Source: Phycisphaerales bacterium | Lineage (GTDB): Bacteria > Planctomycetota > Phycisphaerae > Phycisphaerales > UBA1924 | Assembly (NCBI GenBank): GCA_029260345.1 | Contig: JAJDDK010000005.1 | Span: forward strand, 434,001 to 498,000 | Reading direction: 5' to 3' | DNA length: 64,000 nt | The notes under the pieces: model-generated | Databases searched by the model: none | Told to the model about the DNA's origin: nothing | What the model saw: the letters and a program-made list of their open reading frames with translations, nothing else | Position numbers and translations under genes: made by a program | Part shown: piece after piece, positions 1 to 64,000 of the stretch | How the letters are laid out: the number at the start of each line of letters is the position of its first letter | Position numbering within the stretch: position 1 is the first letter of the stretch

Positions 1-178
1 TGTACGGCTGATTTTCCTTCATCATGTGCCGCGTTTGACCACGCGCTGAACGGGGAGCCCTGTTCAATTCGTCGGGGATCTGTTCATGGCCTTGCGCCAT
101 GTCGGCGGTCGAACGCGCGCCGTCTGCACGACATCAATGGTCAACACATTCGCCGATCAGGCCGCCAGGAGCTTTCAT

Positions 179-358
179 ATGTCTCGCACGCACAACGAAA
201 CTCAGACATCCATCGAGAAAACGATGGATCCCGTGAATAATGCCGACGCAACTGAATATCAGTCGATGCGCGGCTGTCTTACCCTCACCGCAATCATCAC
301 CGTCTGCGTGCTCATCGGCGTTGCGCTGATTTTGTTCTTCGGATCGCCCGTGAACTAA
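179..358 (+). CDS. Small single-pass membrane protein, unknown function
   Basis: A 59-residue frame with a hydrophilic N-terminal half and one strongly hydrophobic segment (about residues 33-54, core LTLTAIITVCVLIGVALILFF), so a small inner-membrane protein with a very short outer tail. The start at 179 was chosen over an upstream in-frame ATG at 86 because AGGAG at 167-171 lies seven bases before it. No family is recognised. It stands alone, upstream of a repeat-containing gap and glmS. The good ribosome site and clean membrane segment support a real gene, but short frames like this can be chance. Confidence 0.5.
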   Translation: MSRTHNETQTSIEKTMDPVNNADATEYQSMRGCLTLTAIITVCVLIGVALILFFGSPVN

Positions 359-803
359 GGCTCGTCCGCCGACCCTCGATCTGACGAAATCAGGCGCTGG
401 ATATATAGAGCGCGGGTTCGACCTCGGCGGGAGCTCCATCGAGCGGTCGTGGGCACGGCAGACCTACAGCCTGTCCCGAAATGATCCAGTGGGGTGGATT
501 CGCAAGCGAGCCGGGCCGTCCCCGGCCCGGTTGACGTCCACCGTGGTTTCGGCGTCGACCGCCTTGGGGACGAGACGGCTCGCTTTTCACCCCCGGTGAG
601 TTGAGGCCTGCAACTTGGCACTGCTCTTTGGGCCGTACCATGGCGCCCGGCGAATGGGCATAGTTATTGGACGCTCACTTTGCCCTCTTGCTGGCGGTCC
701 CGGCCTGTTTGACCGATCCTGTTCTGACTCGGCGGCGTAGTGTCTGTTGCCGGTCTCGCTTGGAGTCGAGATCGGATCGTTTGCCGAACCGGAGGCTCTG
801 CCC
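359..803. other. Intergenic region before glmS with one palindromic repeat
   Basis: No convincing gene in this stretch. It holds a 78-bp palindromic repeat at 506-583 (listed separately). The last part must contain the glmS leader. A GGAGG at 791-795 is the glmS ribosome site. I see no glmS-ribozyme-like fold and no clear promoter boxes. Confidence 0.5.
506..583. repeat. 78-bp palindromic repeat, copy 1
   Basis: Starts GCGAGCCG and ends CGGCTCGC, giving eight-base terminal inverted repeats. An inner hairpin GGGCCG...CGGCCC follows the left end. A second copy of the same length lies at 11561-11638, sharing the left third, the central GGCGTCGACCG and the right end. Both copies sit between genes. 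Confidence 0.75.
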
Positions 804-2630
804 ATGTGCGGGATCGTTGCATACATCGGGAATCGCCAGGCCGCCCCCATCCTGATGGAGGGGCTTAAGCGGCTGGAGTACCGGGGGTACGACTCCGCCG
901 GAATGGCCGCGATCAACGGAGGCGTCCATGTCGTCAAGGCGGTGGGACGCGTCTCCGTCCTCGAGGAGAAGCTGGAATCCACGCCGGGCTTTCGCGGCAG
1001 CCTCGGCATCGCTCACACTCGCTGGGCCACGCACGGCGCCGTGACGGAGCCGAACGCCCACCCGCACGTCGATGACCGGCACGGCATCGCGCTGATCCAC
1101 AACGGCATCATCGAAAACTACGCCTCGCTGCGCACCTGGCTCGAAGAGCGCGGCCACAATTTTGTCACCGAAACCGACACCGAAGTACTCGCGATGCTGA
1201 TCAGCGAGTTGTATGACGGGGATCTTGAAGCCGCGGTGCAGGGCGCGCTGCGCGAAGTCACCGGCGCGTACGCCATCGCCGTGATCTGCGAAAAGGAGCC
1301 GGACCGTTTGGTGGTGGCTCGCAAGGGTTCGCCGCTGATGGTTGGCGTGGGGCCGAGCGAGTACATCGTGGCGTCGGACGCTTCGGCGATCATCGCGCAC
1401 ACGAGCCGCGCATTCACGCTGGATGATTACCACGTGTGTTCGATCTCGCGTGATGGCTTCCACACGACGACGATTGACAACACGCCCGTGACGCCGCGCG
1501 TGCAGGAGCTGGAGCTTGAGCTCGAGCAGATCGAACTTGGTGGGTACGAGCACTTCATGCTCAAGGAAATCTTTGAGCAGCCCAAGTCATTGCGCACCAC
1601 ATTGCGTGGTCGTCTGGACCAGCGCGAAGGGCGCGTGGTGCTCGGCGGTGTGGGTGAGTTCGCTCGTGATCTGGTGAAATCGCGACGCTTTATTCTCGCG
1701 GCTCAGGGCACGGCTTTGCACGCCGCGATGATTGGTGAGTATCTGATTGAGGATCTTGCGAAAGCGCCGGCGGAAGTCGAGTACGCCAGTGAGTTTCGCT
1801 ATCGCAATCCGATCATTGAAGACGGCACGGTGATGACGGTCGTGAGCCAGTCCGGCGAAACGGCGGACACGCTTGCGGCGCTGCATGAGGCGCGCGATCG
1901 CGGGGCGCTGACGCTTGGTGTGGTGAACGTGGTGGGCTCGTCGATTGCGCGTGACACGGATGCGGGCGTCTATCTGCGCGTGGGGCCTGAGATCGGCGTC
2001 GCGAGCACGAAGGCGTTTACGGGTCAGGTCGCGGTCTTGACGATGCTCGCAATGTTCATCGCGCGGCGCCGATTCATGAGCGCTCACGACAGCGCGAAAC
2101 TCATCGCCGCGATGGAGCGCATCCCTGAGCAGGTGCAAACCGTTCTGAACGAAAGCGATCACATTCGCGAAGTGACGAGCCGTTACATCGATCGCGAGAA
2201 CTGGCTGTTCCTCGGCCGCGGGTACAACTACCCCGTCGCGCTGGAAGGCGCGCTGAAGCTGAAGGAAATTTCGTACATCCACGCCGAGGGCATGCCCGCG
2301 GCGGAGATGAAGCACGGCCCCATCGCGCTGATCAACGACGGCATGCCCGTCGTCTTTATCGCGACGCGCGGCGCCCAGTACGACAAAGTTCTCAGCAACA
2401 TTCAGGAAGTGCGCACGCGCGGCGGACGTGTCATCGCCGTCGCCACCGAAGGCGACAAGGAAATCCGCAACCACGCGGAGGATGTGTTCTACGTCCCCGA
2501 TTGCCCCGAATGTCTCAGCCCGATGCTGACGGTCATCCCGCTGCAACTGCTGGCGTACCACGCGGCGGTTCTGCGCGGGCACGACGTAGACAAGCCGCGG
2601 AATCTGGCGAAGAGTGTGACGGTGGAGTGA
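804..2630 (+). CDS. glmS: Glutamine--fructose-6-phosphate aminotransferase (isomerizing)
   Basis: Makes glucosamine-6-phosphate from fructose-6-phosphate and glutamine, the first committed step towards peptidoglycan and other amino sugars; cytoplasmic. The 608-residue protein has the normal family length. It begins MCGIVAYIG, so after Met removal Cys1 is the glutaminase nucleophile. HTRWATHG near residue 75 belongs to the glutaminase domain. Two SIS sugar-isomerase domains follow (SQSGET in the first), and the C-terminus LAKSVTVE is the family end. The start at 804 rather than an upstream in-frame ATG at 747 is fixed by the catalytic cysteine and by GGAGG at 791-795. It stands alone. Confidence 0.97.
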   Translation: MCGIVAYIGNRQAAPILMEGLKRLEYRGYDSAGMAAINGGVHVVKAVGRVSVLEEKLESTPGFRGSLGIAHTRWATHGAVTEPNAHPHVDDRHGIALIHNGIIENYASLRTWLEERGHNFVTETDTEVLAMLISELYDGDLEAAVQGALREVTGAYAIAVICEKEPDRLVVARKGSPLMVGVGPSEYIVASDASAIIAHTSRAFTLDDYHVCSISRDGFHTTTIDNTPVTPRVQELELELEQIELGGYEHFMLKEIFEQPKSLRTTLRGRLDQREGRVVLGGVGEFARDLVKSRRFILAAQGTALHAAMIGEYLIEDLAKAPAEVEYASEFRYRNPIIEDGTVMTVVSQSGETADTLAALHEARDRGALTLGVVNVVGSSIARDTDAGVYLRVGPEIGVASTKAFTGQVAVLTMLAMFIARRRFMSAHDSAKLIAAMERIPEQVQTVLNESDHIREVTSRYIDRENWLFLGRGYNYPVALEGALKLKEISYIHAEGMPAAEMKHGPIALINDGMPVVFIATRGAQYDKVLSNIQEVRTRGGRVIAVATEGDKEIRNHAEDVFYVPDCPECLSPMLTVIPLQLLAYHAAVLRGHDVDKPRNLAKSVTVE

Positions 2631-2662
2631 GGCGGCGTTCTTAAGAGGGCGCAATCTTCGAT

Positions 2663-2761
2663 GGTGCCGTGGTCTTGTTCGTCCTCGGACAAGGCCACGA
2701 GTAGTGAATCGAACACGCTGAAGACGTGGCCTTGACTGGGGACAGTCAAGACCACGGCACC
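2663..2761. repeat. Twin inverted hairpins, REPIN-like element
   Basis: Two hairpins in mirror orientation. The left pairs CGTGGTCTTG (2668-2677) with CAAGGCCACG (2690-2699). The right pairs CGTGGCCTTGACTG (2725-2738) with CAGTCAAGACCACG (2743-2756) over a four-base loop. The outer ends GGTGCCGTGGTCTTG (2663-2677) and CAAGACCACGGCACC (2747-2761) are perfect 15-base inverted repeats, so one long stem is also possible. It lies 32 bases after the glmS stop but lacks a T-run, so it is not a standard terminator. Confidence 0.7.
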
Positions 2762-2779
2762 TTTGGATTGATCGCACAA

Positions 2780-2880
2780 CGCCCTTCACATCGGCCCTTT
2801 CCCGGTGGGAGAGGGAGTTTGAACCCTTCTCCCTCGGGAGAAGGTGGCAATGCGCAAGCATTGACGGATGAGGGGGGGTG
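2780..2880. repeat. CCCTCACC...CCTCTCCC dispersed repeat, copies 1a and 1b
   Basis: Two facing copies of a common dispersed repeat. 2780-2816 reads GCCCTTCACATCGGCCC followed by the hairpin TTTCCCGGTGGGAGAGGGA. 2826-2880 is the inverted form, with hairpin CTTCTCCCTCGGGAGAAG and the tail GGATGAGGGGGGGTG. Related copies lie at 2939-2975, 8236-8286 and 12584-12639. Apart from these repeats and the twin hairpin, nothing is seen in the 427-base gap between glmS and crcB. Confidence 0.7.
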
Positions 2881-2938
2881 CGGCGTTCGAAGCTCATGCT
2901 GCACTGATTCAGCACAACATTCGGAATGTGTACACAAC

Positions 2939-2975
2939 GCCCCTCACCCCGGCCCTCTCCCGGTGGGAGAGGGAG
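2939..2975. repeat. CCCTCACC...CCTCTCCC dispersed repeat, copy 2
   Basis: GCCCCTCACCCCGGCCC followed by TCTCCCGGTGGGAGA. Nearly identical to copy 1a at 2780-2816, which is in the same orientation. Confidence 0.7.
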
Positions 2976-3057
2976 CCGGAAGTTGCCCTTGATTCGTCAC
3001 GAAGCGCTTCGGGGCTCAAGTTCGGCGCCTCCTCTGAGAACGTAAACTGCATACCGC

Positions 3058-3447
3058 ATGGCTGTGAAACTTCTCGTCATCTTCTTCGGCGGCGGGATTG
3101 GCGCGTGTCTGCGCTATCTCATCACCATCGCGCTGCAGAAGCAGGACGCGAAGGCGTTTCCGTACGGCACGCTCGCGGCGAATGTGATTGGGTGCGCCGT
3201 GATTGGCGCCGCGATGGCGTGGTTCGCGGTGCACGAGAAGGTGAAGCCGGAGATTCAGTTGGCGATCATCGTCGGCTTGCTTGGCGGCTTTACGACGTTC
3301 TCAAGCTTTGCGTACGAAACGTATCGGCTCGCCAGCGCCGGGGAATGGCCGAAAGCGATTACGTACGTCGCGCTCAGCAACGTCATCGGGCTTGGCGCCG
3401 CGGCGGGGATGTATGTCGTGACGATGTCGCTGCTGGACCGCGCCTGA
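3058..3447 (+). CDS. crcB: Fluoride channel CrcB/Fluc
   Basis: A 129-residue, four-helix membrane protein of the CrcB/Fluc family, which works as a dual-topology dimer exporting fluoride. Family signatures are visible: GGGIGACLRY at the N-terminus, GTLAANVIG near residue 42 and GGFTTFSSF near residue 79. The length is normal. The start lies in a weak ribosome-site context. No fluoride riboswitch is recognisable in the 60 bases upstream. The lipoprotein gene at 3456 converges on it with an eight-base gap. Confidence 0.93.
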   Translation: MAVKLLVIFFGGGIGACLRYLITIALQKQDAKAFPYGTLAANVIGCAVIGAAMAWFAVHEKVKPEIQLAIIVGLLGGFTTFSSFAYETYRLASAGEWPKAITYVALSNVIGLGAAAGMYVVTMSLLDRA

Positions 3448-3455
3448 GGTAAACG

Positions 3456-3935
3456 TCATTCCGGATGCGGGCGTGCATACTCGGCCGCCGCGAAGGTGTA
3501 CGGCGGGTTCGGCTCTTTCGTGCCGCTGTGGAAGAGCGTCGGCTTCTTGCCATCCTTGATGACGAATGGAACAACGCGGGCATACACGTTGATGGTCGTT
3601 TCCACGGCGATCGGCGTCAGCACGTGCAGTTCTGTGATGGCTTGCGTGACGAAGGCGTCCGGGTCCGGTTCGGTGAGCGTGATGTAGACCTCGCGCCCGT
3701 CGAACATCGGCTCGTCTGTGTCGTAGCGCGCCTGCCAGCCGCCGGTCGGCGCGGCGAAAATCACTTCCCATTGATTGTTGATCACGCCGAGGCGCGCGGG
3801 CATCGCTTCGAAGGGTTTGTTCAGGACTTCGATGCCTTTGGATGAGCCGCAGCCGAACATGATGCATGGGCACCATACGAGGAGTATGAAGTGCAGTGGT
3901 ATTCGTGGATTCGCTTTGGGTGAACGCATGAACAT
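3456..3935 (-). CDS. Predicted lipoprotein, unknown function
   Basis: A 159-residue protein with a signal segment ending in a lipobox-like IMFGC (Cys29), so probably a lipid-anchored envelope protein. After the lipobox the chain is a compact domain without recognised motifs. The frame stays open upstream into sucD (to 4139), but that extension is an arginine/proline-rich translation of the sucD tail. The start was therefore set at 3935 (an alternative Met lies at 3929), just before the signal segment. No clear ribosome site is seen. It lies between crcB (convergent) and sucD (same strand). Confidence 0.65.
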   Translation of the reverse strand: MFMRSPKANPRIPLHFILLVWCPCIMFGCGSSKGIEVLNKPFEAMPARLGVINNQWEVIFAAPTGGWQARYDTDEPMFDGREVYITLTEPDPDAFVTQAITELHVLTPIAVETTINVYARVVPFVIKDGKKPTLFHSGTKEPNPPYTFAAAEYARPHPE

Positions 3936-4032
3936 TGAGTCTTGGGAAATCAGTTGAATGCGTTTGGTATGTTCGGCGTGCTTGAATTGAGACGGGGCGA
4001 CTGTGACCCCTCGCTTGCGCTTGGGGCTCTGG

Positions 4033-5004
4033 TTACAGCACGCCCATGGCGCGGCCCATGGCGGCGCCCATGTCGGCGGGGGTTTCGGCGATTTCGAAGC
4101 CGCACTTCTTGAGCGCTGCGATCTTGCTGGCCGCATCACCCTGACCGCCGGAGATGATCGCGCCGGCGTGGCCCATGCGCCGTCCCGGCGGCGCGGTGCG
4201 CCCGGCGATGAACGCCGCGACTGGCTTGGTCATGTTGGACTTGGCCCACTCCGCTGCGGCTTCTTCGTCCGTGCCGCCGATCTCGCCGATCATCATCACG
4301 CCGTGCGTGTCTGGGTCCGCCTGGAAGCGTTCGAGACATTCGATGAATCCGACGCCGCGGACCGGGTCGCCACCGATGCCGACGCACGTGGATTGACCGA
4401 AACCGACGTTCGACGTTTGCCACACAGCTTCGTACGTGAGCGTGCCGGAACGCGACACGATGCCGACGGCCTTGCCGGTCTTGGCTTCGGAGACGTGCTT
4501 GTTGATGTAGCCGGGCATGATGCCGATCTTGCAGCCCTTGTTCGTATACGGGTCGCGGCGTGATTCACCACTGCCGGTCTTGGGGCCGGGTGTGATGACG
4601 CCGGGGCAGTTGGGGCCGATGAGGACAAATTGCTCGTCGAGCGAGCGTCCGTGATTGCGCTCATCGATCACGGCCCGCGTACGAACCATGTCCGCCACGG
4701 GCACGCCTTCGGTGATGCAACAGATCACGCGAACTTCCGCATCGAGCGCTTCGAGCACGGCGTCCGCCGCGAACGGGGGCGGGACGAAGATCATGGTGGC
4801 GTCGGCGCCGGTGGCCTGAGCGGCGTCCTCAACCGTGTTGAAGATCGGCAGGTCGTTCTCGTCCGACAGCCCGCCTTTGCCGGGGGTCACGCCCCCGACG
4901 ATTTTGGAGCCGTAGTACAGGCATCCCTGCGTATGCAGCGCCCCGAACGAGCCGGTGATGCCCTGGCAGATGACCTTGGTGTCCGCGTTGATGATGATCG
5001 CCAT
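4033..5004 (-). CDS. sucD: Succinate--CoA ligase subunit alpha
   Basis: Alpha subunit of succinyl-CoA synthetase, the TCA-cycle enzyme that makes ATP or GTP from succinyl-CoA. The phosphohistidine site GHAGAI is at residues 278-283 (His279), and [11 protein letters not shown] and [11 protein letters not shown] are diagnostic. It is 323 residues, longer than the usual 290 or so. Extra residues lie at about 113-125 and at 141-157, between PGVITPG and CKIGIMPG, where the family normally has one or two residues. The start at 5004 gives [11 protein letters not shown], the normal N-terminus. The beta subunit gene sucC, usually just upstream, is not in the window; the upstream neighbour is divergent. 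Confidence 0.95.
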
Positions 5005-5088
5005 GGCGGGAGGATAGAGAGAATTGGCGGCGAATGTGACCGGCCAAAGGTGTTCCGACAAGCGAGGATTCGGGATAGGCTGGGTTGA

Positions 5089-6465
5089 ATGGCTCTCCGA
5101 CCGAGTTCGCGGCGATTGCGAGTCTCAGTGATCGTGCTGGGGGTGTTGACGCTGGCGCTCCTGGCCGTGCCGGCGTGGGCGCTGATCGCGCAGCCGCTGC
5201 GGATTGATTGGACCGTGATATCTCGCGAAGCGAAGTTTCAGGAAACACCAACTGGGAAGGCGCCGCTTGAGCCGGGGATTGTCGTTGAGGGGCGCAGGGG
5301 CTTCGAGAAATGGAGCTTTTCGCGCGAGCGGATCTGGCGTTTGTCGCCAATGGTTGAGTCGGCGATCTACGGCTTCAATTGGGTGGCTTTGCCTGACCCG
5401 AGTGCGCCAAATCAGAGGTTTCAACTTAACGTCTCGGGCTCGATGCAAGTTCGATATGCACCCTCAAGGACTGTTCCAGAATCAACGGTCCAACGATTGT
5501 GGACGATCGCAGAAACAGTTCCGTTTAACACCACGCATACGAACGTCTTGTGGTCGGGCGTTGCGCTCAATGGATTGATGCTGTTGTGCGCGATTGGCGC
5601 CATCGTGGTCGGGATCATGTTTGTGCGCCGCGGGTTTCGACTTCGCGCCATTCGACATGGCGCTTGCATATGTCCGCGCTGCGATTACGAACTTGACGCA
5701 TCGCGGCCGCTGGCGAACTGTTCTGAATGCGGCAAGAAATTGTATTGGAATGAGGATCGAAGCCGCAGGCCGGTTTCGCTTCGGCGCCGACACCGATCAA
5801 TGCTTCGTGCGGCGATTGGATTGTTGATTGTCCTTTCATTGTTTGCAGTGGCGCTCTATATGCGCCCCAAGGTTGCGCCGATTGGAGTATTGAACAACGC
5901 AGTATTTATTCTGAATTCTCCTGAGAGTGGATCCGTTCGCATATTCCGCAAGGGTGAAGTGGCGCCGGCCGACGCCGAAGAGGGTATGGAATGGGTGACG
6001 TATACGGTCAAGCCAAGTGCGTGGATTGCACCGATGTGGATTGAAGCAACTTCAAATGCGGAGACAAATGGACAGATACGCGTGAGAATGGGTCAACCCA
6101 ACCTTCAGCGGGGAGGTTGGTTCAACTCAAATCCGCCTGCTGGCCCGGGTCCGTCGTACTCCAACGTGTTTGAAGATCGGATGCAACGTGCGGCCAGTCG
6201 CCTCACCTTGGGGGCGCCGCCCTTCCGCCCACGCAGCGGCATCCTTTGGATTGGCGTCGCGCACAATGCCGTAATTTTAGTGTTGGCTTGTGGACTCACC
6301 TTTTTTCTCTTTCGGTTCTTCAGCTTGAGTGTTGGCCTGACGCGATGGCAGGGCGCTGACCAACATAGTTGCCCGCGATGTGGGTTCTCGCTGGATGGGC
6401 ATGAAGATTCTGAGCCTTGTCCGGAGTGTGGGCAGACGTTGAAATGGAGTAGGGCGGAATTGTGA
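5089..6465 (+). CDS. Membrane protein with two zinc-ribbon units (fused pair)
   Basis: A 458-residue protein made of two similar units. Each has a membrane helix, an exported domain, a second helix and a cytosolic zinc ribbon. Helices lie at about 11-33, 153-178, 241-258 and 388-412. Ribbon 1 uses C195, C198, C211 and C214; ribbon 2 uses C428, C431, C444 and C447 (CPRC...CPEC). The two genes that follow match the two units separately: the junction [13 protein letters not shown] corresponds to RKPVSLHARLRSL in the third gene. C-terminal CPxC...CPECG ribbons recur in planctomycete membrane proteins of unknown role. The stop overlaps the next start by four bases (GTGA). No function is assigned. 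Confidence 0.75.
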
Positions 6466-7277
6466 TTTGTGATCGGAAGAGAATTGGCGGGCTTGATCGG
6501 CCAAAGTCCCCGATCTCACGGCTCGGACCCCCATGGCGGGCAATTCTTGTCGTAGTCGTCTCCCTTATTGCAATGCGAGCAGCGTGGGTCATGCTTCCGC
6601 GGTTTCCAGTGCTTAATTGGCTCCAAACAACGGGACGCGAGCAGACCTCGCAACAAGTACTCTATTTCTATAAGTCGCCGGGTGGTATCGAGCTTGCGCC
6701 AAGGGAAAGGCATCTCGAATTCGCGGCGTTGGCAAATGAAACGGTGAGACTTGAAGGAAGTGAAACCCAACATCAGGATAGAGACGAGGTTCGCCGACGA
6801 TTGGACAAATTGTTCATTGGATTTCATTCGCTATTTCAACACTCTCAGTTGCGCAACGTCAAAGGGTATTTCTGGCGCTTTTCCCCTTCTCTGCTGGAAT
6901 ATAAAGATGTGTTGCGAGGACCAAGCGGCAATCAGAATCTTCGTGGCCAATTGCAATGGGTGCGAAATCAGGCTGCTGCGCAATGGGCGAGCGTCGATCC
7001 TTCATTTGCAGCGGCGATCAGCGATGGTGACACGACGCGAACGACCGTCATATGGCCTGCCGTGATTTGGAACGTCGTTTGGGGACTGCTTGGAATGACA
7101 GCCGCTATTGTGGCAATTTGCATGATTGTTCGAACAATTGTGTTCAGGCAAGCCGTACGAATACACGGGCTTGCATGCCCGCGATGTTGCTATCAAGTCA
7201 CTGAGTTGCGCGGCGTCGAACGGTGTCCGGAGTGTGGGCAACGGCTGGATTGGAATTCGAAATGCCAAAGATTTTGA
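6462..7277 (+). CDS. Zinc-ribbon membrane protein, first-unit paralogue
   Basis: A 271-residue protein starting with GTG at 6462, coupled by a four-base overlap to the gene before. It has an N-terminal helix (about 26-48), an exported domain, a second helix (about 195-225) and a C-terminal zinc ribbon CPRCCY...CPECGQRLDWN. It matches unit 1 of the preceding fused gene, for example VIWPAVIWN against VLWSGVALN. It ends 16 bases inside the next gene, exactly where the fused gene reads straight through into unit 2. It may thus be half of a split gene. Base composition is visibly less GC-rich than most of the window. Function unknown. Confidence 0.7.
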   Translation: MICDRKRIGGLDRPKSPISRLGPPWRAILVVVVSLIAMRAAWVMLPRFPVLNWLQTTGREQTSQQVLYFYKSPGGIELAPRERHLEFAALANETVRLEGSETQHQDRDEVRRRLDKLFIGFHSLFQHSQLRNVKGYFWRFSPSLLEYKDVLRGPSGNQNLRGQLQWVRNQAAAQWASVDPSFAAAISDGDTTRTTVIWPAVIWNVVWGLLGMTAAIVAICMIVRTIVFRQAVRIHGLACPRCCYQVTELRGVERCPECGQRLDWNSKCQRF

Positions 7278-7981
7278 TTCGAAAACCTGTGTCCCTTCAT
7301 GCCCGACTTCGCTCTCTATATTGGACATCTCTCGGCTCGCTTATTCTGTTCTTGATATTCGTCGGCGTCTTTTGGATGGGTCCGCGCGGGATCAACGCTG
7401 GTTGGGTAAGTCGAACTGCACACTTCATTGCAACATCTGAAGGGCTCGTGACCCGTGTTGCTCGCCCTGATGACCCAGATTGGCAAGACGCTGAGAGTGG
7501 TTGGGAATCCATAAAATACTCTCAACATCCTCAAAAATGGCTGGCGCCGATGTGGGCGAAAATCTCGTACTCGGCCGAGACAGATCGCGTACGGATGCAA
7601 GAGCAGGCAAAATACGAGTCATCCAGCGCGCCTGCCGTTGGTGGATGGTTCAATACTGCGACTCCAACTTTGCCATCACGATTGTCGATGATTGTTCCAG
7701 GTCTCTTAATCGACGAAGCATGGCGAATCGCAAATGGTGCGTCTGTTGGAGAATCACGAAGTGGGCTCCTATGGATTGGCATTGCATACAACATCATCTT
7801 CGTTGTTGTGCTGTTGAGCGGATTGTTTTATTTGATCCGATTCTTGCGGGTCGGAATAAGCCTTGCGCGATGGCCTGGCCCCGATCAATTCTGCTGTCCG
7901 AAGTGTCGGTTTTCACTGGACGGACTCCATCGCGCGGAGATATGCCCGGAATGCGGCATGGAACTGAAATGGAAGAGCTAG
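7262..7981 (+). CDS. Zinc-ribbon membrane protein, second-unit paralogue
   Basis: A 239-residue protein with an N-terminal helix (about 20-38), an exported domain with WLAPMW and GWFNT, a second helix (about 180-203) and the ribbon CPKCRFSLDG...CPECG. It aligns along its length with the second half of the gene at 5089 ([22 protein letters not shown] against SGLLWIGIAYN). The start at 7262 was chosen because it begins MPKILIRKPVSL, matching the unit junction. An in-frame GTG at 7223 is the alternative. It overlaps the previous gene by 16 bases. Function unknown. Confidence 0.7.
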   Translation: MPKILIRKPVSLHARLRSLYWTSLGSLILFLIFVGVFWMGPRGINAGWVSRTAHFIATSEGLVTRVARPDDPDWQDAESGWESIKYSQHPQKWLAPMWAKISYSAETDRVRMQEQAKYESSSAPAVGGWFNTATPTLPSRLSMIVPGLLIDEAWRIANGASVGESRSGLLWIGIAYNIIFVVVLLSGLFYLIRFLRVGISLARWPGPDQFCCPKCRFSLDGLHRAEICPECGMELKWKS

Positions 7982-7986
7982 TCGCA

Positions 7987-8197
7987 ATGAATGCTCAACG
8001 CAATATTGCAGACAGTCTCCAATCCATTCCCAATGTCGAATTTGCGACGGAGGGCGACTTGCATTTACTCGGTGTGCGCACGGTGGACGATCTCGTCGGG
8101 CGTGATCCGTTTGAAGATGTTTGATGAGTTGTGCCGCATTCCGCGACGACCGGCGAAGCGAAGCGCGGCTCTTCAATTCTTCCTGGCTTTCACGTGA
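7987..8197 (+). pseudogene. Frameshifted Cdd1-like helix-hairpin-helix remnant
   Basis: From ATG 7987 the frame reads LQSIPNVEFATEGDLHLLG then VRTVDDLVGRDPFED. This resembles the helix-hairpin-helix protein family called pathogenicity locus/Cdd1 (pattern L..IPGVG....DL..LGI..V.DL.GRDP). The frame then stops at 8122-8124. The expected continuation YERLC appears one frame over as MFDELCRIPR (8116 onward) and then degenerates into unrelated sequence ending at 8197. The latter half of the family, rich in Cys and Tyr, is missing. A decayed gene is the simplest reading. A ribosome-site-like GGAAGAG precedes the start. The family match is from memory. Confidence 0.5.
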
Positions 8198-8235
8198 TTT
8201 GCGCGACGTGGCTTGAAGTCGGGAGTAGGTGGGGA

Positions 8236-8286
8236 GCCCTCACCTGACCTCGTTGCGCTCGGCCATCCTCTCCCAAGGGAGAGGGG
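8236..8286. repeat. CCCTCACC...CCTCTCCC dispersed repeat, copy 3
   Basis: GCCCTCACCTGACCTCGTTGC...CCTCTCCCAAGGGAGAGGGG, the long form that carries a GTTGCGCTCGGCC middle. It is closest to the copy buried in a coding region at 12584-12639. Confidence 0.7.
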
Positions 8287-8291
8287 TTTGG

Positions 8292-8444
8292 CCTCCTCCC
8301 CCGCCTTGCGGGGGAGGATTGAGGAGGGGGCTATTTCTTCTACTCTCTCTCTTCGCCTCGAACGTGAAAAGCGCAAAGAGCGAAGGAGAGGTTAGTAGTT
8401 CTGTAGCCCTCCCCTGGCCCCTCCCGCGGGGCGGGAGGGGGAGG
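8292..8444. repeat. 150-bp dispersed repeat, copy 1
   Basis: Begins CCTCCTCCCCCGCCTTGCGGGGGAGG (hairpin), continues ATTGAGGAGGGGGCTA and CTCGAACGTGAAAAGCG, and ends CCCTCCCC...GCGGGGCGGGAGGGGGAGG. A second copy lies in the same orientation at 9701-9854. It stops just short of the end of the gene at 8449. Confidence 0.85.
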
Positions 8445-8448
8445 AGTC

Positions 8449-8796
8449 TTACCGCGGCCGGCGCAGCAGGAACGATGACCCACCACCGCCGCTGGCGGGG
8501 ACGACTTCCCAGCCGCTTCTACCGAGTGTGTTCAGGTGCAGCGCCTGCAATGACGGCGGCGTTGAACGCTGGCGATTGTTTTGCAGCGCGATCGGGTCGG
8601 CGTTGTCCGGGCCTTCGATGAGCCACGCTTTTTCGCCGGTGTTGATGATGGCGTCGAAGCCGGTGAAGGACAGTTCGGCGTATTCCCATGCTCCGCCGCT
8701 CTGCGCTGTGGCGCTGGGGATCATGAGCGCTGCGGTGAGTGCGAGTGCGGCGCCGGAGGCGAGCATTGCTGTTGTGCGCATGTGTCGTGTGTTCAT
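8449..8796 (-). CDS. Exported DUF4177-like small protein
   Basis: A 115-residue protein with a signal peptide (hydrophobic core TAMLASGAALALTAALMI, likely cleaved after ATA) and a small domain that opens WEYAEL and contains LNTLGRSGWEVV and ends FLLRRP. That is the pattern of the DUF4177 family (LNELG.EGWELV...). Function unknown; exported. The start at 8796 was chosen over upstream in-frame codons because AGGAG stands seven bases before it. Its neighbour at 8845 is another exported protein on the same strand, and the two lie between the copies of the 150-bp repeat. Confidence 0.75.
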   Translation of the reverse strand: MNTRHMRTTAMLASGAALALTAALMIPSATAQSGGAWEYAELSFTGFDAIINTGEKAWLIEGPDNADPIALQNNRQRSTPPSLQALHLNTLGRSGWEVVPASGGGGSSFLLRRPR

Positions 8797-8844
8797 TATC
8801 AAACTCCTCTCAATTCTCATTCCATGTGACGCGGCGGGATGCAT

Positions 8845-9447
8845 TCAGTTCGTGCGACGAAGGTCGAAGAGGACGGTCGGCTTCCATTGGCCGTCGCGCT
8901 GAACTTCGTCCTGCACCTGAATGCCGCGCTCGGTGAAGGTGTACGTGGAACGGTAGGGGATGGGGTCGCCGTTTTCGTCTTGTTGCGTGGCTTGCAGGAC
9001 GAGTCGGCCGGAAGCGTCGAATCCGCCGCGCTCGGCGAAGATTTCGCGCGTACCGAAGGTCGGGCCGTCGGCGCCGAGCGCGCTGGTGGAGACCCACGTC
9101 GTGCGGCAGGTGTTGTCGTGGTTATTCACATCGAAGAGGCCGGTCCAGCCACGCAGCGGGGCGCCGGGCTGGGCGCTGATGATGCGGAACTCGATGCGGA
9201 GGAGGTTGTTCCAGTGGCTCGGTTCGCAGCGCCAGGCGATGGGGATGGGGGTGGCGCGGTTTGATTGATCGTCGAAGGGGATGAGTTCGCCGGTGAAGTT
9301 TCCGAGGAGGGGTTCGAAACGACCGAGGGGTTGGGTTGATTGGTCAGTCATGGCGCGGTTGTTGTGGGAAGCGCAGCCGGGAAGGAGAGCGGCGAAAGCG
9401 AACAGCAATGTGACCGTTGATCTTTGCAGTGTGAGTATGTTCGTCAT
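8845..9447 (-). CDS. Predicted lipoprotein, unknown function
   Basis: A 200-residue protein with a signal segment and lipobox LLPGC. The rest looks like a single beta-rich domain (LGRFEPLLGNFTGEL, GWTGLFDVNNHDNTC, YRSTYTFTERGIQV), suggesting a lipocalin-like or DUF1579-like fold that measures out a protein about 150 residues long. That is only an impression from strand pattern. The start at 9447 is the first ATG before the signal segment; an AGGT lies about a dozen bases upstream. It is likely co-transcribed with the gene at 8449, 48 bases downstream. Confidence 0.65.
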   Translation of the reverse strand: MTNILTLQRSTVTLLFAFAALLPGCASHNNRAMTDQSTQPLGRFEPLLGNFTGELIPFDDQSNRATPIPIAWRCEPSHWNNLLRIEFRIISAQPGAPLRGWTGLFDVNNHDNTCRTTWVSTSALGADGPTFGTREIFAERGGFDASGRLVLQATQQDENGDPIPYRSTYTFTERGIQVQDEVQRDGQWKPTVLFDLRRTN

Positions 9448-9541
9448 GTGCAAAACGATACCTGTGGGGCGGGTTTGGGCTTCGTTTGGCCTCGAGTAGG
9501 CCTTGCGCCAAAATGAGCCCGAAAGGGGCTATGGAATGTTG

Positions 9542-9570
9542 CCACGAGTGAAGCGCAGCGCAACTCGTGG
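9542..9570. repeat. 29-bp palindrome, copy 1
   Basis: CCACGAGT at one end and ACTCGTGG at the other, with a GAAGCGCAGCGCA middle. Identical in all 29 bases to 13094-13122. It is preceded by a short GAAAGGGGC hairpin-like motif, as is the other copy. It belongs to the 590-base gap between the lipoprotein gene at 8845 and atpD, which holds only repeats and the atpD terminator. Confidence 0.8.
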
Positions 9571-9672
9571 GAGAGGTCCGTTCTGATTTTGAGAACCCCG
9601 GAGGGGTGACGGAGGATATCGATAGAGCACTCCTGCGACCCTGCGGGGCGCCACCTTGTTGCGGAAAGCCTT

Positions 9673-9696
9673 CCACGAGTTGCGCTGCGGCTTCGC
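9673..9696. repeat. 29-bp palindrome, truncated copy 2
   Basis: Starts CCACGAGTTGCGCTGCGGCTTCGC in the reverse orientation and then breaks off into the start of the 150-bp repeat at about 9701. This suggests the larger element was inserted next to or into it. Confidence 0.6.
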
Positions 9697-9700
9697 GCGT

Positions 9701-9854
9701 CTCCTCCCTCGCCTTGCGGAGGAGGATTGAGGAGGGGGCTACTCCCTCTACCTTCTCTTTAGGGCTCGAACGTGAAAAGCGTGAAGAGGCGCGGAGGAGA
9801 GGGTAGATCAGTAGCCCTCCCCTGGCCCCTCCCGCGGGGCGGGAGGGGGAGGAA
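9701..9854. repeat. 150-bp dispersed repeat, copy 2
   Basis: Same order of blocks as 8292-8444, in direct orientation: the CTTGCGG hairpin, GGATTGAGGAGGGGGCTA, CTCGAACGTGAAAAGCG, and the strictly conserved tail of CCCTCCCCTGGCCCCTCCCG and GGGCGGGAGGGGGAGG. The middle differs by several substitutions and small gaps. No open frame or transposase inside. Confidence 0.85.
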
Positions 9855-9969
9855 GCGGGGGCTTTGACATGAGCGCCGGACTCCGGGCGCTCAATCGTGG
9901 CACTGACGCCTTTGGCATCCGTACCACGGCGCCCGGGAATTGTGAAAAATTGCGATCAATCAAGCGCGC

Positions 9970-10002
9970 AAAAAAAAACATGCCCGCATCGAGGCGGGCA
10001 TG
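9970..10002 (-). terminator. Rho-independent terminator of atpD
   Basis: On the minus strand a nine-base stem (CATGCCCGC at 9979-9987 pairing with 9994-10002) over a six-base loop is followed by nine T residues. It lies 36 bases after the atpD stop, so atpD is the last gene of its transcript. Confidence 0.93.
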
Positions 10003-10038
10003 CATTCTCTTCTTCCTCTGACAAATCCTGCGAACTGC

Positions 10039-11638
<1,600 letters not shown>

Positions 11639-11642
11639 GGTC

Positions 11643-12959
11643 TTACTTTGGTGAATCAAGTCGCTCAAGAATGACTGCAATCGCCGGTGGCGGCGCTGGC
11701 TCTGCACCGGTGATCGGCGTGAGCAATTCTTCAGCGCTGAGCGTGACGAGCATCGTGCGGTGGTTGGCGTGAACGGGGACGATGTCTTCGACGCCGTGGA
11801 GCCGCGCTGAAGAGACTGGGACGACGCCATCGCCGAGTTCGCTGGAGAGGGCGCGCAGGTCCTTGGCGAATGCTTCGGCGTTTTTTCCGAGCATGCGTTT
11901 GGCCAATGGCGTCTCGAAGACATCGTCGAGCTGATTCGCATCGTCCGGCGCCATCTGGCCGACGATGCAGGTGATGGCGACGTGTTCGGGCAAAGGGCGT
12001 TCGTTCAGATCAGTCAAGAATGCGGAATTGACGGCGAGGTCTTCTCCCGCTTCACCGGTTCCGTCCGCGAGAAATGCGAGGGCGCTTTCATTCTCAGGGC
12101 GCCCGTCATCAAACCAGCGCAGGAGCTGTTCTCGAATCTCGGCGACGACGCGAAGGCGTGCGAAGGGCGAGCCGTAGTTGGGTGTGCCCACGAGAATGAG
12201 ATGGTCGATGTCAGGGAGGGCTGCGTCGTCAGGTTGGTCGGCGTTGCCTGCGTAGTGCGCGTTGCGCGTGAGCACATCGCGTGAGAGCAAGCCGCCCATG
12301 GAGTGGGCAACAACGTCGATCTGGCGCGCGCCTTGTGACTTCAGTCGTGCGAGCGCCACCGCCAGCAGATCGGCGCTCGTCGCGATGCGTTGGTCATTCG
12401 GATAGTCGAAGCGCACGACCGTGTGATTCGCATGCGCGAGCGCCGGCGCGAGGTTGTCCCAGATGTCGCCGGGTTCGTCGAGACCGTGGACGAGGAGGAC
12501 GATGCGATCGGGAAGCTCGGTTTCGTCGGTGATGATCGACCAATGGGGAGTCGTATTGGCGTTCTCGTGCGTTGAGCGCTCAACCCCCTCACCCGACCTC
12601 GCTTCGCTCGGCCACCCTCTCCCCGGGGGAGAGGGGGTGTAGAGGCGCAGGCCGGTGCGGCCGTCGGCGGTGGTCGCGGCGCCATCGTGCAATTCGCGGG
12701 CGGCGTCCTCGAATGCGCGCTGCGCGCGGAGGCTCCAATCATCGATCGCGTCCGCCGCATCCGACGCGTTGCGCATCAGCCAACGGCGCACGCCGGTGGC
12801 GATGGATTCGGCGTCCGCGAGGGTCTTATCGAGCTGCTCGGCGGCGGTTTGTTGTGGCGATTTTTCCGGAGGGGCGGCGCTGCCGCAGGAAATGGCGGCG
12901 AACGCCATCGTGACAAGCGCAATCGCACACCAGAATGTTTGGCTCCGCAGGGCCGTCAT
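11643..12959 (-). CDS. Alpha/beta-hydrolase lipoprotein (lipase-like)
   Basis: A 438-residue exported protein with lipobox-like AAISC (Cys25), then a helical stretch, then an alpha/beta-hydrolase domain starting near VLLVHGLDEPGD (residue 154). The nucleophile elbow AHSMGG puts the catalytic Ser at about 220, and the domain has the look of bacterial triacylglycerol lipase or esterase-type proteins. The substrate is unknown. Residues about 107-127 (TPSPPGRGW, SEARSGEGV) are the translation of an intergenic-type repeat at 12584-12639, sitting in frame in the linker before the hydrolase fold. The start at 12959 was chosen as the first ATG before the signal; an in-frame GTG at 12965 is possible. 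Confidence 0.8.
   Translation of the reverse strand: MTALRSQTFWCAIALVTMAFAAISCGSAAPPEKSPQQTAAEQLDKTLADAESIATGVRRWLMRNASDAADAIDDWSLRAQRAFEDAARELHDGAATTADGRTGLRLYTPSPPGRGWPSEARSGEGVERSTHENANTTPHWSIITDETELPDRIVLLVHGLDEPGDIWDNLAPALAHANHTVVRFDYPNDQRIATSADLLAVALARLKSQGARQIDVVAHSMGGLLSRDVLTRNAHYAGNADQPDDAALPDIDHLILVGTPNYGSPFARLRVVAEIREQLLRWFDDGRPENESALAFLADGTGEAGEDLAVNSAFLTDLNERPLPEHVAITCIVGQMAPDDANQLDDVFETPLAKRMLGKNAEAFAKDLRALSSELGDGVVPVSSARLHGVEDIVPVHANHRTMLVTLSAEELLTPITGAEPAPPPAIAVILERLDSPK
12584..12639. repeat. Dispersed repeat inside a coding region, copy 4
   Basis: CCCCCTCACCCGACCTCGC...CCCTCTCCCC/GGGGGAGAGGGGG, clearly the same family as 8236-8286 and 2939-2975. Here it lies within the lipase-like gene without breaking the frame. 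Confidence 0.85.
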
Positions 12960-13093
12960 GCACACATCTTATGCGGCAAGGGCGCCGAGTCATTTCAGCA
13001 AGACGAGTAGGCCGGAAATGGTCCGATTGCACAATCCTCGCTCGGCGCGGACAGCCGATATTCGAAACGCCCTGAAAGGGCGCCGGAGCCTTG

Positions 13094-13122
13094 CCACGAG
13101 TGAAGCGCAGCGCAACTCGTGG
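13094..13122. repeat. 29-bp palindrome, copy 3
   Basis: Identical to 9542-9570 (ends CCACGAGT and ACTCGTGG). Confidence 0.85.
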
Positions 13123-13227
13123 AAAGCTGTTGGCAAAGAAATGCGTCCCAAAGGGCCGCAGGAAAAATCTGTCGAACAATTCCATTCCTTCGGCCCGTCG
13201 GGGCGATCTGAACAATTATGCGACTCA

Positions 13228-13256
13228 CCACGAGTTGCGCTTCGCTTCACTCGTGG
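13228..13256. repeat. 29-bp palindrome, copy 4 (inverted)
   Basis: The reverse-orientation form of 13094-13122 with one base changed in the middle. Copies 3 and 4 therefore face each other across 105 bases. Confidence 0.8.
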
Positions 13257-13310
13257 CAACAATCCCGCGCCCCTTCGGGGCAAACGGCGTCGGACCAATT
13301 CGCGTTCAAC

Positions 13311-16106
<2,796 letters not shown>

Positions 16107-16186
16107 GGGATTCGCCTCTCTATGCGGTTCTTGCGTCTTTATCGACACTATAGAGCGGCGGGAAGAGGGCGCGGCGAGCGAAGCGT

Positions 16187-18091
16187 TCAGTCCCCTTCCA
16201 TGATTGCCTTCAACACCAGCGGCGCCCCTTGGATTTCGACCAGGCGCGGATACTTCGGGCCGCCGTCGTAGCGGATCATCTTGGTTTCGATCTTGTCACC
16301 GAAAGCCACCAGCAGTGTGACGTGGCCGGTGATGGGGGAGTGCCTGACCGCATCGCGCAGGCGCAACGTGCTGAAGGTGTAGTCATTCACGCCGATGATT
16401 TTCATGTCGTACGCGAGGCCGTAGGCGTCGGCGAGGCTGTCGGGGAGGATGCGTGTGATGACGCCGTCGCGGTCGCAGGAGAAGCCGAGTGAATAGCGAA
16501 GGTCCACGCCGCGAGCGCTGTTTTGGCTTTTCTTCTGTTCCGGAGTTGGCTCACTGGTGTATTCCAAACGGTAGCCGAGCTTTGAGAGCAAAGGTTCGAA
16601 TGAGAGGTCATCAACAGGTTGTTCGAGCCGCGCGCGAATGAGCGCATCCCAGTCCTCACCGTCGTACACCGAGCGCAGTGTGTTCACCACGTCCTCGCGC
16701 GTGTACGTGACCGGCGAGCCGGGCAGTTTCACTTTCACGTCAAAAAACGTGCGGCAGAAATCATCGAGCGATCGTTCATCATTCGTTCCGAGGCGGATGA
16801 TCGCGTCCGCTTCCATCCAGAACAGCGCGCCTTCTGAGTAGTACGACGTGCCGCGGGCGCGGTCGTACCAATGAACACTGCGCGATCGAAGATGACGCAC
16901 AGAGACAGCGGTGTCCTCGACGCTGCGCCACTGGCGGCCGGAGCGGTGGGAATAATCCGCGATGCGGCTCGAGATCGTGTCCATGTACTCCGCATCGGTC
17001 ATGAGGCCGCTGCGTACGGCGAGGACGTCGTCGTAGTAGCTGTCCAGCCCTTCATACACCCAGAGCAGTCGCGCATCAGCGGTGGTGTGGTAATTGCGCG
17101 CCAGGAGACCTTCTGGCGTGCGCTGCTTGCCGCACCAAGCGTGGATGTATTCGTGCGGCAGCGTTCCGAGCGGGTCGCCGTCTTTCTCCGCGGTGGACAA
17201 TCGATCGGCGCGGAAGGCAATGAAGGTGGATTCGTTGTGCTCGACGCCGAGGCCGGGCAACTCGTCAGAGAGCATGATCAGGAAGTGATATTGGCTGTAC
17301 GGGAATGGACCAAAGACGCGGATCGCTTCGTCGATCATGTCGCTGAGTTTGGAGAGCCGCTCTTCGCCGAGGTCCGTAAAGGTGGCGAACGGCGCGACGG
17401 CATGAATGAAGTGGGGGACTTCGGTCAGTGTGGGTTCAAGCTGATACGTGCGCAGCGCGGATCCGAAAATGACGGGAGCGTCCACAAGTTCGGCGAGGCT
17501 CACCGGTTCATAAAAAATTACGCCCGGACGCTCGCGCGCAATGGTGAGTGAGCTTGCCTGCTTCCAGTCATTCGGAAGGCGAAGCTCCGGTTCGATGAAA
17601 AATTCGTCTTTGTCGGCGTCGCCGGGATAGAACAGGACGGTGTTCCAGTTCATGCCGCCGAAGTTGGGGAATCCGTAGCTGTCCGTCGAGCGTGAGATGA
17701 CGGAGGGCTGATTGGTGATGTACGCAAAGTTCACCGTCAGGAACGAGGCGCCATCGGGGACGGTGAGCAGGAGCCGCGTCATTTTTTCGGGATCGCGTGT
17801 CCACGAAAGGCGCCGGCCCTGATCGTCGGTGATGGTGAGGTCGACGACGTTTTGGATGGGGCCGGACGGGTTGTGGTTGCCGGGCGTCCATTCGACGTAG
17901 TTCAGTTCGAGAGGACCTGGGGTGACGGGCAACTCCATCTCCGCTTTCAGCAATCGGCGCGGAATGTCGGTCGCGTCCACCAAAAGACTTGCTCGCGGCG
18001 ACTGCGCGCATGCGCTCAGCGCCATGAACGCATGCAAGAAAAGAATCAGGCAGCATCGTGAAAGTGGCGCAAAAACAATCGGTCGGCGCAT
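16187..18091 (-). CDS. M61-family-like metallopeptidase lipoprotein with C-terminal PDZ
   Basis: A 634-residue exported protein with lipobox-like ALSAC (Cys28). The zinc site is HEYIH at 313-317, followed by [10 protein letters not shown] with the third ligand Glu347. That order and spacing fit the M61 glycyl-aminopeptidase group, where HE..H.W is followed by an EG..YY element. The N-terminal beta domain (residues about 35-215) and a C-terminal PDZ-like region (about 540-610) also match M61 architecture. It probably cleaves peptides in the periplasm. An SD-like GGA precedes the ATG at 18091. It stands alone; acnA follows on the same strand after 80 bases. Confidence 0.8.
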
Positions 18092-18405
18092 GCGTCATTC
18101 CTTGTGCGAACGTGTCCTGAACTGACGTGTCTCGTTGATTCTAACGGCGCGGCTCACGTGTCTCGTGACTGCTTCGGGGATGCGCAAAAATACGCATGAA
18201 GCATAAAAAACACGACCGCGTCCGGAGGCTTACGCCTGGCGGAACGCGGTCGCGGATGGGTGGTGTCTTGAATGATTCGAGCGCCGGGCTCGTTCGGTTC
18301 GCGGTCAGTTCTGAAATGAAACGCCGATGCGGTGGCGTCGGCGTCTCGGAGGAGATTGGATCATCAGATCCGTGGAGTTCAATTCGGAATTGGCGCTCTC
18401 ACCTT
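18092..18405. other. Intergenic region with an operon terminator
   Basis: No gene is seen. It holds the terminator at 18205-18252 for the minus-strand operon ending at 18406 and the upstream region of the M61-like gene. Confidence 0.6.
18205..18252 (-). terminator. Terminator of the sigma-factor/PDZ operon
   Basis: On the minus strand a long stem (CGACCGCG at 18213-18220 pairing with CGCGGTCG at 18245-18252, with a nested AGGC/GCCT stem) is followed by TGTTTTTTA. It lies about 150 bases past the stop of the last gene. Confidence 0.8.
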
Positions 18406-20547
18406 TCAGCCGTTCTTGGGAAGCTTCTTGAGCAATGCTTCGATACGCTCAAGCCGCGCTTCCAACTCCTTCAACCGTGCTTCTGAGGCCTGGTTGCGGC
18501 CCTGTGACGCATTTTCGCGGGCTCGCTGCTGCTCTCGCTCGCGGCGGACCTCGAACTCGGCACGCTGGCGATCAACGTTGCGCCGCTGAGCTTCCATTTC
18601 GAAGCGGTGAGCCTCGGCGCGGTCGCGCTCGACCTGCCGCATTTCCTTCTCAACGAGCTGACGACGCTGCACCGCTTCCGGCATGCGGCGGATCAGGACA
18701 TTGCCCTGACGGCCCGCTTCTTTCATTTCCTTCATCGCCTGCTCGATGCCGCGCTGAATCTCTTCGCGGTCGATGTCGATTTCGACATTGGAAAGCGCTT
18801 CGTGCAGCGCTTTCTTCATGTCTTGCATGGATTCGGCGTCGAATTCGAAATCAAAGTCGATATCGAAGTCGAGTTCATCCATCGCTTCGCGGGCGTCGTC
18901 AAGATTTTTCTTGAGTTCGATGACGATCTTTTCTTTGTTGGGAAGTTCGTGCAGCTTGCCGCGCAGTTCGTTGTGCATCTTGTCGAGATGCTCACGCTTC
19001 AGGTGCAATTCTGTGCGCATCTTTCCAAGCTTCTCGTGCAGCGCTGCGGGGCCATCCGCGCCGATCGGGCCGCCACGGATGATGACGCGCTCTTCGACAT
19101 TGCCGTCCTTGCAGCATGCGCAGCACTCGCAATTGCCACTTGCTTTGGCCTTCGGCGCGACGCGGGCCGTCCAGTTCGGGCCGTCGGGGCGCGGCGCCCG
19201 CTCACGCAGGATGACCGACTCGCGCTTCTGCACATCGCCTCTCGGCGCCGTGCGGGCGACCCACTTGCGGGCGTCGCCATCGTCACCACCGCCGAGCTTC
19301 ACGGTGATCTTCTTGGTGTCGCCGTCGCGATCGACGGAGAGTGTGATTTCCGAAGCGCCGAGGGCCTTGCGCAGACGATCCATCGTCGCGGGCTTGGCGC
19401 CATTGATCGCGAAAATCGTGTCGCCTTCCTTGACGCCGGCGCCCTTGGCGGGCAAACCGTCCATGACGCCGCTGACGCGGAGCGTGTTCTCACCTTCTTC
19501 GAGCATCACGCCAAGACGCGGGCGATCATCGGACGGGGCGAATGCAAGATCGTGCTCCTGGTCATCGTCGCTCTTCCACACGAAAGAGTGACCCTTGGCC
19601 TCACCGCTGTCGCCGCGGAACGCAAAAGCACGCGCCTTGGGGGCGTCGCTATCGCCGCGGAACGTGAAGGCCCGTGCGTGAGGGGCGTCGCGGTCATCAT
19701 TCTTGAATGCGAAGCCGCGCACCTTCGGCGATTCGCCTTCTCCTTCAAAGAAGAAGACATTGCCATCGGGCGACTTCTTGAACTCGATGTTCATGTCCTT
19801 GTCGATCCACTTGCGCGCATCCTCGGGAACGTATTGCTTCCAGTCGAAGTCGCCGTCCGGCGCGACGAAAACGAGGTGGTCGTCGTCGGAGCTGAAGAAT
19901 TTCGCTTTGCCTTCAGGGAATCCCTTGACCACGAACTCGCCTTTGGGCATGCCTTTGAGTTCGAAAGTGCCCTTGGGCAAGCTCTTGAGATCGAGAATTT
20001 CGACGTCGTCGCCTTTCGAGGTCCAGACGCCCGTGCCGCCGCCTTTGGAGAGGCCCTTCAGTTCAAAGACTTTGCCGTCGTCGCCTTTCACTGTCCACGT
20101 CGCGCCGCCGCTGCCTTTGGAGGAGAGCGTCTGGCCGACGCCTTCGCCGGGCTTGAGCTCGACGATCCTCGGCTCGCCATCTTTCTCAAGGATGACTTTG
20201 AATGACTTGCCGCTGGTCTTCAGTTCGTGCTTGCCTTTGGGGGACACGACATAAACCTTGTGATCTTTGGAATCCGACGCCGCGCCGGTGACGGTCACGT
20301 TGCCGTCCTTGTTGATGGTGAAGACGGACGGCGAATCGGCTTCGCACACGGCGACGATGTTGCCGTCCTTGGTGGTGACGGAGACCTTTGAACTGGTCTT
20401 CGTCGTCGTGCTGTCTTTTGACGACGCCGCGCTGGTGACGACGACGTGATCTTCTTCGACCGGTTTGGCCGAGTTGGCGGCGTTCGCGACGCAGGCTTGT
20501 GAAAGGCCGGCGCAGGCGAGCAGGGATGCAATCAGTGTGGCTTTCAT
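18406..20547 (-). CDS. Exported PDZ protein with acidic, FRGDS-repeat and Cys-cluster regions
   Basis: A 713-residue protein with a signal peptide (cut near residue 24). Residues 140-215 are Lys/Gly-rich short repeats (FELKG, PKGxF). Residues 275-325 hold repeats of the type ARAFxFRGDS. A PDZ domain spans about 343-420 (RPRLGVMLEE, GVKEGDTIFAING). C473, C475, C476, C478 and C479 form CECCACC, a likely metal or redox site. Residues 560-570 alternate acidic and aromatic residues, and the last 110 residues are charged coiled coil ending RLERIEALLKKL. No catalytic motif is seen. GGAGAG lies before the ATG at 20547. It is the last gene of the ECF operon. Function unknown, probably periplasmic scaffold or sensor. 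Confidence 0.75.
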   Translation of the reverse strand: MKATLIASLLACAGLSQACVANAANSAKPVEEDHVVVTSAASSKDSTTTKTSSKVSVTTKDGNIVAVCEADSPSVFTINKDGNVTVTGAASDSKDHKVYVVSPKGKHELKTSGKSFKVILEKDGEPRIVELKPGEGVGQTLSSKGSGGATWTVKGDDGKVFELKGLSKGGGTGVWTSKGDDVEILDLKSLPKGTFELKGMPKGEFVVKGFPEGKAKFFSSDDDHLVFVAPDGDFDWKQYVPEDARKWIDKDMNIEFKKSPDGNVFFFEGEGESPKVRGFAFKNDDRDAPHARAFTFRGDSDAPKARAFAFRGDSGEAKGHSFVWKSDDDQEHDLAFAPSDDRPRLGVMLEEGENTLRVSGVMDGLPAKGAGVKEGDTIFAINGAKPATMDRLRKALGASEITLSVDRDGDTKKITVKLGGGDDGDARKWVARTAPRGDVQKRESVILRERAPRPDGPNWTARVAPKAKASGNCECCACCKDGNVEERVIIRGGPIGADGPAALHEKLGKMRTELHLKREHLDKMHNELRGKLHELPNKEKIVIELKKNLDDAREAMDELDFDIDFDFEFDAESMQDMKKALHEALSNVEIDIDREEIQRGIEQAMKEMKEAGRQGNVLIRRMPEAVQRRQLVEKEMRQVERDRAEAHRFEMEAQRRNVDRQRAEFEVRREREQQRARENASQGRNQASEARLKELEARLERIEALLKKLPKNG

Positions 20548-20640
20548 TGAATCGCTCTCCGAGAAACGTGGGGACGACATGCATCCCGAGGGTTCAGCCG
20601 CCCACCCGAACGGCACTGGGTGTAAATATTCCGAGCGGGG

Positions 20641-21939
20641 TTACGTCCCCGATTGGTTGACGTTGTTGGTGATCGGTTTGGCTGGTTCAGTCTTTGACGC
20701 CGGCGCTTTCGCTGGCTCCGGGGTCGTTTCGACGAGGCGGATCAGAAGTTGTTCGAGCCGTTGGAGCCGGTCTTCCACGTCGCGCAGTCGCTCGTGGACT
20801 TCCGACGGCGCGACATTGGTCGTGATGGAGACGCCGCCGGCGCCGCCGGCGCGACTAAAACCGCGGGGAAACACGGCGACGTCGCGTCCTTCGGGTCCGA
20901 AGAAGGACACCTCGGGATAATCGCCGTCGATGTTCATCTCTTCGATGGATCGGGCCGCGGTGCGCAGGTTGCGCTCCAGCTCGCGGCGACGCTGTTCATC
21001 CAGTTGAAGCTTGCGCTCCATTTCGCGAAAGCGCGCTTTCAGATGATCCGGCGCGCTGCGCACTTCCCAGTTGTCGCGCACCCACGTGCGCACGTCGCGT
21101 TCGACCTCTGGCGCAAGGCGCATGTCTTCGGGCGACCAGGCGAAGAACGCATCGCCTTGGGGAATCAGCACGTTTTCGTCGATGCGCTCAAGCAGACGAT
21201 TGCCGCCCGGCTCCTCGACGGCGGCCAGTGAGACGGTCAAGGGCTTGCCGGAGCGCACGACGTTGAGCTGAATCGGTTCGCCGGGCGACTTGGTGCGAAT
21301 GACATGGCGCAGCGAATCAAGCGTCGCCGGCGCTTCGCCGTCGATCGCGATCACGACATCGTCCGGTTTCATGCCGGCAATGGCGGCCGGGCGACCGGGC
21401 ACGACCGCAGTGATGACGAGGCCGGTTTGCCCTTTCGCGTTGTATTTCAGCGCGGATTTTTCATCGAGCGGCTGCGTCAGCACGCCGATCACGCGGCGTG
21501 GCTCGGTGTCGATGACCTGCTCAAACTCGAAGTGAAATTCATCAGCACGGTGACGGTCCTGGCGGGCGCGCAACGTCGATGCGACGCCGGCGCGACCGAT
21601 CGTCGCCATCGGACGCTTTTTCGCATCCAGAACGATGAGAAACTGGTCGGTCAATTGCATGCGCTCAGCGGGGAGCGGCTTGCCATTGAGTGTCGCGATG
21701 ACTTCATGACCCTCGATGCGCACGCTCAGTTGGCCTTCTTCCGAACGAAGCTCAAGCACGGTGATCTCGGCCTTCGCTTTTGCCTTCACCAACTCGGTGG
21801 CCACGGCGGCGCGCTCGCGTTGCCGTGGCGTCCATTCGGTCTTGGATTGAGCAGTGGCTTGACCAAGCGCAATCGTCGCCGGGGCGACAAGCGCGACGAA
21901 GAGAAACACGGAGCCCATGTGCATTCGGCGCTGAATCAT
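20641..21939 (-). CDS. Exported PDZ protein with C-terminal coiled coil
   Basis: A 432-residue protein with a signal peptide (core GSVFLFVALVAPATIALG), then an N-terminal domain, a PDZ domain at about 145-240 (GVLTQPL, GLVITAVVPGRPAAIAGMKPDDVVIAIDG) and a C-terminal coiled coil RLRDVEDRLQRLEQLLIRL. It has no protease domain. AAAGG seven bases before ATG 21939 decided the start. An in-frame GTG at 21972 would overlap the previous stop by four bases (GTGA) and is a fair alternative. It is the third gene of the sigma operon; its end helix matches that of the last gene closely in pattern. Confidence 0.75.
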   Translation of the reverse strand: MIQRRMHMGSVFLFVALVAPATIALGQATAQSKTEWTPRQRERAAVATELVKAKAKAEITVLELRSEEGQLSVRIEGHEVIATLNGKPLPAERMQLTDQFLIVLDAKKRPMATIGRAGVASTLRARQDRHRADEFHFEFEQVIDTEPRRVIGVLTQPLDEKSALKYNAKGQTGLVITAVVPGRPAAIAGMKPDDVVIAIDGEAPATLDSLRHVIRTKSPGEPIQLNVVRSGKPLTVSLAAVEEPGGNRLLERIDENVLIPQGDAFFAWSPEDMRLAPEVERDVRTWVRDNWEVRSAPDHLKARFREMERKLQLDEQRRRELERNLRTAARSIEEMNIDGDYPEVSFFGPEGRDVAVFPRGFSRAGGAGGVSITTNVAPSEVHERLRDVEDRLQRLEQLLIRLVETTPEPAKAPASKTEPAKPITNNVNQSGT

Positions 21940-21968
21940 CGCAAGCCTTTCAGAAGCGCAACGGCTTT

Positions 21969-22577
21969 TCACAGCGATTCTCCTTCCGTCACGGCCGGCG
22001 CGGGCGCCAGCCGCACTTCACCGTTTTCATCGACCCCAATGCTGAACGCGCCTTTGACGCGCTTCACTTCGATAATGCGGCGCATGATGGTCACATCGAT
22101 GCCATCGCCATCTTCGGCGGGGCTTGAATCCACCATGATTGAGGGCAACTCGCCAAGCACGCGGCCCTCTTCCATGCCCGTGGTCAGGTATTCATTGAAC
22201 GCTTCATCCGGTGACAAATTGCCTGCAATGTTTGCCTGCTGGCCGCCCGCAGCGCCATTGTTTGGAAGGAGACCTTGTGTGGTCGCCCACACCAAAGCAA
22301 CAGCGGCAGCTGCGGCCCAGCCGGACCATGCCCGCCAGCGCATATTGAACGAGTGCGCGGCGTGCACCGCGTGATGCGGAATCTCAACGCGATCGGCGAC
22401 CTCGATGGCCTCTTCAAACCCGGCGCACAGCGACGCCTGTTCGCGCTGGGCGACAGCAAGCCGACGCCAGACGCCCGCGTCTCGCGCGGCGAGCTGCTCG
22501 AGCTCAATCCAATCGTTGGGGGCGGCTTCACCATCCACCACCCGCCCGATCAGGATGTCTTCACGTTCGACGGTCAT
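21969..22577 (-). CDS. Probable anti-sigma factor, single-pass membrane protein
   Basis: A 202-residue protein with a cytosolic N-terminal domain, one membrane helix (about 84-104) and a C-terminal exported part. This is the layout of transmembrane anti-sigma factors, and it directly follows the ECF sigma gene with a 12-base gap. No zinc-binding HxxxCxxC motif is visible, so it would be a non-ZAS type. The C-terminal part contains VKGAFSIGVDENGEVRL. It is expected to hold the sigma factor at the membrane until an envelope signal arrives. The assignment rests on layout and context more than on sequence. Confidence 0.65.
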   Translation of the reverse strand: MTVEREDILIGRVVDGEAAPNDWIELEQLAARDAGVWRRLAVAQREQASLCAGFEEAIEVADRVEIPHHAVHAAHSFNMRWRAWSGWAAAAAVALVWATTQGLLPNNGAAGGQQANIAGNLSPDEAFNEYLTTGMEEGRVLGELPSIMVDSSPAEDGDGIDVTIMRRIIEVKRVKGAFSIGVDENGEVRLAPAPAVTEGESL

Positions 22578-22589
22578 TCGATCACCTCG

Positions 22590-23180
22590 TTACTCAGCGG
22601 CCTCGCGCGCCACGCGCATCGACGCCGCCTCTTCTTCGAATTCAACTTCCTCGCGCAGCATGCGCCGGGCGCGTGCGATGCGAGTTTCAATCGTCGTCAC
22701 TGGCAAATCGAGCACATCGCTGATCTGCCGATAGGTCATGCCGCGCACGCAGCGGAGCAGCAGCGGCTCGCGATAATCGGGGTGCAGCCGGTTGGCGAGA
22801 TCCAGCAGCCGGCGGCCTTCCGCTTTCTGCGCTTCGTGGTCGGACGAGTCGTCAGGAATCTGATCCATCGCCAGGGATTCCGGCTCCGGGCGCACCAAAC
22901 GCAGTCGAACTTTCCGCTTTCGCCCCGCCGTTCGCGCCGTGTTGATCGAGAGCGTTCGCAGCCACGGCCGGAACAGGGCCGGGTCACGAATGTCCTGGAT
23001 CTTGCGGACGAGGGTCATGGCGATCTCCTGAAGCAAGTCCTCGACATCCACATCGCGCGGCTTGTGCGCCAGAACGACCGCCGCCGCCCACCGGCGGTGC
23101 CGCTCCCACAGACGCTCCAGCGCCTGCGAATCGCCCGAGATGGCCCGCTGTACGTCGCGGGTCGTCGAATCCTGCTCCAT
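22590..23180 (-). CDS. ECF-type RNA polymerase sigma factor
   Basis: A 196-residue sigma-70 family protein with region 2 (about 24-90; DVEDLLQEIAMTLVRKI) and region 4 (about 130-185; PDYREPLLLRCVRGMTYRQISDVL and TIETRIARARRMLREE). The region 3 linker is absent, as in ECF factors. The start at 23180 follows GGGAG by six bases; an in-frame GTG at 23198 is possible. It is the first gene of a four-gene operon with a likely anti-sigma factor and two exported PDZ proteins, so it probably controls that operon and other envelope genes. Confidence 0.9.
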   Translation of the reverse strand: MEQDSTTRDVQRAISGDSQALERLWERHRRWAAAVVLAHKPRDVDVEDLLQEIAMTLVRKIQDIRDPALFRPWLRTLSINTARTAGRKRKVRLRLVRPEPESLAMDQIPDDSSDHEAQKAEGRRLLDLANRLHPDYREPLLLRCVRGMTYRQISDVLDLPVTTIETRIARARRMLREEVEFEEEAASMRVAREAAE

Positions 23181-23373
23181 GCGTACTCCCACGAACACTG
23201 GACGCGCCGCGAAGGCGTCACCGTCATCCTTTCTACGGAAAAACCGATGAGGCAGGTCGTTTGCCGCAGATGAATCGTCAGATTCGCGCCCGATCGCCCT
23301 TTTCGGACGATCGTGGCGTATTCTCAGCGCCCAATTCTGCCAATGCAGCCATTCTCAACTGGGACGAGGCTTG

Positions 23374-24342
23374 ATGAACCGCGATCAGTCCACCATGTCA
23401 TTCGGCGATCATCTGGAGGATCTGCGCCGGAGGTTGTCGTTCGCGCTCCTCGGCACGATCCCGATCCTGATCGTGTGCCTGGTGTTCGGCGGGCCGATCC
23501 TTGAGTTCATCGTGATCCCGCTGGAGACGCAGTTGCGCGCCAGCGGCCAGCCGGTGCGGCTGCTCGCGACCAGCCCGGTCGAATCATTCGGCGCGTATTT
23601 GAAAGTCGCGATGGCCAGCTCCGTGCTGATCTCGGCGCCGTGGATTCTGTATCAGGCGTGGTTGTTCGTCGCGCCGGGGCTGTATCAGAACGAAAAACGA
23701 TTCGTGTATTTTCTGATGCCTGCGTCGGCGCTGCTGACGGCGTCGGCAATTGTGTTCCTGTACTACGTGATGTTGCCGGTGATGCTCCGGTTCTTCATTG
23801 TGTTCGGTTCGTTCATGGTGCAGACGCACGCGCCGGTTGCTCCACTGCCGCCTGACGTCGTGCTGCCGAGCATTCCCGTGCTCGCGGCGGACCCGCCGGC
23901 GCCGAACGCGGGCGAAATGTGGCTCAACGAACCCTTGCGTGAATTGCGCATCGCGGTGACCGGGCCGGACGGCGCGCTCTCTGTCTTTCGTTTGCCGATG
24001 GACATCGGCGGCACGATCGCGCAGGAATACCGCATCGGCGAATACGTGAATCTCGTGTTCGGCATGGCGATTGTCTTTGCGATCGCGTTTCAACTGCCGA
24101 TCGCGATGCTGCTGCTGGGCTGGACCGGCATCGTCGAAGCAAAGGATCTCAAGCCATGGAGGAAGCATGCGCTCTTTGTTTGTGTGATCGCCGGCGCCAT
24201 CTTCACACCGGCCGACCCGGGCTCCATGGTGCTGCTCGCGGCGCCTTTGTACCTGCTGTTTGAGCTTGGACTCTTCCTGATGCAGTTTGTCTCTGCACGG
24301 AAGGTGGCCGGAGACGCGCCAACGCGGAGTGACGGCGAATGA
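23374..24342 (+). CDS. tatC: Sec-independent protein translocase subunit TatC
   Basis: Core receptor of the twin-arginine translocation system in the inner membrane, binding RR signal peptides. 322 residues, against about 250 in E. coli. The N-terminus MSFGDHLEDLRRRL and SPVESFGAYLKVA are diagnostic. The extra length is a hydrophilic, proline-rich periplasmic loop of about 80 residues after the third helix (from VQTHAPVAPLPP to IAQEYRIGEY). GAGG precedes ATG 23374; a TTG sits just before it. The stop overlaps the tadA start by four bases (ATGA). tatA/tatB are not in the window. Confidence 0.95.
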   Translation: MNRDQSTMSFGDHLEDLRRRLSFALLGTIPILIVCLVFGGPILEFIVIPLETQLRASGQPVRLLATSPVESFGAYLKVAMASSVLISAPWILYQAWLFVAPGLYQNEKRFVYFLMPASALLTASAIVFLYYVMLPVMLRFFIVFGSFMVQTHAPVAPLPPDVVLPSIPVLAADPPAPNAGEMWLNEPLRELRIAVTGPDGALSVFRLPMDIGGTIAQEYRIGEYVNLVFGMAIVFAIAFQLPIAMLLLGWTGIVEAKDLKPWRKHALFVCVIAGAIFTPADPGSMVLLAAPLYLLFELGLFLMQFVSARKVAGDAPTRSDGE

Positions 24343-24821
24343 CCGCGCCGACGGAACTGGATCGCGCCATGATGCGCCGCGCGCTAGTCCGCGCCCGTGA
24401 CGCCATGGCGATGGACGAGACGCCGGTTGGCGCCGTGGTCTATGAGACGGCGACGGGTCGCGTGTTGAGTGAAGCGCACAACCGCCGCGAGATCGATGAT
24501 GATCCAACGGCGCATGCTGAATTAATCGCTATTCGGGAAGCGGCGCATGCGATCGGCGACTGGCGCCTGAACGAATGCACACTGGTGGTCACACTTGAAC
24601 CATGCCCCATGTGCGCCGGTGCGATTGTGAATGCGCGCGTTGGGCGGCTCGTGTATGGCGCGAGTGACCCGAAAGCGGGCGCCGTGGAATCACTGTTTCA
24701 ACTCTGCAACGATCAGAGACTCAACCACCGCATTGAGCCCATTGGCGGTGTGGACGCCGACGAGTGTGGTGATCTGCTGCGTGAGTTCTTCAAGTCGAAA
24801 CGGTCGCGGCCGGACGCCTGA
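24339..24821 (+). CDS. tadA: tRNA-specific adenosine deaminase TadA
   Basis: Deaminates A34 to inosine in tRNA-Arg(ACG), letting it read CGU, CGC and CGA. 160 residues, normal length. The zinc site is HAE at 59-61 (His59, proton-shuttling Glu61) and PCPMC with Cys89 and Cys92. The matching substrate, tRNA-Arg(ACG), is encoded at 49758-49831. It is translationally coupled to tatC by a four-base overlap. Its last 32 bases overlap the end of the convergent gene at 24790. Confidence 0.95.
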   Translation: MTAPTELDRAMMRRALVRARDAMAMDETPVGAVVYETATGRVLSEAHNRREIDDDPTAHAELIAIREAAHAIGDWRLNECTLVVTLEPCPMCAGAIVNARVGRLVYGASDPKAGAVESLFQLCNDQRLNHRIEPIGGVDADECGDLLREFFKSKRSRPDA

Positions 24822-27210
24822 GCGTGCGCCCCTTTGGCGTCACGACCAGATTTGGTTTCGACATCTGCTCTCGCCTGTGACATGCGGACACCAATTCCTC
24901 ATGAATCGCCCAGAACGAATCGAAGGTGCGATCGAAGGAGAAGTGTTGCGCGTGCGTGGCCGCCGCGCGTCCCAGACGCCGGCGCCGATCACCGTCCGCC
25001 GCGAGCAGCACGATGGCGCGAATCCAGTCTTGTTCGGCGTCGGCAGAAAGCACGACGCCTGTTCGATTGTGCAACACCAGTGCGCTTGGCCCGCCCTGAT
25101 CTGAAACAATCGCCGGCAATCCCGAGGCTTGCGCCTCCATCACAACCTGACCGAGTGTGTCCGTGGTTGATGGAAACACAAAGAAATCACTGGCTGCGTA
25201 GATCGTGGCTAAATGCTCGCCAGTTTGTTCGCCGAGAAATCGAACGCTGCGGCCCGACAGCTGATTCGACAGTTCGCCGCGATACGGACCCTCGCCGACG
25301 ACGATGAGTTCTGCGGGAACACCGAGTTGCTCCAGTCGAGAATGCGCTTCGCCCCAGACGCGCCCGAGCAAATCAAGGTTCTTCTCTTTGCTGATGCGGC
25401 CCACATACAGCGCTTTGACGCACGACGGCCGTACGCGGGGAAAAGAGTTCCAGATCGACTCGTTGCGATGTGTGGCGCTGAAGCGTTTCGTATCGATCCC
25501 AGGCGCAAGAGTGCGGATCGCATCGGCGCTGACGTTCAGTTCTTCGATGCGGGCGGCGCTCTCGGGGGAACGTGCGAGCACGCGATCGAATCGTGAATAC
25601 AGCGACGCCAACGCCCGCTTGGCCAATCCTGCCGCGCGGGCGTCGTCCGAGAGACGAGCGGCATACGCAGGGAAATCCGTGTGATGCGTTCCCGCCAGAG
25701 GTGTGTCGAGCGCCTTCGCCGCGATGGCGCCGACAATGCCGACCGGCCCCGGCGTGGAAACGTGGATGACATCCGGCGACCAGTCTGCACACTGATGCAG
25801 AAGGTCCGTTGCCCACGGCACGGCAAGTTTGACTCCGTCGTAGAGCGGAAGCGTGATATGCGCAATCGCGTCGCTGCAGTGAATTGACTCCGGCCAGGAC
25901 TCATCACGACTGCCGCACGTGAACACGGCGAGTTCGCACGACCGTTGCTCAGCCGCGCCGACCAAATCGAGCACGAAGCGCGACACGCCACTGGTGTGAT
26001 CGAGCGCATCGACGAAGAGGGCGATGCGCGTTGGTCGCTGCGGCGAGTGATGGTGTGTCCGCTCGATTGCTTCAAGGAGTCGCCGCTCGCGTTGTTGTTG
26101 CACAAACGCCGTCACATGCGCCGCCTGCGGGAGCGCCATCGGGGCTACGAGCCGAAGCAAGTCGCGCCGTCGCAAATGGCAAGTTGAAGCGACAGAGCCG
26201 TCTCTGTGCCAGGTCGCCACCGCGTGCGCCGCCTTATTGCGCAGGGCGCGTGTGAGACCATCCGTGGTTGAGCTCTTTGACTCATCCAAAGGTGGAAGCG
26301 AGGTTTGAAGCGCCTGCTGCGCCTGGATTCTTCGCGAAGAGTGCGGCTTCGAAGCTGGGGCCGAGGCAAAGTTCATCGCGACACCAGCGAACTGTGCCGC
26401 GAATGAATCGATCGTCGCATCGGCGCCGCCGGGTATTGACGCGCCGGTCATGATCGATTCGAGAAATGCTGCGGCGTCGAGTGTGCCAGGCGTCGCCGTC
26501 CAGGCGCGGCCGACATTCACCAGCGCGTGATCATCACTCCCGCCGGTAAACCACGGTGTGTCCCAGATGGCCGAATTGGTCGAGGCGTCATGGCGGCGCG
26601 TGCGCAGGAAGAGTCGTTCAAAGGCGAGCCGATGTCGCGCCGTCGAATGTCCACCGTTGATCGCTTCGAAGCCGCCGAAAAGGTGCGCACAACGGCGCAG
26701 CACATCGATGGAGAGTTTTCGGTTGATGTCAAAGAGTGGGTGCGCCAGCGCGTGGACGAGCCGTCGGTCGCGCAGCCAGTGGGCCAGCGCTTCAGCGTCA
26801 TCCCGCAAACCGTATGACGCTATCTCCTCGTGCAAGTGCGGCGTCATCCCCCACACAAGCACGTGCAGGACGCACTGCGATTCCGTGAGCCGCGTCGTGA
26901 CTTCTTCGCCGATGATCAGCCGCTTGAAGCCACGATCGTGCAGTGAAAGGGCGCCATCCAGCGTGTCGTGATCGGTGATGGCGACGAGGTCCATGCCGCG
27001 CTGAAGAGCGAGGTCATAGACGGCTTCGGGTTCGGAATAGCACTCGGAAACGCCCAGTGCGGCAAGCCAGGGCGTGGCGCTGCCGGAACTGGCGCGGGTG
27101 TGGACGTGGAGATCGGCGCGCGTCACGATTCCGTCGAAAGTTGGAGAAGTTTGAAACATTGTGCCGGCGCGGGGTGTCAAAGGTGATGTTCGGCTCGTGT
27201 GATCGTTCAT
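24790..27210 (-). CDS. PHP-domain / family 4 glycosyltransferase fusion
   Basis: An 806-residue two-domain protein. The N-terminal part (about 25-260) is a PHP phosphoesterase-type domain with metal-binding motifs ADLHVHT, TDHDTLDG and SDDH. The C-terminal part (about 410-780) is a GT-B, family 4 glycosyltransferase with GRISKEKNLDLL, VVGEGPYRGEL and the EX7E-like STTDTLGQVVMEAQASG. It probably transfers a sugar to a lipid or envelope glycan, with the PHP domain hydrolysing an unknown phosphoester. The start at 27210 is the first ATG; an in-frame GTG at 27246 and an ATG at 27159 are alternatives. No strong ribosome site. The 3' end overlaps tadA. Confidence 0.85.
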   Translation of the reverse strand: MNDHTSRTSPLTPRAGTMFQTSPTFDGIVTRADLHVHTRASSGSATPWLAALGVSECYSEPEAVYDLALQRGMDLVAITDHDTLDGALSLHDRGFKRLIIGEEVTTRLTESQCVLHVLVWGMTPHLHEEIASYGLRDDAEALAHWLRDRRLVHALAHPLFDINRKLSIDVLRRCAHLFGGFEAINGGHSTARHRLAFERLFLRTRRHDASTNSAIWDTPWFTGGSDDHALVNVGRAWTATPGTLDAAAFLESIMTGASIPGGADATIDSFAAQFAGVAMNFASAPASKPHSSRRIQAQQALQTSLPPLDESKSSTTDGLTRALRNKAAHAVATWHRDGSVASTCHLRRRDLLRLVAPMALPQAAHVTAFVQQQRERRLLEAIERTHHHSPQRPTRIALFVDALDHTSGVSRFVLDLVGAAEQRSCELAVFTCGSRDESWPESIHCSDAIAHITLPLYDGVKLAVPWATDLLHQCADWSPDVIHVSTPGPVGIVGAIAAKALDTPLAGTHHTDFPAYAARLSDDARAAGLAKRALASLYSRFDRVLARSPESAARIEELNVSADAIRTLAPGIDTKRFSATHRNESIWNSFPRVRPSCVKALYVGRISKEKNLDLLGRVWGEAHSRLEQLGVPAELIVVGEGPYRGELSNQLSGRSVRFLGEQTGEHLATIYAASDFFVFPSTTDTLGQVVMEAQASGLPAIVSDQGGPSALVLHNRTGVVLSADAEQDWIRAIVLLAADGDRRRRLGRAAATHAQHFSFDRTFDSFWAIHEELVSACHRREQMSKPNLVVTPKGRTLRRPAATVST

Positions 27211-27320
27211 GGGGCTGATCTCGGAAACGACCGACGCCGCCCGCACTGATGCATCGGTCTGAGCGGTGTTTGGCGCTGCACAATCAAACGGAAACTCACG
27301 ACTTCTGAAAGGAACACACC

Positions 27321-27857
27321 ATGCCTCGACTGAATGTTGTCGACCCGGCCACGGCGACCGGAAAAACGAAGGAACTATTTGACGGTCCGCTCAAGGGAAA
27401 GCACCTGAATATTTTTAAGGGTTTCGCCAATTCTCCCGCGGCATTGGAGGCGTACCTGAATCTTTCAGGGGCGCTTGCCGGTGGATCGCTGTCGAAGAAA
27501 GAGGGCGAAGTCGTGGCGCTGACGATGGGCGAATCCAGCGGATGCGACTATTGCACCGCAGCGCATACGACCCTCGGCAAGATGGCCGGCCTCACGGATG
27601 AGCAGACCGTTCAGGCTCGCCAGGGCCACGTCGATGGCGACCCCAAGCTCGACGCCGTCGCGAAGTTCACTTCCGCGCTGTACGAGAAACGCGGGCACGT
27701 CAGCGACGACGATCTGGCGAAGTTCCGCGCGGTTGGTTTCGACGATGGCGCCGTCGCGGAAGTGGTGGGGCACTTCGCGCTGAACACGCTCACCAATTAC
27801 TTCAATCACGTCAATAATACGGCGGTTGATTTCCCATCCCCGCCGAAGATCGGCTGA
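27321..27857 (+). CDS. AhpD-like carboxymuconolactone decarboxylase family protein
   Basis: A 178-residue cytosolic protein with the AhpD-type redox motif C75-D-Y-C78-T-A-A-H82 and the preceding acidic GESSG. Family members are alkylhydroperoxidases or peroxidase-linked disulfide reductases that work as oligomers, so a role in removing peroxides is likely. It belongs to the CMD superfamily; its partner is not known. GAAAGGA lies just upstream of ATG 27321. It stands alone, 36 bases before coaD. Confidence 0.85.
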   Translation: MPRLNVVDPATATGKTKELFDGPLKGKHLNIFKGFANSPAALEAYLNLSGALAGGSLSKKEGEVVALTMGESSGCDYCTAAHTTLGKMAGLTDEQTVQARQGHVDGDPKLDAVAKFTSALYEKRGHVSDDDLAKFRAVGFDDGAVAEVVGHFALNTLTNYFNHVNNTAVDFPSPPKIG

Positions 27858-27893
27858 ATCGCGCGGCGGACGCTCCGGGCGTACACTTTCCGC

Positions 27894-28451
27894 ATGGCCG
27901 AGACGCGGCAACATGTGGCGATGTACCCCGGATCGTTCGATCCGCCCACGCTTGGGCATTTGGACGTCATCCGGCGCGGGCGAAGGCTCTTTGATCGCGT
28001 GATCGTCGCGGTTGGGCAAAATCCGGCCAAAGAGAGCCTCTTCGCGGCGGACGAGCGCGTCGAAATGCTCGATACGCTGGTCGCTCAGCTCCTTGAGAGC
28101 GAGCCGGGCGAAGCGCCGGTCGAGGTGCTTTCCTTCGATGGCCTTACGGTGGACTTCGCCAGATCCGTCAAAGCATCGGTGATTCTGCGCGGCATTCGGA
28201 ATCTCTCTGACTTGCAAAACGAAGTGCAGCAGGCCGTGACCAATCGCGAGGTCGCCGGACTGGAGACCGCGTTCGTCGTCGCCGGTCAAAGCTTTGCCTA
28301 CACCTCGTCGAGCCTCATCAAACAGATCACGGCTATGGGTGAAGATCTGGGCGTGCTCGCGTCCATGTGCCCGCCAATTGTGATTGAACGGTTGCGGCAG
28401 AAGAAACGCGAACAGCCCGCGGCGCTGCGCCGACTGGCGGACCGCGCATGA
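27894..28451 (+). CDS. coaD: Phosphopantetheine adenylyltransferase
   Basis: Fourth step of coenzyme A synthesis: adds AMP to 4'-phosphopantetheine. 185 residues, slightly longer than the usual 160, with about eight extra at the N-terminus and a longer C-terminus. The nucleotidyltransferase signature YPGSFDPPTLGHLDVI with the TxGH core is at residues 11-26; LRGIRNLSDLQNE and SSSLIKQI are typical. The next gene's ATG overlaps its stop by four bases (ATGA). Confidence 0.95.
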   Translation: MAETRQHVAMYPGSFDPPTLGHLDVIRRGRRLFDRVIVAVGQNPAKESLFAADERVEMLDTLVAQLLESEPGEAPVEVLSFDGLTVDFARSVKASVILRGIRNLSDLQNEVQQAVTNREVAGLETAFVVAGQSFAYTSSSLIKQITAMGEDLGVLASMCPPIVIERLRQKKREQPAALRRLADRA

Positions 28452-29131
28452 TTGATATTCGTGTCATCAGCATTGGCGCCCTCGCCGCGAATCCGTTGTG
28501 GAATGAACGGACTCCGGTTCGGACCGGGCACGCGACGACGACGCTGGTGCGCTCGCGCGATGTCGTGCTGCTTGTTGATCCCGGGTTGCCTGCGGAGATC
28601 ATCACGGCGCGGCTGGCGGAGCGATCAGCTTTGAAGCCGTCTGATGTGACGCATGTGTTTCTCACCTCATTTCGCCCCGATGTGTGGCGCGGAATTGAGG
28701 CATTTGAGGAAGCGGAATGGCTGATTCACGCGCCCGAGCGTGAAAGCGTCGGCGCCGCGCTGGTGTCGGAAGTGCAGCGCGCTAACGATGCGGGTGATGA
28801 TGAACTCGCATCGGTGCTGTCACGAGATGTCGCGGTCCTGAAGCGGTGCAAAGCTGCCCCTGATTCGGTCGCGACGCGGGTGGATGTGTTTCCGCTGCCG
28901 GGCGTCACGCCGGGGACGTGCGGCCTCATCATCAGTGGCGCCCGCGACACCACCGTGATCTGCGGCGACGCCGTCCCGACGATCGAGCACCTCGAACAAG
29001 GCAAAGTGCTGCCGCGCTGCGCTGACCTTGACAAGGCGAAGGAATCGCTCGTCGAAGCGATCGAGATCGCCGATTTGCTCGTCCTTGGACGAGACAATTT
29101 GGTGGTGAATCCGACACGCGGACCATTTTGA
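28448..29131 (+). CDS. Metallo-beta-lactamase-fold protein with degraded metal site
   Basis: A 227-residue protein with the layout of the metallo-beta-lactamase superfamily: LLVDPGLP, then THVFLTSFRPDVWRG, PLPGVTPGT and VICGDAVPT. In active members the third element reads THxHxDH and the fourth PGHTPG. Here all three zinc histidines of the first motif are Ser, Arg and Val, and the later His is Val; only the Asp remains. So it is probably a non-hydrolysing relative. It is coupled to coaD by a four-base overlap. The substrate is unknown. Confidence 0.75.
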   Translation: MIDIRVISIGALAANPLWNERTPVRTGHATTTLVRSRDVVLLVDPGLPAEIITARLAERSALKPSDVTHVFLTSFRPDVWRGIEAFEEAEWLIHAPERESVGAALVSEVQRANDAGDDELASVLSRDVAVLKRCKAAPDSVATRVDVFPLPGVTPGTCGLIISGARDTTVICGDAVPTIEHLEQGKVLPRCADLDKAKESLVEAIEIADLLVLGRDNLVVNPTRGPF

Positions 29132-29144
29132 ATTGTGGAGCGTG

Positions 29145-31109
29145 ATGTCTCACGTGAAGAGAAAACGAAGTTTGTGGCGGGCGATGCTCCCTCTGTTAGC
29201 GATGGTCTGCATCGCGCAGAGCGAAGCGCCGCCCGAAGCGCCCAAGACCGATGATCCGATGCAGTTGTCGGATCTTCCAGCGGAAGTGCGCCTCGGCGTG
29301 CGCGTTGAAGGCGTGCGCCGAAGACTGCCCGTCGCACGAACGCTGGTGATCGTCCCGAGTGTGGATGCATACCTTGATGCGCTGAACCGCTGGACGATGG
29401 ATGCGCGGTATCCCATCTTGATCAATGACGGGACGGATGAGGCGCGCGAACGGATTGCACAGTTTTCCCGCGCCTTTCAGCCGCAACAAGTATTGATGTG
29501 GGATGGTGATGGCGTCTTCGATCTCAAGAAGTCGGAGTCGTTCGCGGATCGACAGGCATCGATCGAAAACATTGTCGCGCGCGCCTGGGGCGCTGAAGAT
29601 CGCAACACACTGGTGCAGACGTGGCTCGATATCGGGTTTGCGCCGCCCGGCGTTGTCGTGACATCGCTGCTTGATCGTGCCTGGCCTGCTGCCGCGGCGC
29701 TGGCGGCCGGGCGCGGGCAATTGATCATGTGGTTCGAGGAATCGCCACGCGGGCGGCTTGGCTCCGTCATGGCGGCGGAGCAATTGGCCGCCTTTGACAG
29801 CGCTGTGCAAACCGCACTCGACGAACTCAACATCGCTTGGCGCGACAAAGGCGACATCATCGATGCGGTCACGCTTTGCCTGAACATGCCGACGAAGATT
29901 CCCAGCGATCGAGCGGACGAAAATGGCCCGCTGGCGCTGACTGATCGCATCGGTCGCCATGCCGATGCATCGCGCTGGGCGTGGTGCGGGCAAGTCTTCG
30001 GAGATGAAAGCGAATCCGTCTGGCGCGCGATGTGTGCGCTGTTCCTGCAACCGAGCCGCGTGTGGTTCTTTGACGGCTATCGCGCGAAAAGCGGCTTCGA
30101 GGGATATGAAGTCGAACCCGCGGCGGAGCTTTTTACTCAACGCGGATACGAAGTCACGACGGACCACCTTCGCGCCACCGGCCTCGACGCATGGCGCATG
30201 CGATCACGCCTCGGCGTGGACGCGGGATTTGTTCACGTCAACACCAGCGGCGTGAGTCGGCGATTTAATCTGACGCCGGGACGGCCCTACGGCGCCGATG
30301 TTCCGCAGTTGTGGACGCCCGCCATTGTGCATTTCATTCATTCGTTCAGTGCGCAGAATCTGGACGACGAACGCTCCATCGCCAGCCGCTGGTTGGCGCG
30401 CGGCGCCTACGCCTATGTCGGCAGTGTGCAGGAGCCATTCCTGCAGGCGTTTCAAACGCCAGAAGCGCTGGCGCAACGATTGTTCGCACCTTCGCCTCTG
30501 GCGGTCGCGGCGTCGCGCGATTTGCGCCGCCCGTGGCGCGTGGCGATTTTCGGGGATCCGCTCATCACGCTCGGCCCGCCCGCGCCGGAAGCGGACATGC
30601 CGGAACTGGAGGGCGCTGTCGCTGTTGAAACTTCGATGCAAGACGCGCTGCGCGCCCGCGATCTTGAAGGTGGGCTTGAAGGCCTGATCCTGCTTGGTCG
30701 CGATGCAGACGCTGCTCGCCTCCTTCGCGCCGTTGTGGAGGATGATCCAAAGAAGCTGACGCCGCGCATGGCGCAACTCGGCTGGCGCATTGCACTTCGC
30801 ACCGGTCAGACTCCCGTGCTTCTGGCGCTGCTTGACGTGATGGACGAATCAACGCAGAGTGATCCCGAGCTTGGCGATTTGTTGTGGATGGCGCTGCGCC
30901 CATCGCTGGCGACTGGGAATGCAAATGCAATCAATGCGCTGCGCACTCGACTGCGCCCCGAATCGTATTCGGACGACGTGATCGAACTGGCCGAAGCAAT
31001 TGAGCTTGCGGAAGGACCGGCCGCCGCCCGCGCCTGGACCGCGGCCATGCGACAACAGACCACGAGCGAGCGTCATCGCGGCCGAATCGACGAAGGACTG
31101 CGCCGGTAG
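29145..31109 (+). CDS. Large exported protein, unknown function
   Basis: A 654-residue protein with a basic N-terminus and signal segment (about 9-25; SLWRAMLPLLAMVCIAQ). The mature chain contains PVARTLVIVPSVDAYLDALNRW (first 20 residues of a region repeated nowhere else) and an alpha-rich C-terminal 150 residues with ARDLEGGLEGLILLGRDADA, which could be short helical repeats. I recognise no catalytic motif. GGAG at 29137-29140 precedes ATG 29145; a TTG at 29133 is an alternative. It follows the MBL-fold gene by 13 bases and is probably on the same transcript. Confidence 0.7.
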   Translation: MSHVKRKRSLWRAMLPLLAMVCIAQSEAPPEAPKTDDPMQLSDLPAEVRLGVRVEGVRRRLPVARTLVIVPSVDAYLDALNRWTMDARYPILINDGTDEARERIAQFSRAFQPQQVLMWDGDGVFDLKKSESFADRQASIENIVARAWGAEDRNTLVQTWLDIGFAPPGVVVTSLLDRAWPAAAALAAGRGQLIMWFEESPRGRLGSVMAAEQLAAFDSAVQTALDELNIAWRDKGDIIDAVTLCLNMPTKIPSDRADENGPLALTDRIGRHADASRWAWCGQVFGDESESVWRAMCALFLQPSRVWFFDGYRAKSGFEGYEVEPAAELFTQRGYEVTTDHLRATGLDAWRMRSRLGVDAGFVHVNTSGVSRRFNLTPGRPYGADVPQLWTPAIVHFIHSFSAQNLDDERSIASRWLARGAYAYVGSVQEPFLQAFQTPEALAQRLFAPSPLAVAASRDLRRPWRVAIFGDPLITLGPPAPEADMPELEGAVAVETSMQDALRARDLEGGLEGLILLGRDADAARLLRAVVEDDPKKLTPRMAQLGWRIALRTGQTPVLLALLDVMDESTQSDPELGDLLWMALRPSLATGNANAINALRTRLRPESYSDDVIELAEAIELAEGPAAARAWTAAMRQQTTSERHRGRIDEGLRR

Positions 31110-31160
31110 CATGTTCGACGTGTGTTGAGAGACGCCGCGACGGCGCTTGGAGTGAATCAA

Positions 31161-31853
31161 ATGGTGAATGTGCTGGTGGTCGGACCCCACCCGGATGATC
31201 AGGAAGCGGGCATGGGCGGCACGGTGGCGCGCCTGGCGGCGGAAGGCCACAACATTCTGCTGCTTGACGTGACCAATGGCGAGCCGACGCCGCTGGGAGA
31301 TCCCGAAACGCGCGCCAAAGAAGCGGCGCGGGCCGCCGAAATTCTTTCACCGCCAGGAAACCCGATTCGCCGGCGCATGCTTGGTTTGCCGAACCGATTC
31401 GTCGAACATTCCATTGAAGCGCGCCACGCCATGGCCGGCGTCATTCGCGAACATCAGGCTCAGGTGATTTTCACGCCGTTCTTCGAGGATGCGCACCCAG
31501 ACCATCTCGCCGTCACACGCATTGTGGAGGATGCGCGCTTCGATGCAAAGCTTCGGAAGATTGATCTGCTGGGTGATCCGATCTATCCGCGATGGTTGTT
31601 TTATTACTACGCCACGCACTTGCGCTGGGTGGCGAATCCGAATTTCTTGATTGACATCACGGACTATCTGGATCGAAAGCTCGAGGCGATCCGCGCCTAT
31701 GACACGCAGTTTGTACAGGCCAATGCGCACGTGGTGGAGTGGATCGAAGCCGGATCGAAATACATGGGCAGCCGCCTCGGCGTTCCTGCGGCGGAAGGGT
31801 TCTACACCAAAGAGCCGATCGGGCTCGCCGGCCTGACGGGACTCGTAATCTGA
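31161..31853 (+). CDS. PIG-L family deacetylase
   Basis: A 230-residue zinc-dependent deacetylase of the PIG-L/LmbE group, which removes acetyl from GlcNAc-type substrates such as those in bacillithiol (BshB1), mycothiol or GPI-like glycans. The metal motif [10 protein letters not shown] is at residues 8-17 and the second motif [12 protein letters not shown] follows near residue 115. Cytosolic. The start at 31161 follows GGAG by eight bases; an earlier in-frame start at 31122 is less likely. No bshA or bshC is nearby, so the substrate cannot be named. It converges on trpD with one base between the stops. Confidence 0.88.
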
Positions 31854-31854
31854 T

Positions 31855-32898
31855 TTACGGCGCGGCGTGGGACGCGTTCGCAAGGTCTTGCAGCGTCTGT
31901 TGGGCCGATCCGTCAGCGATTGCTTCTCGGGCGAGTGAAAGCCCCTCAGCGAGATCAGTCGCCACGTCAGTTACAACCAGCGCCGCTGCCGCATTCAGCA
32001 GCGTGATGTCTCGCGCCGGTCGGATGCCGTCATCATCATTGCCGTTGAGAATTTTCTTGATCATCGCTGCGGCATGGTCAAGATCGCGGGCACGGAGCTG
32101 ATCGAGTGTGCTGCGCGCGATTCCTAATTCTGCAGGATCAAAAGCCCGTGTGGTGACGTCGCCATCACTGACCTCTGCGATGAATGTTGGCGCAGAAGTC
32201 GCGATTTCATCCAGCCCGTCATCACTGTGCACGATCCAGGCGCGCTCGGCGCCGAGGCGCACCAGCGCCTCCGCCATGGGCTCCACGCGCGAACGATCAA
32301 ATACGCCGAGCAACTGTCGCGGCGCCGCGGCGGGATTCGTCAGCGGGCCAAGCAGATTGAAGATCGTCGGCACGCCAAGTGATTTCCGCACGCCTGCCGC
32401 ATATTTCGCGGCTGGGTGATGCCGAATCGCGAAACAGAAACAAACGCCGACATCGCGCAGGCACTTGGCTTGCACGTCCGGCGACGCGTCGATGTTGACA
32501 CCGAGCGTCGCCAAGACTTCGGCGCTGCCGCGTCCCGACCGAGACCGGTTGCCGTGTTTGGCGACGTACACGCCGCGCCCGCGTCCGGCCGCAGCGACAA
32601 TGATCGCAGCAGCGGTAGAGATATTGAACGTCTTGGGTGTGCCGCCGGTGCCGCAGGTGTCGAGCACACGTGCCTCAGCGGGCAGGCCCTCGGTGGAGAC
32701 GCCTTCGGCGTGACGTCGCATGACGCGGGCCGCGCCGACGAGTTCATCAACCGTGGCTTGGCGGCGCTGCATCAGCGCGAGGATCGCGGCAATCTGGGCG
32801 TCATCCGCTTCGCCTCGAAATATGCGCTCAAACGCCTGTTCCGCCTGTGATTCCGAGAGCGGCTGATCAGCGAGCAGTTGTTCAAGCAGATCGCGCAT
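31855..32898 (-). CDS. trpD: Anthranilate phosphoribosyltransferase
   Basis: Second step of tryptophan synthesis, joining anthranilate to PRPP. 347 residues, normal length. Motifs CGTGGTPKTFNIST (family CGTGGD; here Thr replaces the usual Asp), KHGNRS and GSAEVLATLG form the PRPP- and anthranilate-binding sites. Cytoplasmic. The start at 32898 gives MRDLLEQLL, the usual N-terminus; an in-frame GTG at 32919 is possible. No other trp gene is adjacent. Confidence 0.94.
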   Translation of the reverse strand: MRDLLEQLLADQPLSESQAEQAFERIFRGEADDAQIAAILALMQRRQATVDELVGAARVMRRHAEGVSTEGLPAEARVLDTCGTGGTPKTFNISTAAAIIVAAAGRGRGVYVAKHGNRSRSGRGSAEVLATLGVNIDASPDVQAKCLRDVGVCFCFAIRHHPAAKYAAGVRKSLGVPTIFNLLGPLTNPAAAPRQLLGVFDRSRVEPMAEALVRLGAERAWIVHSDDGLDEIATSAPTFIAEVSDGDVTTRAFDPAELGIARSTLDQLRARDLDHAAAMIKKILNGNDDDGIRPARDITLLNAAAALVVTDVATDLAEGLSLAREAIADGSAQQTLQDLANASHAAP

Positions 32899-33149
32899 GG
32901 GGGTTCGCAAGCGTACCACCGAGGGAATCCCGGGCGACTCATTTGCCCGCGGAGGGGGCCGAAAAGGGGCAATCCGCGCGAAACTGACGGCGCCATAGCC
33001 CGATATACTTGGGTCCGAGGGGATTCCGCTGCGCGCCCAGAAGCGTAAACGGGGGATTCAGACTGCAATTCAGGCCTGTGGGCGGCGCCGAAAAACTTTG
33101 CGCGGCGGCCCCCGGCATGGCTCTACTTTTGGATGAAAGGCCTTTTCCG

Positions 33150-34859
33150 ATGATTCGCACACCGTTTCGTTCTCTGATGCTCGGCGCCGCCTTGGCGCTG
33201 GCGACCACCGTCGCTCCGGCGCTGGCGGCTCTTCCCGCGATCCTCGATCGCGTCCCGGCGGAGGCCGTGCTGGTCGTTTCGACCAAGAATTTGAACGACG
33301 TTGATGACGGCTTTTCGCAGTTGCTCGCGGCGATTGAACTCCCCGCGCTTGCGACCCCCAGCGAATTGCTCCGGCGCGCCGGGCTTGGCGAAGGCATCGA
33401 CATGACCAAGCCGGTGGCGATTGCGCTGATGCCCGGCGACTTGAATGGTGACATGCCGCCGGCGATTGCGCTCCTGCCGACGAAAGATTTCGACGGCATG
33501 ATGGAAGCGTTCAATGCGACCGCGGAAGACGGCGTGTACACAATTCAGATTGCGACCGGCGAGAGCCTGTTCGTGCGCAAGGGTGAAGGCGGATACGCCA
33601 TCGCCAGCCCGATTCGTGAACTGACGCTCGCTGCCGACGGCCGCACTGGCAACATGAAGTCGCACGAAGCGCAGATCGGCGCGGTCGGTTCAGAACTCGC
33701 GGCGAATTCGCACATCACCGTGTTCGTGAAGAAGCCCATGCTGGACATGTTGCAGCAGCAAGTTGGGCCGATGATTCAGGAGCGGGCCGGCATGGCCGCG
33801 ATGATGGGCGGCGGCGACGCCGAGGCCATGAACGAGCAAGCCGAAAAGGCGCAAGAGTTCATTGAGTCCATGCTTACGGACAGTCAAAGTTTTGTCTTCG
33901 GTCTCAACGCGGGCGCCAGCGGCGTCGCGATTGATACGGCGATGGACTTTGTGCCGGACTCAGATTTCAGCGGCATGTTCAGCGCATCCGGCAACAGCGC
34001 CAAACTGATGAAGAGCCTGCCGAACCAGCCATTCCTGTTTGCGTTCGGCGCCGATTATTCCGCACCGGTCGCTCGCAAGATTGTGGATGCGCTCAGCCAG
34101 ATGAAGCAGGGCATGGTTCCCGGCGCTGAGGCCATGATGGAACAAACCACCGGCCAAGCGATGGCGGTGTTCGCCAGCCCCGGCGGAATCATGGGCGGGT
34201 TGCTCGCCAACACCGTGAATTACTCCGCGACTGAAGATCCCAAGGGCATGATTGCGGAAATGCGCAAGGCGATCGCCGGCATGGAAGAAGACATGCCGGG
34301 GTTCACGATGACCTACCAGGAGAACGCAACAGAGGTCGACGGTGTTTCGGCCGACTCCTGGGCGATGAAGATGGACATGGGCGCCGGTGGGGGCGTGATG
34401 CAGCAGATGAGCATGATGCTCTTTGGCCCCGGCGGTTTGGGCGGCTATTACGCCCCCGGCAAGCATGGCGTGTATCAAACGCTTTCAAAGAACAGCCAAT
34501 TGTTGAGCGCCGCCATGAAGTCGGAAGCCGGCGGCGATTCGATCATGACTGATCGCGGACTGTCGATGGTCGCCAAGCGTCTACCCGAGCACCGCACGCT
34601 TGAGGCGTATGTCGGTGTTCACTCGATCCTTCAGCAGGGTCTTCAGATGGCGGCGATGTTTGGCATGCCGTTCCAGGTGGATCTGCCGGCCGGGTTGCCG
34701 CCGGTTGGCATCGGTGTGACGACGGATCGTTCGGCAGCTCGTGCGACGACTTTTGTCCCGGCGCCGGTCATCAAGTCCGTCGCGCAGCTCGCGATGCAGG
34801 CGGAGCAGATGTTTGGCGGCATGGGCGGCCAAAACAACAACGAAGCGCCCCCGTTCTGA
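33150..34859 (+). CDS. Large exported protein, DUF3352-like
   Basis: A 569-residue exported protein with a clear signal peptide (SLMLGAALALATTVAPALA, cut before ALPAILDRVPAEAVLV). The mature chain is Met- and Gly-rich, with alternating strands and helices, and resembles planctomycete DUF3352-type proteins that begin VPADAVLVV and show many MxxMMxG stretches. No enzyme motif is seen; the function is unknown. GAAAGG precedes ATG 33150 by nine bases. The frame stays open upstream to 33009, but that part lacks a signal-like N-terminus. It ends 30 bases before a terminator. Confidence 0.75.
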   Translation: MIRTPFRSLMLGAALALATTVAPALAALPAILDRVPAEAVLVVSTKNLNDVDDGFSQLLAAIELPALATPSELLRRAGLGEGIDMTKPVAIALMPGDLNGDMPPAIALLPTKDFDGMMEAFNATAEDGVYTIQIATGESLFVRKGEGGYAIASPIRELTLAADGRTGNMKSHEAQIGAVGSELAANSHITVFVKKPMLDMLQQQVGPMIQERAGMAAMMGGGDAEAMNEQAEKAQEFIESMLTDSQSFVFGLNAGASGVAIDTAMDFVPDSDFSGMFSASGNSAKLMKSLPNQPFLFAFGADYSAPVARKIVDALSQMKQGMVPGAEAMMEQTTGQAMAVFASPGGIMGGLLANTVNYSATEDPKGMIAEMRKAIAGMEEDMPGFTMTYQENATEVDGVSADSWAMKMDMGAGGGVMQQMSMMLFGPGGLGGYYAPGKHGVYQTLSKNSQLLSAAMKSEAGGDSIMTDRGLSMVAKRLPEHRTLEAYVGVHSILQQGLQMAAMFGMPFQVDLPAGLPPVGIGVTTDRSAARATTFVPAPVIKSVAQLAMQAEQMFGGMGGQNNNEAPPF

Positions 34860-34888
34860 TCTGCCCCGTGACGTGAATCAATTGCACC

Positions 34889-34916
34889 CAAACCCGCCTT
34901 TAATGGCGGGTTTTTT
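34889..34916 (+). terminator. Rho-independent terminator
   Basis: Eight-base stem AACCCGCC/GGCGGGTT (34891-34898 with 34905-34912) over TTTAAT, followed by T residues. It closes the transcript of the exported protein at 33150, just before folP. Confidence 0.93.
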
Positions 34917-34949
34917 CATGCGTCTGGCGCGCCGGGGTACGATCTCACC

Positions 34950-35840
34950 ATGGGTGAATCGCAGGCACATGGTTCGTGGCGACTAGGCAACGGCGCTTCG
35001 CTGGCGCTCGACCGCGCCCGGATCATGGCGATTCTCAACATCACACCCGACAGTTTCTCCGACGGCGGCGTGAACTTGACGGTCAGCGCTGCGGTGCAAT
35101 CCGCGAGGGATGTGATCGCCGCCGGCGCGGACATGCTGGACATCGGCGGTGAATCCACGCGTCCGGGGGCGGCATCGGTGTCGGAGGCCGAACAGATCCA
35201 CCGCGTGAGGCCTGTCATTCGCGCGATTCGTGATGCGGGGATTGCTGCGCCGATCAGCGTGGATACCACCCGCGCGGTCGTTGCGGAAGCCGCGCTCGAC
35301 GCGGGCGCCGGCGCCGTCAATGACATCTCCGCATGCGAAGACGACCCTGAGATGTTTCGACTGGTGGCGCAGCGGAAGTGCGGCGTGATCCTGATGCATC
35401 GCCTGCGCCCCGCATCACACGATCAATACTCGCATGCGTACACCGAGGAGCCGGATTACCGCCCGAATGGTGTGGTCGCGGCGGTGCGCGCGTATTTGTT
35501 CAGTCGGGCGGAAGCCGCGATTCAGGCCGGAGTGTCGCGCGAGCACATTGTGCTTGATCCGGGCCTCGGATTCGGCAAGTCCGTGGGCCAGAATTTCGCC
35601 CTGATTCGAGCGACGGAACAATTCGTCGAACTTGGGTTTCCGGTGCTCGGGGCGGCGAGCCGCAAGAGTTTTCTTGGCGCTGTTTCAGGGATGAAAGAAC
35701 CTTCACAGCGGGGGACAGTCTCAGTCGCGGCGAGCATCCTGCAGCATGGAGGCGGCATCCGTCTGTTTCGCGTCCATGATGTTTTGGCGCACCGGCAGGC
35801 GCTTTCCGTGGCGGATGCGGCCCAGACGGCCGATATTTGA
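34950..35840 (+). CDS. folP: Dihydropteroate synthase
   Basis: Joins para-aminobenzoate to hydroxymethyl-dihydropterin diphosphate in folate synthesis; cytoplasmic. 296 residues, slightly longer than the usual 280. Signatures AILNITPDSFSDGG (residues 27-40), DIGGESTRPGA and LDPGLGFGKS are all present. The sulfonamide-target pterin pocket looks intact (KSFLG). The gene follows a terminator, so its promoter should lie in 34917-34949. trxA follows in the same direction, 81 bases after its stop. Confidence 0.95.
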   Translation: MGESQAHGSWRLGNGASLALDRARIMAILNITPDSFSDGGVNLTVSAAVQSARDVIAAGADMLDIGGESTRPGAASVSEAEQIHRVRPVIRAIRDAGIAAPISVDTTRAVVAEAALDAGAGAVNDISACEDDPEMFRLVAQRKCGVILMHRLRPASHDQYSHAYTEEPDYRPNGVVAAVRAYLFSRAEAAIQAGVSREHIVLDPGLGFGKSVGQNFALIRATEQFVELGFPVLGAASRKSFLGAVSGMKEPSQRGTVSVAASILQHGGGIRLFRVHDVLAHRQALSVADAAQTADI

Positions 35841-35921
35841 ACATGCTGAAACAACGGTGCTAGGATCAGCCTCTAAGAGGGCGACGGAAGCCCGTATTTA
35901 TTCGAAGATCAGGAGATTCGC

Positions 35922-36257
35922 ATGGCCACCAGCAGCAATGTGCAGGAGTTCACCGACGCCAATTTTGAGGCCGAGGTGCTGCAGTCCGACAAGCCCGTCC
36001 TCGTGGACTTTTGGGCGGAATGGTGCATGCCGTGCAAGATGCTCGCGCCGACCATCGATCAGATCGCAGAGCAATTCGACGGCCGCGTCAAGGTCGGCAA
36101 GGTTGACACCGACAACAACCGCGAGATTTCGTTCAAGTACGGCATTCAGGCGATTCCGACGGTGATCCTCTTCCAGAATGGTGAGGTCGCGCAGAAGTTC
36201 GTCGGGCTGAAGAATAAGACAGAATTCGAAGAGGCTTTAAACACCGTCATCGGTTGA
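35922..36257 (+). CDS. trxA: Thioredoxin
   Basis: A 111-residue thioredoxin reducing cytosolic disulfides. The active site is WAEWC35-M-P-C38, where the canonical middle is GP; Met replaces Gly. The cis-proline loop AIPT is conserved. No signal peptide, so cytosolic. The stop is inside the last codons of the convergent lgt gene (21-base 3' overlap). A clear AGGAGATTCGC leader precedes the ATG. Confidence 0.95.
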   Translation: MATSSNVQEFTDANFEAEVLQSDKPVLVDFWAEWCMPCKMLAPTIDQIAEQFDGRVKVGKVDTDNNREISFKYGIQAIPTVILFQNGEVAQKFVGLKNKTEFEEALNTVIG

Positions 36258-37313
36258 GTCGGCGCTGTACGGCGCTGCGGGGCGCTTCCATCCGCCGATT
36301 GGCGCTTGACGGCTGCGCAAGCAGATAAGCGTCAGGATGACGGCGCCCGCCATAATCATGACGGCGCTGAGCCACTGGCCTCGCGAAAGACCGAGCCATG
36401 TTGGCGACTGCAAGTGATCGTCGGGCAGTCGCCAATACTCAGTCGCGATGCGTAGTGCGCCATACAGCATCAGAAACCATGATCCGAGAACGCCGGGCCG
36501 GCGCGGCTTGATCCAAATCAGCGCCAGCGCGCCAAACAGGACCGGTCCTTCGGCAATCGCCTGATACAACTGCGATGGATGACGAGCGGCCAGCAGCGGC
36601 GCGAGTTGTGCACCGAGGTCGGTTCCGCCGCGCTGCACGGCGTCAATAAGCCGATCAACGGCGCCAAGAAAACCGACACCTCCGGGCTCGCTCCATCCCG
36701 GCGCCACTTGATCAAGCAGCGACAGCAATCGCCCTTGCTGTTCGGCCGTGAGTTTGGGCGCATGACCGGTGAGCAGTTCTTGTGGGTACCGAACGCTCCA
36801 CCATGGCCCCGGCTCATCAGGCCGCGCGACGATGCGCCCGAGCAGTTCGCCATTCACGAAATTCGCCAGTCGCCCGAAGAACAAACCGGCCGGCGCCGAG
36901 ATGGTGATGAGATCCATCACATGCAGCGCGGGCGTTTTCGTTCGATGCGCAATCCAGAAGCACGCGATGACCACGCCAAGCATGCCGCCGTGGCTGGCCA
37001 TCCCGCCTTGGTTGATCGCGAGCAATCCCCACCACGGAGGGTCGGATGAAAACTGCACCAGCAGCGACGGCTGATACATCATCACGTATCCGAGCCGCCC
37101 GCCCACAAAGACGCCGATCACCAGCGCGAGCATTGCATCGCCCACCTGCTGTGGCGTCAGCAGGATCGTTCGCCGTTTCGCAAGCAACCGAAGAAACCAC
37201 CACGTGAACAGGAATCCTGCGAGATAGGCGAGGCCATACCAACGCACACCGACGGCCGGCGTCACACGGAATACAAAGGGATCAAGTGTGTGCAGCCACG
37301 CGGCGTCGCTCAT
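36237..37313 (-). CDS. lgt: Phosphatidylglycerol--prolipoprotein diacylglyceryl transferase
   Basis: Attaches diacylglycerol to the lipobox cysteine of prolipoproteins in the inner membrane, the first step of lipoprotein processing. 358 residues against about 290 usually. The signature GRLANFVNGELLGR matches family GR.xNF.N.E.xG, and HPSQLYQA is typical. Extra residues lie in the loop from residue about 195 to 250 (LLSLLDQVAPGWSEP). The start at 37313 gives MSDAAWLHTL; the frame stays open upstream for 255 residues as arginine-rich antisense of the divergent gene and is rejected. It serves the many lipoproteins seen in this window. Confidence 0.92.
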   Translation of the reverse strand: MSDAAWLHTLDPFVFRVTPAVGVRWYGLAYLAGFLFTWWFLRLLAKRRTILLTPQQVGDAMLALVIGVFVGGRLGYVMMYQPSLLVQFSSDPPWWGLLAINQGGMASHGGMLGVVIACFWIAHRTKTPALHVMDLITISAPAGLFFGRLANFVNGELLGRIVARPDEPGPWWSVRYPQELLTGHAPKLTAEQQGRLLSLLDQVAPGWSEPGGVGFLGAVDRLIDAVQRGGTDLGAQLAPLLAARHPSQLYQAIAEGPVLFGALALIWIKPRRPGVLGSWFLMLYGALRIATEYWRLPDDHLQSPTWLGLSRGQWLSAVMIMAGAVILTLICLRSRQAPIGGWKRPAAPYSADSTDDGV

Positions 37314-37372
37314 GACGATGCAGGCTACCAGAGCATCGATGCGGGCGCTCGGATGCGGCGTAGACTGCTCGC

Positions 37373-38611
37373 ATGACGGCAGCGCCTGAGTGGTTGATGA
37401 TCGCCGGATGCCTAGTCGCGATCGGCGCTTTGGCGTCAATCCTTGCGAGGCTGCTGCATCAATCGGGAACGCCCGGCGGGTGGCCGTCGTGCGCCATTCT
37501 TGGCGGGCTGATTGCGGGCGTACTGCTGGGGGCGACGACGTTCGGCCGCGTGGCGCCCCATGTTTACATCCGCGTGTTCGAGGGCGGCGCCGCTGAGCAG
37601 GCGGAAGTCGATGAAATGGTGCGGCGACATACGGTCGAGCTCGTCGCGCTTCAACGCATTGACGCGACGCCAATCGCCATTGATGAGCAACGAACGGCGC
37701 AAGCGCGTGAATTGGCGCCGCTGCTCGAAGCGCTTGACGCAGCGCGATCGGAACAGCGCGGGCGATGGGTCGTCTTGTGGGGGTTGCTTGCAGCGTCTTG
37801 GCTGTTGTTTGGGGCTGTTGGCGCCGCGCGATTGAGCCGTGGTCAAGACCCGATCGCACCAGGGGTGATCTCCGGAATTTCCGGCGCGCTGTTTGCGGCG
37901 GCGCCGGCGTTTCTCCTGATCCGCTGGACGACGCACGTGCCTGTTGAGACAGCCGTGGTATTTGCCGGTGCGATTGGCGCGGGCGGCGCGCACTTTGATG
38001 CGCGGACGCGATGTAGCGGGTGGGGCGGGCGTCGGCGCGGCGTTGACTTGGCGGCGCTTGCCGCACTGCTGATCGCAACAGTTGTGATTGCGGGCGTCGT
38101 AAGAACGACTCCGGCTTTGAATCTGGCGTTTGTATCGCTCTTGATCACAGCGCTGCGATTTCTCAGTTGGCAATCACGCATGATGCGGAGGCGCCTGCGC
38201 ATCGCCGCGACCGGAGTCATGCTGCCGATGGTTGTTGCGGGTGTTGTGGCGCATATCGATCTGCTGGTTGAAATCACTTCGCGTGATTTCTGGATTGCAT
38301 TTCTGATCGCCGCAATTCTGTGCGCTGATGCACGCTGGGTCGGGGGTTGGATCGGCTGGCGGGCCGTTGGCCGAGATCGGCAGTGGCAAAACGCATGGAT
38401 GAGATCAGCGGCGGCACTGACGGCGGGCGTGAGTGGAATTCAGATTGTGATCGCGGGTGGGGCCATGATTTCGGATGTCATGTCTTCGGCACTTGCGGCT
38501 GGTGTCATCCTCAGCGCTCCGATGATCGAGCTTGCGGTCGCCATGAGGCAGCGATTGTCGCGAAGCCTCGATGCAGGACTTGCGGCCTCAGGCAGGACTG
38601 ACGCCAAATGA
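37373..38611 (+). CDS. Polytopic membrane protein, unknown function
   Basis: A 412-residue protein with about ten hydrophobic segments. The N-terminus (residues 10-55) reads SILARLLHQSGTPGGWPSC and GLIAGVLLG, which echoes the opening of CPA2-type cation/proton antiporters and their LxxPxVxGEIxAGIxLG helix. The charged-residue pattern of the ion path is not recognisable, so the call is only a hint. No function is assigned. Diverges from lgt across 59 bases. Confidence 0.65.
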   Translation: MTAAPEWLMIAGCLVAIGALASILARLLHQSGTPGGWPSCAILGGLIAGVLLGATTFGRVAPHVYIRVFEGGAAEQAEVDEMVRRHTVELVALQRIDATPIAIDEQRTAQARELAPLLEALDAARSEQRGRWVVLWGLLAASWLLFGAVGAARLSRGQDPIAPGVISGISGALFAAAPAFLLIRWTTHVPVETAVVFAGAIGAGGAHFDARTRCSGWGGRRRGVDLAALAALLIATVVIAGVVRTTPALNLAFVSLLITALRFLSWQSRMMRRRLRIAATGVMLPMVVAGVVAHIDLLVEITSRDFWIAFLIAAILCADARWVGGWIGWRAVGRDRQWQNAWMRSAAALTAGVSGIQIVIAGGAMISDVMSSALAAGVILSAPMIELAVAMRQRLSRSLDAGLAASGRTDAK

Positions 38612-38643
38612 AAAACCGGCCGAAGAACGCGTCTTCGACCGGT
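38611..38643 (-). terminator. Terminator between convergent genes
   Basis: Hairpin ACCGG..CGAAGA..TCTTCG..CCGGT (38615-38643). The minus-strand side is followed by a run of T (38611-38614 as A on the plus strand), so it mainly serves the amidohydrolase genes at 38672 and 40049. Confidence 0.75.
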
Positions 38644-38671
38644 CTGATTGCACTGCGAACGCGTGGCCTGA

Positions 38672-40024
38672 TCAGTTGTCGTTGATCTCGCCGATCTGAC
38701 GATACTTGTCGCGATACTTGTCGCGCAGTTTCGTTTGCTTGTTTGAGAGATCAATACGGCGTCCATCGATGAACGCCATCTCGACATTCGATGTCAACTC
38801 AAGTGGATGGCCATCGGCAACAACCAGCGTGGCCGACTTGCCCGGTGCGATTGAACCGAGCCGATCTCCAACGCCAAGCACATTCGCCGCTTCGAGCGTG
38901 ATCGAGCGGAGCGCTGTCTCGGGGCTGAGCCCATACGCGACACTCGCCGCGGCGTGATACGGCAGATTGCGTTCATCCGAGGCGCCAAACGAGCCGCCGC
39001 CAGTTGAAAGGCACCAGCGAATACCGGCGTTCTCAAGTTCAACCGGGAGCATGTATGCCTGGTCATATGCCGAGTCGCGTCGGCTCGGCTGCCGCAATGT
39101 GCCGGTGATGACGACGGGAATGTCATTGGCAATGAGCAGGTCTTTGGCGAGCAGGGCGTCGCGGCCGCCGACGAGCACAGGCTGCAATTTCTGATCCATC
39201 GCCCACGTCAGGCCGGAAACAATCTGTTCGTACTCTTGCGCGAAGAGAAACACCGGCGTGTCTTCGTTGATCGCGGAGCGCATGGCTTCGAATCGCACAT
39301 CTGTCGGCGTGGATGAATCCGCTTCTTTGGCTTCGAAGTAGGCGCGGGCCGCCGCGAACAGGTCGGTGATCTTGGTGATGCGTTCGGCGGAGCGTTTGCG
39401 CTGTTCCTCTTCCGTCTGGTTCATCCAGCGGGCCGTGATCGGTCGCACGTTGGGCCAGTTGATGATGAGGCCGGCGCTGTCACGAATGGTCATGTCCTCC
39501 CACGTCCAGCCGTCAAGACGAAGCACACTGGCGCGGCCGGGGATAACGCCGCCGCTTGGGAAAACACCGGCGGTCAGTACGCCATTGGAGCGTGCGACGG
39601 GGAACAGTGTCGAGTCTGGGTTGACGGCGACGGCGCCGCGCACTTCGGGTGACATATCGCCGACTTCGGACGAATCGACTGTCGCGCGCACGGCGTTGAC
39701 TTCGACGAGTCCGAGGCCGGTCACCGCAGAGATCAGGCCGGGGTAGACGTGCTTGCCCGTGCCATCAATTCGTTCGGCGTCGCCGCGCACGCGGGGACTT
39801 TCACCGGCGCGGAGCACCTGCTGAATGACGCCATTCTCGAAGACAATCGCGCCGTCGTTGATCACTTCGCCGGAGACGGTGTAGATCGTCGCATGCTCGA
39901 TGATGATCGGAACGGCCTGGGGCGGCGCCTTGTGCGTGAGATCCTGAGCATGGGCGGCGCCGGCGACGAGCGCGCCGGCCGCACATGTGCGCATGAGGTT
40001 GGTGATTTGCATGTTCATGTTCAT
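38672..40024 (-). CDS. Exported amidohydrolase-like protein lacking the first metal motif
   Basis: A 450-residue amidohydrolase-family protein with signal peptide (cut near residue 26). Flanking beta-sandwich strands (VPIIIEHATIYTVSG, GVIQQV) and C-terminal IAPGKSATLVVADGHPLEL are typical of the imidazolonepropionase-like group. The metal HxH that follows YPGLI in active members is replaced by SAVTGLGL, so the usual two-metal site cannot form. It may be a partner or regulator of the adjacent active paralogue at 40049. Start at 40024, with AGGTG upstream. Confidence 0.75.
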   Translation of the reverse strand: MNMNMQITNLMRTCAAGALVAGAAHAQDLTHKAPPQAVPIIIEHATIYTVSGEVINDGAIVFENGVIQQVLRAGESPRVRGDAERIDGTGKHVYPGLISAVTGLGLVEVNAVRATVDSSEVGDMSPEVRGAVAVNPDSTLFPVARSNGVLTAGVFPSGGVIPGRASVLRLDGWTWEDMTIRDSAGLIINWPNVRPITARWMNQTEEEQRKRSAERITKITDLFAAARAYFEAKEADSSTPTDVRFEAMRSAINEDTPVFLFAQEYEQIVSGLTWAMDQKLQPVLVGGRDALLAKDLLIANDIPVVITGTLRQPSRRDSAYDQAYMLPVELENAGIRWCLSTGGGSFGASDERNLPYHAAASVAYGLSPETALRSITLEAANVLGVGDRLGSIAPGKSATLVVADGHPLELTSNVEMAFIDGRRIDLSNKQTKLRDKYRDKYRQIGEINDN

Positions 40025-40048
40025 TGCACCTGTTCGGTGTGAAGTGGT

Positions 40049-43000
40049 TTAGTCGTGAACGACCACGCCGCAATCGCCGCAGCGATGCGCGGTGGGATCG
40101 CCGCCGGCGCGGAGCAGTTCGAGCATGTATTCGCGGTGGTAGTCAGCGTCGTGCGATTCCGGTGATGCGTCAGCGGCGCGGTTGGTGACGGTGTCGCCGG
40201 AGCTGGCTTCACTGGGTTTATCGCCTTCGTCGTCACTTTTCTTGCCGCCCTTCTTGGCGAGCACTTTCTGAATGATGCGCTGGCGCTCGGCCGTGGCCCA
40301 GTCACGAAGCTCCTGGTCCTTTTGAATCGAGAACAGTTCGCGACCTTCGACGAACGTCGCTTCGGCGCGGCTCATGTAGCTCAGCGGATCGCCGGACCAG
40401 ATCACGAAGTCCGCATCCTTGCCTTCGGCAAGTGATCCGACACGGTCTGCGATGCCGAGCTGCACTGCGGGGTTGTACGTGACGAACTTGATCGCTTCTT
40501 CGCGCGGCACGCCGCCGTATTTCACGGCTTTGCCCGCTTCGGTGTTCAGGCGACGGGCCAATTCGTCACTGTCGCTGTTGAATGACACGCGAACGCCGAC
40601 GTCGTGCATGATGGCGCCGTTGTACGGAATCGCATCAAAGACTTCGAACTTGTAGGCCCACCAGTCGCTGAACGTTGAAGCGCCGAGCGCGGTTTGTTCA
40701 ATGGCTTCGGCGACTTTGTAGCCCTCCAGCACGTGCTGGAAGGTGCCGATCGTGAAACCGAAGTCCTGCGCCACGCGGCACAGCATGAGGATTTCGTCCT
40801 GACGGTAACTGTGGCTGTGAACGAGGCGATCGCCTTCGAGAATTTCAAGCAGCGCTTCAAGCTGAAGATCCGGGCGTGGCGGCGCCGTGTTGAGTTTCTC
40901 CGTCGTCGAGAGCGCGTTGTACGCATCCCAGGCTTCGCCGTATTCCTCAGCCATGATGAAGCGATCGCGGATGATCGTTTCCACGCCCATGCGCGTTTGC
41001 GGGTAGCGCGTCGTGTACTCGGAGCCCCAGTTGGACTGCTTCACGTTTTCGCCGAGCGCAAACTTGATCCCCTCCGGCGCCGTGTCGATGCGCAGGTCGT
41101 CCGGATTGGATGATCCCCAGCGAATCTTGACGACGCTGTTTTGCCCGCCGATCGGGTTCGCGGAACCGTGAAGTTGATTCGCGACCGTCAAGCCGCCGGC
41201 GAGTTCGCGATACCAACTGATGTCGTCGGGATCGATGACATCGGCGATGCGCACTTCGCTGGTGACGGCGTGCGTGCCTTCATTGACGCCGCCATCGATG
41301 CCGGTGTGGCTGTGGGCGTCGATGATGCCGGGCGTGATGTGCTTGCCCGTTGCTTGAATGACACGCATGCCCATGACGTTGTCGTAGGCGCCACGGCGCA
41401 CCTCGATGATCTTGCCGCCGGAGATCACCAGCGATCCATTCTCGATAATGCCTTCGGGGCCGGCCGTCCAGATTGTGGCGCCGGTGACGATGACGTCCTC
41501 TTGCGCCGGTAGTTCGAGGTAGCCATACGCGCCAAACGGCGTCGGCAATTCTTCAGGCACATCGATCGCGTCTTCGTCCTCGCTGTCTTTTTCCTCGTCA
41601 TCTTTGGCGGATTCGCCGGCGCTGGTGCGATCGGCGCGCCACGGGGCGATGGCGCCGTCAACATCGAGCCAGACGCCGCTGATGTGTTCGCCGCGTACGA
41701 CGCCGGAAACGGCGAACACGCCGCTCTTGCCGACATCGGCGCCGTCCATCAGAAACGACAAGCGATTGTCATTGAGCTTGACGTCGCGCGCTTTCACGCC
41801 TTCGAATCCGTCAAAGTCGAAGGTGAGCTTGTTGCCCTTCTTGATCGTGAGCGTCGCGGGATGTTCTTCGGAATCAACGTCAAAGACAGCCGCCCACTGG
41901 CCCGTGAGGTCCATGTCCTCTTTTTCGTTGATTTCATGGCGCCGGCCAGCGACCCATACGTCGCGGATCTCTGTTTTCTTGGCAAAGAGATCGTCGCCAT
42001 CAACGACGACCACATTGGCCAGGTATCCCGGTGCGATTCGACCGAGACGATCGCCGACGCCAAGCATTTCGGCGGGGTTCGTCGTGAGCATCGCGAGGGC
42101 GGCGTCCGCGGACAGACCATGCTTGATCGCTGAGCGCAGGTTGTCCATGAAGTTGGCGCCCTTGCCGCCCTTGTCCGTGGTCAGCGCAATGGTGAGACCG
42201 GCATCATGCAGACGACGCGGATTCGTCGGCGCCTGCTCCCACATCATGAGTTCGCTGAGCGTGACGCTGTTCTGATCGGCGATCGTGCTGACGCTCGGCT
42301 TCTTGGGGAACGCAAGCGGCAGGATGATGGGTAGATCTTGTTCGGCGATCTCATCCAAACGTCGCAGCTCCGTGCCGGAGCCCAGCAGCATGGCCTGACG
42401 CTCAAACTCTTCTGCAATCTTGCCCGCGCGAAGCGCCTGGCGATCATCGCCGATGTCAAACAGGAAGACTTCCTTATTCGTGCGCGGGCCGATCGCGGCC
42501 AGCGCGTCGGCCGCAGCGGGCGGCTCGAACTGGGTCGGATTGCGTTCGTACACGCCGATGGACTGGTCGTACCAGTCGGCGTCGAGCAAGGTTTGACGAA
42601 TCAGCGCGATGGCGCCCATCTGCGAACCGGGATAGCCAGCGGCGCGACCGAAGCCGCCGCTCTCGAATGCGAGTTCCTGATAGGCGTTGTGGCGCACCAC
42701 GGTTGGGTACTGCGCCGACGAATCGTTGTCGGTGGGTTCATCAAGAAGAACGACGGCGGCCGAACCACGAAAGATGCCGCTGTCCGGTGAAATCGCCGCC
42801 GCGCCGAACCCCATCTTGCGAAGTTTCTCGCGATCGCTCTCGCCGATGCCTTCGCCGTCGAGCGCAGAGCGTTGCGGCGTCACCTTCTTATTCCAGTGCG
42901 CGCCGGGTGACTTTGCATCAGGGGCCGGCGCTTTCACTGGATGGTGCGCTTCAATAAGTCCCGGATAGATCGTGAGACCGGAGTAGTCCCACACCCGCGC

Positions 43001-43264
43001 GCCGGTGGGCGTCGGGCCGCCCGCCGTCACCGAGGTGATCACGCCATCGCGGATGACCAGCGTGGCGTTTTCGATGGTTTGTCCCGGTTCAGTCACCACG
43101 GTCGCGCCGATCAGCGCGTGCCATCGCGGGTCAACTTTGCGGATGCCTTCGAGTGGTCCCTGCTGGGCGGCGCCGTCTGGGACGGCCACACCAAAGATGG
43201 CGGCCAACGCGGCGAGTCCGACCAAGGCCGGGCGCGCTGCGACGCGGAAAGGAAGGGTTTTCAT
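40049..43264 (-). CDS. Exported two-domain amidohydrolase
   Basis: A 1071-residue exported protein made of two amidohydrolase modules. Module 1 (about 40-450) has the barrel-edge phrases YPGLIEAHHPVKAP and RIAPGYLANVVVVDGDDL but a changed metal motif. Module 2 (about 590-1000) has TPGIIDAHSHTGIDGG with the full HxH, NQLHGSANPIGGQN and GSLAEGKDADFVIWSGDPL, so it is likely active. A beta domain about 450-590 joins them. A short C-terminal tail has HRCGDCG, a possible metal site. The signal peptide is cut near residue 33. It precedes the gene at 38672 by 24 bases. Substrate unknown, perhaps cyclic amides or dipeptides. Confidence 0.8.
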   Translation of the reverse strand: MKTLPFRVAARPALVGLAALAAIFGVAVPDGAAQQGPLEGIRKVDPRWHALIGATVVTEPGQTIENATLVIRDGVITSVTAGGPTPTGARVWDYSGLTIYPGLIEAHHPVKAPAPDAKSPGAHWNKKVTPQRSALDGEGIGESDREKLRKMGFGAAAISPDSGIFRGSAAVVLLDEPTDNDSSAQYPTVVRHNAYQELAFESGGFGRAAGYPGSQMGAIALIRQTLLDADWYDQSIGVYERNPTQFEPPAAADALAAIGPRTNKEVFLFDIGDDRQALRAGKIAEEFERQAMLLGSGTELRRLDEIAEQDLPIILPLAFPKKPSVSTIADQNSVTLSELMMWEQAPTNPRRLHDAGLTIALTTDKGGKGANFMDNLRSAIKHGLSADAALAMLTTNPAEMLGVGDRLGRIAPGYLANVVVVDGDDLFAKKTEIRDVWVAGRRHEINEKEDMDLTGQWAAVFDVDSEEHPATLTIKKGNKLTFDFDGFEGVKARDVKLNDNRLSFLMDGADVGKSGVFAVSGVVRGEHISGVWLDVDGAIAPWRADRTSAGESAKDDEEKDSEDEDAIDVPEELPTPFGAYGYLELPAQEDVIVTGATIWTAGPEGIIENGSLVISGGKIIEVRRGAYDNVMGMRVIQATGKHITPGIIDAHSHTGIDGGVNEGTHAVTSEVRIADVIDPDDISWYRELAGGLTVANQLHGSANPIGGQNSVVKIRWGSSNPDDLRIDTAPEGIKFALGENVKQSNWGSEYTTRYPQTRMGVETIIRDRFIMAEEYGEAWDAYNALSTTEKLNTAPPRPDLQLEALLEILEGDRLVHSHSYRQDEILMLCRVAQDFGFTIGTFQHVLEGYKVAEAIEQTALGASTFSDWWAYKFEVFDAIPYNGAIMHDVGVRVSFNSDSDELARRLNTEAGKAVKYGGVPREEAIKFVTYNPAVQLGIADRVGSLAEGKDADFVIWSGDPLSYMSRAEATFVEGRELFSIQKDQELRDWATAERQRIIQKVLAKKGGKKSDDEGDKPSEASSGDTVTNRAADASPESHDADYHREYMLELLRAGGDPTAHRCGDCGVVVHD

Positions 43265-43402
43265 GCAAATCAGCCTACCAGAATGGGGGGCTCCGCCGCG
43301 AGAGTCTCTTCCGCGCGCGCGACACCCCCAGCCGGTGGCTCTTACAAACGGGCGAATGCTTTGGTTGCTCCCAGAAAGCGGGGATCACCTGGAGACGGGC
43401 GC

Positions 43403-44590
43403 TTACCCGCCGGTGGCTTCAAAGAGATCGTCGAAGTCTTCCGGCGTTCGAAACAAGGGCGGCATCGTCTTGGCGGCTTCGCGCGGCGCGTAGCCGATAC
43501 GATCCAGCGCTTCTTCCGCGGCGGTGAAATTGCGGCCACTAGTGGAGGCGCGCTCAAAGAAGACGGCGTTCGGACCGGCGGAATGCAAAATGGTGTTCCC
43601 GCGTGCTTGGGCTGGGAGCGGAAGCATGGTCATGGGATCCAGATCAGTGGGAAACGCCGGAGCGCCAAACGCGCCCATCAAGCTTTCACTGACCCATTCC
43701 GCATTGGAATTCTTCAGGGACGCACCGATGCAACTGAGCAAGTGCTGATTCACACGGTCCTCACCAAGTCCGGGGAGTTCCGACAGATCGGCGGCGCTGT
43801 TGACGTCGTCGGGTTCGCCGCCGGCGGCGAGGTAGCCGGCATTGCTTGCCCAGTAGAAACTGGCGCGTTTGCCATCTGAACCGCCATCGACATTGAAGAT
43901 GGAGCCGAAGGCGTCGCCCGTCGTTCCTGCATCCGCGAATTCGACTGGTGGAAGCTCTGCGCTGGTGTCGCGCTGCCAAAGCATGATCGGCTGACCGAAG
44001 TAATCGATGATGTCCGGCATGCCGATGAGCTGGTTGCCGATGTAGCGTTCGCCGTCCAAGTCGTTCGTGGGATCGGCGGAATTCTGGCCCTCGACCGCAC
44101 GAAAATGTTCTTGACCAATGGATAAATACGATCCACTCGCGGAGGTGCCGACTTCGGCGACGTTGACCCGGACATTCAGCGTCAGATCCGTTTGGAATGG
44201 GCCAATATCGATGTATGTGTTGTCCATGCTCGGCGCCGTGCCCGGGTCCGAGTCTCCGACCGTCCGTACTGAGTCCCCCGGCAGCGCCAACTCAAGGATG
44301 GCGTTCTCCATCGCGGTGAATCCGCGAAGATCCATGTCGCCGTTCTCGGCGCCTCCCATGTCGTATGGGCTGAAGTAGCCGGGCGCCCGACCGTTGTCCG
44401 CCTGGAACGCATCAATGGCGACGCGCACGTTGCGCATGAGCGCCTGGGTGGACGTTGATCGCGCCGCCCGACGCACCCCCGCAATCGTCGGCAGCAAGAT
44501 GCCAAGGAGCACCGCGATGATGGCGATGACGACCAGCAGTTCGACCAGCGTAAAGGCGTGTCGTTGCGGGGATTGAATTCTGCGAACCAT
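43403..44590 (-). CDS. Type II secretion / type IV pilin-like prepilin protein
   Basis: A 395-residue protein with a prepilin N-terminus: HAFTLVELLVVIAIIAVLLG, with Glu at mature position 5, cleaved by prepilin peptidase after Ala (Gly in most). After the helix the chain is a large globular domain with no further match, as is common in planctomycete DUF1559-like and PulG-like proteins. It probably sits in the inner membrane or in a pseudopilus. The start at 44590 is decided by GGGAGG six bases upstream and the short leader; the frame stays open to 44773. Confidence 0.85.
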   Translation of the reverse strand: MVRRIQSPQRHAFTLVELLVVIAIIAVLLGILLPTIAGVRRAARSTSTQALMRNVRVAIDAFQADNGRAPGYFSPYDMGGAENGDMDLRGFTAMENAILELALPGDSVRTVGDSDPGTAPSMDNTYIDIGPFQTDLTLNVRVNVAEVGTSASGSYLSIGQEHFRAVEGQNSADPTNDLDGERYIGNQLIGMPDIIDYFGQPIMLWQRDTSAELPPVEFADAGTTGDAFGSIFNVDGGSDGKRASFYWASNAGYLAAGGEPDDVNSAADLSELPGLGEDRVNQHLLSCIGASLKNSNAEWVSESLMGAFGAPAFPTDLDPMTMLPLPAQARGNTILHSAGPNAVFFERASTSGRNFTAAEEALDRIGYAPREAAKTMPPLFRTPEDFDDLFEATGG

Positions 44591-44846
44591 TCGAGCCTCC
44601 CGGGAAGCAAACTTTCCATCGCCCGCGACGAACGGGTGAATCGCACCAGCGCCAGCCATCGCCGACGACCAACACCTACTCAGATTCGTCGTGGTGGCGG
44701 GGGCAGCGCGTTTCGCACTGCGGCGTAACGGGCGCGCACACCACCCGGCGACGAGTCTGCCCGTCACGCCCATCCATCAACATGGTACTGCGGAAAATCC
44801 CCTCCGGTTCCCGCGCAATGGGGAATCCGCCCGGGATCAGGCCAAA

Positions 44847-45539
44847 TCAGCGGTTGAATCGGAAGCAGCCACGCAGCCAGCGGCGGGGCGGATCTGCGTC
44901 GTCCGTGAAGTCGTCCAACTCGCGGGAAGGCGTCAGGCCGAATGATCGGACCAGGTCAAGCAGGTTGGGCGCCGAGACCGCCGGATCGTCTGAGTCGCCC
45001 GCCAATTCTTCGGAATCGGTCCCGCCGCAAATCATGAGCATCGCGCCATTCGGATGCAGAAGTTCCGCAACGCTCGAGGCGTAGTCCTCGCGCCGCGACT
45101 CCTCGATCCACGGGAGGTTGTTGACGTCCACGACAAGGTCGAACCGATGTCGCCATCGTGAGGGCGCTTCACACACGTCAGCGCACATAAAGCTTGAAGC
45201 GTGACTCGAATGGCGGTGCATGGCCCATTCAATCGCCGTGGGCGCCGCGTCAAATGCGACGACATCAAATCCGCGATTGAGAAACTCGATCGCGTCATCG
45301 CCGAGGCCGCACCCGACGACCGCGACGCGGCACCCCGGGCGCACATGGCAAGGTCCCTCGGAGTTCAACCATGCGACAAGGGCGGCGTGTGACTCCCCGG
45401 TCGCCCAGGGAATGCGGGCGATTTGTCCGCGAGCGTCGCGGTAAACATGTTCAAAGTCGGAGGCGTCGCGCAACGCTCGAGATTCGAGTGCGCGGCTCCC
45501 TGTCGCTGTGGCATTGGCTTCAAGTGTGGAAGTCGCCAT
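44847..45539 (-). CDS. SAM-dependent methyltransferase
   Basis: A 230-residue class I methyltransferase. The SAM-binding motif I VAVVGCGLGDDA is at about 71-82, motif II acidic VVAFDAAPTAI follows, and motif VDVNNLPWI is in the fourth-strand place. The overall layout resembles the thiopurine or Tehb-like group that acts on small molecules; the substrate is unknown. GGGAGATGAAGCA precedes ATG 45539. Next to it, on the other strand, is the dockerin protein. Confidence 0.82.
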   Translation of the reverse strand: MATSTLEANATATGSRALESRALRDASDFEHVYRDARGQIARIPWATGESHAALVAWLNSEGPCHVRPGCRVAVVGCGLGDDAIEFLNRGFDVVAFDAAPTAIEWAMHRHSSHASSFMCADVCEAPSRWRHRFDLVVDVNNLPWIEESRREDYASSVAELLHPNGAMLMICGGTDSEELAGDSDDPAVSAPNLLDLVRSFGLTPSRELDDFTDDADPPRRWLRGCFRFNR

Positions 45540-45910
45540 TGCTTCATCTCCCTCGTTCGATGGTCATGATTGACCAACAACGGTCGGGCCGGTTTCGTTC
45601 GACCCTTGCGTACGGAGCGGAAGCGTGAGGCAACACAGGAGGAGGCGGCTCCGCCGCAATTGCCCAGAATACCACGGCAAAAGCGCTTTCGACAAGGTGT
45701 TTCTCCCGGAATGGATTCAAATCGCGCGTGGGGATACGGAAGCGGCACTAATTTTTGCTTCAAACGGGTGTTTGCACCGTTTGCGCTGCACTGATTCGCG
45801 CGTTCGGGGTAGTTTCTTCAATGGCCGAACGCCATCATGGAGGGCCCGTTTTCAGTGACCCCAACACGTCAGCGAGAGGCGAATCGCCTCTTTCGCTTGA
45901 GGAGACAGAG
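45540..45910. other. Divergent intergenic region with a 5'-leader hairpin
   Basis: No gene is seen. A hairpin GAGGCG(AAT)CGCCTC at 45876-45890, extended by GCGA/TCGC, lies right before the GGAG ribosome site of the gene at 45911. It could hide or expose the start region. An A/T-rich stretch (CACTAATTTTTG) near 45748 might be a promoter. Confidence 0.4.
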
Positions 45911-46729
45911 ATGCAGATTCGAACCCTGTGCGCACTCGGCGCAGCTGCGATCACGGCTGCGGCGTCCACCAACGCCAATGCCGGCGTGCGCGATATTCAG
46001 ATCGTCAATGTTGATTTTCCGACGCAGGTCATGACGTTGAGCAATCTCGGCGATACGCCGCAGGCGCTGGATGGCTATCGCCTGTGCGCCTCAAACTCGA
46101 CCGACATTGCGCAATACACCAACAGCGACGGCTTTGACGGCATCACACTGATGCCTGGCGAAACGTTGGACATCCACTTCTTGAACGACGCCCCCGGCGG
46201 CGCGGGCTCGATCAATCTCGAAGATCTCGGCGCCAATCCGCTCGGATTCAATGCCGTGCCGCTGGATCCGACCCCGTACGGCATGGGGCTTTACTGGCAG
46301 GCCGCCGCCAACATCGACTTTGGCAATCCCGCCAATATCGCGGACTACATCCAGTGGACGAACAATCCGAACGTGAATTTCCCCGGCAATCTCGCGGCGG
46401 ACTTCCGCGCCGATGAAGCCGTCGCCGGCGGCACATGGACCGACATTCAGGATTGGATCATCACCACAATGTCGAGTGAAAGCATCGAGCTTGACGATCT
46501 GTCCGGCGCCGAGTTGCAAGGCTCCGACGATTACACCGTCAACGAAGAGATGAACGAAGGTCCGGACTTCAACGGCGACGGCATGGTCAATGGCTCTGAT
46601 CTCGCAACGCTGCTCGCCAACTGGGGTGAGTGTCCGAAAGAAGGCGCTTGCGTTGCGGATCTGAATGACGACGGTGTGGTCAACGGTTCAGACCTCGCGA
46701 CGTTGCTCGCCAATTGGGGCTTCGCCTAA
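45911..46729 (+). CDS. Exported lamin-tail-like protein with two dockerin-like repeats
   Basis: A 272-residue exported protein: signal peptide (cut after ANAG near residue 25), then a lamin-tail-like beta domain (about 26-190; VDFPTQVMTLSNLGD, LDGYRLC), and two C-terminal Ca-binding dockerin-like repeats DFNGDGMVNGSDLATLLANWG and DLNDDGVVNGSDLATLLANWG (the GSDLATLLANWG part is identical). This tail is a hallmark of planctomycete surface proteins. Its cohesin-like partner is unknown. Start 45911 follows GGAG at 45901-45904. Confidence 0.85.
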   Translation: MQIRTLCALGAAAITAAASTNANAGVRDIQIVNVDFPTQVMTLSNLGDTPQALDGYRLCASNSTDIAQYTNSDGFDGITLMPGETLDIHFLNDAPGGAGSINLEDLGANPLGFNAVPLDPTPYGMGLYWQAAANIDFGNPANIADYIQWTNNPNVNFPGNLAADFRADEAVAGGTWTDIQDWIITTMSSESIELDDLSGAELQGSDDYTVNEEMNEGPDFNGDGMVNGSDLATLLANWGECPKEGACVADLNDDGVVNGSDLATLLANWGFA

Positions 46730-46765
46730 AGCGAATCGTTTTCGACAACAACTGAAGGCATCGAA

Positions 46766-47686
46766 TCAGCGCGACGTCTCTTGGGGCGTCGCGCTGTCAT
46801 TGCGCCGTGCCCGCGGCGGGAAAATCGCCGTCGTGTGCACCGTGGGGGCATCCTTCGAAACGCGAACTGGGCCGTCTTTGATGCGCGCAAACGCACTCTT
46901 TGCGTTGGCCGCGCTGTATTCCGTGCCGATGAATCGTCGCCCAAGCTCGCGCGCCACCACGCCCGTCGTGCCGCTGCCGGTGAACGGATCCATCACGATC
47001 ATGCCTTCATCGCTGCACGCACGAATGACTCGTTCGAGATACACCTCGGGCAATTGATTCTTGTGATTGGCGCGCCGCTCCACATTGTTGCCCTGTATGC
47101 GTCCCCAATACTTTCCGTACCACACGTCCATGGGCACGCGAAGTCCGTTCTTGCCTTCTTTCTTGTTGTGCGTGCGCGGATCGAAATAAGTCGTGGCGCG
47201 ATCGCTCGGCTCAAGAATGTCCGTCGAATTCCAGATCCGATTGTCCTTGTCCTTCACGAAATACAGCGCATGAACTTTGCTCTGAATAAAGGACCCCATC
47301 CGGTTTTGTCCGAATCGGTAGTGCCAAATGCACCAGTTCACCATGGTGAGTTTGCGCTCGTTCTTGAGGTGAACGACAATCTCCGCCGCGGTGTCATCCG
47401 GAATGTTAACCCAGATGGCGCCACGATCGGTCAGCGCGTCCACACACGCATCCAGCCATTCTCTGGTGAATTTCAGGTATTCATCGCGCGGCAAACCGTC
47501 GTGCCATTCGTCATACTTCACTTGCCAGTTGAACGGCGGATCAGCAAAGATCAGATCGACAGACTTCGCTTCGCACTCGGGAATGCGCGGAATGATCGTG
47601 CGGCAATCGCCGACGTAAATGCGCGTGTCCGGATCTTTCAAAGAGTGCGTCGGTTTCAGGGCGCGCGGCGGCATTGTTGTTGACAT
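46766..47686 (-). CDS. Orphan DNA methyltransferase, beta-class
   Basis: A 306-residue amino-methyltransferase that adds a methyl to adenine N6 or cytosine N4. Motif IV DPPF is at residues 49-52, well before motif I DPFTGSGTT (from residue 233). This order, IV then target recognition then I, is the beta class, which includes CcrM-type enzymes. No restriction endonuclease gene is adjacent, so it is an orphan with a likely regulatory role. The start at 47686 has GAAGGAG directly abutting it; the Met at 47674 is an alternative. Its target sequence cannot be read from the protein. Confidence 0.88.
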   Translation of the reverse strand: MSTTMPPRALKPTHSLKDPDTRIYVGDCRTIIPRIPECEAKSVDLIFADPPFNWQVKYDEWHDGLPRDEYLKFTREWLDACVDALTDRGAIWVNIPDDTAAEIVVHLKNERKLTMVNWCIWHYRFGQNRMGSFIQSKVHALYFVKDKDNRIWNSTDILEPSDRATTYFDPRTHNKKEGKNGLRVPMDVWYGKYWGRIQGNNVERRANHKNQLPEVYLERVIRACSDEGMIVMDPFTGSGTTGVVARELGRRFIGTEYSAANAKSAFARIKDGPVRVSKDAPTVHTTAIFPPRARRNDSATPQETSR

Positions 47687-47790
47687 CTCCTTCGGCGGGA
47701 TGAAATGGCTGACGCCGCGACGGCGCGAACACCAGAATAGCGCAAAACGTGCGTGCGGGAACCTGCTGCGGAGAACCTGTCAATTGCGTT

Positions 47791-48435
47791 CTACGTGCCG
47801 TACAGGCGGTCCCCGGCGTCGCCCAGCCCCGGCAGGATGTAGCCAAACTCGTTGAGTTCGCGATCGAGGGCGGCGGTGTACACCGGAATGTCCGGATGGT
47901 CCCGACCCAGGCGGCTCACGCCTTCGGGTGTGGCGACCAGACACAGCAGCCGAATATCCGTCGCACCGGATTCTCGCAGAAGGTGGCACGCCCGCGCGGC
48001 GCTGCCGCCGGTCGCGAGCATCGGATCAAGCAGCAACACCGGGCCGGCCGCAAGATCCGGCGGCAGTTTGGACAAATACGTCACCGGCTTGAGTGTCTCT
48101 TCGTCCCGCAAAAGGCCGATGTGCCCAACGCGCGCCTCAGGCATGACCTCCAGCACGCCTTCGGCCATGGCCAAGCCGGCACGTAGGACAGGGACCAGTG
48201 TGATCGGCCGCGCGATGCGCTGGCACTTAGTCATCTCCAGCGGCGTCTCAATATCAACCCGCACCGTCGGAAACGTCCGCGTCGTTTCAAAGACCATCAG
48301 CCCGGCGATCTGCGCCACCAGCGCCCGAAACGGCCGATGCCCGGTTTCGACACTCCGTAGGAATGACATTTTGTGCTGGATGAGCGGGTGGTCGAGCACC
48401 TGAAGATTCGGCGATCCATCCGCGGGGGTTGCCAT
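47791..48435 (-). CDS. upp: Uracil phosphoribosyltransferase
   Basis: Salvage enzyme making UMP from uracil and PRPP; cytoplasmic. 214 residues, normal length. The PRPP loop LLLDPMLATGGSA is at about 132-144 and the uracil-binding GYILPGLGDAGDRLYGT is at the C-terminus. The start at 48435 gives MATPADGS; an in-frame start at 48462 is possible. It stands alone, between an orphan methyltransferase and a CPBP protease. Confidence 0.95.
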   Translation of the reverse strand: MATPADGSPNLQVLDHPLIQHKMSFLRSVETGHRPFRALVAQIAGLMVFETTRTFPTVRVDIETPLEMTKCQRIARPITLVPVLRAGLAMAEGVLEVMPEARVGHIGLLRDEETLKPVTYLSKLPPDLAAGPVLLLDPMLATGGSAARACHLLRESGATDIRLLCLVATPEGVSRLGRDHPDIPVYTAALDRELNEFGYILPGLGDAGDRLYGT

Positions 48436-48467
48436 GCCGTCACGGTACCGGATGGGGGGCAATGGCT

Positions 48468-49196
48468 CTAGAGCGCCAGCACGACGAGGTCGTACAGCGC
48501 ATGCGTCGCGACCACGATGCCGAAGCCGCGATACACGTACAAACCGCCGAAATACAGCCCCGCCACGAGGAAGAAGATCAAATTCGTCGACCAGTCCTCG
48601 TGGTAGAGCGCGAACGCAATCGCCGCGATCGCGATGGCCCCGAACTTGCCGTACGGCTCCTTCACATTGCAGAGGTCCACAAGCACGAAATGAGCCGCGG
48701 CGATCGCGACCATGCGAAACAGCAATTCTTCATAGAGCCCGGCGCCAATGGCAATCGTCGCCAGCGCACCGAATGACCGGCCTCCGCCCTGGATCGCCGC
48801 CAGCGCCGCAAGCTCCGCCGCCTGCCCGAGCACGAACAGCGGCAGCGCCCACGCGGCGGATTCCAGCGCCATCATCAAGAGCGTCTGCAGGCGCACTCGC
48901 CACGGCTGCCGCGACATAACGTGCCAGATCAGCAAGACCACGATCATGGCGATGCCGGGCAGCATCGCACCGCCGACGCCGAACAACTCAAAAAAGCGAG
49001 AAAACAGTGCGTGGGCGCGAATCGTTTCGCGCACGTGCCCCGTTTCCGGATCGGTCAGGTACAGCGTGGACCCGACCTCATACAGCGCAATCAGCGGCGC
49101 CAAGAACAACAGCACGGGCAGGGGCTGCGTTGAGCGAACCCAATAACTGTCCGAATCGGTGAGCGATGTCGATTTCGCATCCGTGCGTGTGTTCAC
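48468..49196 (-). CDS. CPBP-family intramembrane metalloprotease
   Basis: A 242-residue, about seven-helix membrane protein of the CPBP/CAAX-protease family (also named Abi). The glutamate-zinc motif LYEELLFRM and later FALYH and HALYD supply the expected ligands. Members process membrane proteins or, in some bacteria, protect against bacteriocins; no substrate is indicated here. The start was set at the GTG at 49196 because the terminator of rpsT (49220-49252) lies just upstream, which rules out an ATG further back at 49238. Confidence 0.85.
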   Translation of the reverse strand: MNTRTDAKSTSLTDSDSYWVRSTQPLPVLLFLAPLIALYEVGSTLYLTDPETGHVRETIRAHALFSRFFELFGVGGAMLPGIAMIVVLLIWHVMSRQPWRVRLQTLLMMALESAAWALPLFVLGQAAELAALAAIQGGGRSFGALATIAIGAGLYEELLFRMVAIAAAHFVLVDLCNVKEPYGKFGAIAIAAIAFALYHEDWSTNLIFFLVAGLYFGGLYVYRGFGIVVATHALYDLVVLAL

Positions 49197-49219
49197 TTCG
49201 CAGAAGGTACCGCGCGCAA

Positions 49220-49252
49220 GAAAAAACCGGCGAGACACGGAGCCTCGCCGGT
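49220..49252 (-). terminator. Rho-independent terminator of rpsT
   Basis: Nine-base stem ACCGGCGAG/CTCGCCGGT (49226-49234 with 49244-49252) followed on the minus strand by six T residues. Confidence 0.93.
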
Positions 49253-49288
49253 GGAAAAATCAATCTTCGGTTGTCAGCGCGAAGTGGC

Positions 49289-49555
49289 TCAGCCCTTCTT
49301 GGCTCGCAGCCGCGCGTTCAGGCGGCTCTTGGTGCGGGCCGCGGTGTTCTTGTGGATGATGCCCTTGCCTGCAACGCGGTCAATGATGCTGCATGCGTTC
49401 TGGTACGACGTCTTGGCCTCGTCGGCGCTGCCGTGGAGGATCTTCTCGCGCACGTCCTTGACGGCATCGCGCAACTGACGCATCCGCCAGCGGTTGCGGG
49501 CGCGGTGGGTCTCGTTCTGGCGAATACGCTTGCGTGCGGAAACAGTCGATGCCAT
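49289..49555 (-). CDS. rpsT: 30S ribosomal protein S20
   Basis: Small-subunit protein that binds 16S rRNA. 88 residues, normal length, with the typical basic helix: MASTVSARKRIRQNETHRAR and the C-terminal KNTAARTKSRLNARL. The start at 49555 is the family N-terminus; the longer open frame upstream to 49753 is not coding. GAGG lies about nine bases before it. Its terminator is at 49220-49252. tRNA-Arg is encoded on the other strand upstream. Confidence 0.97.
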   Translation of the reverse strand: MASTVSARKRIRQNETHRARNRWRMRQLRDAVKDVREKILHGSADEAKTSYQNACSIIDRVAGKGIIHKNTAARTKSRLNARLRAKKG

Positions 49556-49757
49556 TGGGAAACGTCCTCTGGTCTGGTGCGTCGAATTCCTGCCCGTGCC
49601 AAAACCGGCCCGAGGCTGGGAACCGGGCAGTATTGCAGGATCTCGGCAATCGTCAAGCCCGGATCGGCCAAACCCGGATGACGGGGTTCCGTCGCGGCCG
49701 CCGCCACAGCCCCTTGCCGAAGCCGCATCGCCGGGATAGCCTCTCCGTCCCAACCCT

Positions 49758-49831
49758 GCGGGCGTAGCTCAATTGGATAGAGCACCTGACTACGGATCAG
49801 GAGGTTGGGGGTTCGAATCCCTCCGCCCGTA
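49758..49831 (+). tRNA. tRNA-Arg(ACG)
   Basis: Folds as a full cloverleaf: acceptor GCGGGCG (49758-49764) with CGCCCGT (49824-49830, one G-T pair), D arm GCTC/GAGC, anticodon stem CCTGA/TCAGG with loop CTACGGA, so the anticodon is ACG at 49792-49794, variable loop AGGTT, T arm GGGGG/CCCTC around TTCGAAT. Discriminator A at 49831, CCA not encoded. A34 is the substrate of TadA, whose gene is at 24339-24821. Confidence 0.97.
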
Positions 49832-50075
49832 CTAATTTTCTTCTTGTTGCTTTGAAGAATTGCCTTTATTGCCCGCGACAGGGTCTCAGGCACGACTCTT
49901 TGGCTGGCGCTTCGCGTGTCCAATTCGTCTTGTGATCGGACGCGAACCAACTGCACATCGCCAACGCAGTTCTGGAACAATAAAACGGGGCAGACCCTTT
50001 ATGCCCTAGCGAATCACTCTCGCGAGGTACGCTGGGAGGCGATTTCTGACTGCGTGACTAGAGGAGGCACAGCCA

Positions 50076-51197
50076 GTGGGCATTTGGGACAAACTTCGCG
50101 GCGAACTGATCGACATCATCGAATGGCTCGACGATACCGCCCCCGGCGGGGATCAGACCATCGTCGCCCGTTTCGAGCGATACAACAACGAAATCAAGCA
50201 CAACGCCAAGCTCGTTGTGCGCGAAGGGCAGGCGGCGGTCTTCGTCAACGAAGGCCAGATCGCGGATGTCTTTCAGCCCGGCACGTACACGCTCGACACC
50301 AAGAACCTGCCGATCCTCGCAACACTGCAAGGCTGGAAGTACGGCTTCGAAAGCCCCTTCAAGGCCGAGGTCTACTTCGTCAGCACGATTCGCTTCACGG
50401 ACCTGAAATGGGGCACGATGAACCCCGTCATGCTCCGCGATGCAGAGTTTGGCCCGGTGCGACTGCGCGCTTACGGCACCTATGCGCTGCGCGTCATCGA
50501 CCCCGCCGTGTTCCTGCGCGAAATCGTCGGCACGGATATTCGCTTTACCACTTCGGAAATCACCGAACAGCTTCGCAACATGATCGTGGCGCGGTTCGCG
50601 GACATCATCGGCGAGAGCCGCATCCCGGTGCTCGACTTCGCCAGCAATTACGACGAGTTTGGCGCCTTTATCACCACGCGCATGCAGCCGGAATTCGCCG
50701 TCTTCGGTCTCGAAGTGACCAACTTGCTCGTCGAGAACATTTCACTGCCGCCTGCCGTTGAAGAAGCGCTGGATCGGCGCACGAGTATGGGCGTCGTCGG
50801 CGACCTGTCCAAGTACACGCAATTCCAAACCGCGGACGCCATGAAAGCCGCGGCGGAAAACCCCGGCGGAATGGCCGCCGGCGGCATGGGTATGGGCATG
50901 GGTTTTGCGATGGCGGGACAGATGGCTGGCGCGATGGGCGCCACCGGTGGGGGTGCGGCGCCTCCGCAAGTGCCGCACGCGCCGCCCGTCTTTCACGTCG
51001 TGCAAAACGGCGCTGCGGCCGGTCCGTTCGCGATCTCGGAGCTCCGCAAGATGTCAACGGACGGCGCGCTCACCCGCGCCACATTGGTGTGGCGACAAGG
51101 CATGGCCGAATGGCGCCGCGCCGGCGACACCGTCGAACTCGCTGAACTCTTCGGAAGCGTCCCGCCGCCGATTCCGCCGGCAGCGCCCGCCAACTAA
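50076..51197 (+). CDS. SPFH-domain protein with C-terminal GYF-like domain
   Basis: A 373-residue cytosolic protein. The N-terminal two-thirds is an SPFH/band-7-like domain (VARFERYNNEIKHNAKLVVREGQAA start, then RLRAYGTYALRVIDPAVFLREIVG), of the group annotated as virion core protein-like. A Gly/Met-rich linker (about 266-300; GMGMGMGFAMAGQMAGAM) leads to a GYF_2-like C-terminal domain (HVVQNGAAAGPFAISELRKM). No membrane helix is seen, so it may bind membranes or its partner through the linker. Start is the GTG at 50076, after GAGGAGG at 50061-50067. It is paired with the zinc-ribbon gene at 51216, an association seen elsewhere. Confidence 0.85.
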   Translation: MGIWDKLRGELIDIIEWLDDTAPGGDQTIVARFERYNNEIKHNAKLVVREGQAAVFVNEGQIADVFQPGTYTLDTKNLPILATLQGWKYGFESPFKAEVYFVSTIRFTDLKWGTMNPVMLRDAEFGPVRLRAYGTYALRVIDPAVFLREIVGTDIRFTTSEITEQLRNMIVARFADIIGESRIPVLDFASNYDEFGAFITTRMQPEFAVFGLEVTNLLVENISLPPAVEEALDRRTSMGVVGDLSKYTQFQTADAMKAAAENPGGMAAGGMGMGMGFAMAGQMAGAMGATGGGAAPPQVPHAPPVFHVVQNGAAAGPFAISELRKMSTDGALTRATLVWRQGMAEWRRAGDTVELAELFGSVPPPIPPAAPAN

Positions 51198-51215
51198 TTG
51201 CAGTCAGGCGACCCC

Positions 51216-52346
51216 ATGCCCACCGAACGCGCCAACGCGAACCAAGTTGACGCCACGCGCTTCTCGTGCGCGGAGTGCGGCGCCACGCTCCGATTCCAAC
51301 CCGGCGCCGAAGCGCTCGTCTGCGATCACTGCGGTCACGTCAACCCGATCGAAGAATTTGACGATCCGGCGATCGAAGAAGCCGTTCGCGAGCACGACTA
51401 CGAAAAAGCCATCGAAGCGCTTCGCGAAGAATCAACATCAATCGACGCCACGTTCTACAAGTGCGACGCGTGCGGCGCCGAAGCCACGCCACCACCCGAG
51501 GCGATGTCGATCCAGTGCCCATACTGCGGCGCCAACATTGTGGACGCCGCTCGCAAAAAGCGCGTCATTGAACCACAGGCACTCTTACCGTTTCGCGTGA
51601 CGCGCGCCGATGCGACGCAGGCGTTTCGAACTTGGATTCAGAAACTCTGGTTCGCGCCAACAGCGCTCAAGAAAGCCCCACTGGACCAGGACAAACTGCA
51701 CGGGATGTACGTTCCGTACTGGACGCTTGATACTGACGCCGCGACGCAATATTCGGGCTTGCGCGGCGACTATTACTACGTCACGCAGACGTACACGACG
51801 ATGGTCAACGGCAAACCACAGGTGCGCACACGTCAGGTGCGTCACACACGCTGGTCGCCCAGAGCCGGCAACGTGCAGAATCAATTCGACGATGTTCTCG
51901 TGATTGCGTCAGATGGTCTGCCGCGCGACATGGCGCGGAAGCTGGAGCCGTGGGACCTTGCGGAGTTCAAGCCGTTCGCAACGAGTTATCTCAGCGGATT
52001 TCAGGCGGAGCGCTACCGTATTGGTCTTGAGGATGGCTTCGGGATCTGCCGTGAGCTCGTGCGGCCGGTGATTCGTTCGACCGTGATGAGCGACATCGGT
52101 GGCGATGTGCAGCGCATCACATCCATGGATACGAGCTACGCAAATATCGCATTTCGCCATGTCCTCATGCCGATTTGGGTCAGCGCCTACCAGCACAAGG
52201 GCAAAGTCTTTCGCTTTCTTGTGAACGGCCGCACCGGTGAGGTGCAAAGCGAACGACCGTGGAGCGCGTGGAAGATCGCCTCGCTCATCATCGGCATCGT
52301 GGTAGCGGCTGGCGCGATCGCAGCGACCATTTACTTCCTGAAGTAG
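51216..52346 (+). CDS. Zinc-ribbon membrane protein, partner of the SPFH protein
   Basis: A 376-residue protein with two N-terminal zinc ribbons, C18/C21/C36/C39 and C83/C86/C101/C104, then a central beta-rich region (YVPYWTLDTDAATQYSGLRG) and one C-terminal membrane helix (about 351-373). Similar proteins are often labelled primosomal-protein or TFIIB-like because of the ribbons, but the rest fits a membrane-linked protein of the SPFH partner group. The start at 51216 (MPTERANAN) leaves a weak AGG ribosome site; a TTG at 51198 is also possible. Likely co-transcribed with the SPFH gene, 18 bases upstream. Confidence 0.8.
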   Translation: MPTERANANQVDATRFSCAECGATLRFQPGAEALVCDHCGHVNPIEEFDDPAIEEAVREHDYEKAIEALREESTSIDATFYKCDACGAEATPPPEAMSIQCPYCGANIVDAARKKRVIEPQALLPFRVTRADATQAFRTWIQKLWFAPTALKKAPLDQDKLHGMYVPYWTLDTDAATQYSGLRGDYYYVTQTYTTMVNGKPQVRTRQVRHTRWSPRAGNVQNQFDDVLVIASDGLPRDMARKLEPWDLAEFKPFATSYLSGFQAERYRIGLEDGFGICRELVRPVIRSTVMSDIGGDVQRITSMDTSYANIAFRHVLMPIWVSAYQHKGKVFRFLVNGRTGEVQSERPWSAWKIASLIIGIVVAAGAIAATIYFLK

Positions 52347-52413
52347 ACCCCACTTGGTCACATTGATCGGTGGGACGGGCGTCTCGCCCGTCGTTCGGCG
52401 AAGAAGCGAGAAA

Positions 52414-53271
52414 TCACGCCGCACTCACCGGCATCCAAATCTCCGTTCGCAAGTCCTGCGGCTTGGTCTTGCGCGGATCATTCAGGTACACCTCGCGCGA
52501 TGGCGGGTCGCCCAAACGCCACTGCTTGCCGCCGACCGGTTCACGCGCCACGTGCGCAAACAGCTCCGCGTACGTCGAGCCGATCTGGTCATACGGTCCT
52601 TCATGCAGCGCCACGGCAAAGTCACCGCCGGAAAGTTCCTTTAACGTCACGTCGCCTTTCACTTTGGTCTTGCCATCCACCACCATGCACGCTTCGTATC
52701 GAACGTGCTCGGTCGGCGTGACTTCTGGATCATCAAAGCACAGGCCGAAAGTCTCTGGCTTGCCGAACATCATCTTGGTCCAGCCCCATTTCATCAGCGC
52801 GGCCCACGCTTTGCCGACTTCGCTGTACGGGCCGACGTGCCGCACGCTGGCGATGTGCACGGGTGGTTGACGGCGAATCTCAATGTTCATGTCGGTGTTC
52901 TCCGTTGCCTCGGTTCGTGGGGAGTGAAGAGCGCGCCGCTCGGTTCGAAAGACCGAGGGCGTCACCTCAAATCGTTTCTTGAAAGCGCGCGTAAATGCTT
53001 CGTGGCTGTCGTACCCCGCATCAAGCGCCACGCGCAGAATGTCCGTTTCCGAATGCGACAAATGGTGCGCCGCCCGCTCCAGCCGCAATCGGCGCACGCG
53101 CTCCCGCACGGTTTCGCCGGTCAGCCCGCGAAACAATCGGTGGAAGTGGAACATCGAATAGTGCGCGGCGCTCGCCAGTTCTTCCAGCGGAACGTCCTCA
53201 TCGAGACGCTCCTCGAGAAGCCGCGTGACCGCGTCAATTCGTGCGGCCCAGTCCTGTTCAGATGCTGTCAT
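52414..53271 (-). CDS. AraC-family regulator with GyrI-like sensor domain
   Basis: A 285-residue regulator. The N-terminal AraC-type double helix-turn-helix (about 12-110; LEELASAAHYSMFHFHRLFR and AGYDSHEAFTRAFKKRFEVTP) binds DNA. The C-terminal domain (about 128-283) is GyrI-like (IEIRRQPPVHIASVRHVGPY, CMVVDGKTKVKGDVTLKEL), the type that binds small hydrophobic ligands as in BmrR and Rob. It probably senses a toxic or xenobiotic compound and switches an efflux gene not identified here. Confidence 0.9.
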   Translation of the reverse strand: MTASEQDWAARIDAVTRLLEERLDEDVPLEELASAAHYSMFHFHRLFRGLTGETVRERVRRLRLERAAHHLSHSETDILRVALDAGYDSHEAFTRAFKKRFEVTPSVFRTERRALHSPRTEATENTDMNIEIRRQPPVHIASVRHVGPYSEVGKAWAALMKWGWTKMMFGKPETFGLCFDDPEVTPTEHVRYEACMVVDGKTKVKGDVTLKELSGGDFAVALHEGPYDQIGSTYAELFAHVAREPVGGKQWRLGDPPSREVYLNDPRKTKPQDLRTEIWMPVSAA

Positions 53272-53382
53272 GCACGAATTGTGCTGACTGCGGCGCCCCC
53301 GTGCTTGATCGCGCTTGCGAATCTTACGAGGAATGTTCGGTCGTTCAGATCAACCGGGCTTCGGATCGAGCGGCTCCTGGCC

Positions 53383-54702
53383 TCATTTCCCCATGAGCGT
53401 CATCAGGGCCACCACGGTGGATTCCACGCCGGCTCGGACGGATGGCTCCGGAGCAATCTTGAAGAGCGGCGAGTGATGACTCGGAATCGGAGGGCCACCG
53501 TTTGCGGCAAGTTCGATGTCCTCTTTCGGCGTGCCGCCGATGGCCCAATACACACTCGGGATGTAGGGATCCGTCGTGAAGAACGGGAAGTCTTCGGCGC
53601 CCATGCCCTTGCCCTGTTTCTGTATGACGGCATTTGGACCGAGAGCGGTGATCCAGGCATCCTTCAGCCGCCGCGCAAGCGCGGCATCGTTGGTCGTTGG
53701 AGGCACGCTCTCCTGGGAAATGATGACTTCAGGCAGCTTGTTCTCGGGCAGGCCGGCGGCGCGGCCCAGATTGACGGCAATCCGCTCAATGCCGCGCAAG
53801 AGCACACGTCGTGTGTCTTCAGAAGTGCTGCGCACCGTGAGTTGCAATTCGGCACGGTCCGAAATGATGTTGTGTTTCGTGCCGGCGTGAAACGACCCCA
53901 CCGTCACGACGCCCGGATCCCGCGGCGGCAACTCGCGTGACACCAGCGTTTGCAGCGCGAGCACAATCTGGCTTCCCAGCACGATCGGATCCTTGCCCGC
54001 GTGCGGCGAAGCGCCATGCGCGCCCACGCCATGAATGATGATGTCCACTGTGTCGGCGCCTGCGTACGGACTGCCTTCTGAGACATTGATCACGCCCGCT
54101 TCATTCTCGGATGAAACGTGAAACGCCAGCGCATAGTCCGGCGTGCCAAATCGAGTCCATATGTTGTCGCGGCGCATCGCTTTGGCGCCGATGACGCGCT
54201 CTTCGGCGGGCTGAACGATGAGCATCAGCGTGCCAGACCATTCATCGCGTAAGTTCGCCATGCAGCGGGCCGTCCCGACAAGGCTGGTGATATGCACATC
54301 GTGGCCGCATGCATGCATAACCGGAACCAGGTTGCCCGTGATCGGATCAATCTGCGTGGCCTTCGATGCGTTTGGCAGGCCTGATTTTTCTTCGACTGGG
54401 AGTCCGTCCATGTCGGCCCGCATCATCACGAGCGGTCCGTTCCCGTTTGGCATCAGCGCAACGATGCCCGTCCCGCCAACGCCCTCCGTAACTGCGAAGC
54501 CAGCCTCGCGCAATTCTTTGGCCATGCGCGCCGCGGTTTCATGCTCAACCAGAGAAAGTTCTGGATTGCGATGGAAATAATCGAAAAGGTCCGCGAGGTA
54601 AGTGTCGTAGTCCTGCTTCACCGCGTCCTTCAAGGAATCGGCGCTTGCAGCGCTCGCAAAACACACCATGGCGAACACAACAATACTCAGCGCTCGTTTC
54701 AT
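53383..54702 (-). CDS. Exported M20-family amidohydrolase
   Basis: A 439-residue exported metallopeptidase of the M20D group (amidohydrolases such as hippurate hydrolase and N-acyl-amino acid deacylases). Signal peptide cut near residue 22. Zinc ligands appear in MHACGHDVHI and PAEE (general base Glu), DxD-like MRADMDGLP and the C-terminal GAEDFPFF and HSPLF. The lid domain is present. The substrate is unknown, probably acyl-amino acids scavenged in the periplasm. GAGG precedes ATG 54702. Confidence 0.9.
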   Translation of the reverse strand: MKRALSIVVFAMVCFASAASADSLKDAVKQDYDTYLADLFDYFHRNPELSLVEHETAARMAKELREAGFAVTEGVGGTGIVALMPNGNGPLVMMRADMDGLPVEEKSGLPNASKATQIDPITGNLVPVMHACGHDVHITSLVGTARCMANLRDEWSGTLMLIVQPAEERVIGAKAMRRDNIWTRFGTPDYALAFHVSSENEAGVINVSEGSPYAGADTVDIIIHGVGAHGASPHAGKDPIVLGSQIVLALQTLVSRELPPRDPGVVTVGSFHAGTKHNIISDRAELQLTVRSTSEDTRRVLLRGIERIAVNLGRAAGLPENKLPEVIISQESVPPTTNDAALARRLKDAWITALGPNAVIQKQGKGMGAEDFPFFTTDPYIPSVYWAIGGTPKEDIELAANGGPPIPSHHSPLFKIAPEPSVRAGVESTVVALMTLMGK

Positions 54703-54844
54703 CGGACCTCCCCGTCCACGATTACGTGATTGGATTCACAATATGCAGACAACCCATGCTCGCCGGTTCGATCAACCGACGCAACTGTCGTCTATGGCGC
54801 TGAAACAGTCACGGTCAACACAGATACGGCGAACGCTCCCCCAG

Positions 54845-55813
54845 TCAGCCCTGCGGGAACAGAAACGTAATGGCGAATCGGAAGCCCCATTCCGGCCCAT
54901 CATCTGGGGCCGTCGCGTAATACCGGGCGCCGAATTGGAGCTGCACCGGCTGCTCTCCAAAGTGAACGAGTTGAGCAAACATGAAGTTGAACGGGACCGT
55001 CCAGTCCGAGCTCGTCCAGTTGTAGCTGGATTCGCTGTTGATCGTGAAGGTGCTTCCGCCTGCCGTTGTATAGGAAAGAAACGGCTGAATGAAGGTGTTG
55101 TTGACGTCTGGGAAGTCATCGGCGCCCGCAATGCGCCACAAGTGGTTGGCGAGCATTCCGTACGTCAGGGTCCCCTTGCCAGCTTCTTGTTGCCGCAACG
55201 CGACGCCCGTCGGCCCGAGTGCCCACTGTTCTGATCGAAATAAATTACTGGTTCCAGTCGGAAGTTGGATCGCTGGTCCGAATCCAAGAATCCATCCGTC
55301 GATGGGCTCCACGGGAGAGAAGAAAAGGCTCTGCAGCGTGTCCCCGATCCCGAAATCGCTGCTGACGCCGGATGATGGTCCCTCTTCGTAGATCACCGGA
55401 AGAATGGTGCGGGAGATCAAGTTCCAGTTCTCGTTGAGGTGGAACGGAATCACCGGCTGGATGTTGATGGTGATCTTGTCGCCGTCACCATTTTGGCCAA
55501 GCCCAGTGTCCCAGTTGAACTGGATCGGAACGCTGACGAGATCCGCGACCGGATTCTGAAGCTTCGTCGCGAGACTGTGGCCGTCACCCGCGCCAGTATG
55601 AGCCTGCGGCTCCGGCGTCTGGCTCGTCACCTGATCCTTCGTCTCCTCTTCCGGTTGCCAATAGTCGAACCGGAGCGAGGCGCTTTCGATCGCGAGCGAA
55701 GTTCCAGGCGAGCCGAATGTCTCTTTGCTCGAATCGCCCGGCGCGGCGGCGGCGTTTGTGGCGGCACAAACGAGCATTGCGCCGGCCATGAAGATGTAGT
55801 CATTGTGGTTCAC
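54845..55813 (-). CDS. Outer-membrane beta-barrel transporter-like protein
   Basis: A 322-residue exported protein of the family often mislabelled as neuromedin U or simply transporter. Signal peptide cut after NAAA, then phrases typical of that group: LQNPVADLVSVPIQFNWD, IQPVIPFHLNENWNLISR and FGPAIQLPTGTSNLF, ending in the aromatic strand F-x-F. It probably forms a beta-barrel in the outer membrane; the cargo is unknown. The start at 55813 is GTG, with AGGAG nine bases upstream. It follows the Fe-S repair gene on the same strand, after 393 bases, so it may not be in the nos transcript. Confidence 0.8.
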   Translation of the reverse strand: MNHNDYIFMAGAMLVCAATNAAAAPGDSSKETFGSPGTSLAIESASLRFDYWQPEEETKDQVTSQTPEPQAHTGAGDGHSLATKLQNPVADLVSVPIQFNWDTGLGQNGDGDKITINIQPVIPFHLNENWNLISRTILPVIYEEGPSSGVSSDFGIGDTLQSLFFSPVEPIDGWILGFGPAIQLPTGTSNLFRSEQWALGPTGVALRQQEAGKGTLTYGMLANHLWRIAGADDFPDVNNTFIQPFLSYTTAGGSTFTINSESSYNWTSSDWTVPFNFMFAQLVHFGEQPVQLQFGARYYATAPDDGPEWGFRFAITFLFPQG

Positions 55814-56206
55814 TGCTCATTCTCCTCGCGTGCCACCACCGTGTTTCGTGTGGGCTGAGCCCAAATGGGGCAGTCAGCGTGACGAATGATCAGGCTACAA
55901 ACGATTTGAGTCAATGGACAGATTCGACGTGGTCGAGAGCCTCGAATTCATCGAAAAATGGGCGCTGTTGTGGCTCACGCCGCCGGCAGTGAATGTTGAG
56001 TTCCTTGTCAGCCGTTCCCAAAGTCGCACCCGGGCAAGCAGCCAGTTGTCTCTATGTTGCAGCGAGGGTTCACAAGTCCAAGTGTCTATACAAAGGTTGA
56101 GGGCGCAGATTGATTGCCTTGGATTCAAAATGTTCAAAACATATCCCGTGATGCAGTAAAAGCCGTCTAGCCTTTGACCTCACAGTTTGATGAGCACTTC
56201 ACCGCA
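55814..56206. other. Intergenic region before the outer-membrane gene
   Basis: No convincing gene. One frame of 80 residues (55895-56137, minus) lacks a ribosome site and any motif and is rejected. The start of the outer-membrane gene must be promoted from here. I looked for the FNR/CRP palindrome TTGATnnnnATCAA expected for anaerobic control and did not find a good copy. Confidence 0.4.
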
Positions 56207-56965
56207 TTAGAGGACGGGAGTAGGGCGCCGCCTGCCGGGAACGTCACGGCGTCGCTTCTCCGCCTCAATTCCAGCCGGGAAGAGGATGTTGTTTTCCTTG
56301 TGGATATGCATGTGCGTGTCTCGCTCCAGTTCGCCAAGCAGGCCGTAGCACTCCTTCCAAGTTGAGCACGCATCTTCAGGCGGGGTGAGGTCGTCGGTCA
56401 GAGCATGGATGCGCGCAAAGGCCTCGCCGACATCATCGTGATCGTGGATCATGCAATCAATCGGGCGGCGGACGCTCCACGGAGGGCCACCCTGAATCTC
56501 TGTGTCCCGTTCAAGTCGCCGAAACCATGGAAACAGCACACGCTCCTCGCGAATGAAGTGATCATGCATGTCTTCGGTCAGCGCTGCGACCGTAAGCTGC
56601 AGATCCAGCAGTCGAGGATCGTCTTTGTTGTGCGCCGCAACGCACTTGACGAGCAAGTTCTCCAATCGATCGAGAGCTTCCCGTGCGAATACGTGGTGTG
56701 TGCTCTCGATGTGATCCGCCAGTTCCGTCATGGTTATGGATGCGCAATCGATGATGGCCTTGGTCTCTGGCCCGTCGGATTGAAGAATGGAAAGTTCACG
56801 AATCAATGCGGATGCGTCGAGACCAATTGCGGCCGCAGCGACGCCTAGGGTTTGGGCGCCGCCGCAGCAATAGTCGATGCCGAGACGTTCGAACTCGGGG
56901 ATCAAATCAGGGTGCGCCTTTGCAATTTGCCCGACCGTCATGTCAACTGTGAGTTCACGATTCAT
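56207..56965 (-). CDS. ric: Di-iron iron-sulfur cluster repair protein (RIC/YtfE/ScdA type)
   Basis: A 252-residue cytosolic protein with the two-part RIC layout: an N-terminal DUF542 domain with the conserved CCGG (C33, C34) and a C-terminal hemerythrin-like domain carrying several His and Glu ligands (HPDL, STHH, HDHF, HDHDD, HMHIHKEN). Known members repair iron-sulfur clusters damaged by nitric oxide or peroxide and can release iron. The start at 56965 follows GGAG by eight bases and lies 11 bases inside the end of nosL, so it is coupled to the nos genes. Confidence 0.9.
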   Translation of the reverse strand: MNRELTVDMTVGQIAKAHPDLIPEFERLGIDYCCGGAQTLGVAAAAIGLDASALIRELSILQSDGPETKAIIDCASITMTELADHIESTHHVFAREALDRLENLLVKCVAAHNKDDPRLLDLQLTVAALTEDMHDHFIREERVLFPWFRRLERDTEIQGGPPWSVRRPIDCMIHDHDDVGEAFARIHALTDDLTPPEDACSTWKECYGLLGELERDTHMHIHKENNILFPAGIEAEKRRRDVPGRRRPTPVL

Positions 56966-57482
56966 TATGCTGCTCCGGTCCAGTTGAATCCAATTCAATT
57001 TGATCCGCCTGATCGTGCGTCCCGATGAACTTCAAGTGTTTCCATGCATCGTCGAAGGTCATCACTTCTCCAGTCAACTCCGTCTTGATCGTTTCGGCGT
57101 CAGAGGTCATCCGAAACGCCCCCATCATTGATCCCATCGGAGTTCTTAGCTCAGTGGATATCAGAAATTGAGCGTGCTCAGTGCGCAGCCATTCTCGTGT
57201 CACATAGTCATGCGACCACCGAGTCATAATCGTGAGGTCCGGATGTGCGACTTCGAAGTTCACCTGGCAATTGAAGTCGTCGAAGAGTCGGGGCTCTGAG
57301 CCTCGCGGGCCCTCGACCATCGTCGCGGTCGCCCAGCGTTCGTCGCTGATGATCATGTTGCAATGATTGCAAAGGGAGTCACCGAGCCGAACGGTGGGCG
57401 GACTGATCGCAGTTTGCCGATCGCAGCCCAAGAGCGACGCAAGAACAGCCGCGAGCGCGTTGATCCGGATATGAGCCTTCAT
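56955..57482 (-). CDS. nosL: NosL, copper chaperone lipoprotein for nitrous oxide reductase
   Basis: A 175-residue lipoprotein (lipobox LLGC, Cys20) that binds Cu(I) and delivers it for CuZ assembly of NosZ. The copper site motif CNHCNM (C38, C41, M43) after the signal is the family hallmark. The start at 57482 follows GGAGGGG by six bases and overlaps the nosY stop by four bases. The frame stays open upstream through nosY, but that is rejected. Its end overlaps the repair gene by 11 bases. It sits in the periplasm, anchored in the outer or inner membrane. Confidence 0.95.
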   Translation of the reverse strand: MKAHIRINALAAVLASLLGCDRQTAISPPTVRLGDSLCNHCNMIISDERWATATMVEGPRGSEPRLFDDFNCQVNFEVAHPDLTIMTRWSHDYVTREWLRTEHAQFLISTELRTPMGSMMGAFRMTSDAETIKTELTGEVMTFDDAWKHLKFIGTHDQADQIELDSTGPEQHNES

Positions 57483-58366
57483 ACCGAACCCCTCCGAACA
57501 AACAGCACGACAGCAAGGGCAAGCGGAAGAATGATCCACGCGGCAAGAGACGATGCGAGCACCCATGGGAGACCGTTGCCCAGTGTTTGCGAGGCATACG
57601 CGCCGACCGGCCCAAGGACATCCAGCGAAGCATTCATGTTGACGATGACGGCCATCTTGAATGATTGGAGCGGATTCAAAGTCGCAAGCCCGAAAATCTC
57701 CTGGACACGCAACTTGAATAAAACTGAACTGGCCATCAGGCCCAGGTCGCTCACGAAGACCAGCGCAAGCCATGTAAACAAGGCAATCCCTGTCGCCACC
57801 GATGAGCGGCGCGAACCAACGGATATCAAGACTCCGACGGACAACATCGCAAGAGCGAGAAGAACTGTGAAACCCACGAGCGTCGCATAGGCGCCGACGC
57901 CAACTCCGCCAGTTCTCCACGCAAGCACGCCGCCGCTGATCCCGAATCCAATACAAAGTGAGCAAGTCAGAGCCGCGGCGAGTCCAAAGTATTTCCCCAG
58001 AAGGAGCTGGGCTCGTGAGACTGGTTGGGCGAGCAGGTACAGCAGCGTGCCTCGTTCACGCTCGCTGGCGATTGAGCTGGCGCCAGCGGTCAGCGCCATC
58101 AGCGGGGCAACAAGCATGATGAGATTGAGGAGCCCTGCCGCAGTGCGACTGAATCCTGCAAACCCTTGCGAACCGACCCCACTGAGAGACAAGAATGACA
58201 CTGCCACGGCGAGAACGGTGAAAGCCACGGTGTAGAGCAAGAACCACTTGCTCGCGAGAGCGTCGCGAAACTCACGACGCGCGAAGAGTGTGATTCCCCC
58301 GACACGCGTGGGAGCCGCTGGGACCGATTTCTTGGGTAGGTCGCTCGGTGCGGTCATGGAGCTCAT
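57479..58366 (-). CDS. nosY: NosY, ABC-transporter permease for NosZ maturation
   Basis: A 295-residue membrane protein with about six helices and the ABC-2 type permease signature ERERGTLLYLLAQPVSRAQLLLGKYF. It forms the NosDFY complex with NosF and NosD in the inner membrane, which supports assembly of the CuZ sulfur-copper centre of NosZ. Overlaps nosF by four bases (start ATGA) and nosL by four. Confidence 0.95.
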   Translation of the reverse strand: MSSMTAPSDLPKKSVPAAPTRVGGITLFARREFRDALASKWFLLYTVAFTVLAVAVSFLSLSGVGSQGFAGFSRTAAGLLNLIMLVAPLMALTAGASSIASERERGTLLYLLAQPVSRAQLLLGKYFGLAAALTCSLCIGFGISGGVLAWRTGGVGVGAYATLVGFTVLLALAMLSVGVLISVGSRRSSVATGIALFTWLALVFVSDLGLMASSVLFKLRVQEIFGLATLNPLQSFKMAVIVNMNASLDVLGPVGAYASQTLGNGLPWVLASSLAAWIILPLALAVVLFVRRGSV

Positions 58367-59244
58367 TGCTTTGCCTCCGGAATCTGCAAGTCGTCGAGGA
58401 CCTCGATGTCACGCACTTCAATTTGGCTTCGCGCGAGCGTGGCGATCGGCTCGGCTTTGTGGCCACGCGGAACGGCGACGCAGAGCCCGCGCCCGTTGAG
58501 ATGAACGGCGTGCCCGGCTTTGCGGAGCGCATCTGCAGCTTCCGCCTCGCTCGCTTTCGTCAGAAAAAGCCGAACAATCTGAACTGGCTTTTCTGTCGGC
58601 CAGAGCGCGGAAGGCGTTGTGTCGCTGAGCACCTTGCCCTGCTCCATGACGAAGACGCGATCGGCGAGCAAAATCACTTCGTCAGGACGATGCGAGGCAA
58701 ACAACAGTGTCTTGCCGTCGGAACGCAAGCGTTTGAGCGCCTCGACGACCTCTCCTCGACCGGATGCGTCGAGGTTTGACGTTGGCTCATCCAAGAAAAT
58801 CACGGGTGGGTCACTGAGCAATGCAACGGCCAGCGCGAGACGCTGCTTCATGCCACCCGAAAGATCACGGACCCGCTTGCGTTCATGGCCGTTAAGCCCA
58901 ACCGCAGCTAGCGACTCCGCGGCCCTCGCGCCGGAAACACGCCGCAGGCGGGCGAAGAACATAATTGCCGAGCCAAGACGAGCATCATCATGGAAGGCCA
59001 GTTCCTGCGGGACATAACCAACCAGCGCTCGGGCATGTGGTCCACGGCGGCGGACATCCAGCCCTCCGATGTCAGCCATACCGCGAAAACGAATAACGCC
59101 GAGAAGACATCGAAGAAGAGTTGTCTTGCCTGCGCCATTACTGCCCCAGAGCGCAACTGAGCCGCCAGCTTGAATGTCAAACGAGACATTGCTCACAGCA
59201 TGCGCCTGACCAAACCGCTTGTTGATGTTCACGGCACGGATCAT
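58363..59244 (-). CDS. nosF: NosF, ABC-transporter ATPase for NosZ maturation
   Basis: A 293-residue ATPase. Walker A GSNGAGKTT is at residues 34-42, the signature LSGGMKQR and Walker B VIFLDEPTS follow. It drives NosDFY. The last 70 residues are a small extra domain (KPVQIVRLFLTKA, then LCVAVPRGH), as is usual for NosF. Coupled by four-base overlaps to nosD (start) and nosY (end). Confidence 0.95.
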   Translation of the reverse strand: MIRAVNINKRFGQAHAVSNVSFDIQAGGSVALWGSNGAGKTTLLRCLLGVIRFRGMADIGGLDVRRRGPHARALVGYVPQELAFHDDARLGSAIMFFARLRRVSGARAAESLAAVGLNGHERKRVRDLSGGMKQRLALAVALLSDPPVIFLDEPTSNLDASGRGEVVEALKRLRSDGKTLLFASHRPDEVILLADRVFVMEQGKVLSDTTPSALWPTEKPVQIVRLFLTKASEAEAADALRKAGHAVHLNGRGLCVAVPRGHKAEPIATLARSQIEVRDIEVLDDLQIPEAKQ

Positions 59245-60650
59245 GTCCGGCCTCCAGAGTTTTGGGCGGGCATACCCCGTTCGATTCCCATGACCGCAAT
59301 GCAGATTGCGGCGAAAGAGAGCAGCGATGCGGAAAAGATGAACATGCGCATCCCGCCAACTCCTGTTCCCACAATTTCCAGCTTGATCTCGGGGGGCGAC
59401 GCGAGTGGCGATGGATCGATCAGCGTGGACTCCGGTCTCAGTTCCGGCAGCGCTCTGGCCGTGAATTCGATTGCCTGTTGCGCTGGACTGTGAACAAAGA
59501 GCCTCAGGTTTGGCTCCTTTGCGAGCATGACGCCAAACAGACTCTTCGGCTCGTACGTCACATCACCTATTCCGTCGCTGTCAAGATCGAACCCGGCGTA
59601 GTCGGACCAATAGTTGCCAACACCGCCGCGTGAGAATGCGTTGGTGACGAGACGTCCCCGTCCATGAGTGACGGCTTGCTCCTCATTCTCCACAAACGCA
59701 TTGCGGGTGAAGACATTGTCGTGCGTATTCGGTGTGGCAAGCAGGCCAATCTCATTGAATGCAATCATGTTTGATTCAATAAGGCCAGTCGAATTGATCG
59801 ACGAAGGGCTGTTGTCAATATAGACGCCAACGCGATTGGCGAGCAGCGCATTCCCGGTGATCGTGATGTCGTCGCAGTCCTTGAGTCCAATGCCGTAGCC
59901 GCTGGCGCCACGATTATTTTGCATGCGATTGCCGCGAATCGTTATCCCGTTGCTGTACATGAGATACACGCCTACTGAATTTCCGTTGAGGTCGTTTTCC
60001 TCCAGCACGGTGTTGTGGCTGTACATGAAATGCAGTCCGTACCGACTGTGAGTGACGGTGTTCCGCAATATCTGGAGATCTTCGGAATACCAGAAGACCA
60101 TGTCGCGGGAGCCTTGGACGACGTTGCCCTCGATCACGCATCCATGACTCCACCACAACCGAATGCCATCGCCGCGTCGCCCGGGTTCAAGGTCCTTGCA
60201 TCGAATGACGTTGTTGCGAATGTTCGCACTGGGCGCCTCACGAAGATCGATTCCAAACAACACGTCTTCGATCGTGTTTGATTCGATCGTCACATTGGCT
60301 GCGATGACACGGATTGCTGAAGGCTCGCCCGTGACATCCATGCCTGACCCACGGATGGCGCATTCCCGAATCGTGACCCCCTCGGCCACAACTTCGATCA
60401 CCGTTGCCTTGCCGAGACCGTCAAAAATCGCCTTCTGTCCACCGTCGAGAATGATTGGTTTCCGAATGATGAGGTTTCCCTCGTACACACCGGGAGGAAC
60501 GCGTATGACATCGCCGGGCTCTGCCTTCTCGATCAATTCGACAACAAACGACACCGGGACTGGATTCAGCGTTGCCTGCATGGCCTTTTCAGCATGAGTC
60601 AAACTGGTGACGAACAGGCAGATCGAAATGGCGAATTGAACGGGTTTCAT
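59241..60650 (-). CDS. nosD: NosD, periplasmic right-handed beta-helix protein
   Basis: A 469-residue exported protein (signal peptide cut after THA near residue 20). The chain is a run of parallel beta-helix turns (N-NxI and GxxxxNxV repeats, such as NTIEDVLFGIDLREAPSAN and GVYLMYSNGITIRGNRM), the NosD/carbohydrate-binding beta-helix type, ending in one C-terminal membrane helix (about 432-455) that anchors it next to NosFY. It takes part in sulfur supply to CuZ. It overlaps nosF by four bases. Confidence 0.95.
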   Translation of the reverse strand: MKPVQFAISICLFVTSLTHAEKAMQATLNPVPVSFVVELIEKAEPGDVIRVPPGVYEGNLIIRKPIILDGGQKAIFDGLGKATVIEVVAEGVTIRECAIRGSGMDVTGEPSAIRVIAANVTIESNTIEDVLFGIDLREAPSANIRNNVIRCKDLEPGRRGDGIRLWWSHGCVIEGNVVQGSRDMVFWYSEDLQILRNTVTHSRYGLHFMYSHNTVLEENDLNGNSVGVYLMYSNGITIRGNRMQNNRGASGYGIGLKDCDDITITGNALLANRVGVYIDNSPSSINSTGLIESNMIAFNEIGLLATPNTHDNVFTRNAFVENEEQAVTHGRGRLVTNAFSRGGVGNYWSDYAGFDLDSDGIGDVTYEPKSLFGVMLAKEPNLRLFVHSPAQQAIEFTARALPELRPESTLIDPSPLASPPEIKLEIVGTGVGGMRMFIFSASLLSFAAICIAVMGIERGMPAQNSGGRT

Positions 60651-60664
60651 GTCGGGGATTTTTC

Positions 60665-61342
60665 TTAGGCGCTCGTCGGTGACGCCGCAGTTGCGTTTCG
60701 CTGCTTGACCAAAGGCAGATAGGCGCGGCGATGGAAGTACAAAGCCGCAATGAGTACGAATGACGCGACCGTGGCAAGGATCAATCCAGTCCCAGGAGTC
60801 GCGACGGTCACGAACTGACCGATGCCGCCTTTTCCGAGCGCCGTGGGAACGAATGGCTTGACGGCATTTGACAGCGGTGCATGTGGGTCAAGATTGAGCC
60901 CGAAGTGGCGCATCCACAGGTGCAGGTCCACCAGAAAAACCACCGGAAAGAACACTGCCGGCGCGATCAGCAGAACGGCCCATCGCGTGTGGATGTAGGC
61001 CGCAAGTTCCAACATGACAACGAAGGCAATCATGATGAACACGCCGACGATGCGTTCAATCTCCGCGGCTTCGTACAGCGATCGCATCCCGATGTAATGG
61101 TTCAGCCCATCAATTTCCGCAACATCGCCCGTTAGCGCATTGAGAAATGCGGTCATGTGAAGACCGTCTGGGTACTGCGGAGCTTGAAGCTCCATGTGCC
61201 AGTACGGCAGGAAGAGGGATGTGAGAAGAAGCACTCGTGCGATGAGCAGGAGAACTCCAGGCGCACCGTATCGAAGCGAGTGTGTCGACACCTCTTCAGG
61301 TTCAACTCGCGGCCCAAGGATCCGATCGACAATTGAGACCAT
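60665..61342 (-). CDS. NosB-position membrane protein of the nos locus
   Basis: A 225-residue protein with about four membrane helices (about 30-50, 92-113, 120-143, 176-196) and a loop with HMTAFLNALTGDVAEIDGLNH. Clade II nos loci typically carry a membrane protein called NosB right after nosZ; this gene is in that place, but I cannot confirm its sequence family by eye, so no symbol is given. His-rich segments (HYIGMRS, HLWMRHFG) might bind heme or metal. The start at 61342 follows AGGAAGG. It lies between nosZ and nosD, 91 bases after the former and 14 before the latter. Confidence 0.7.
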   Translation of the reverse strand: MVSIVDRILGPRVEPEEVSTHSLRYGAPGVLLLIARVLLLTSLFLPYWHMELQAPQYPDGLHMTAFLNALTGDVAEIDGLNHYIGMRSLYEAAEIERIVGVFIMIAFVVMLELAAYIHTRWAVLLIAPAVFFPVVFLVDLHLWMRHFGLNLDPHAPLSNAVKPFVPTALGKGGIGQFVTVATPGTGLILATVASFVLIAALYFHRRAYLPLVKQRNATAASPTSA

Positions 61343-61433
61343 GACGCCTTCCTCGTATGTGGTGTGCCGCGATTGACCTAGCCGCGCACTTTCAAGACGC
61401 GCGGCGCGCTTTCGCGCACCGCGCGGTGATTGA

Positions 61434-63419
61434 TTATTTGGGCTCAACCATGAGGTAGCCCATCATTTCCAAGTGGAGCGCCGAGCAGAATTCGGAGCAG
61501 TAGAATGGGAATGTGCCGGGCGTGTCGGCGACGAATTCAATCGTCACGCTCTCGCCTGGCTCAAGCGACGCCGTGATGTTGTAGACCGGCACGGCAAACC
61601 CGTGTGTCGCGTCCACGGCGCGTTCTGTATTGGTGATGTGCCACCGGACCGTATCGCCCTGCTTCAAATAGATGTGCTCAGGATTGAAGTGACTGCGAAT
61701 CGCTGTCATGTAGATATCAACGGAATTGTCGTCGTTGCGCTGCACACGTTCCATTTTTGGCTTTGGCGCCATTGGGTTGATGTTTTGCACATGTGGATCC
61801 CAGCCCACTTCTGGGTAGACCGTCCATGTATTCAGCTTGTCCGCCTTAATGATCTGAGCGTAGTGAGGCTCCCCAACACCCATTGCCATGTCGTACAACA
61901 CTGGCATGTTCGTGCCGTCGTCAGAGATGTCCAGGAGCTGGAGATTCTGCGGGAGCAGCGGCCCGGTCGGAACGAAACGATCAACTGACCACTTGTTGAG
62001 CGAAACGAGGTATTTGCCGTCCGGACTGACGGTGTCACCTTCCGCGGCGGCAATGTGCCCGACGTTGTAATGAACTGGTGTCTTGTGAACCAATGTCCAA
62101 TCCGGCTCGGGCGTGGACGAACCGTACGATCCGCCGAGCGTCCACCGAGCGACGGCAGAGTCCAGATAGAGTGACGTGTAGGCGTATCCGTCGGGACCGA
62201 ATTGCGTGTGCAGCGGGCCAAGTCCGACTTCGATTCGCGCCTCGACGACGCTGTCAAAATCGAGAATTGGAACGCCGAATTCGTCTGTTCCAGAGTACGT
62301 CCTTGAGGTAATCGCCTGCTTGATCTTCTCCATGGAGTAGATCGTGACGTGCGGATCGAGCTTCCCGGAGATGACAATGAAGTCACCCTTCGGCGCCACG
62401 TCAACACCGTGAGGACTGCGCGGCTCAGGTGTGAGATGCAGGAGCCCCTCGGCAAGCGCCGTCTTGAGCGTGATGACAGGGAACCCCTTGATCTGCTCGA
62501 CCTTGCCGGCTTTGAAGACCTGCTCCGCCTTTTTCCAGTCGATGATGTGAAGGAAGTCTGTTGCATTGCGGCTGGCGCCAGCCTCGAACGGAGGTTTCTT
62601 GTCCTGAATTCCACCTGTCGCAAGTTCGGTATTCAGCGAATTCATAAAGAAGAACCCGTCGCTCGCCAGCTTGCCTGCGTCGGAGAGATCTTGCCAGTAC
62701 GGGGGCAGCTCGATCGCGAACGATTGAGTTTTGTCAATCCGTCCACGGTTTCGATCGAATTTCCAGAGCGTCACTGAACCTTTGTATTGCTCTTTGTATT
62801 CGGAAATTGGGGCGTAATCCGAGCCCCACGGCGTCGCGTATTGCCCGCCCTCGATGATGTATTCCGTATTCGGTGTTACAAAGGTGCCACCATGATCGCT
62901 CAGCGTCAGCGGATTCTTGATGATCTGCTTCGTTTCCCAGTCGCGCAGATCGATGACCGCAACGCGAGCATTGATCTTGTCATTGATGAAAAGGAATTGC
63001 CCGTCGTAGTCGCCTTTGGTTTCGGAAAGCGCTGGGTGATGCGTGTCGCCCCACAGGTTGGACTTTCCGTTTGGAAACCCTTCGGCAATGATCTTGTCGC
63101 CAACTCCAAATCCCCAGCCTTGCCAAGGCTCCGGCGTGAAAACCGCGATCGAGCGGAGCAAGCGCATGCTCGGCAATCCAACCACGAAGATTTGCCCGGC
63201 GTGCCCGCCAGAAGCAAACATCAAGTACTCGTCTTTCTGTCCGCTCGGCAAGTAGGTCTTCGCGGCTGCGATGAGGTCCGCGGTCGTGAGGCCGCGGTCC
63301 TTGGCGACCGTTTCGACATCCCGCATCGACTGGGCGCCCGCCGTTGCTGCGAACCCGCACATCGCTAGGGGCGCCAGGAGGACGGCGAGGCGTCGGCCGG
63401 TGCTCCATTTGATATTCAT
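61434..63419 (-). CDS. nosZ: Nitrous oxide reductase NosZ (clade II-type)
   Basis: Periplasmic multicopper enzyme that reduces N2O to N2. 661 residues. Signal peptide, then a seven-bladed propeller: His127/His128, His176, His337, His404 and His455 are placed like CuZ ligands. The C-terminal cupredoxin holds CuA with His606, Cys641, Cys645, His649 and Met652; the CSEFC form (rather than CSWFC) is typical of clade II. The signal has GRRLA, but not a full SRRxFLK Tat motif. GGAG precedes ATG 63419 by seven bases. It follows a cytochrome c gene by 69 bases. Confidence 0.96.
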   Translation of the reverse strand: MNIKWSTGRRLAVLLAPLAMCGFAATAGAQSMRDVETVAKDRGLTTADLIAAAKTYLPSGQKDEYLMFASGGHAGQIFVVGLPSMRLLRSIAVFTPEPWQGWGFGVGDKIIAEGFPNGKSNLWGDTHHPALSETKGDYDGQFLFINDKINARVAVIDLRDWETKQIIKNPLTLSDHGGTFVTPNTEYIIEGGQYATPWGSDYAPISEYKEQYKGSVTLWKFDRNRGRIDKTQSFAIELPPYWQDLSDAGKLASDGFFFMNSLNTELATGGIQDKKPPFEAGASRNATDFLHIIDWKKAEQVFKAGKVEQIKGFPVITLKTALAEGLLHLTPEPRSPHGVDVAPKGDFIVISGKLDPHVTIYSMEKIKQAITSRTYSGTDEFGVPILDFDSVVEARIEVGLGPLHTQFGPDGYAYTSLYLDSAVARWTLGGSYGSSTPEPDWTLVHKTPVHYNVGHIAAAEGDTVSPDGKYLVSLNKWSVDRFVPTGPLLPQNLQLLDISDDGTNMPVLYDMAMGVGEPHYAQIIKADKLNTWTVYPEVGWDPHVQNINPMAPKPKMERVQRNDDNSVDIYMTAIRSHFNPEHIYLKQGDTVRWHITNTERAVDATHGFAVPVYNITASLEPGESVTIEFVADTPGTFPFYCSEFCSALHLEMMGYLMVEPK

Positions 63420-63488
63420 CTTGAGTCTCCATGGTGCGCCGTCTCGGGTTTCTGCCGAGATTCGGCTTGGTTTACGTTGGCATTGGCC

Positions 63489-64000
63489 TCAAGAACCCAT
63501 CGCTTCCTTTTGCAAGGCTCTGAGGTAGTCAATGATCTGTTGAATTTGTTCGTCAGTGATCGCCGGGTTTCCGCCCTTCGGGGGCATGTCAAGCCCGGTC
63601 GTGTTGCTGGCGTCCCACATCGGGCGACCGCGCTTGATGAAGCCGATCAAATCTTGGTCGCTTGTGCCGCGGACGTAACCGCTCGTCACGAGCGGCAGGC
63701 CCAGCCCTTCGATTCCCTCGGCGCCTTGGCCGTGGCAAGCAGCGCACGACGCGACGAAGAGATCGAACCCAGGATGATCGGTGAGCTCAATCGCCAAGGC
63801 GCCGCCTTCGCCGTCACGCGATTTGATGTTCCACGGCTCGACCGAAACAGGAGTGGCATCGGGCTCCTGTATGGCACGGAGGTAAACGATGACACGGTTG
63901 ATCTTGGTGTCATCAAGTTGCTGCGCCCCGCGAGGAGGCATCAGGGCGCCGGTCGTATTGAGTGGATCGTCGAGCTTTCGTCCATCAACGAGGAGTTCGA
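63489..64000 (-). CDS. c-type cytochrome, 5' end outside the window
   Basis: The last 170 or so residues of a cytochrome c. The heme motif CAACH is clear, followed by GQGAEG and the axial-ligand MPPKG. Upstream of the first ATG at 63941 the frame stays open to the window edge and encodes LDDPLNTTGALMPPRGAQ and then IxxVIVYLRAIQ, which is the tail of another cytochrome domain, so it is probably a diheme protein. It likely feeds electrons to NosZ; clade II nos loci often carry such cytochromes. Its promoter is outside the window. Confidence 0.85.
   Translation of the reverse strand, partial: ELLVDGRKLDDPLNTTGALMPPRGAQQLDDTKINRVIVYLRAIQEPDATPVSVEPWNIKSRDGEGGALAIELTDHPGFDLFVASCAACHGQGAEGIEGLGLPLVTSGYVRGTSDQDLIGFIKRGRPMWDASNTTGLDMPPKGGNPAITDEQIQQIIDYLRALQKEAMGS

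Follow-up and report, generated by a model that had tools for sequence, protein, structure and literature searches.

A unit of a genome-wide family of palindromic repeats has very probably been inserted, with the reading frame kept, into the gene for an alpha/beta hydrolase in a bacterial genome (hereafter G000; 3,402,878 bases, 3.40 Mb, in 8 contigs). The gene and other members of the family lie in the 64-kb stretch of DNA analysed here (the window; Table 1). The host is taken to be a planctomycete because the nearest named matches of the hydrolase, the one protein considered in this respect, were Planctomycetota/Phycisphaerales records.

Table 1. Positions, within the window, of the repeat units of the R1 family and of the features of the hydrolase gene.
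Feature	Position	Strand	Basis
Palindromic repeat unit in hydrolase gene, 54 nt (core 12586-12635)	12582..12635	+ (opposite to gene)	R1, 78.2 bits
Full unit, R1 family	8233..8285	+	R1, 68.4 bits; core among the 27 genome copies
Short form, R1 family, left part of inverted pair	2779..2815	+	R1, 21.8 bits, E 0.0015
R1 family, right part of inverted pair	2825..2878	-	R1, 28.4 bits
Short form, R1 family	2937..2973	+	R1, 31.6 bits
Host gene, 440-aa alpha/beta hydrolase	11643..12965	-	ORF; Pfam Abhydrolase_6, 3.2e-10
Repeat-encoded peptide TPSPPGRGWPSEARSGEGVE, residues 110-129	12579..12638	-	Translation
Residues 110-141, 32 residues versus 4 in nearest orthologue L057	12543..12638	-	Alignments; model
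Ser222 in HSMGG motif, presumed nucleophile, downstream of insert	12300..12302	-	Invariant in alignment A2
His402, presumed catalytic	11760..11762	-	Invariant in alignment A2

The repeat family in the window and in the genome

A search of G000 with a 38-nt core of the repeat gave 27 matches (≤3 mismatches), versus 0 for a reversed control pattern. The consensus of these 27 copies (TCGGCCCTCACCCGACCTCGCTNCGCTCGGCCACCCTCTCCCAGGGGGAGAGGG) had a mean column identity of 93%, and the ends of the unit were inverted (CCCTCACC and GGAGAGGG). The copies were used to build a covariance model (R1). The hydrolase unit and the full unit at 8233-8285 match R1 by construction, because both are among the 27 copies from which it was built, whereas the three other units in Table 1 were found by R1 even though they lay outside this set. 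The initial annotation had assigned the repeats at 12584-12639, 2780-2880, 2939-2975 and 8236-8286 to a single family, and R1 matched all these places. Within the window, a 28-nt core (≤3 mismatches) gave 2 matches, versus 0 in 100 shuffles, and the hairpin core gave 3, versus a mean of 0.04 in the control.

At E values up to 0.01, R1 matched at least 148 units in G000, a number that constitutes a floor, because only 150 of 2748 candidates were scored. The 148 listed units formed 72 clusters, and 78 of them belonged to inverted pairs within 120 nt. Spacing was regular: all 18 plus/minus pairs among the listed units were separated by 6-9 nt, giving elements of about 115 nt, and 14 of the 33 minus/plus pairs were separated by 45-47 nt. 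Unit length was 54 nt in 88 of the 148 cases. The hydrolase unit is single and unpaired, with a GC content of 74%; its predicted RNA fold was no better than that of shuffled sequences (z -0.81), and an Rfam search of positions 12500-12700, at E values up to 1, identified no family.

Other repeats were observed in the window. A perfect 14-bp palindrome (12571-12584; GTTGAGCGCTCAAC) adjoins the unit within the hydrolase gene and was not seen beside the other 26 copies. A 153-nt direct repeat (8293-8445 and 9701-9853; 84% identical, 1408 nt apart) contains weak R1 matches in both arms (8403-8439 and 9811-9847), and a 31-nt repeat occurring four times between 5719 and 7973, at intervals of about 700-800 nt, could, as judged by eye, encode a CPECG-like motif. 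A second palindromic family (CGAGTGAAGCGCAGCGCAACTCG plus CCCCGAAGGGGC) is present at 9517-9570, 9659-9689, 13069-13122 and 13228-13281. Inverted copies of this second family lie on both sides of a Y1 transposase gene (L093, G000:C5:684044-684388), so it looks like a transposase-linked repeat.

Three matches to PF01797 (Y1 transposase) were obtained in G000. No R1 match (E up to 0.1) was found within about 1.5 kb on either side of any of the three, and mobilisation of the R1 family by a neighbouring PF01797 transposase was therefore not supported.

The insert in the hydrolase

The hydrolase ORF matched further Pfam families in addition to Abhydrolase_6, and its N-terminus resembles what we take to be a lipoprotein signal with a lipobox. 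Translation of the ORF supported the proposal of the initial annotation that the repeat encodes a peptide in frame within a lipase-like gene (Table 1). With the protein as query, one match was obtained in G000, and 29 of the 61 genomes searched, its own included, contained matches. The nearest named relative, L057, comes from the MAG Planctomycetota bacterium isolate J020 and is 54% identical over the best segment and 58% identical in alignment A2; at this level of identity, the exact borders of the insert and any target duplication are unreadable at the DNA level. L057 has four residues (NNGA) before an aligned tryptophan, versus 32 residues here, corresponding to 28 extra residues. Conservation with L057 and L029 extends to the part of the protein before the insert, which indicates that the insert is internal to the gene.

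The insert peptide was present in none of the 23 relatives of a first alignment (24 of 38 loci, own included, the remaining 14 being duplicates or omitted for brevity) and in none of the 24 relatives of alignment A2, which took in 24 of 30 related loci and overlaps the first set. A text search for a PPGRGW-type string among all 38 ORFs retrieved only that of the window. Orthologues without the segment thus exist, as the initial annotation had anticipated, and no aligned relative was seen to carry the same residues without the repeat at the DNA level. Over residues 111-151 of alignment A2, the protein has 41 residues, versus 9-22 in the 24 others; between the flanking motifs of the first alignment, it has 45 residues, versus 16-41 in the relatives. 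The longest of these loops, of 41 residues in L036, is unrelated in sequence to the insert, so loop length varies in this hydrolase family.

The AlphaFold2 model of the hydrolase had a mean pLDDT of 74.2 and a pTM of 0.74. Residues 117-138, with pLDDT values below 50, lie between strands 105-110 and 141-144, and the model puts the insert in a predicted beta-hairpin turn adjoining the catalytic fold. Low predicted order is not peculiar to the insert, because most of residues 1-67 also had pLDDT values below 50; from residue 141 onwards, 21 of 30 ten-residue blocks averaged more than 80. Ser222, Asp379 and His402 showed no variation among the 24 relatives of alignment A2, and the catalytic roles of Ser222 and His402 are presumed from the fold family. 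The suggestion that the insert occupies a linker upstream of the nucleophile was consequently borne out with respect to order along the chain, the insert preceding the presumed catalytic residues, whereas the open linker gave way to the predicted turn.

Units in frame in other genes

The listed units were subjected to a codon-use test, trained on 38 ORFs of the window, which called for an open frame across the unit and coding-like sequence on both sides. Twelve of the 148 listed units (8%) passed, in 10 ORFs, after two minus-strand shadow ORFs lying over the MqnC units had been dropped. By comparison, 2725 of 4860 random positions at the same loci (56%) and 1733 of 3000 random positions in the window passed. 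Units are thus far rarer in genes than expected from random placement, in a count in which units of one cluster are not independent. The depletion fits loss of harmful insertions or a preference for intergenic targets, which the data do not separate.

The 10 ORFs, named with NCBIfam and Pfam, encode the hydrolase, MutS, NadA, an IscS-type cysteine desulfurase, MqnC, a RarA-type AAA ATPase, a succinylglutamate-semialdehyde-dehydrogenase-like enzyme, an asparaginase-family protein, a PrpD-like protein and a release-factor-like protein. Several NCBIfam scores were under the curated cut-offs, whereas every one of the ORFs had a Pfam family above the cut-off. Other genes of G000 thus contain such peptides, for which the initial annotation had proposed a search. 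Comparison with relatives or solved structures, made for eight of the 10 ORFs (hydrolase, MutS, IscS, NadA, MqnC, RarA, aldehyde dehydrogenase and asparaginase), supports a probable insertion in each of these eight. Three of the in-gene units had low R1 scores (28.5, 30.4 and 36.7 bits).

In MutS, about 60 residues after residue 833 are missing from the MutS of entry 7ou2, and no insert of comparable length was found in the 27 readable sequences of 29 relatives (rows L270 and L274, blank in this segment, were not counted); some relatives have up to about 28 unrelated residues at this place. The IscS insert was found in none of 29 relatives, with 24 residues here versus 3 in entry 5usr. The NadA segment comprises 101 residues, versus 35-52 in 28 of 29 relatives, the 29th having 74 residues, of which the extra ones are unrelated in sequence. 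The MqnC segment comprises 111 residues, versus 49-97 in 29 relatives, several of which have a long loop of unrelated sequence. Structures provided the comparison for RarA (70 residues versus 26 in entry 3pvs), for the aldehyde dehydrogenase (21 residues without counterpart in entry 3ju8) and for the asparaginase (65 residues versus 12 in entry 1p4k). Unrelated extra peptides were also observed in the same loops of L294 (NadA) and of L324, L327, L329 and L332 (MqnC), as if the NadA and MqnC loops, judging from their sequences, accepted insertions of several kinds. Single matches were obtained in G000 for MutS (limit 1e-60), NadA (1e-30) and MqnC (1e-60), and the IscS query identified a second paralogue, 42% identical.

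Five of the six frames were open in 22-26 of the 27 copies of the repeat. Six in-gene units out of 12 are read in the frame that encodes PSPxGRG, which has a binomial probability of 0.02 under equal use of the five open frames; this preference is only suggestive, the frames having been assigned by eye after the data had been seen. It nonetheless favours a reading, which we consider unlikely, in which the added peptides are more than tolerated and have a function, perhaps that of a flexible loop maintained by selection. In none of the five genes for which relatives were aligned was an insert common to different genomes, and the strong depletion of units from coding sequence and the low predicted order of the hydrolase insert also argue against such a role. 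More improbable still is a decaying pseudogene, or a hydrolase starting downstream of the repeat. One survey (PMC3733652) cautions that numerous REPs situated at the predicted starts of ORFs could be non-coding, but the frame in this case is open throughout its 440 codons, and codon use is coding-like on either side of the unit (scores of 22.9 and 24.6); a late start would remove the N-terminal region conserved with L057 and L029, and a pseudogene is difficult to reconcile with intact presumed catalytic residues.

The draft state of G000, in 8 contigs, leaves some room for an assembly artefact in which the unit was misplaced into the gene. We consider this highly improbable, since in-frame units occur in 10 different ORFs and vary in sequence, and an artefact would have no reason to keep the frame. 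Finally, similarity arising by chance between GC-rich sequences, without a true repeat copy, might be proposed for a unit with so high a GC content, but the lack of matches both in the shuffled sequences and genome-wide for the reversed pattern led us to reject it as having a negligible probability.

Insertion of a repeat unit with retention of the frame is, accordingly, the reading that we prefer. The inserted DNA would have preserved the frame, contained no stop codon in the frame used and landed in a beta-hairpin turn; the gene would thus have stayed open, and about 20-28 residues, among which Gly, Pro, Ser and Arg are abundant, would have been added to the protein. At least seven other genes of G000, and probably nine, would have undergone a capture of this type. 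We infer that an insertion occurred here, rather than a loss in all relatives, that the insert may be tolerated as a disordered loop, and that harmful insertions may have been removed by selection.

Distribution of the family and comparison with known repeats

Among 392 genomes of the phylum, a strict pattern was found in 2, and among 61 genomes of relatives a looser pattern was found in 3, own genome included in both cases. With 150 candidates scored in each of five other genomes, R1 gave at least 61 matches in G001, at least 29 in G031 and at least 13 in G040, and none in G007 and G004. Thirty loci were examined from the 103 matches in other genomes, and they included in-frame cases in a ThiC-like ORF (L214), an Mfd-like ORF (L228) and a glycosyltransferase-like ORF (L204), all named by eye; the matches in L214 and L228 were weak (30.3 and 32.8 bits).

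Outside the planctomycetes, the kin found were elements on alphaproteobacterial plasmids. Nine plasmid records (Neorhizobium, Rhizobium, Phyllobacterium and Azospirillum) were 82-93% identical over about 50-65 nt, and R1 scored 44.9-56 bits on four of them. These elements likewise occur as paired units, and they may correspond to the RIME of rhizobia. With the Neorhizobium copy as the query, 226 plasmid records were identified, with 848 places. No annotated gene lay under a match in the 50 listed records of these 226, some of which are unannotated or have incomplete gene tables, and the repeats are not listed in the gene tables of the plasmid records with similar elements. The plasmid elements differ from the R1 family in belonging to another phylum and in providing one in-gene case, a unit pair in frame inside a 10.9-kb CDS of Methylosinus trichosporium OB3b (WP_065083646.1). 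A plasmid search with the inverted pair at 2775-2885 gave no match, and no similar sequence was found in phage records. Two contigs from a viral collection (L353 and L354) contained the exact repeat core, with R1 scores of 81.7 and 76 bits.

Rickettsia palindromic elements (RPEs) are dispersed palindromic repeats of 100-150 bp, described from Rickettsia and Wolbachia, that are found in ORFs of many kinds of gene with the frame kept (PMC3767692). The resemblance to RPEs put forward in the initial annotation was upheld at the level of analogy: an in-frame palindrome lies within pre-existing ORFs, here 10, eight of them supported. The R1 family may therefore be regarded as an analogue that works like RPEs. 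Its host is a planctomycete rather than Rickettsia or Wolbachia, and the hydrolase unit has 54 nt and a GC content of 74%; most single units are of this length, whereas the closely spaced pairs, at about 115 nt, come within the size range given for RPEs.

According to the REP survey (PMC3733652), intragenic REPs occur in many bacteria of several phyla, often adding 20-30 amino acids or more; Opitutus terrae (Verrucomicrobia, of the same superphylum) is among the richest in them, GTAG/CGTC REPs, single or dimeric and mostly intergenic, also lie inside genes in Thauera, Xanthomonas and others, and REP families are reported for Planctomycetes. In-frame captured palindromic repeats are thus already known as a kind, and intragenic palindromes outside Rickettsia have been published (PMC3733652). 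A literature search, without most subscription papers, found nothing on the R1 sequence family in Planctomycetota.

The units of the R1 family resemble GTAG/CGTC REPs in being palindromic, short, present in high copy number (at least 148 units), mostly extragenic and often dimeric. Neither tag appears in the consensus drawn from the 27 strict copies, and no R1 unit was found beside a PF01797 gene. GTAG was found inside two of the 148 listed units and, with 12-nt flanks included, in 19 of 148, versus 125 of 740 random stretches. One of these 19 is the hydrolase unit, which GTAG follows at 12639-12642. CGTC was found inside 62 of the 148 listed units and, with flanks, in 67 of 148, versus 488 of 740 random stretches, in which it was commoner. 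The inverted pairs, preferred spacing and alternating layout are similar to those of BIME/REPIN arrays. By contrast with RAYT-linked REPINs, the units of which flank a Y1 transposase gene, no linked Y1 transposase was found for the R1 family, the sequence of which is also different. MITEs combine terminal inverted repeats with a duplication of the target site; the R1 unit has inverted ends, and no relative offered an empty site near enough in sequence to reveal a duplication.

What was first noted for a single gene now extends to about ten: an intergenic-type palindrome is found in frame in about ten genes of a single genome, in a lineage far from Rickettsia. As mutS, nadA and mqnC each gave one match, the insert-bearing proteins would perform the corresponding functions if these are present. 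For annotators, these cases suggest that a PSPxGRGW-type peptide need not be a conserved motif and can instead be a sign of repeat DNA. It is conceivable, as a speculation that we hold to be doubtful, that a palindromic superfamily common to Planctomycetota and Alphaproteobacteria, repeatedly protein-coding in both and mobilised by something other than a linked RAYT, is a recurrent source of new protein loops, including those of single-copy mismatch-repair and cofactor genes. The R1 family provides a setting in which the tolerance of such inserts, and their possible acquisition of a use, can be addressed.
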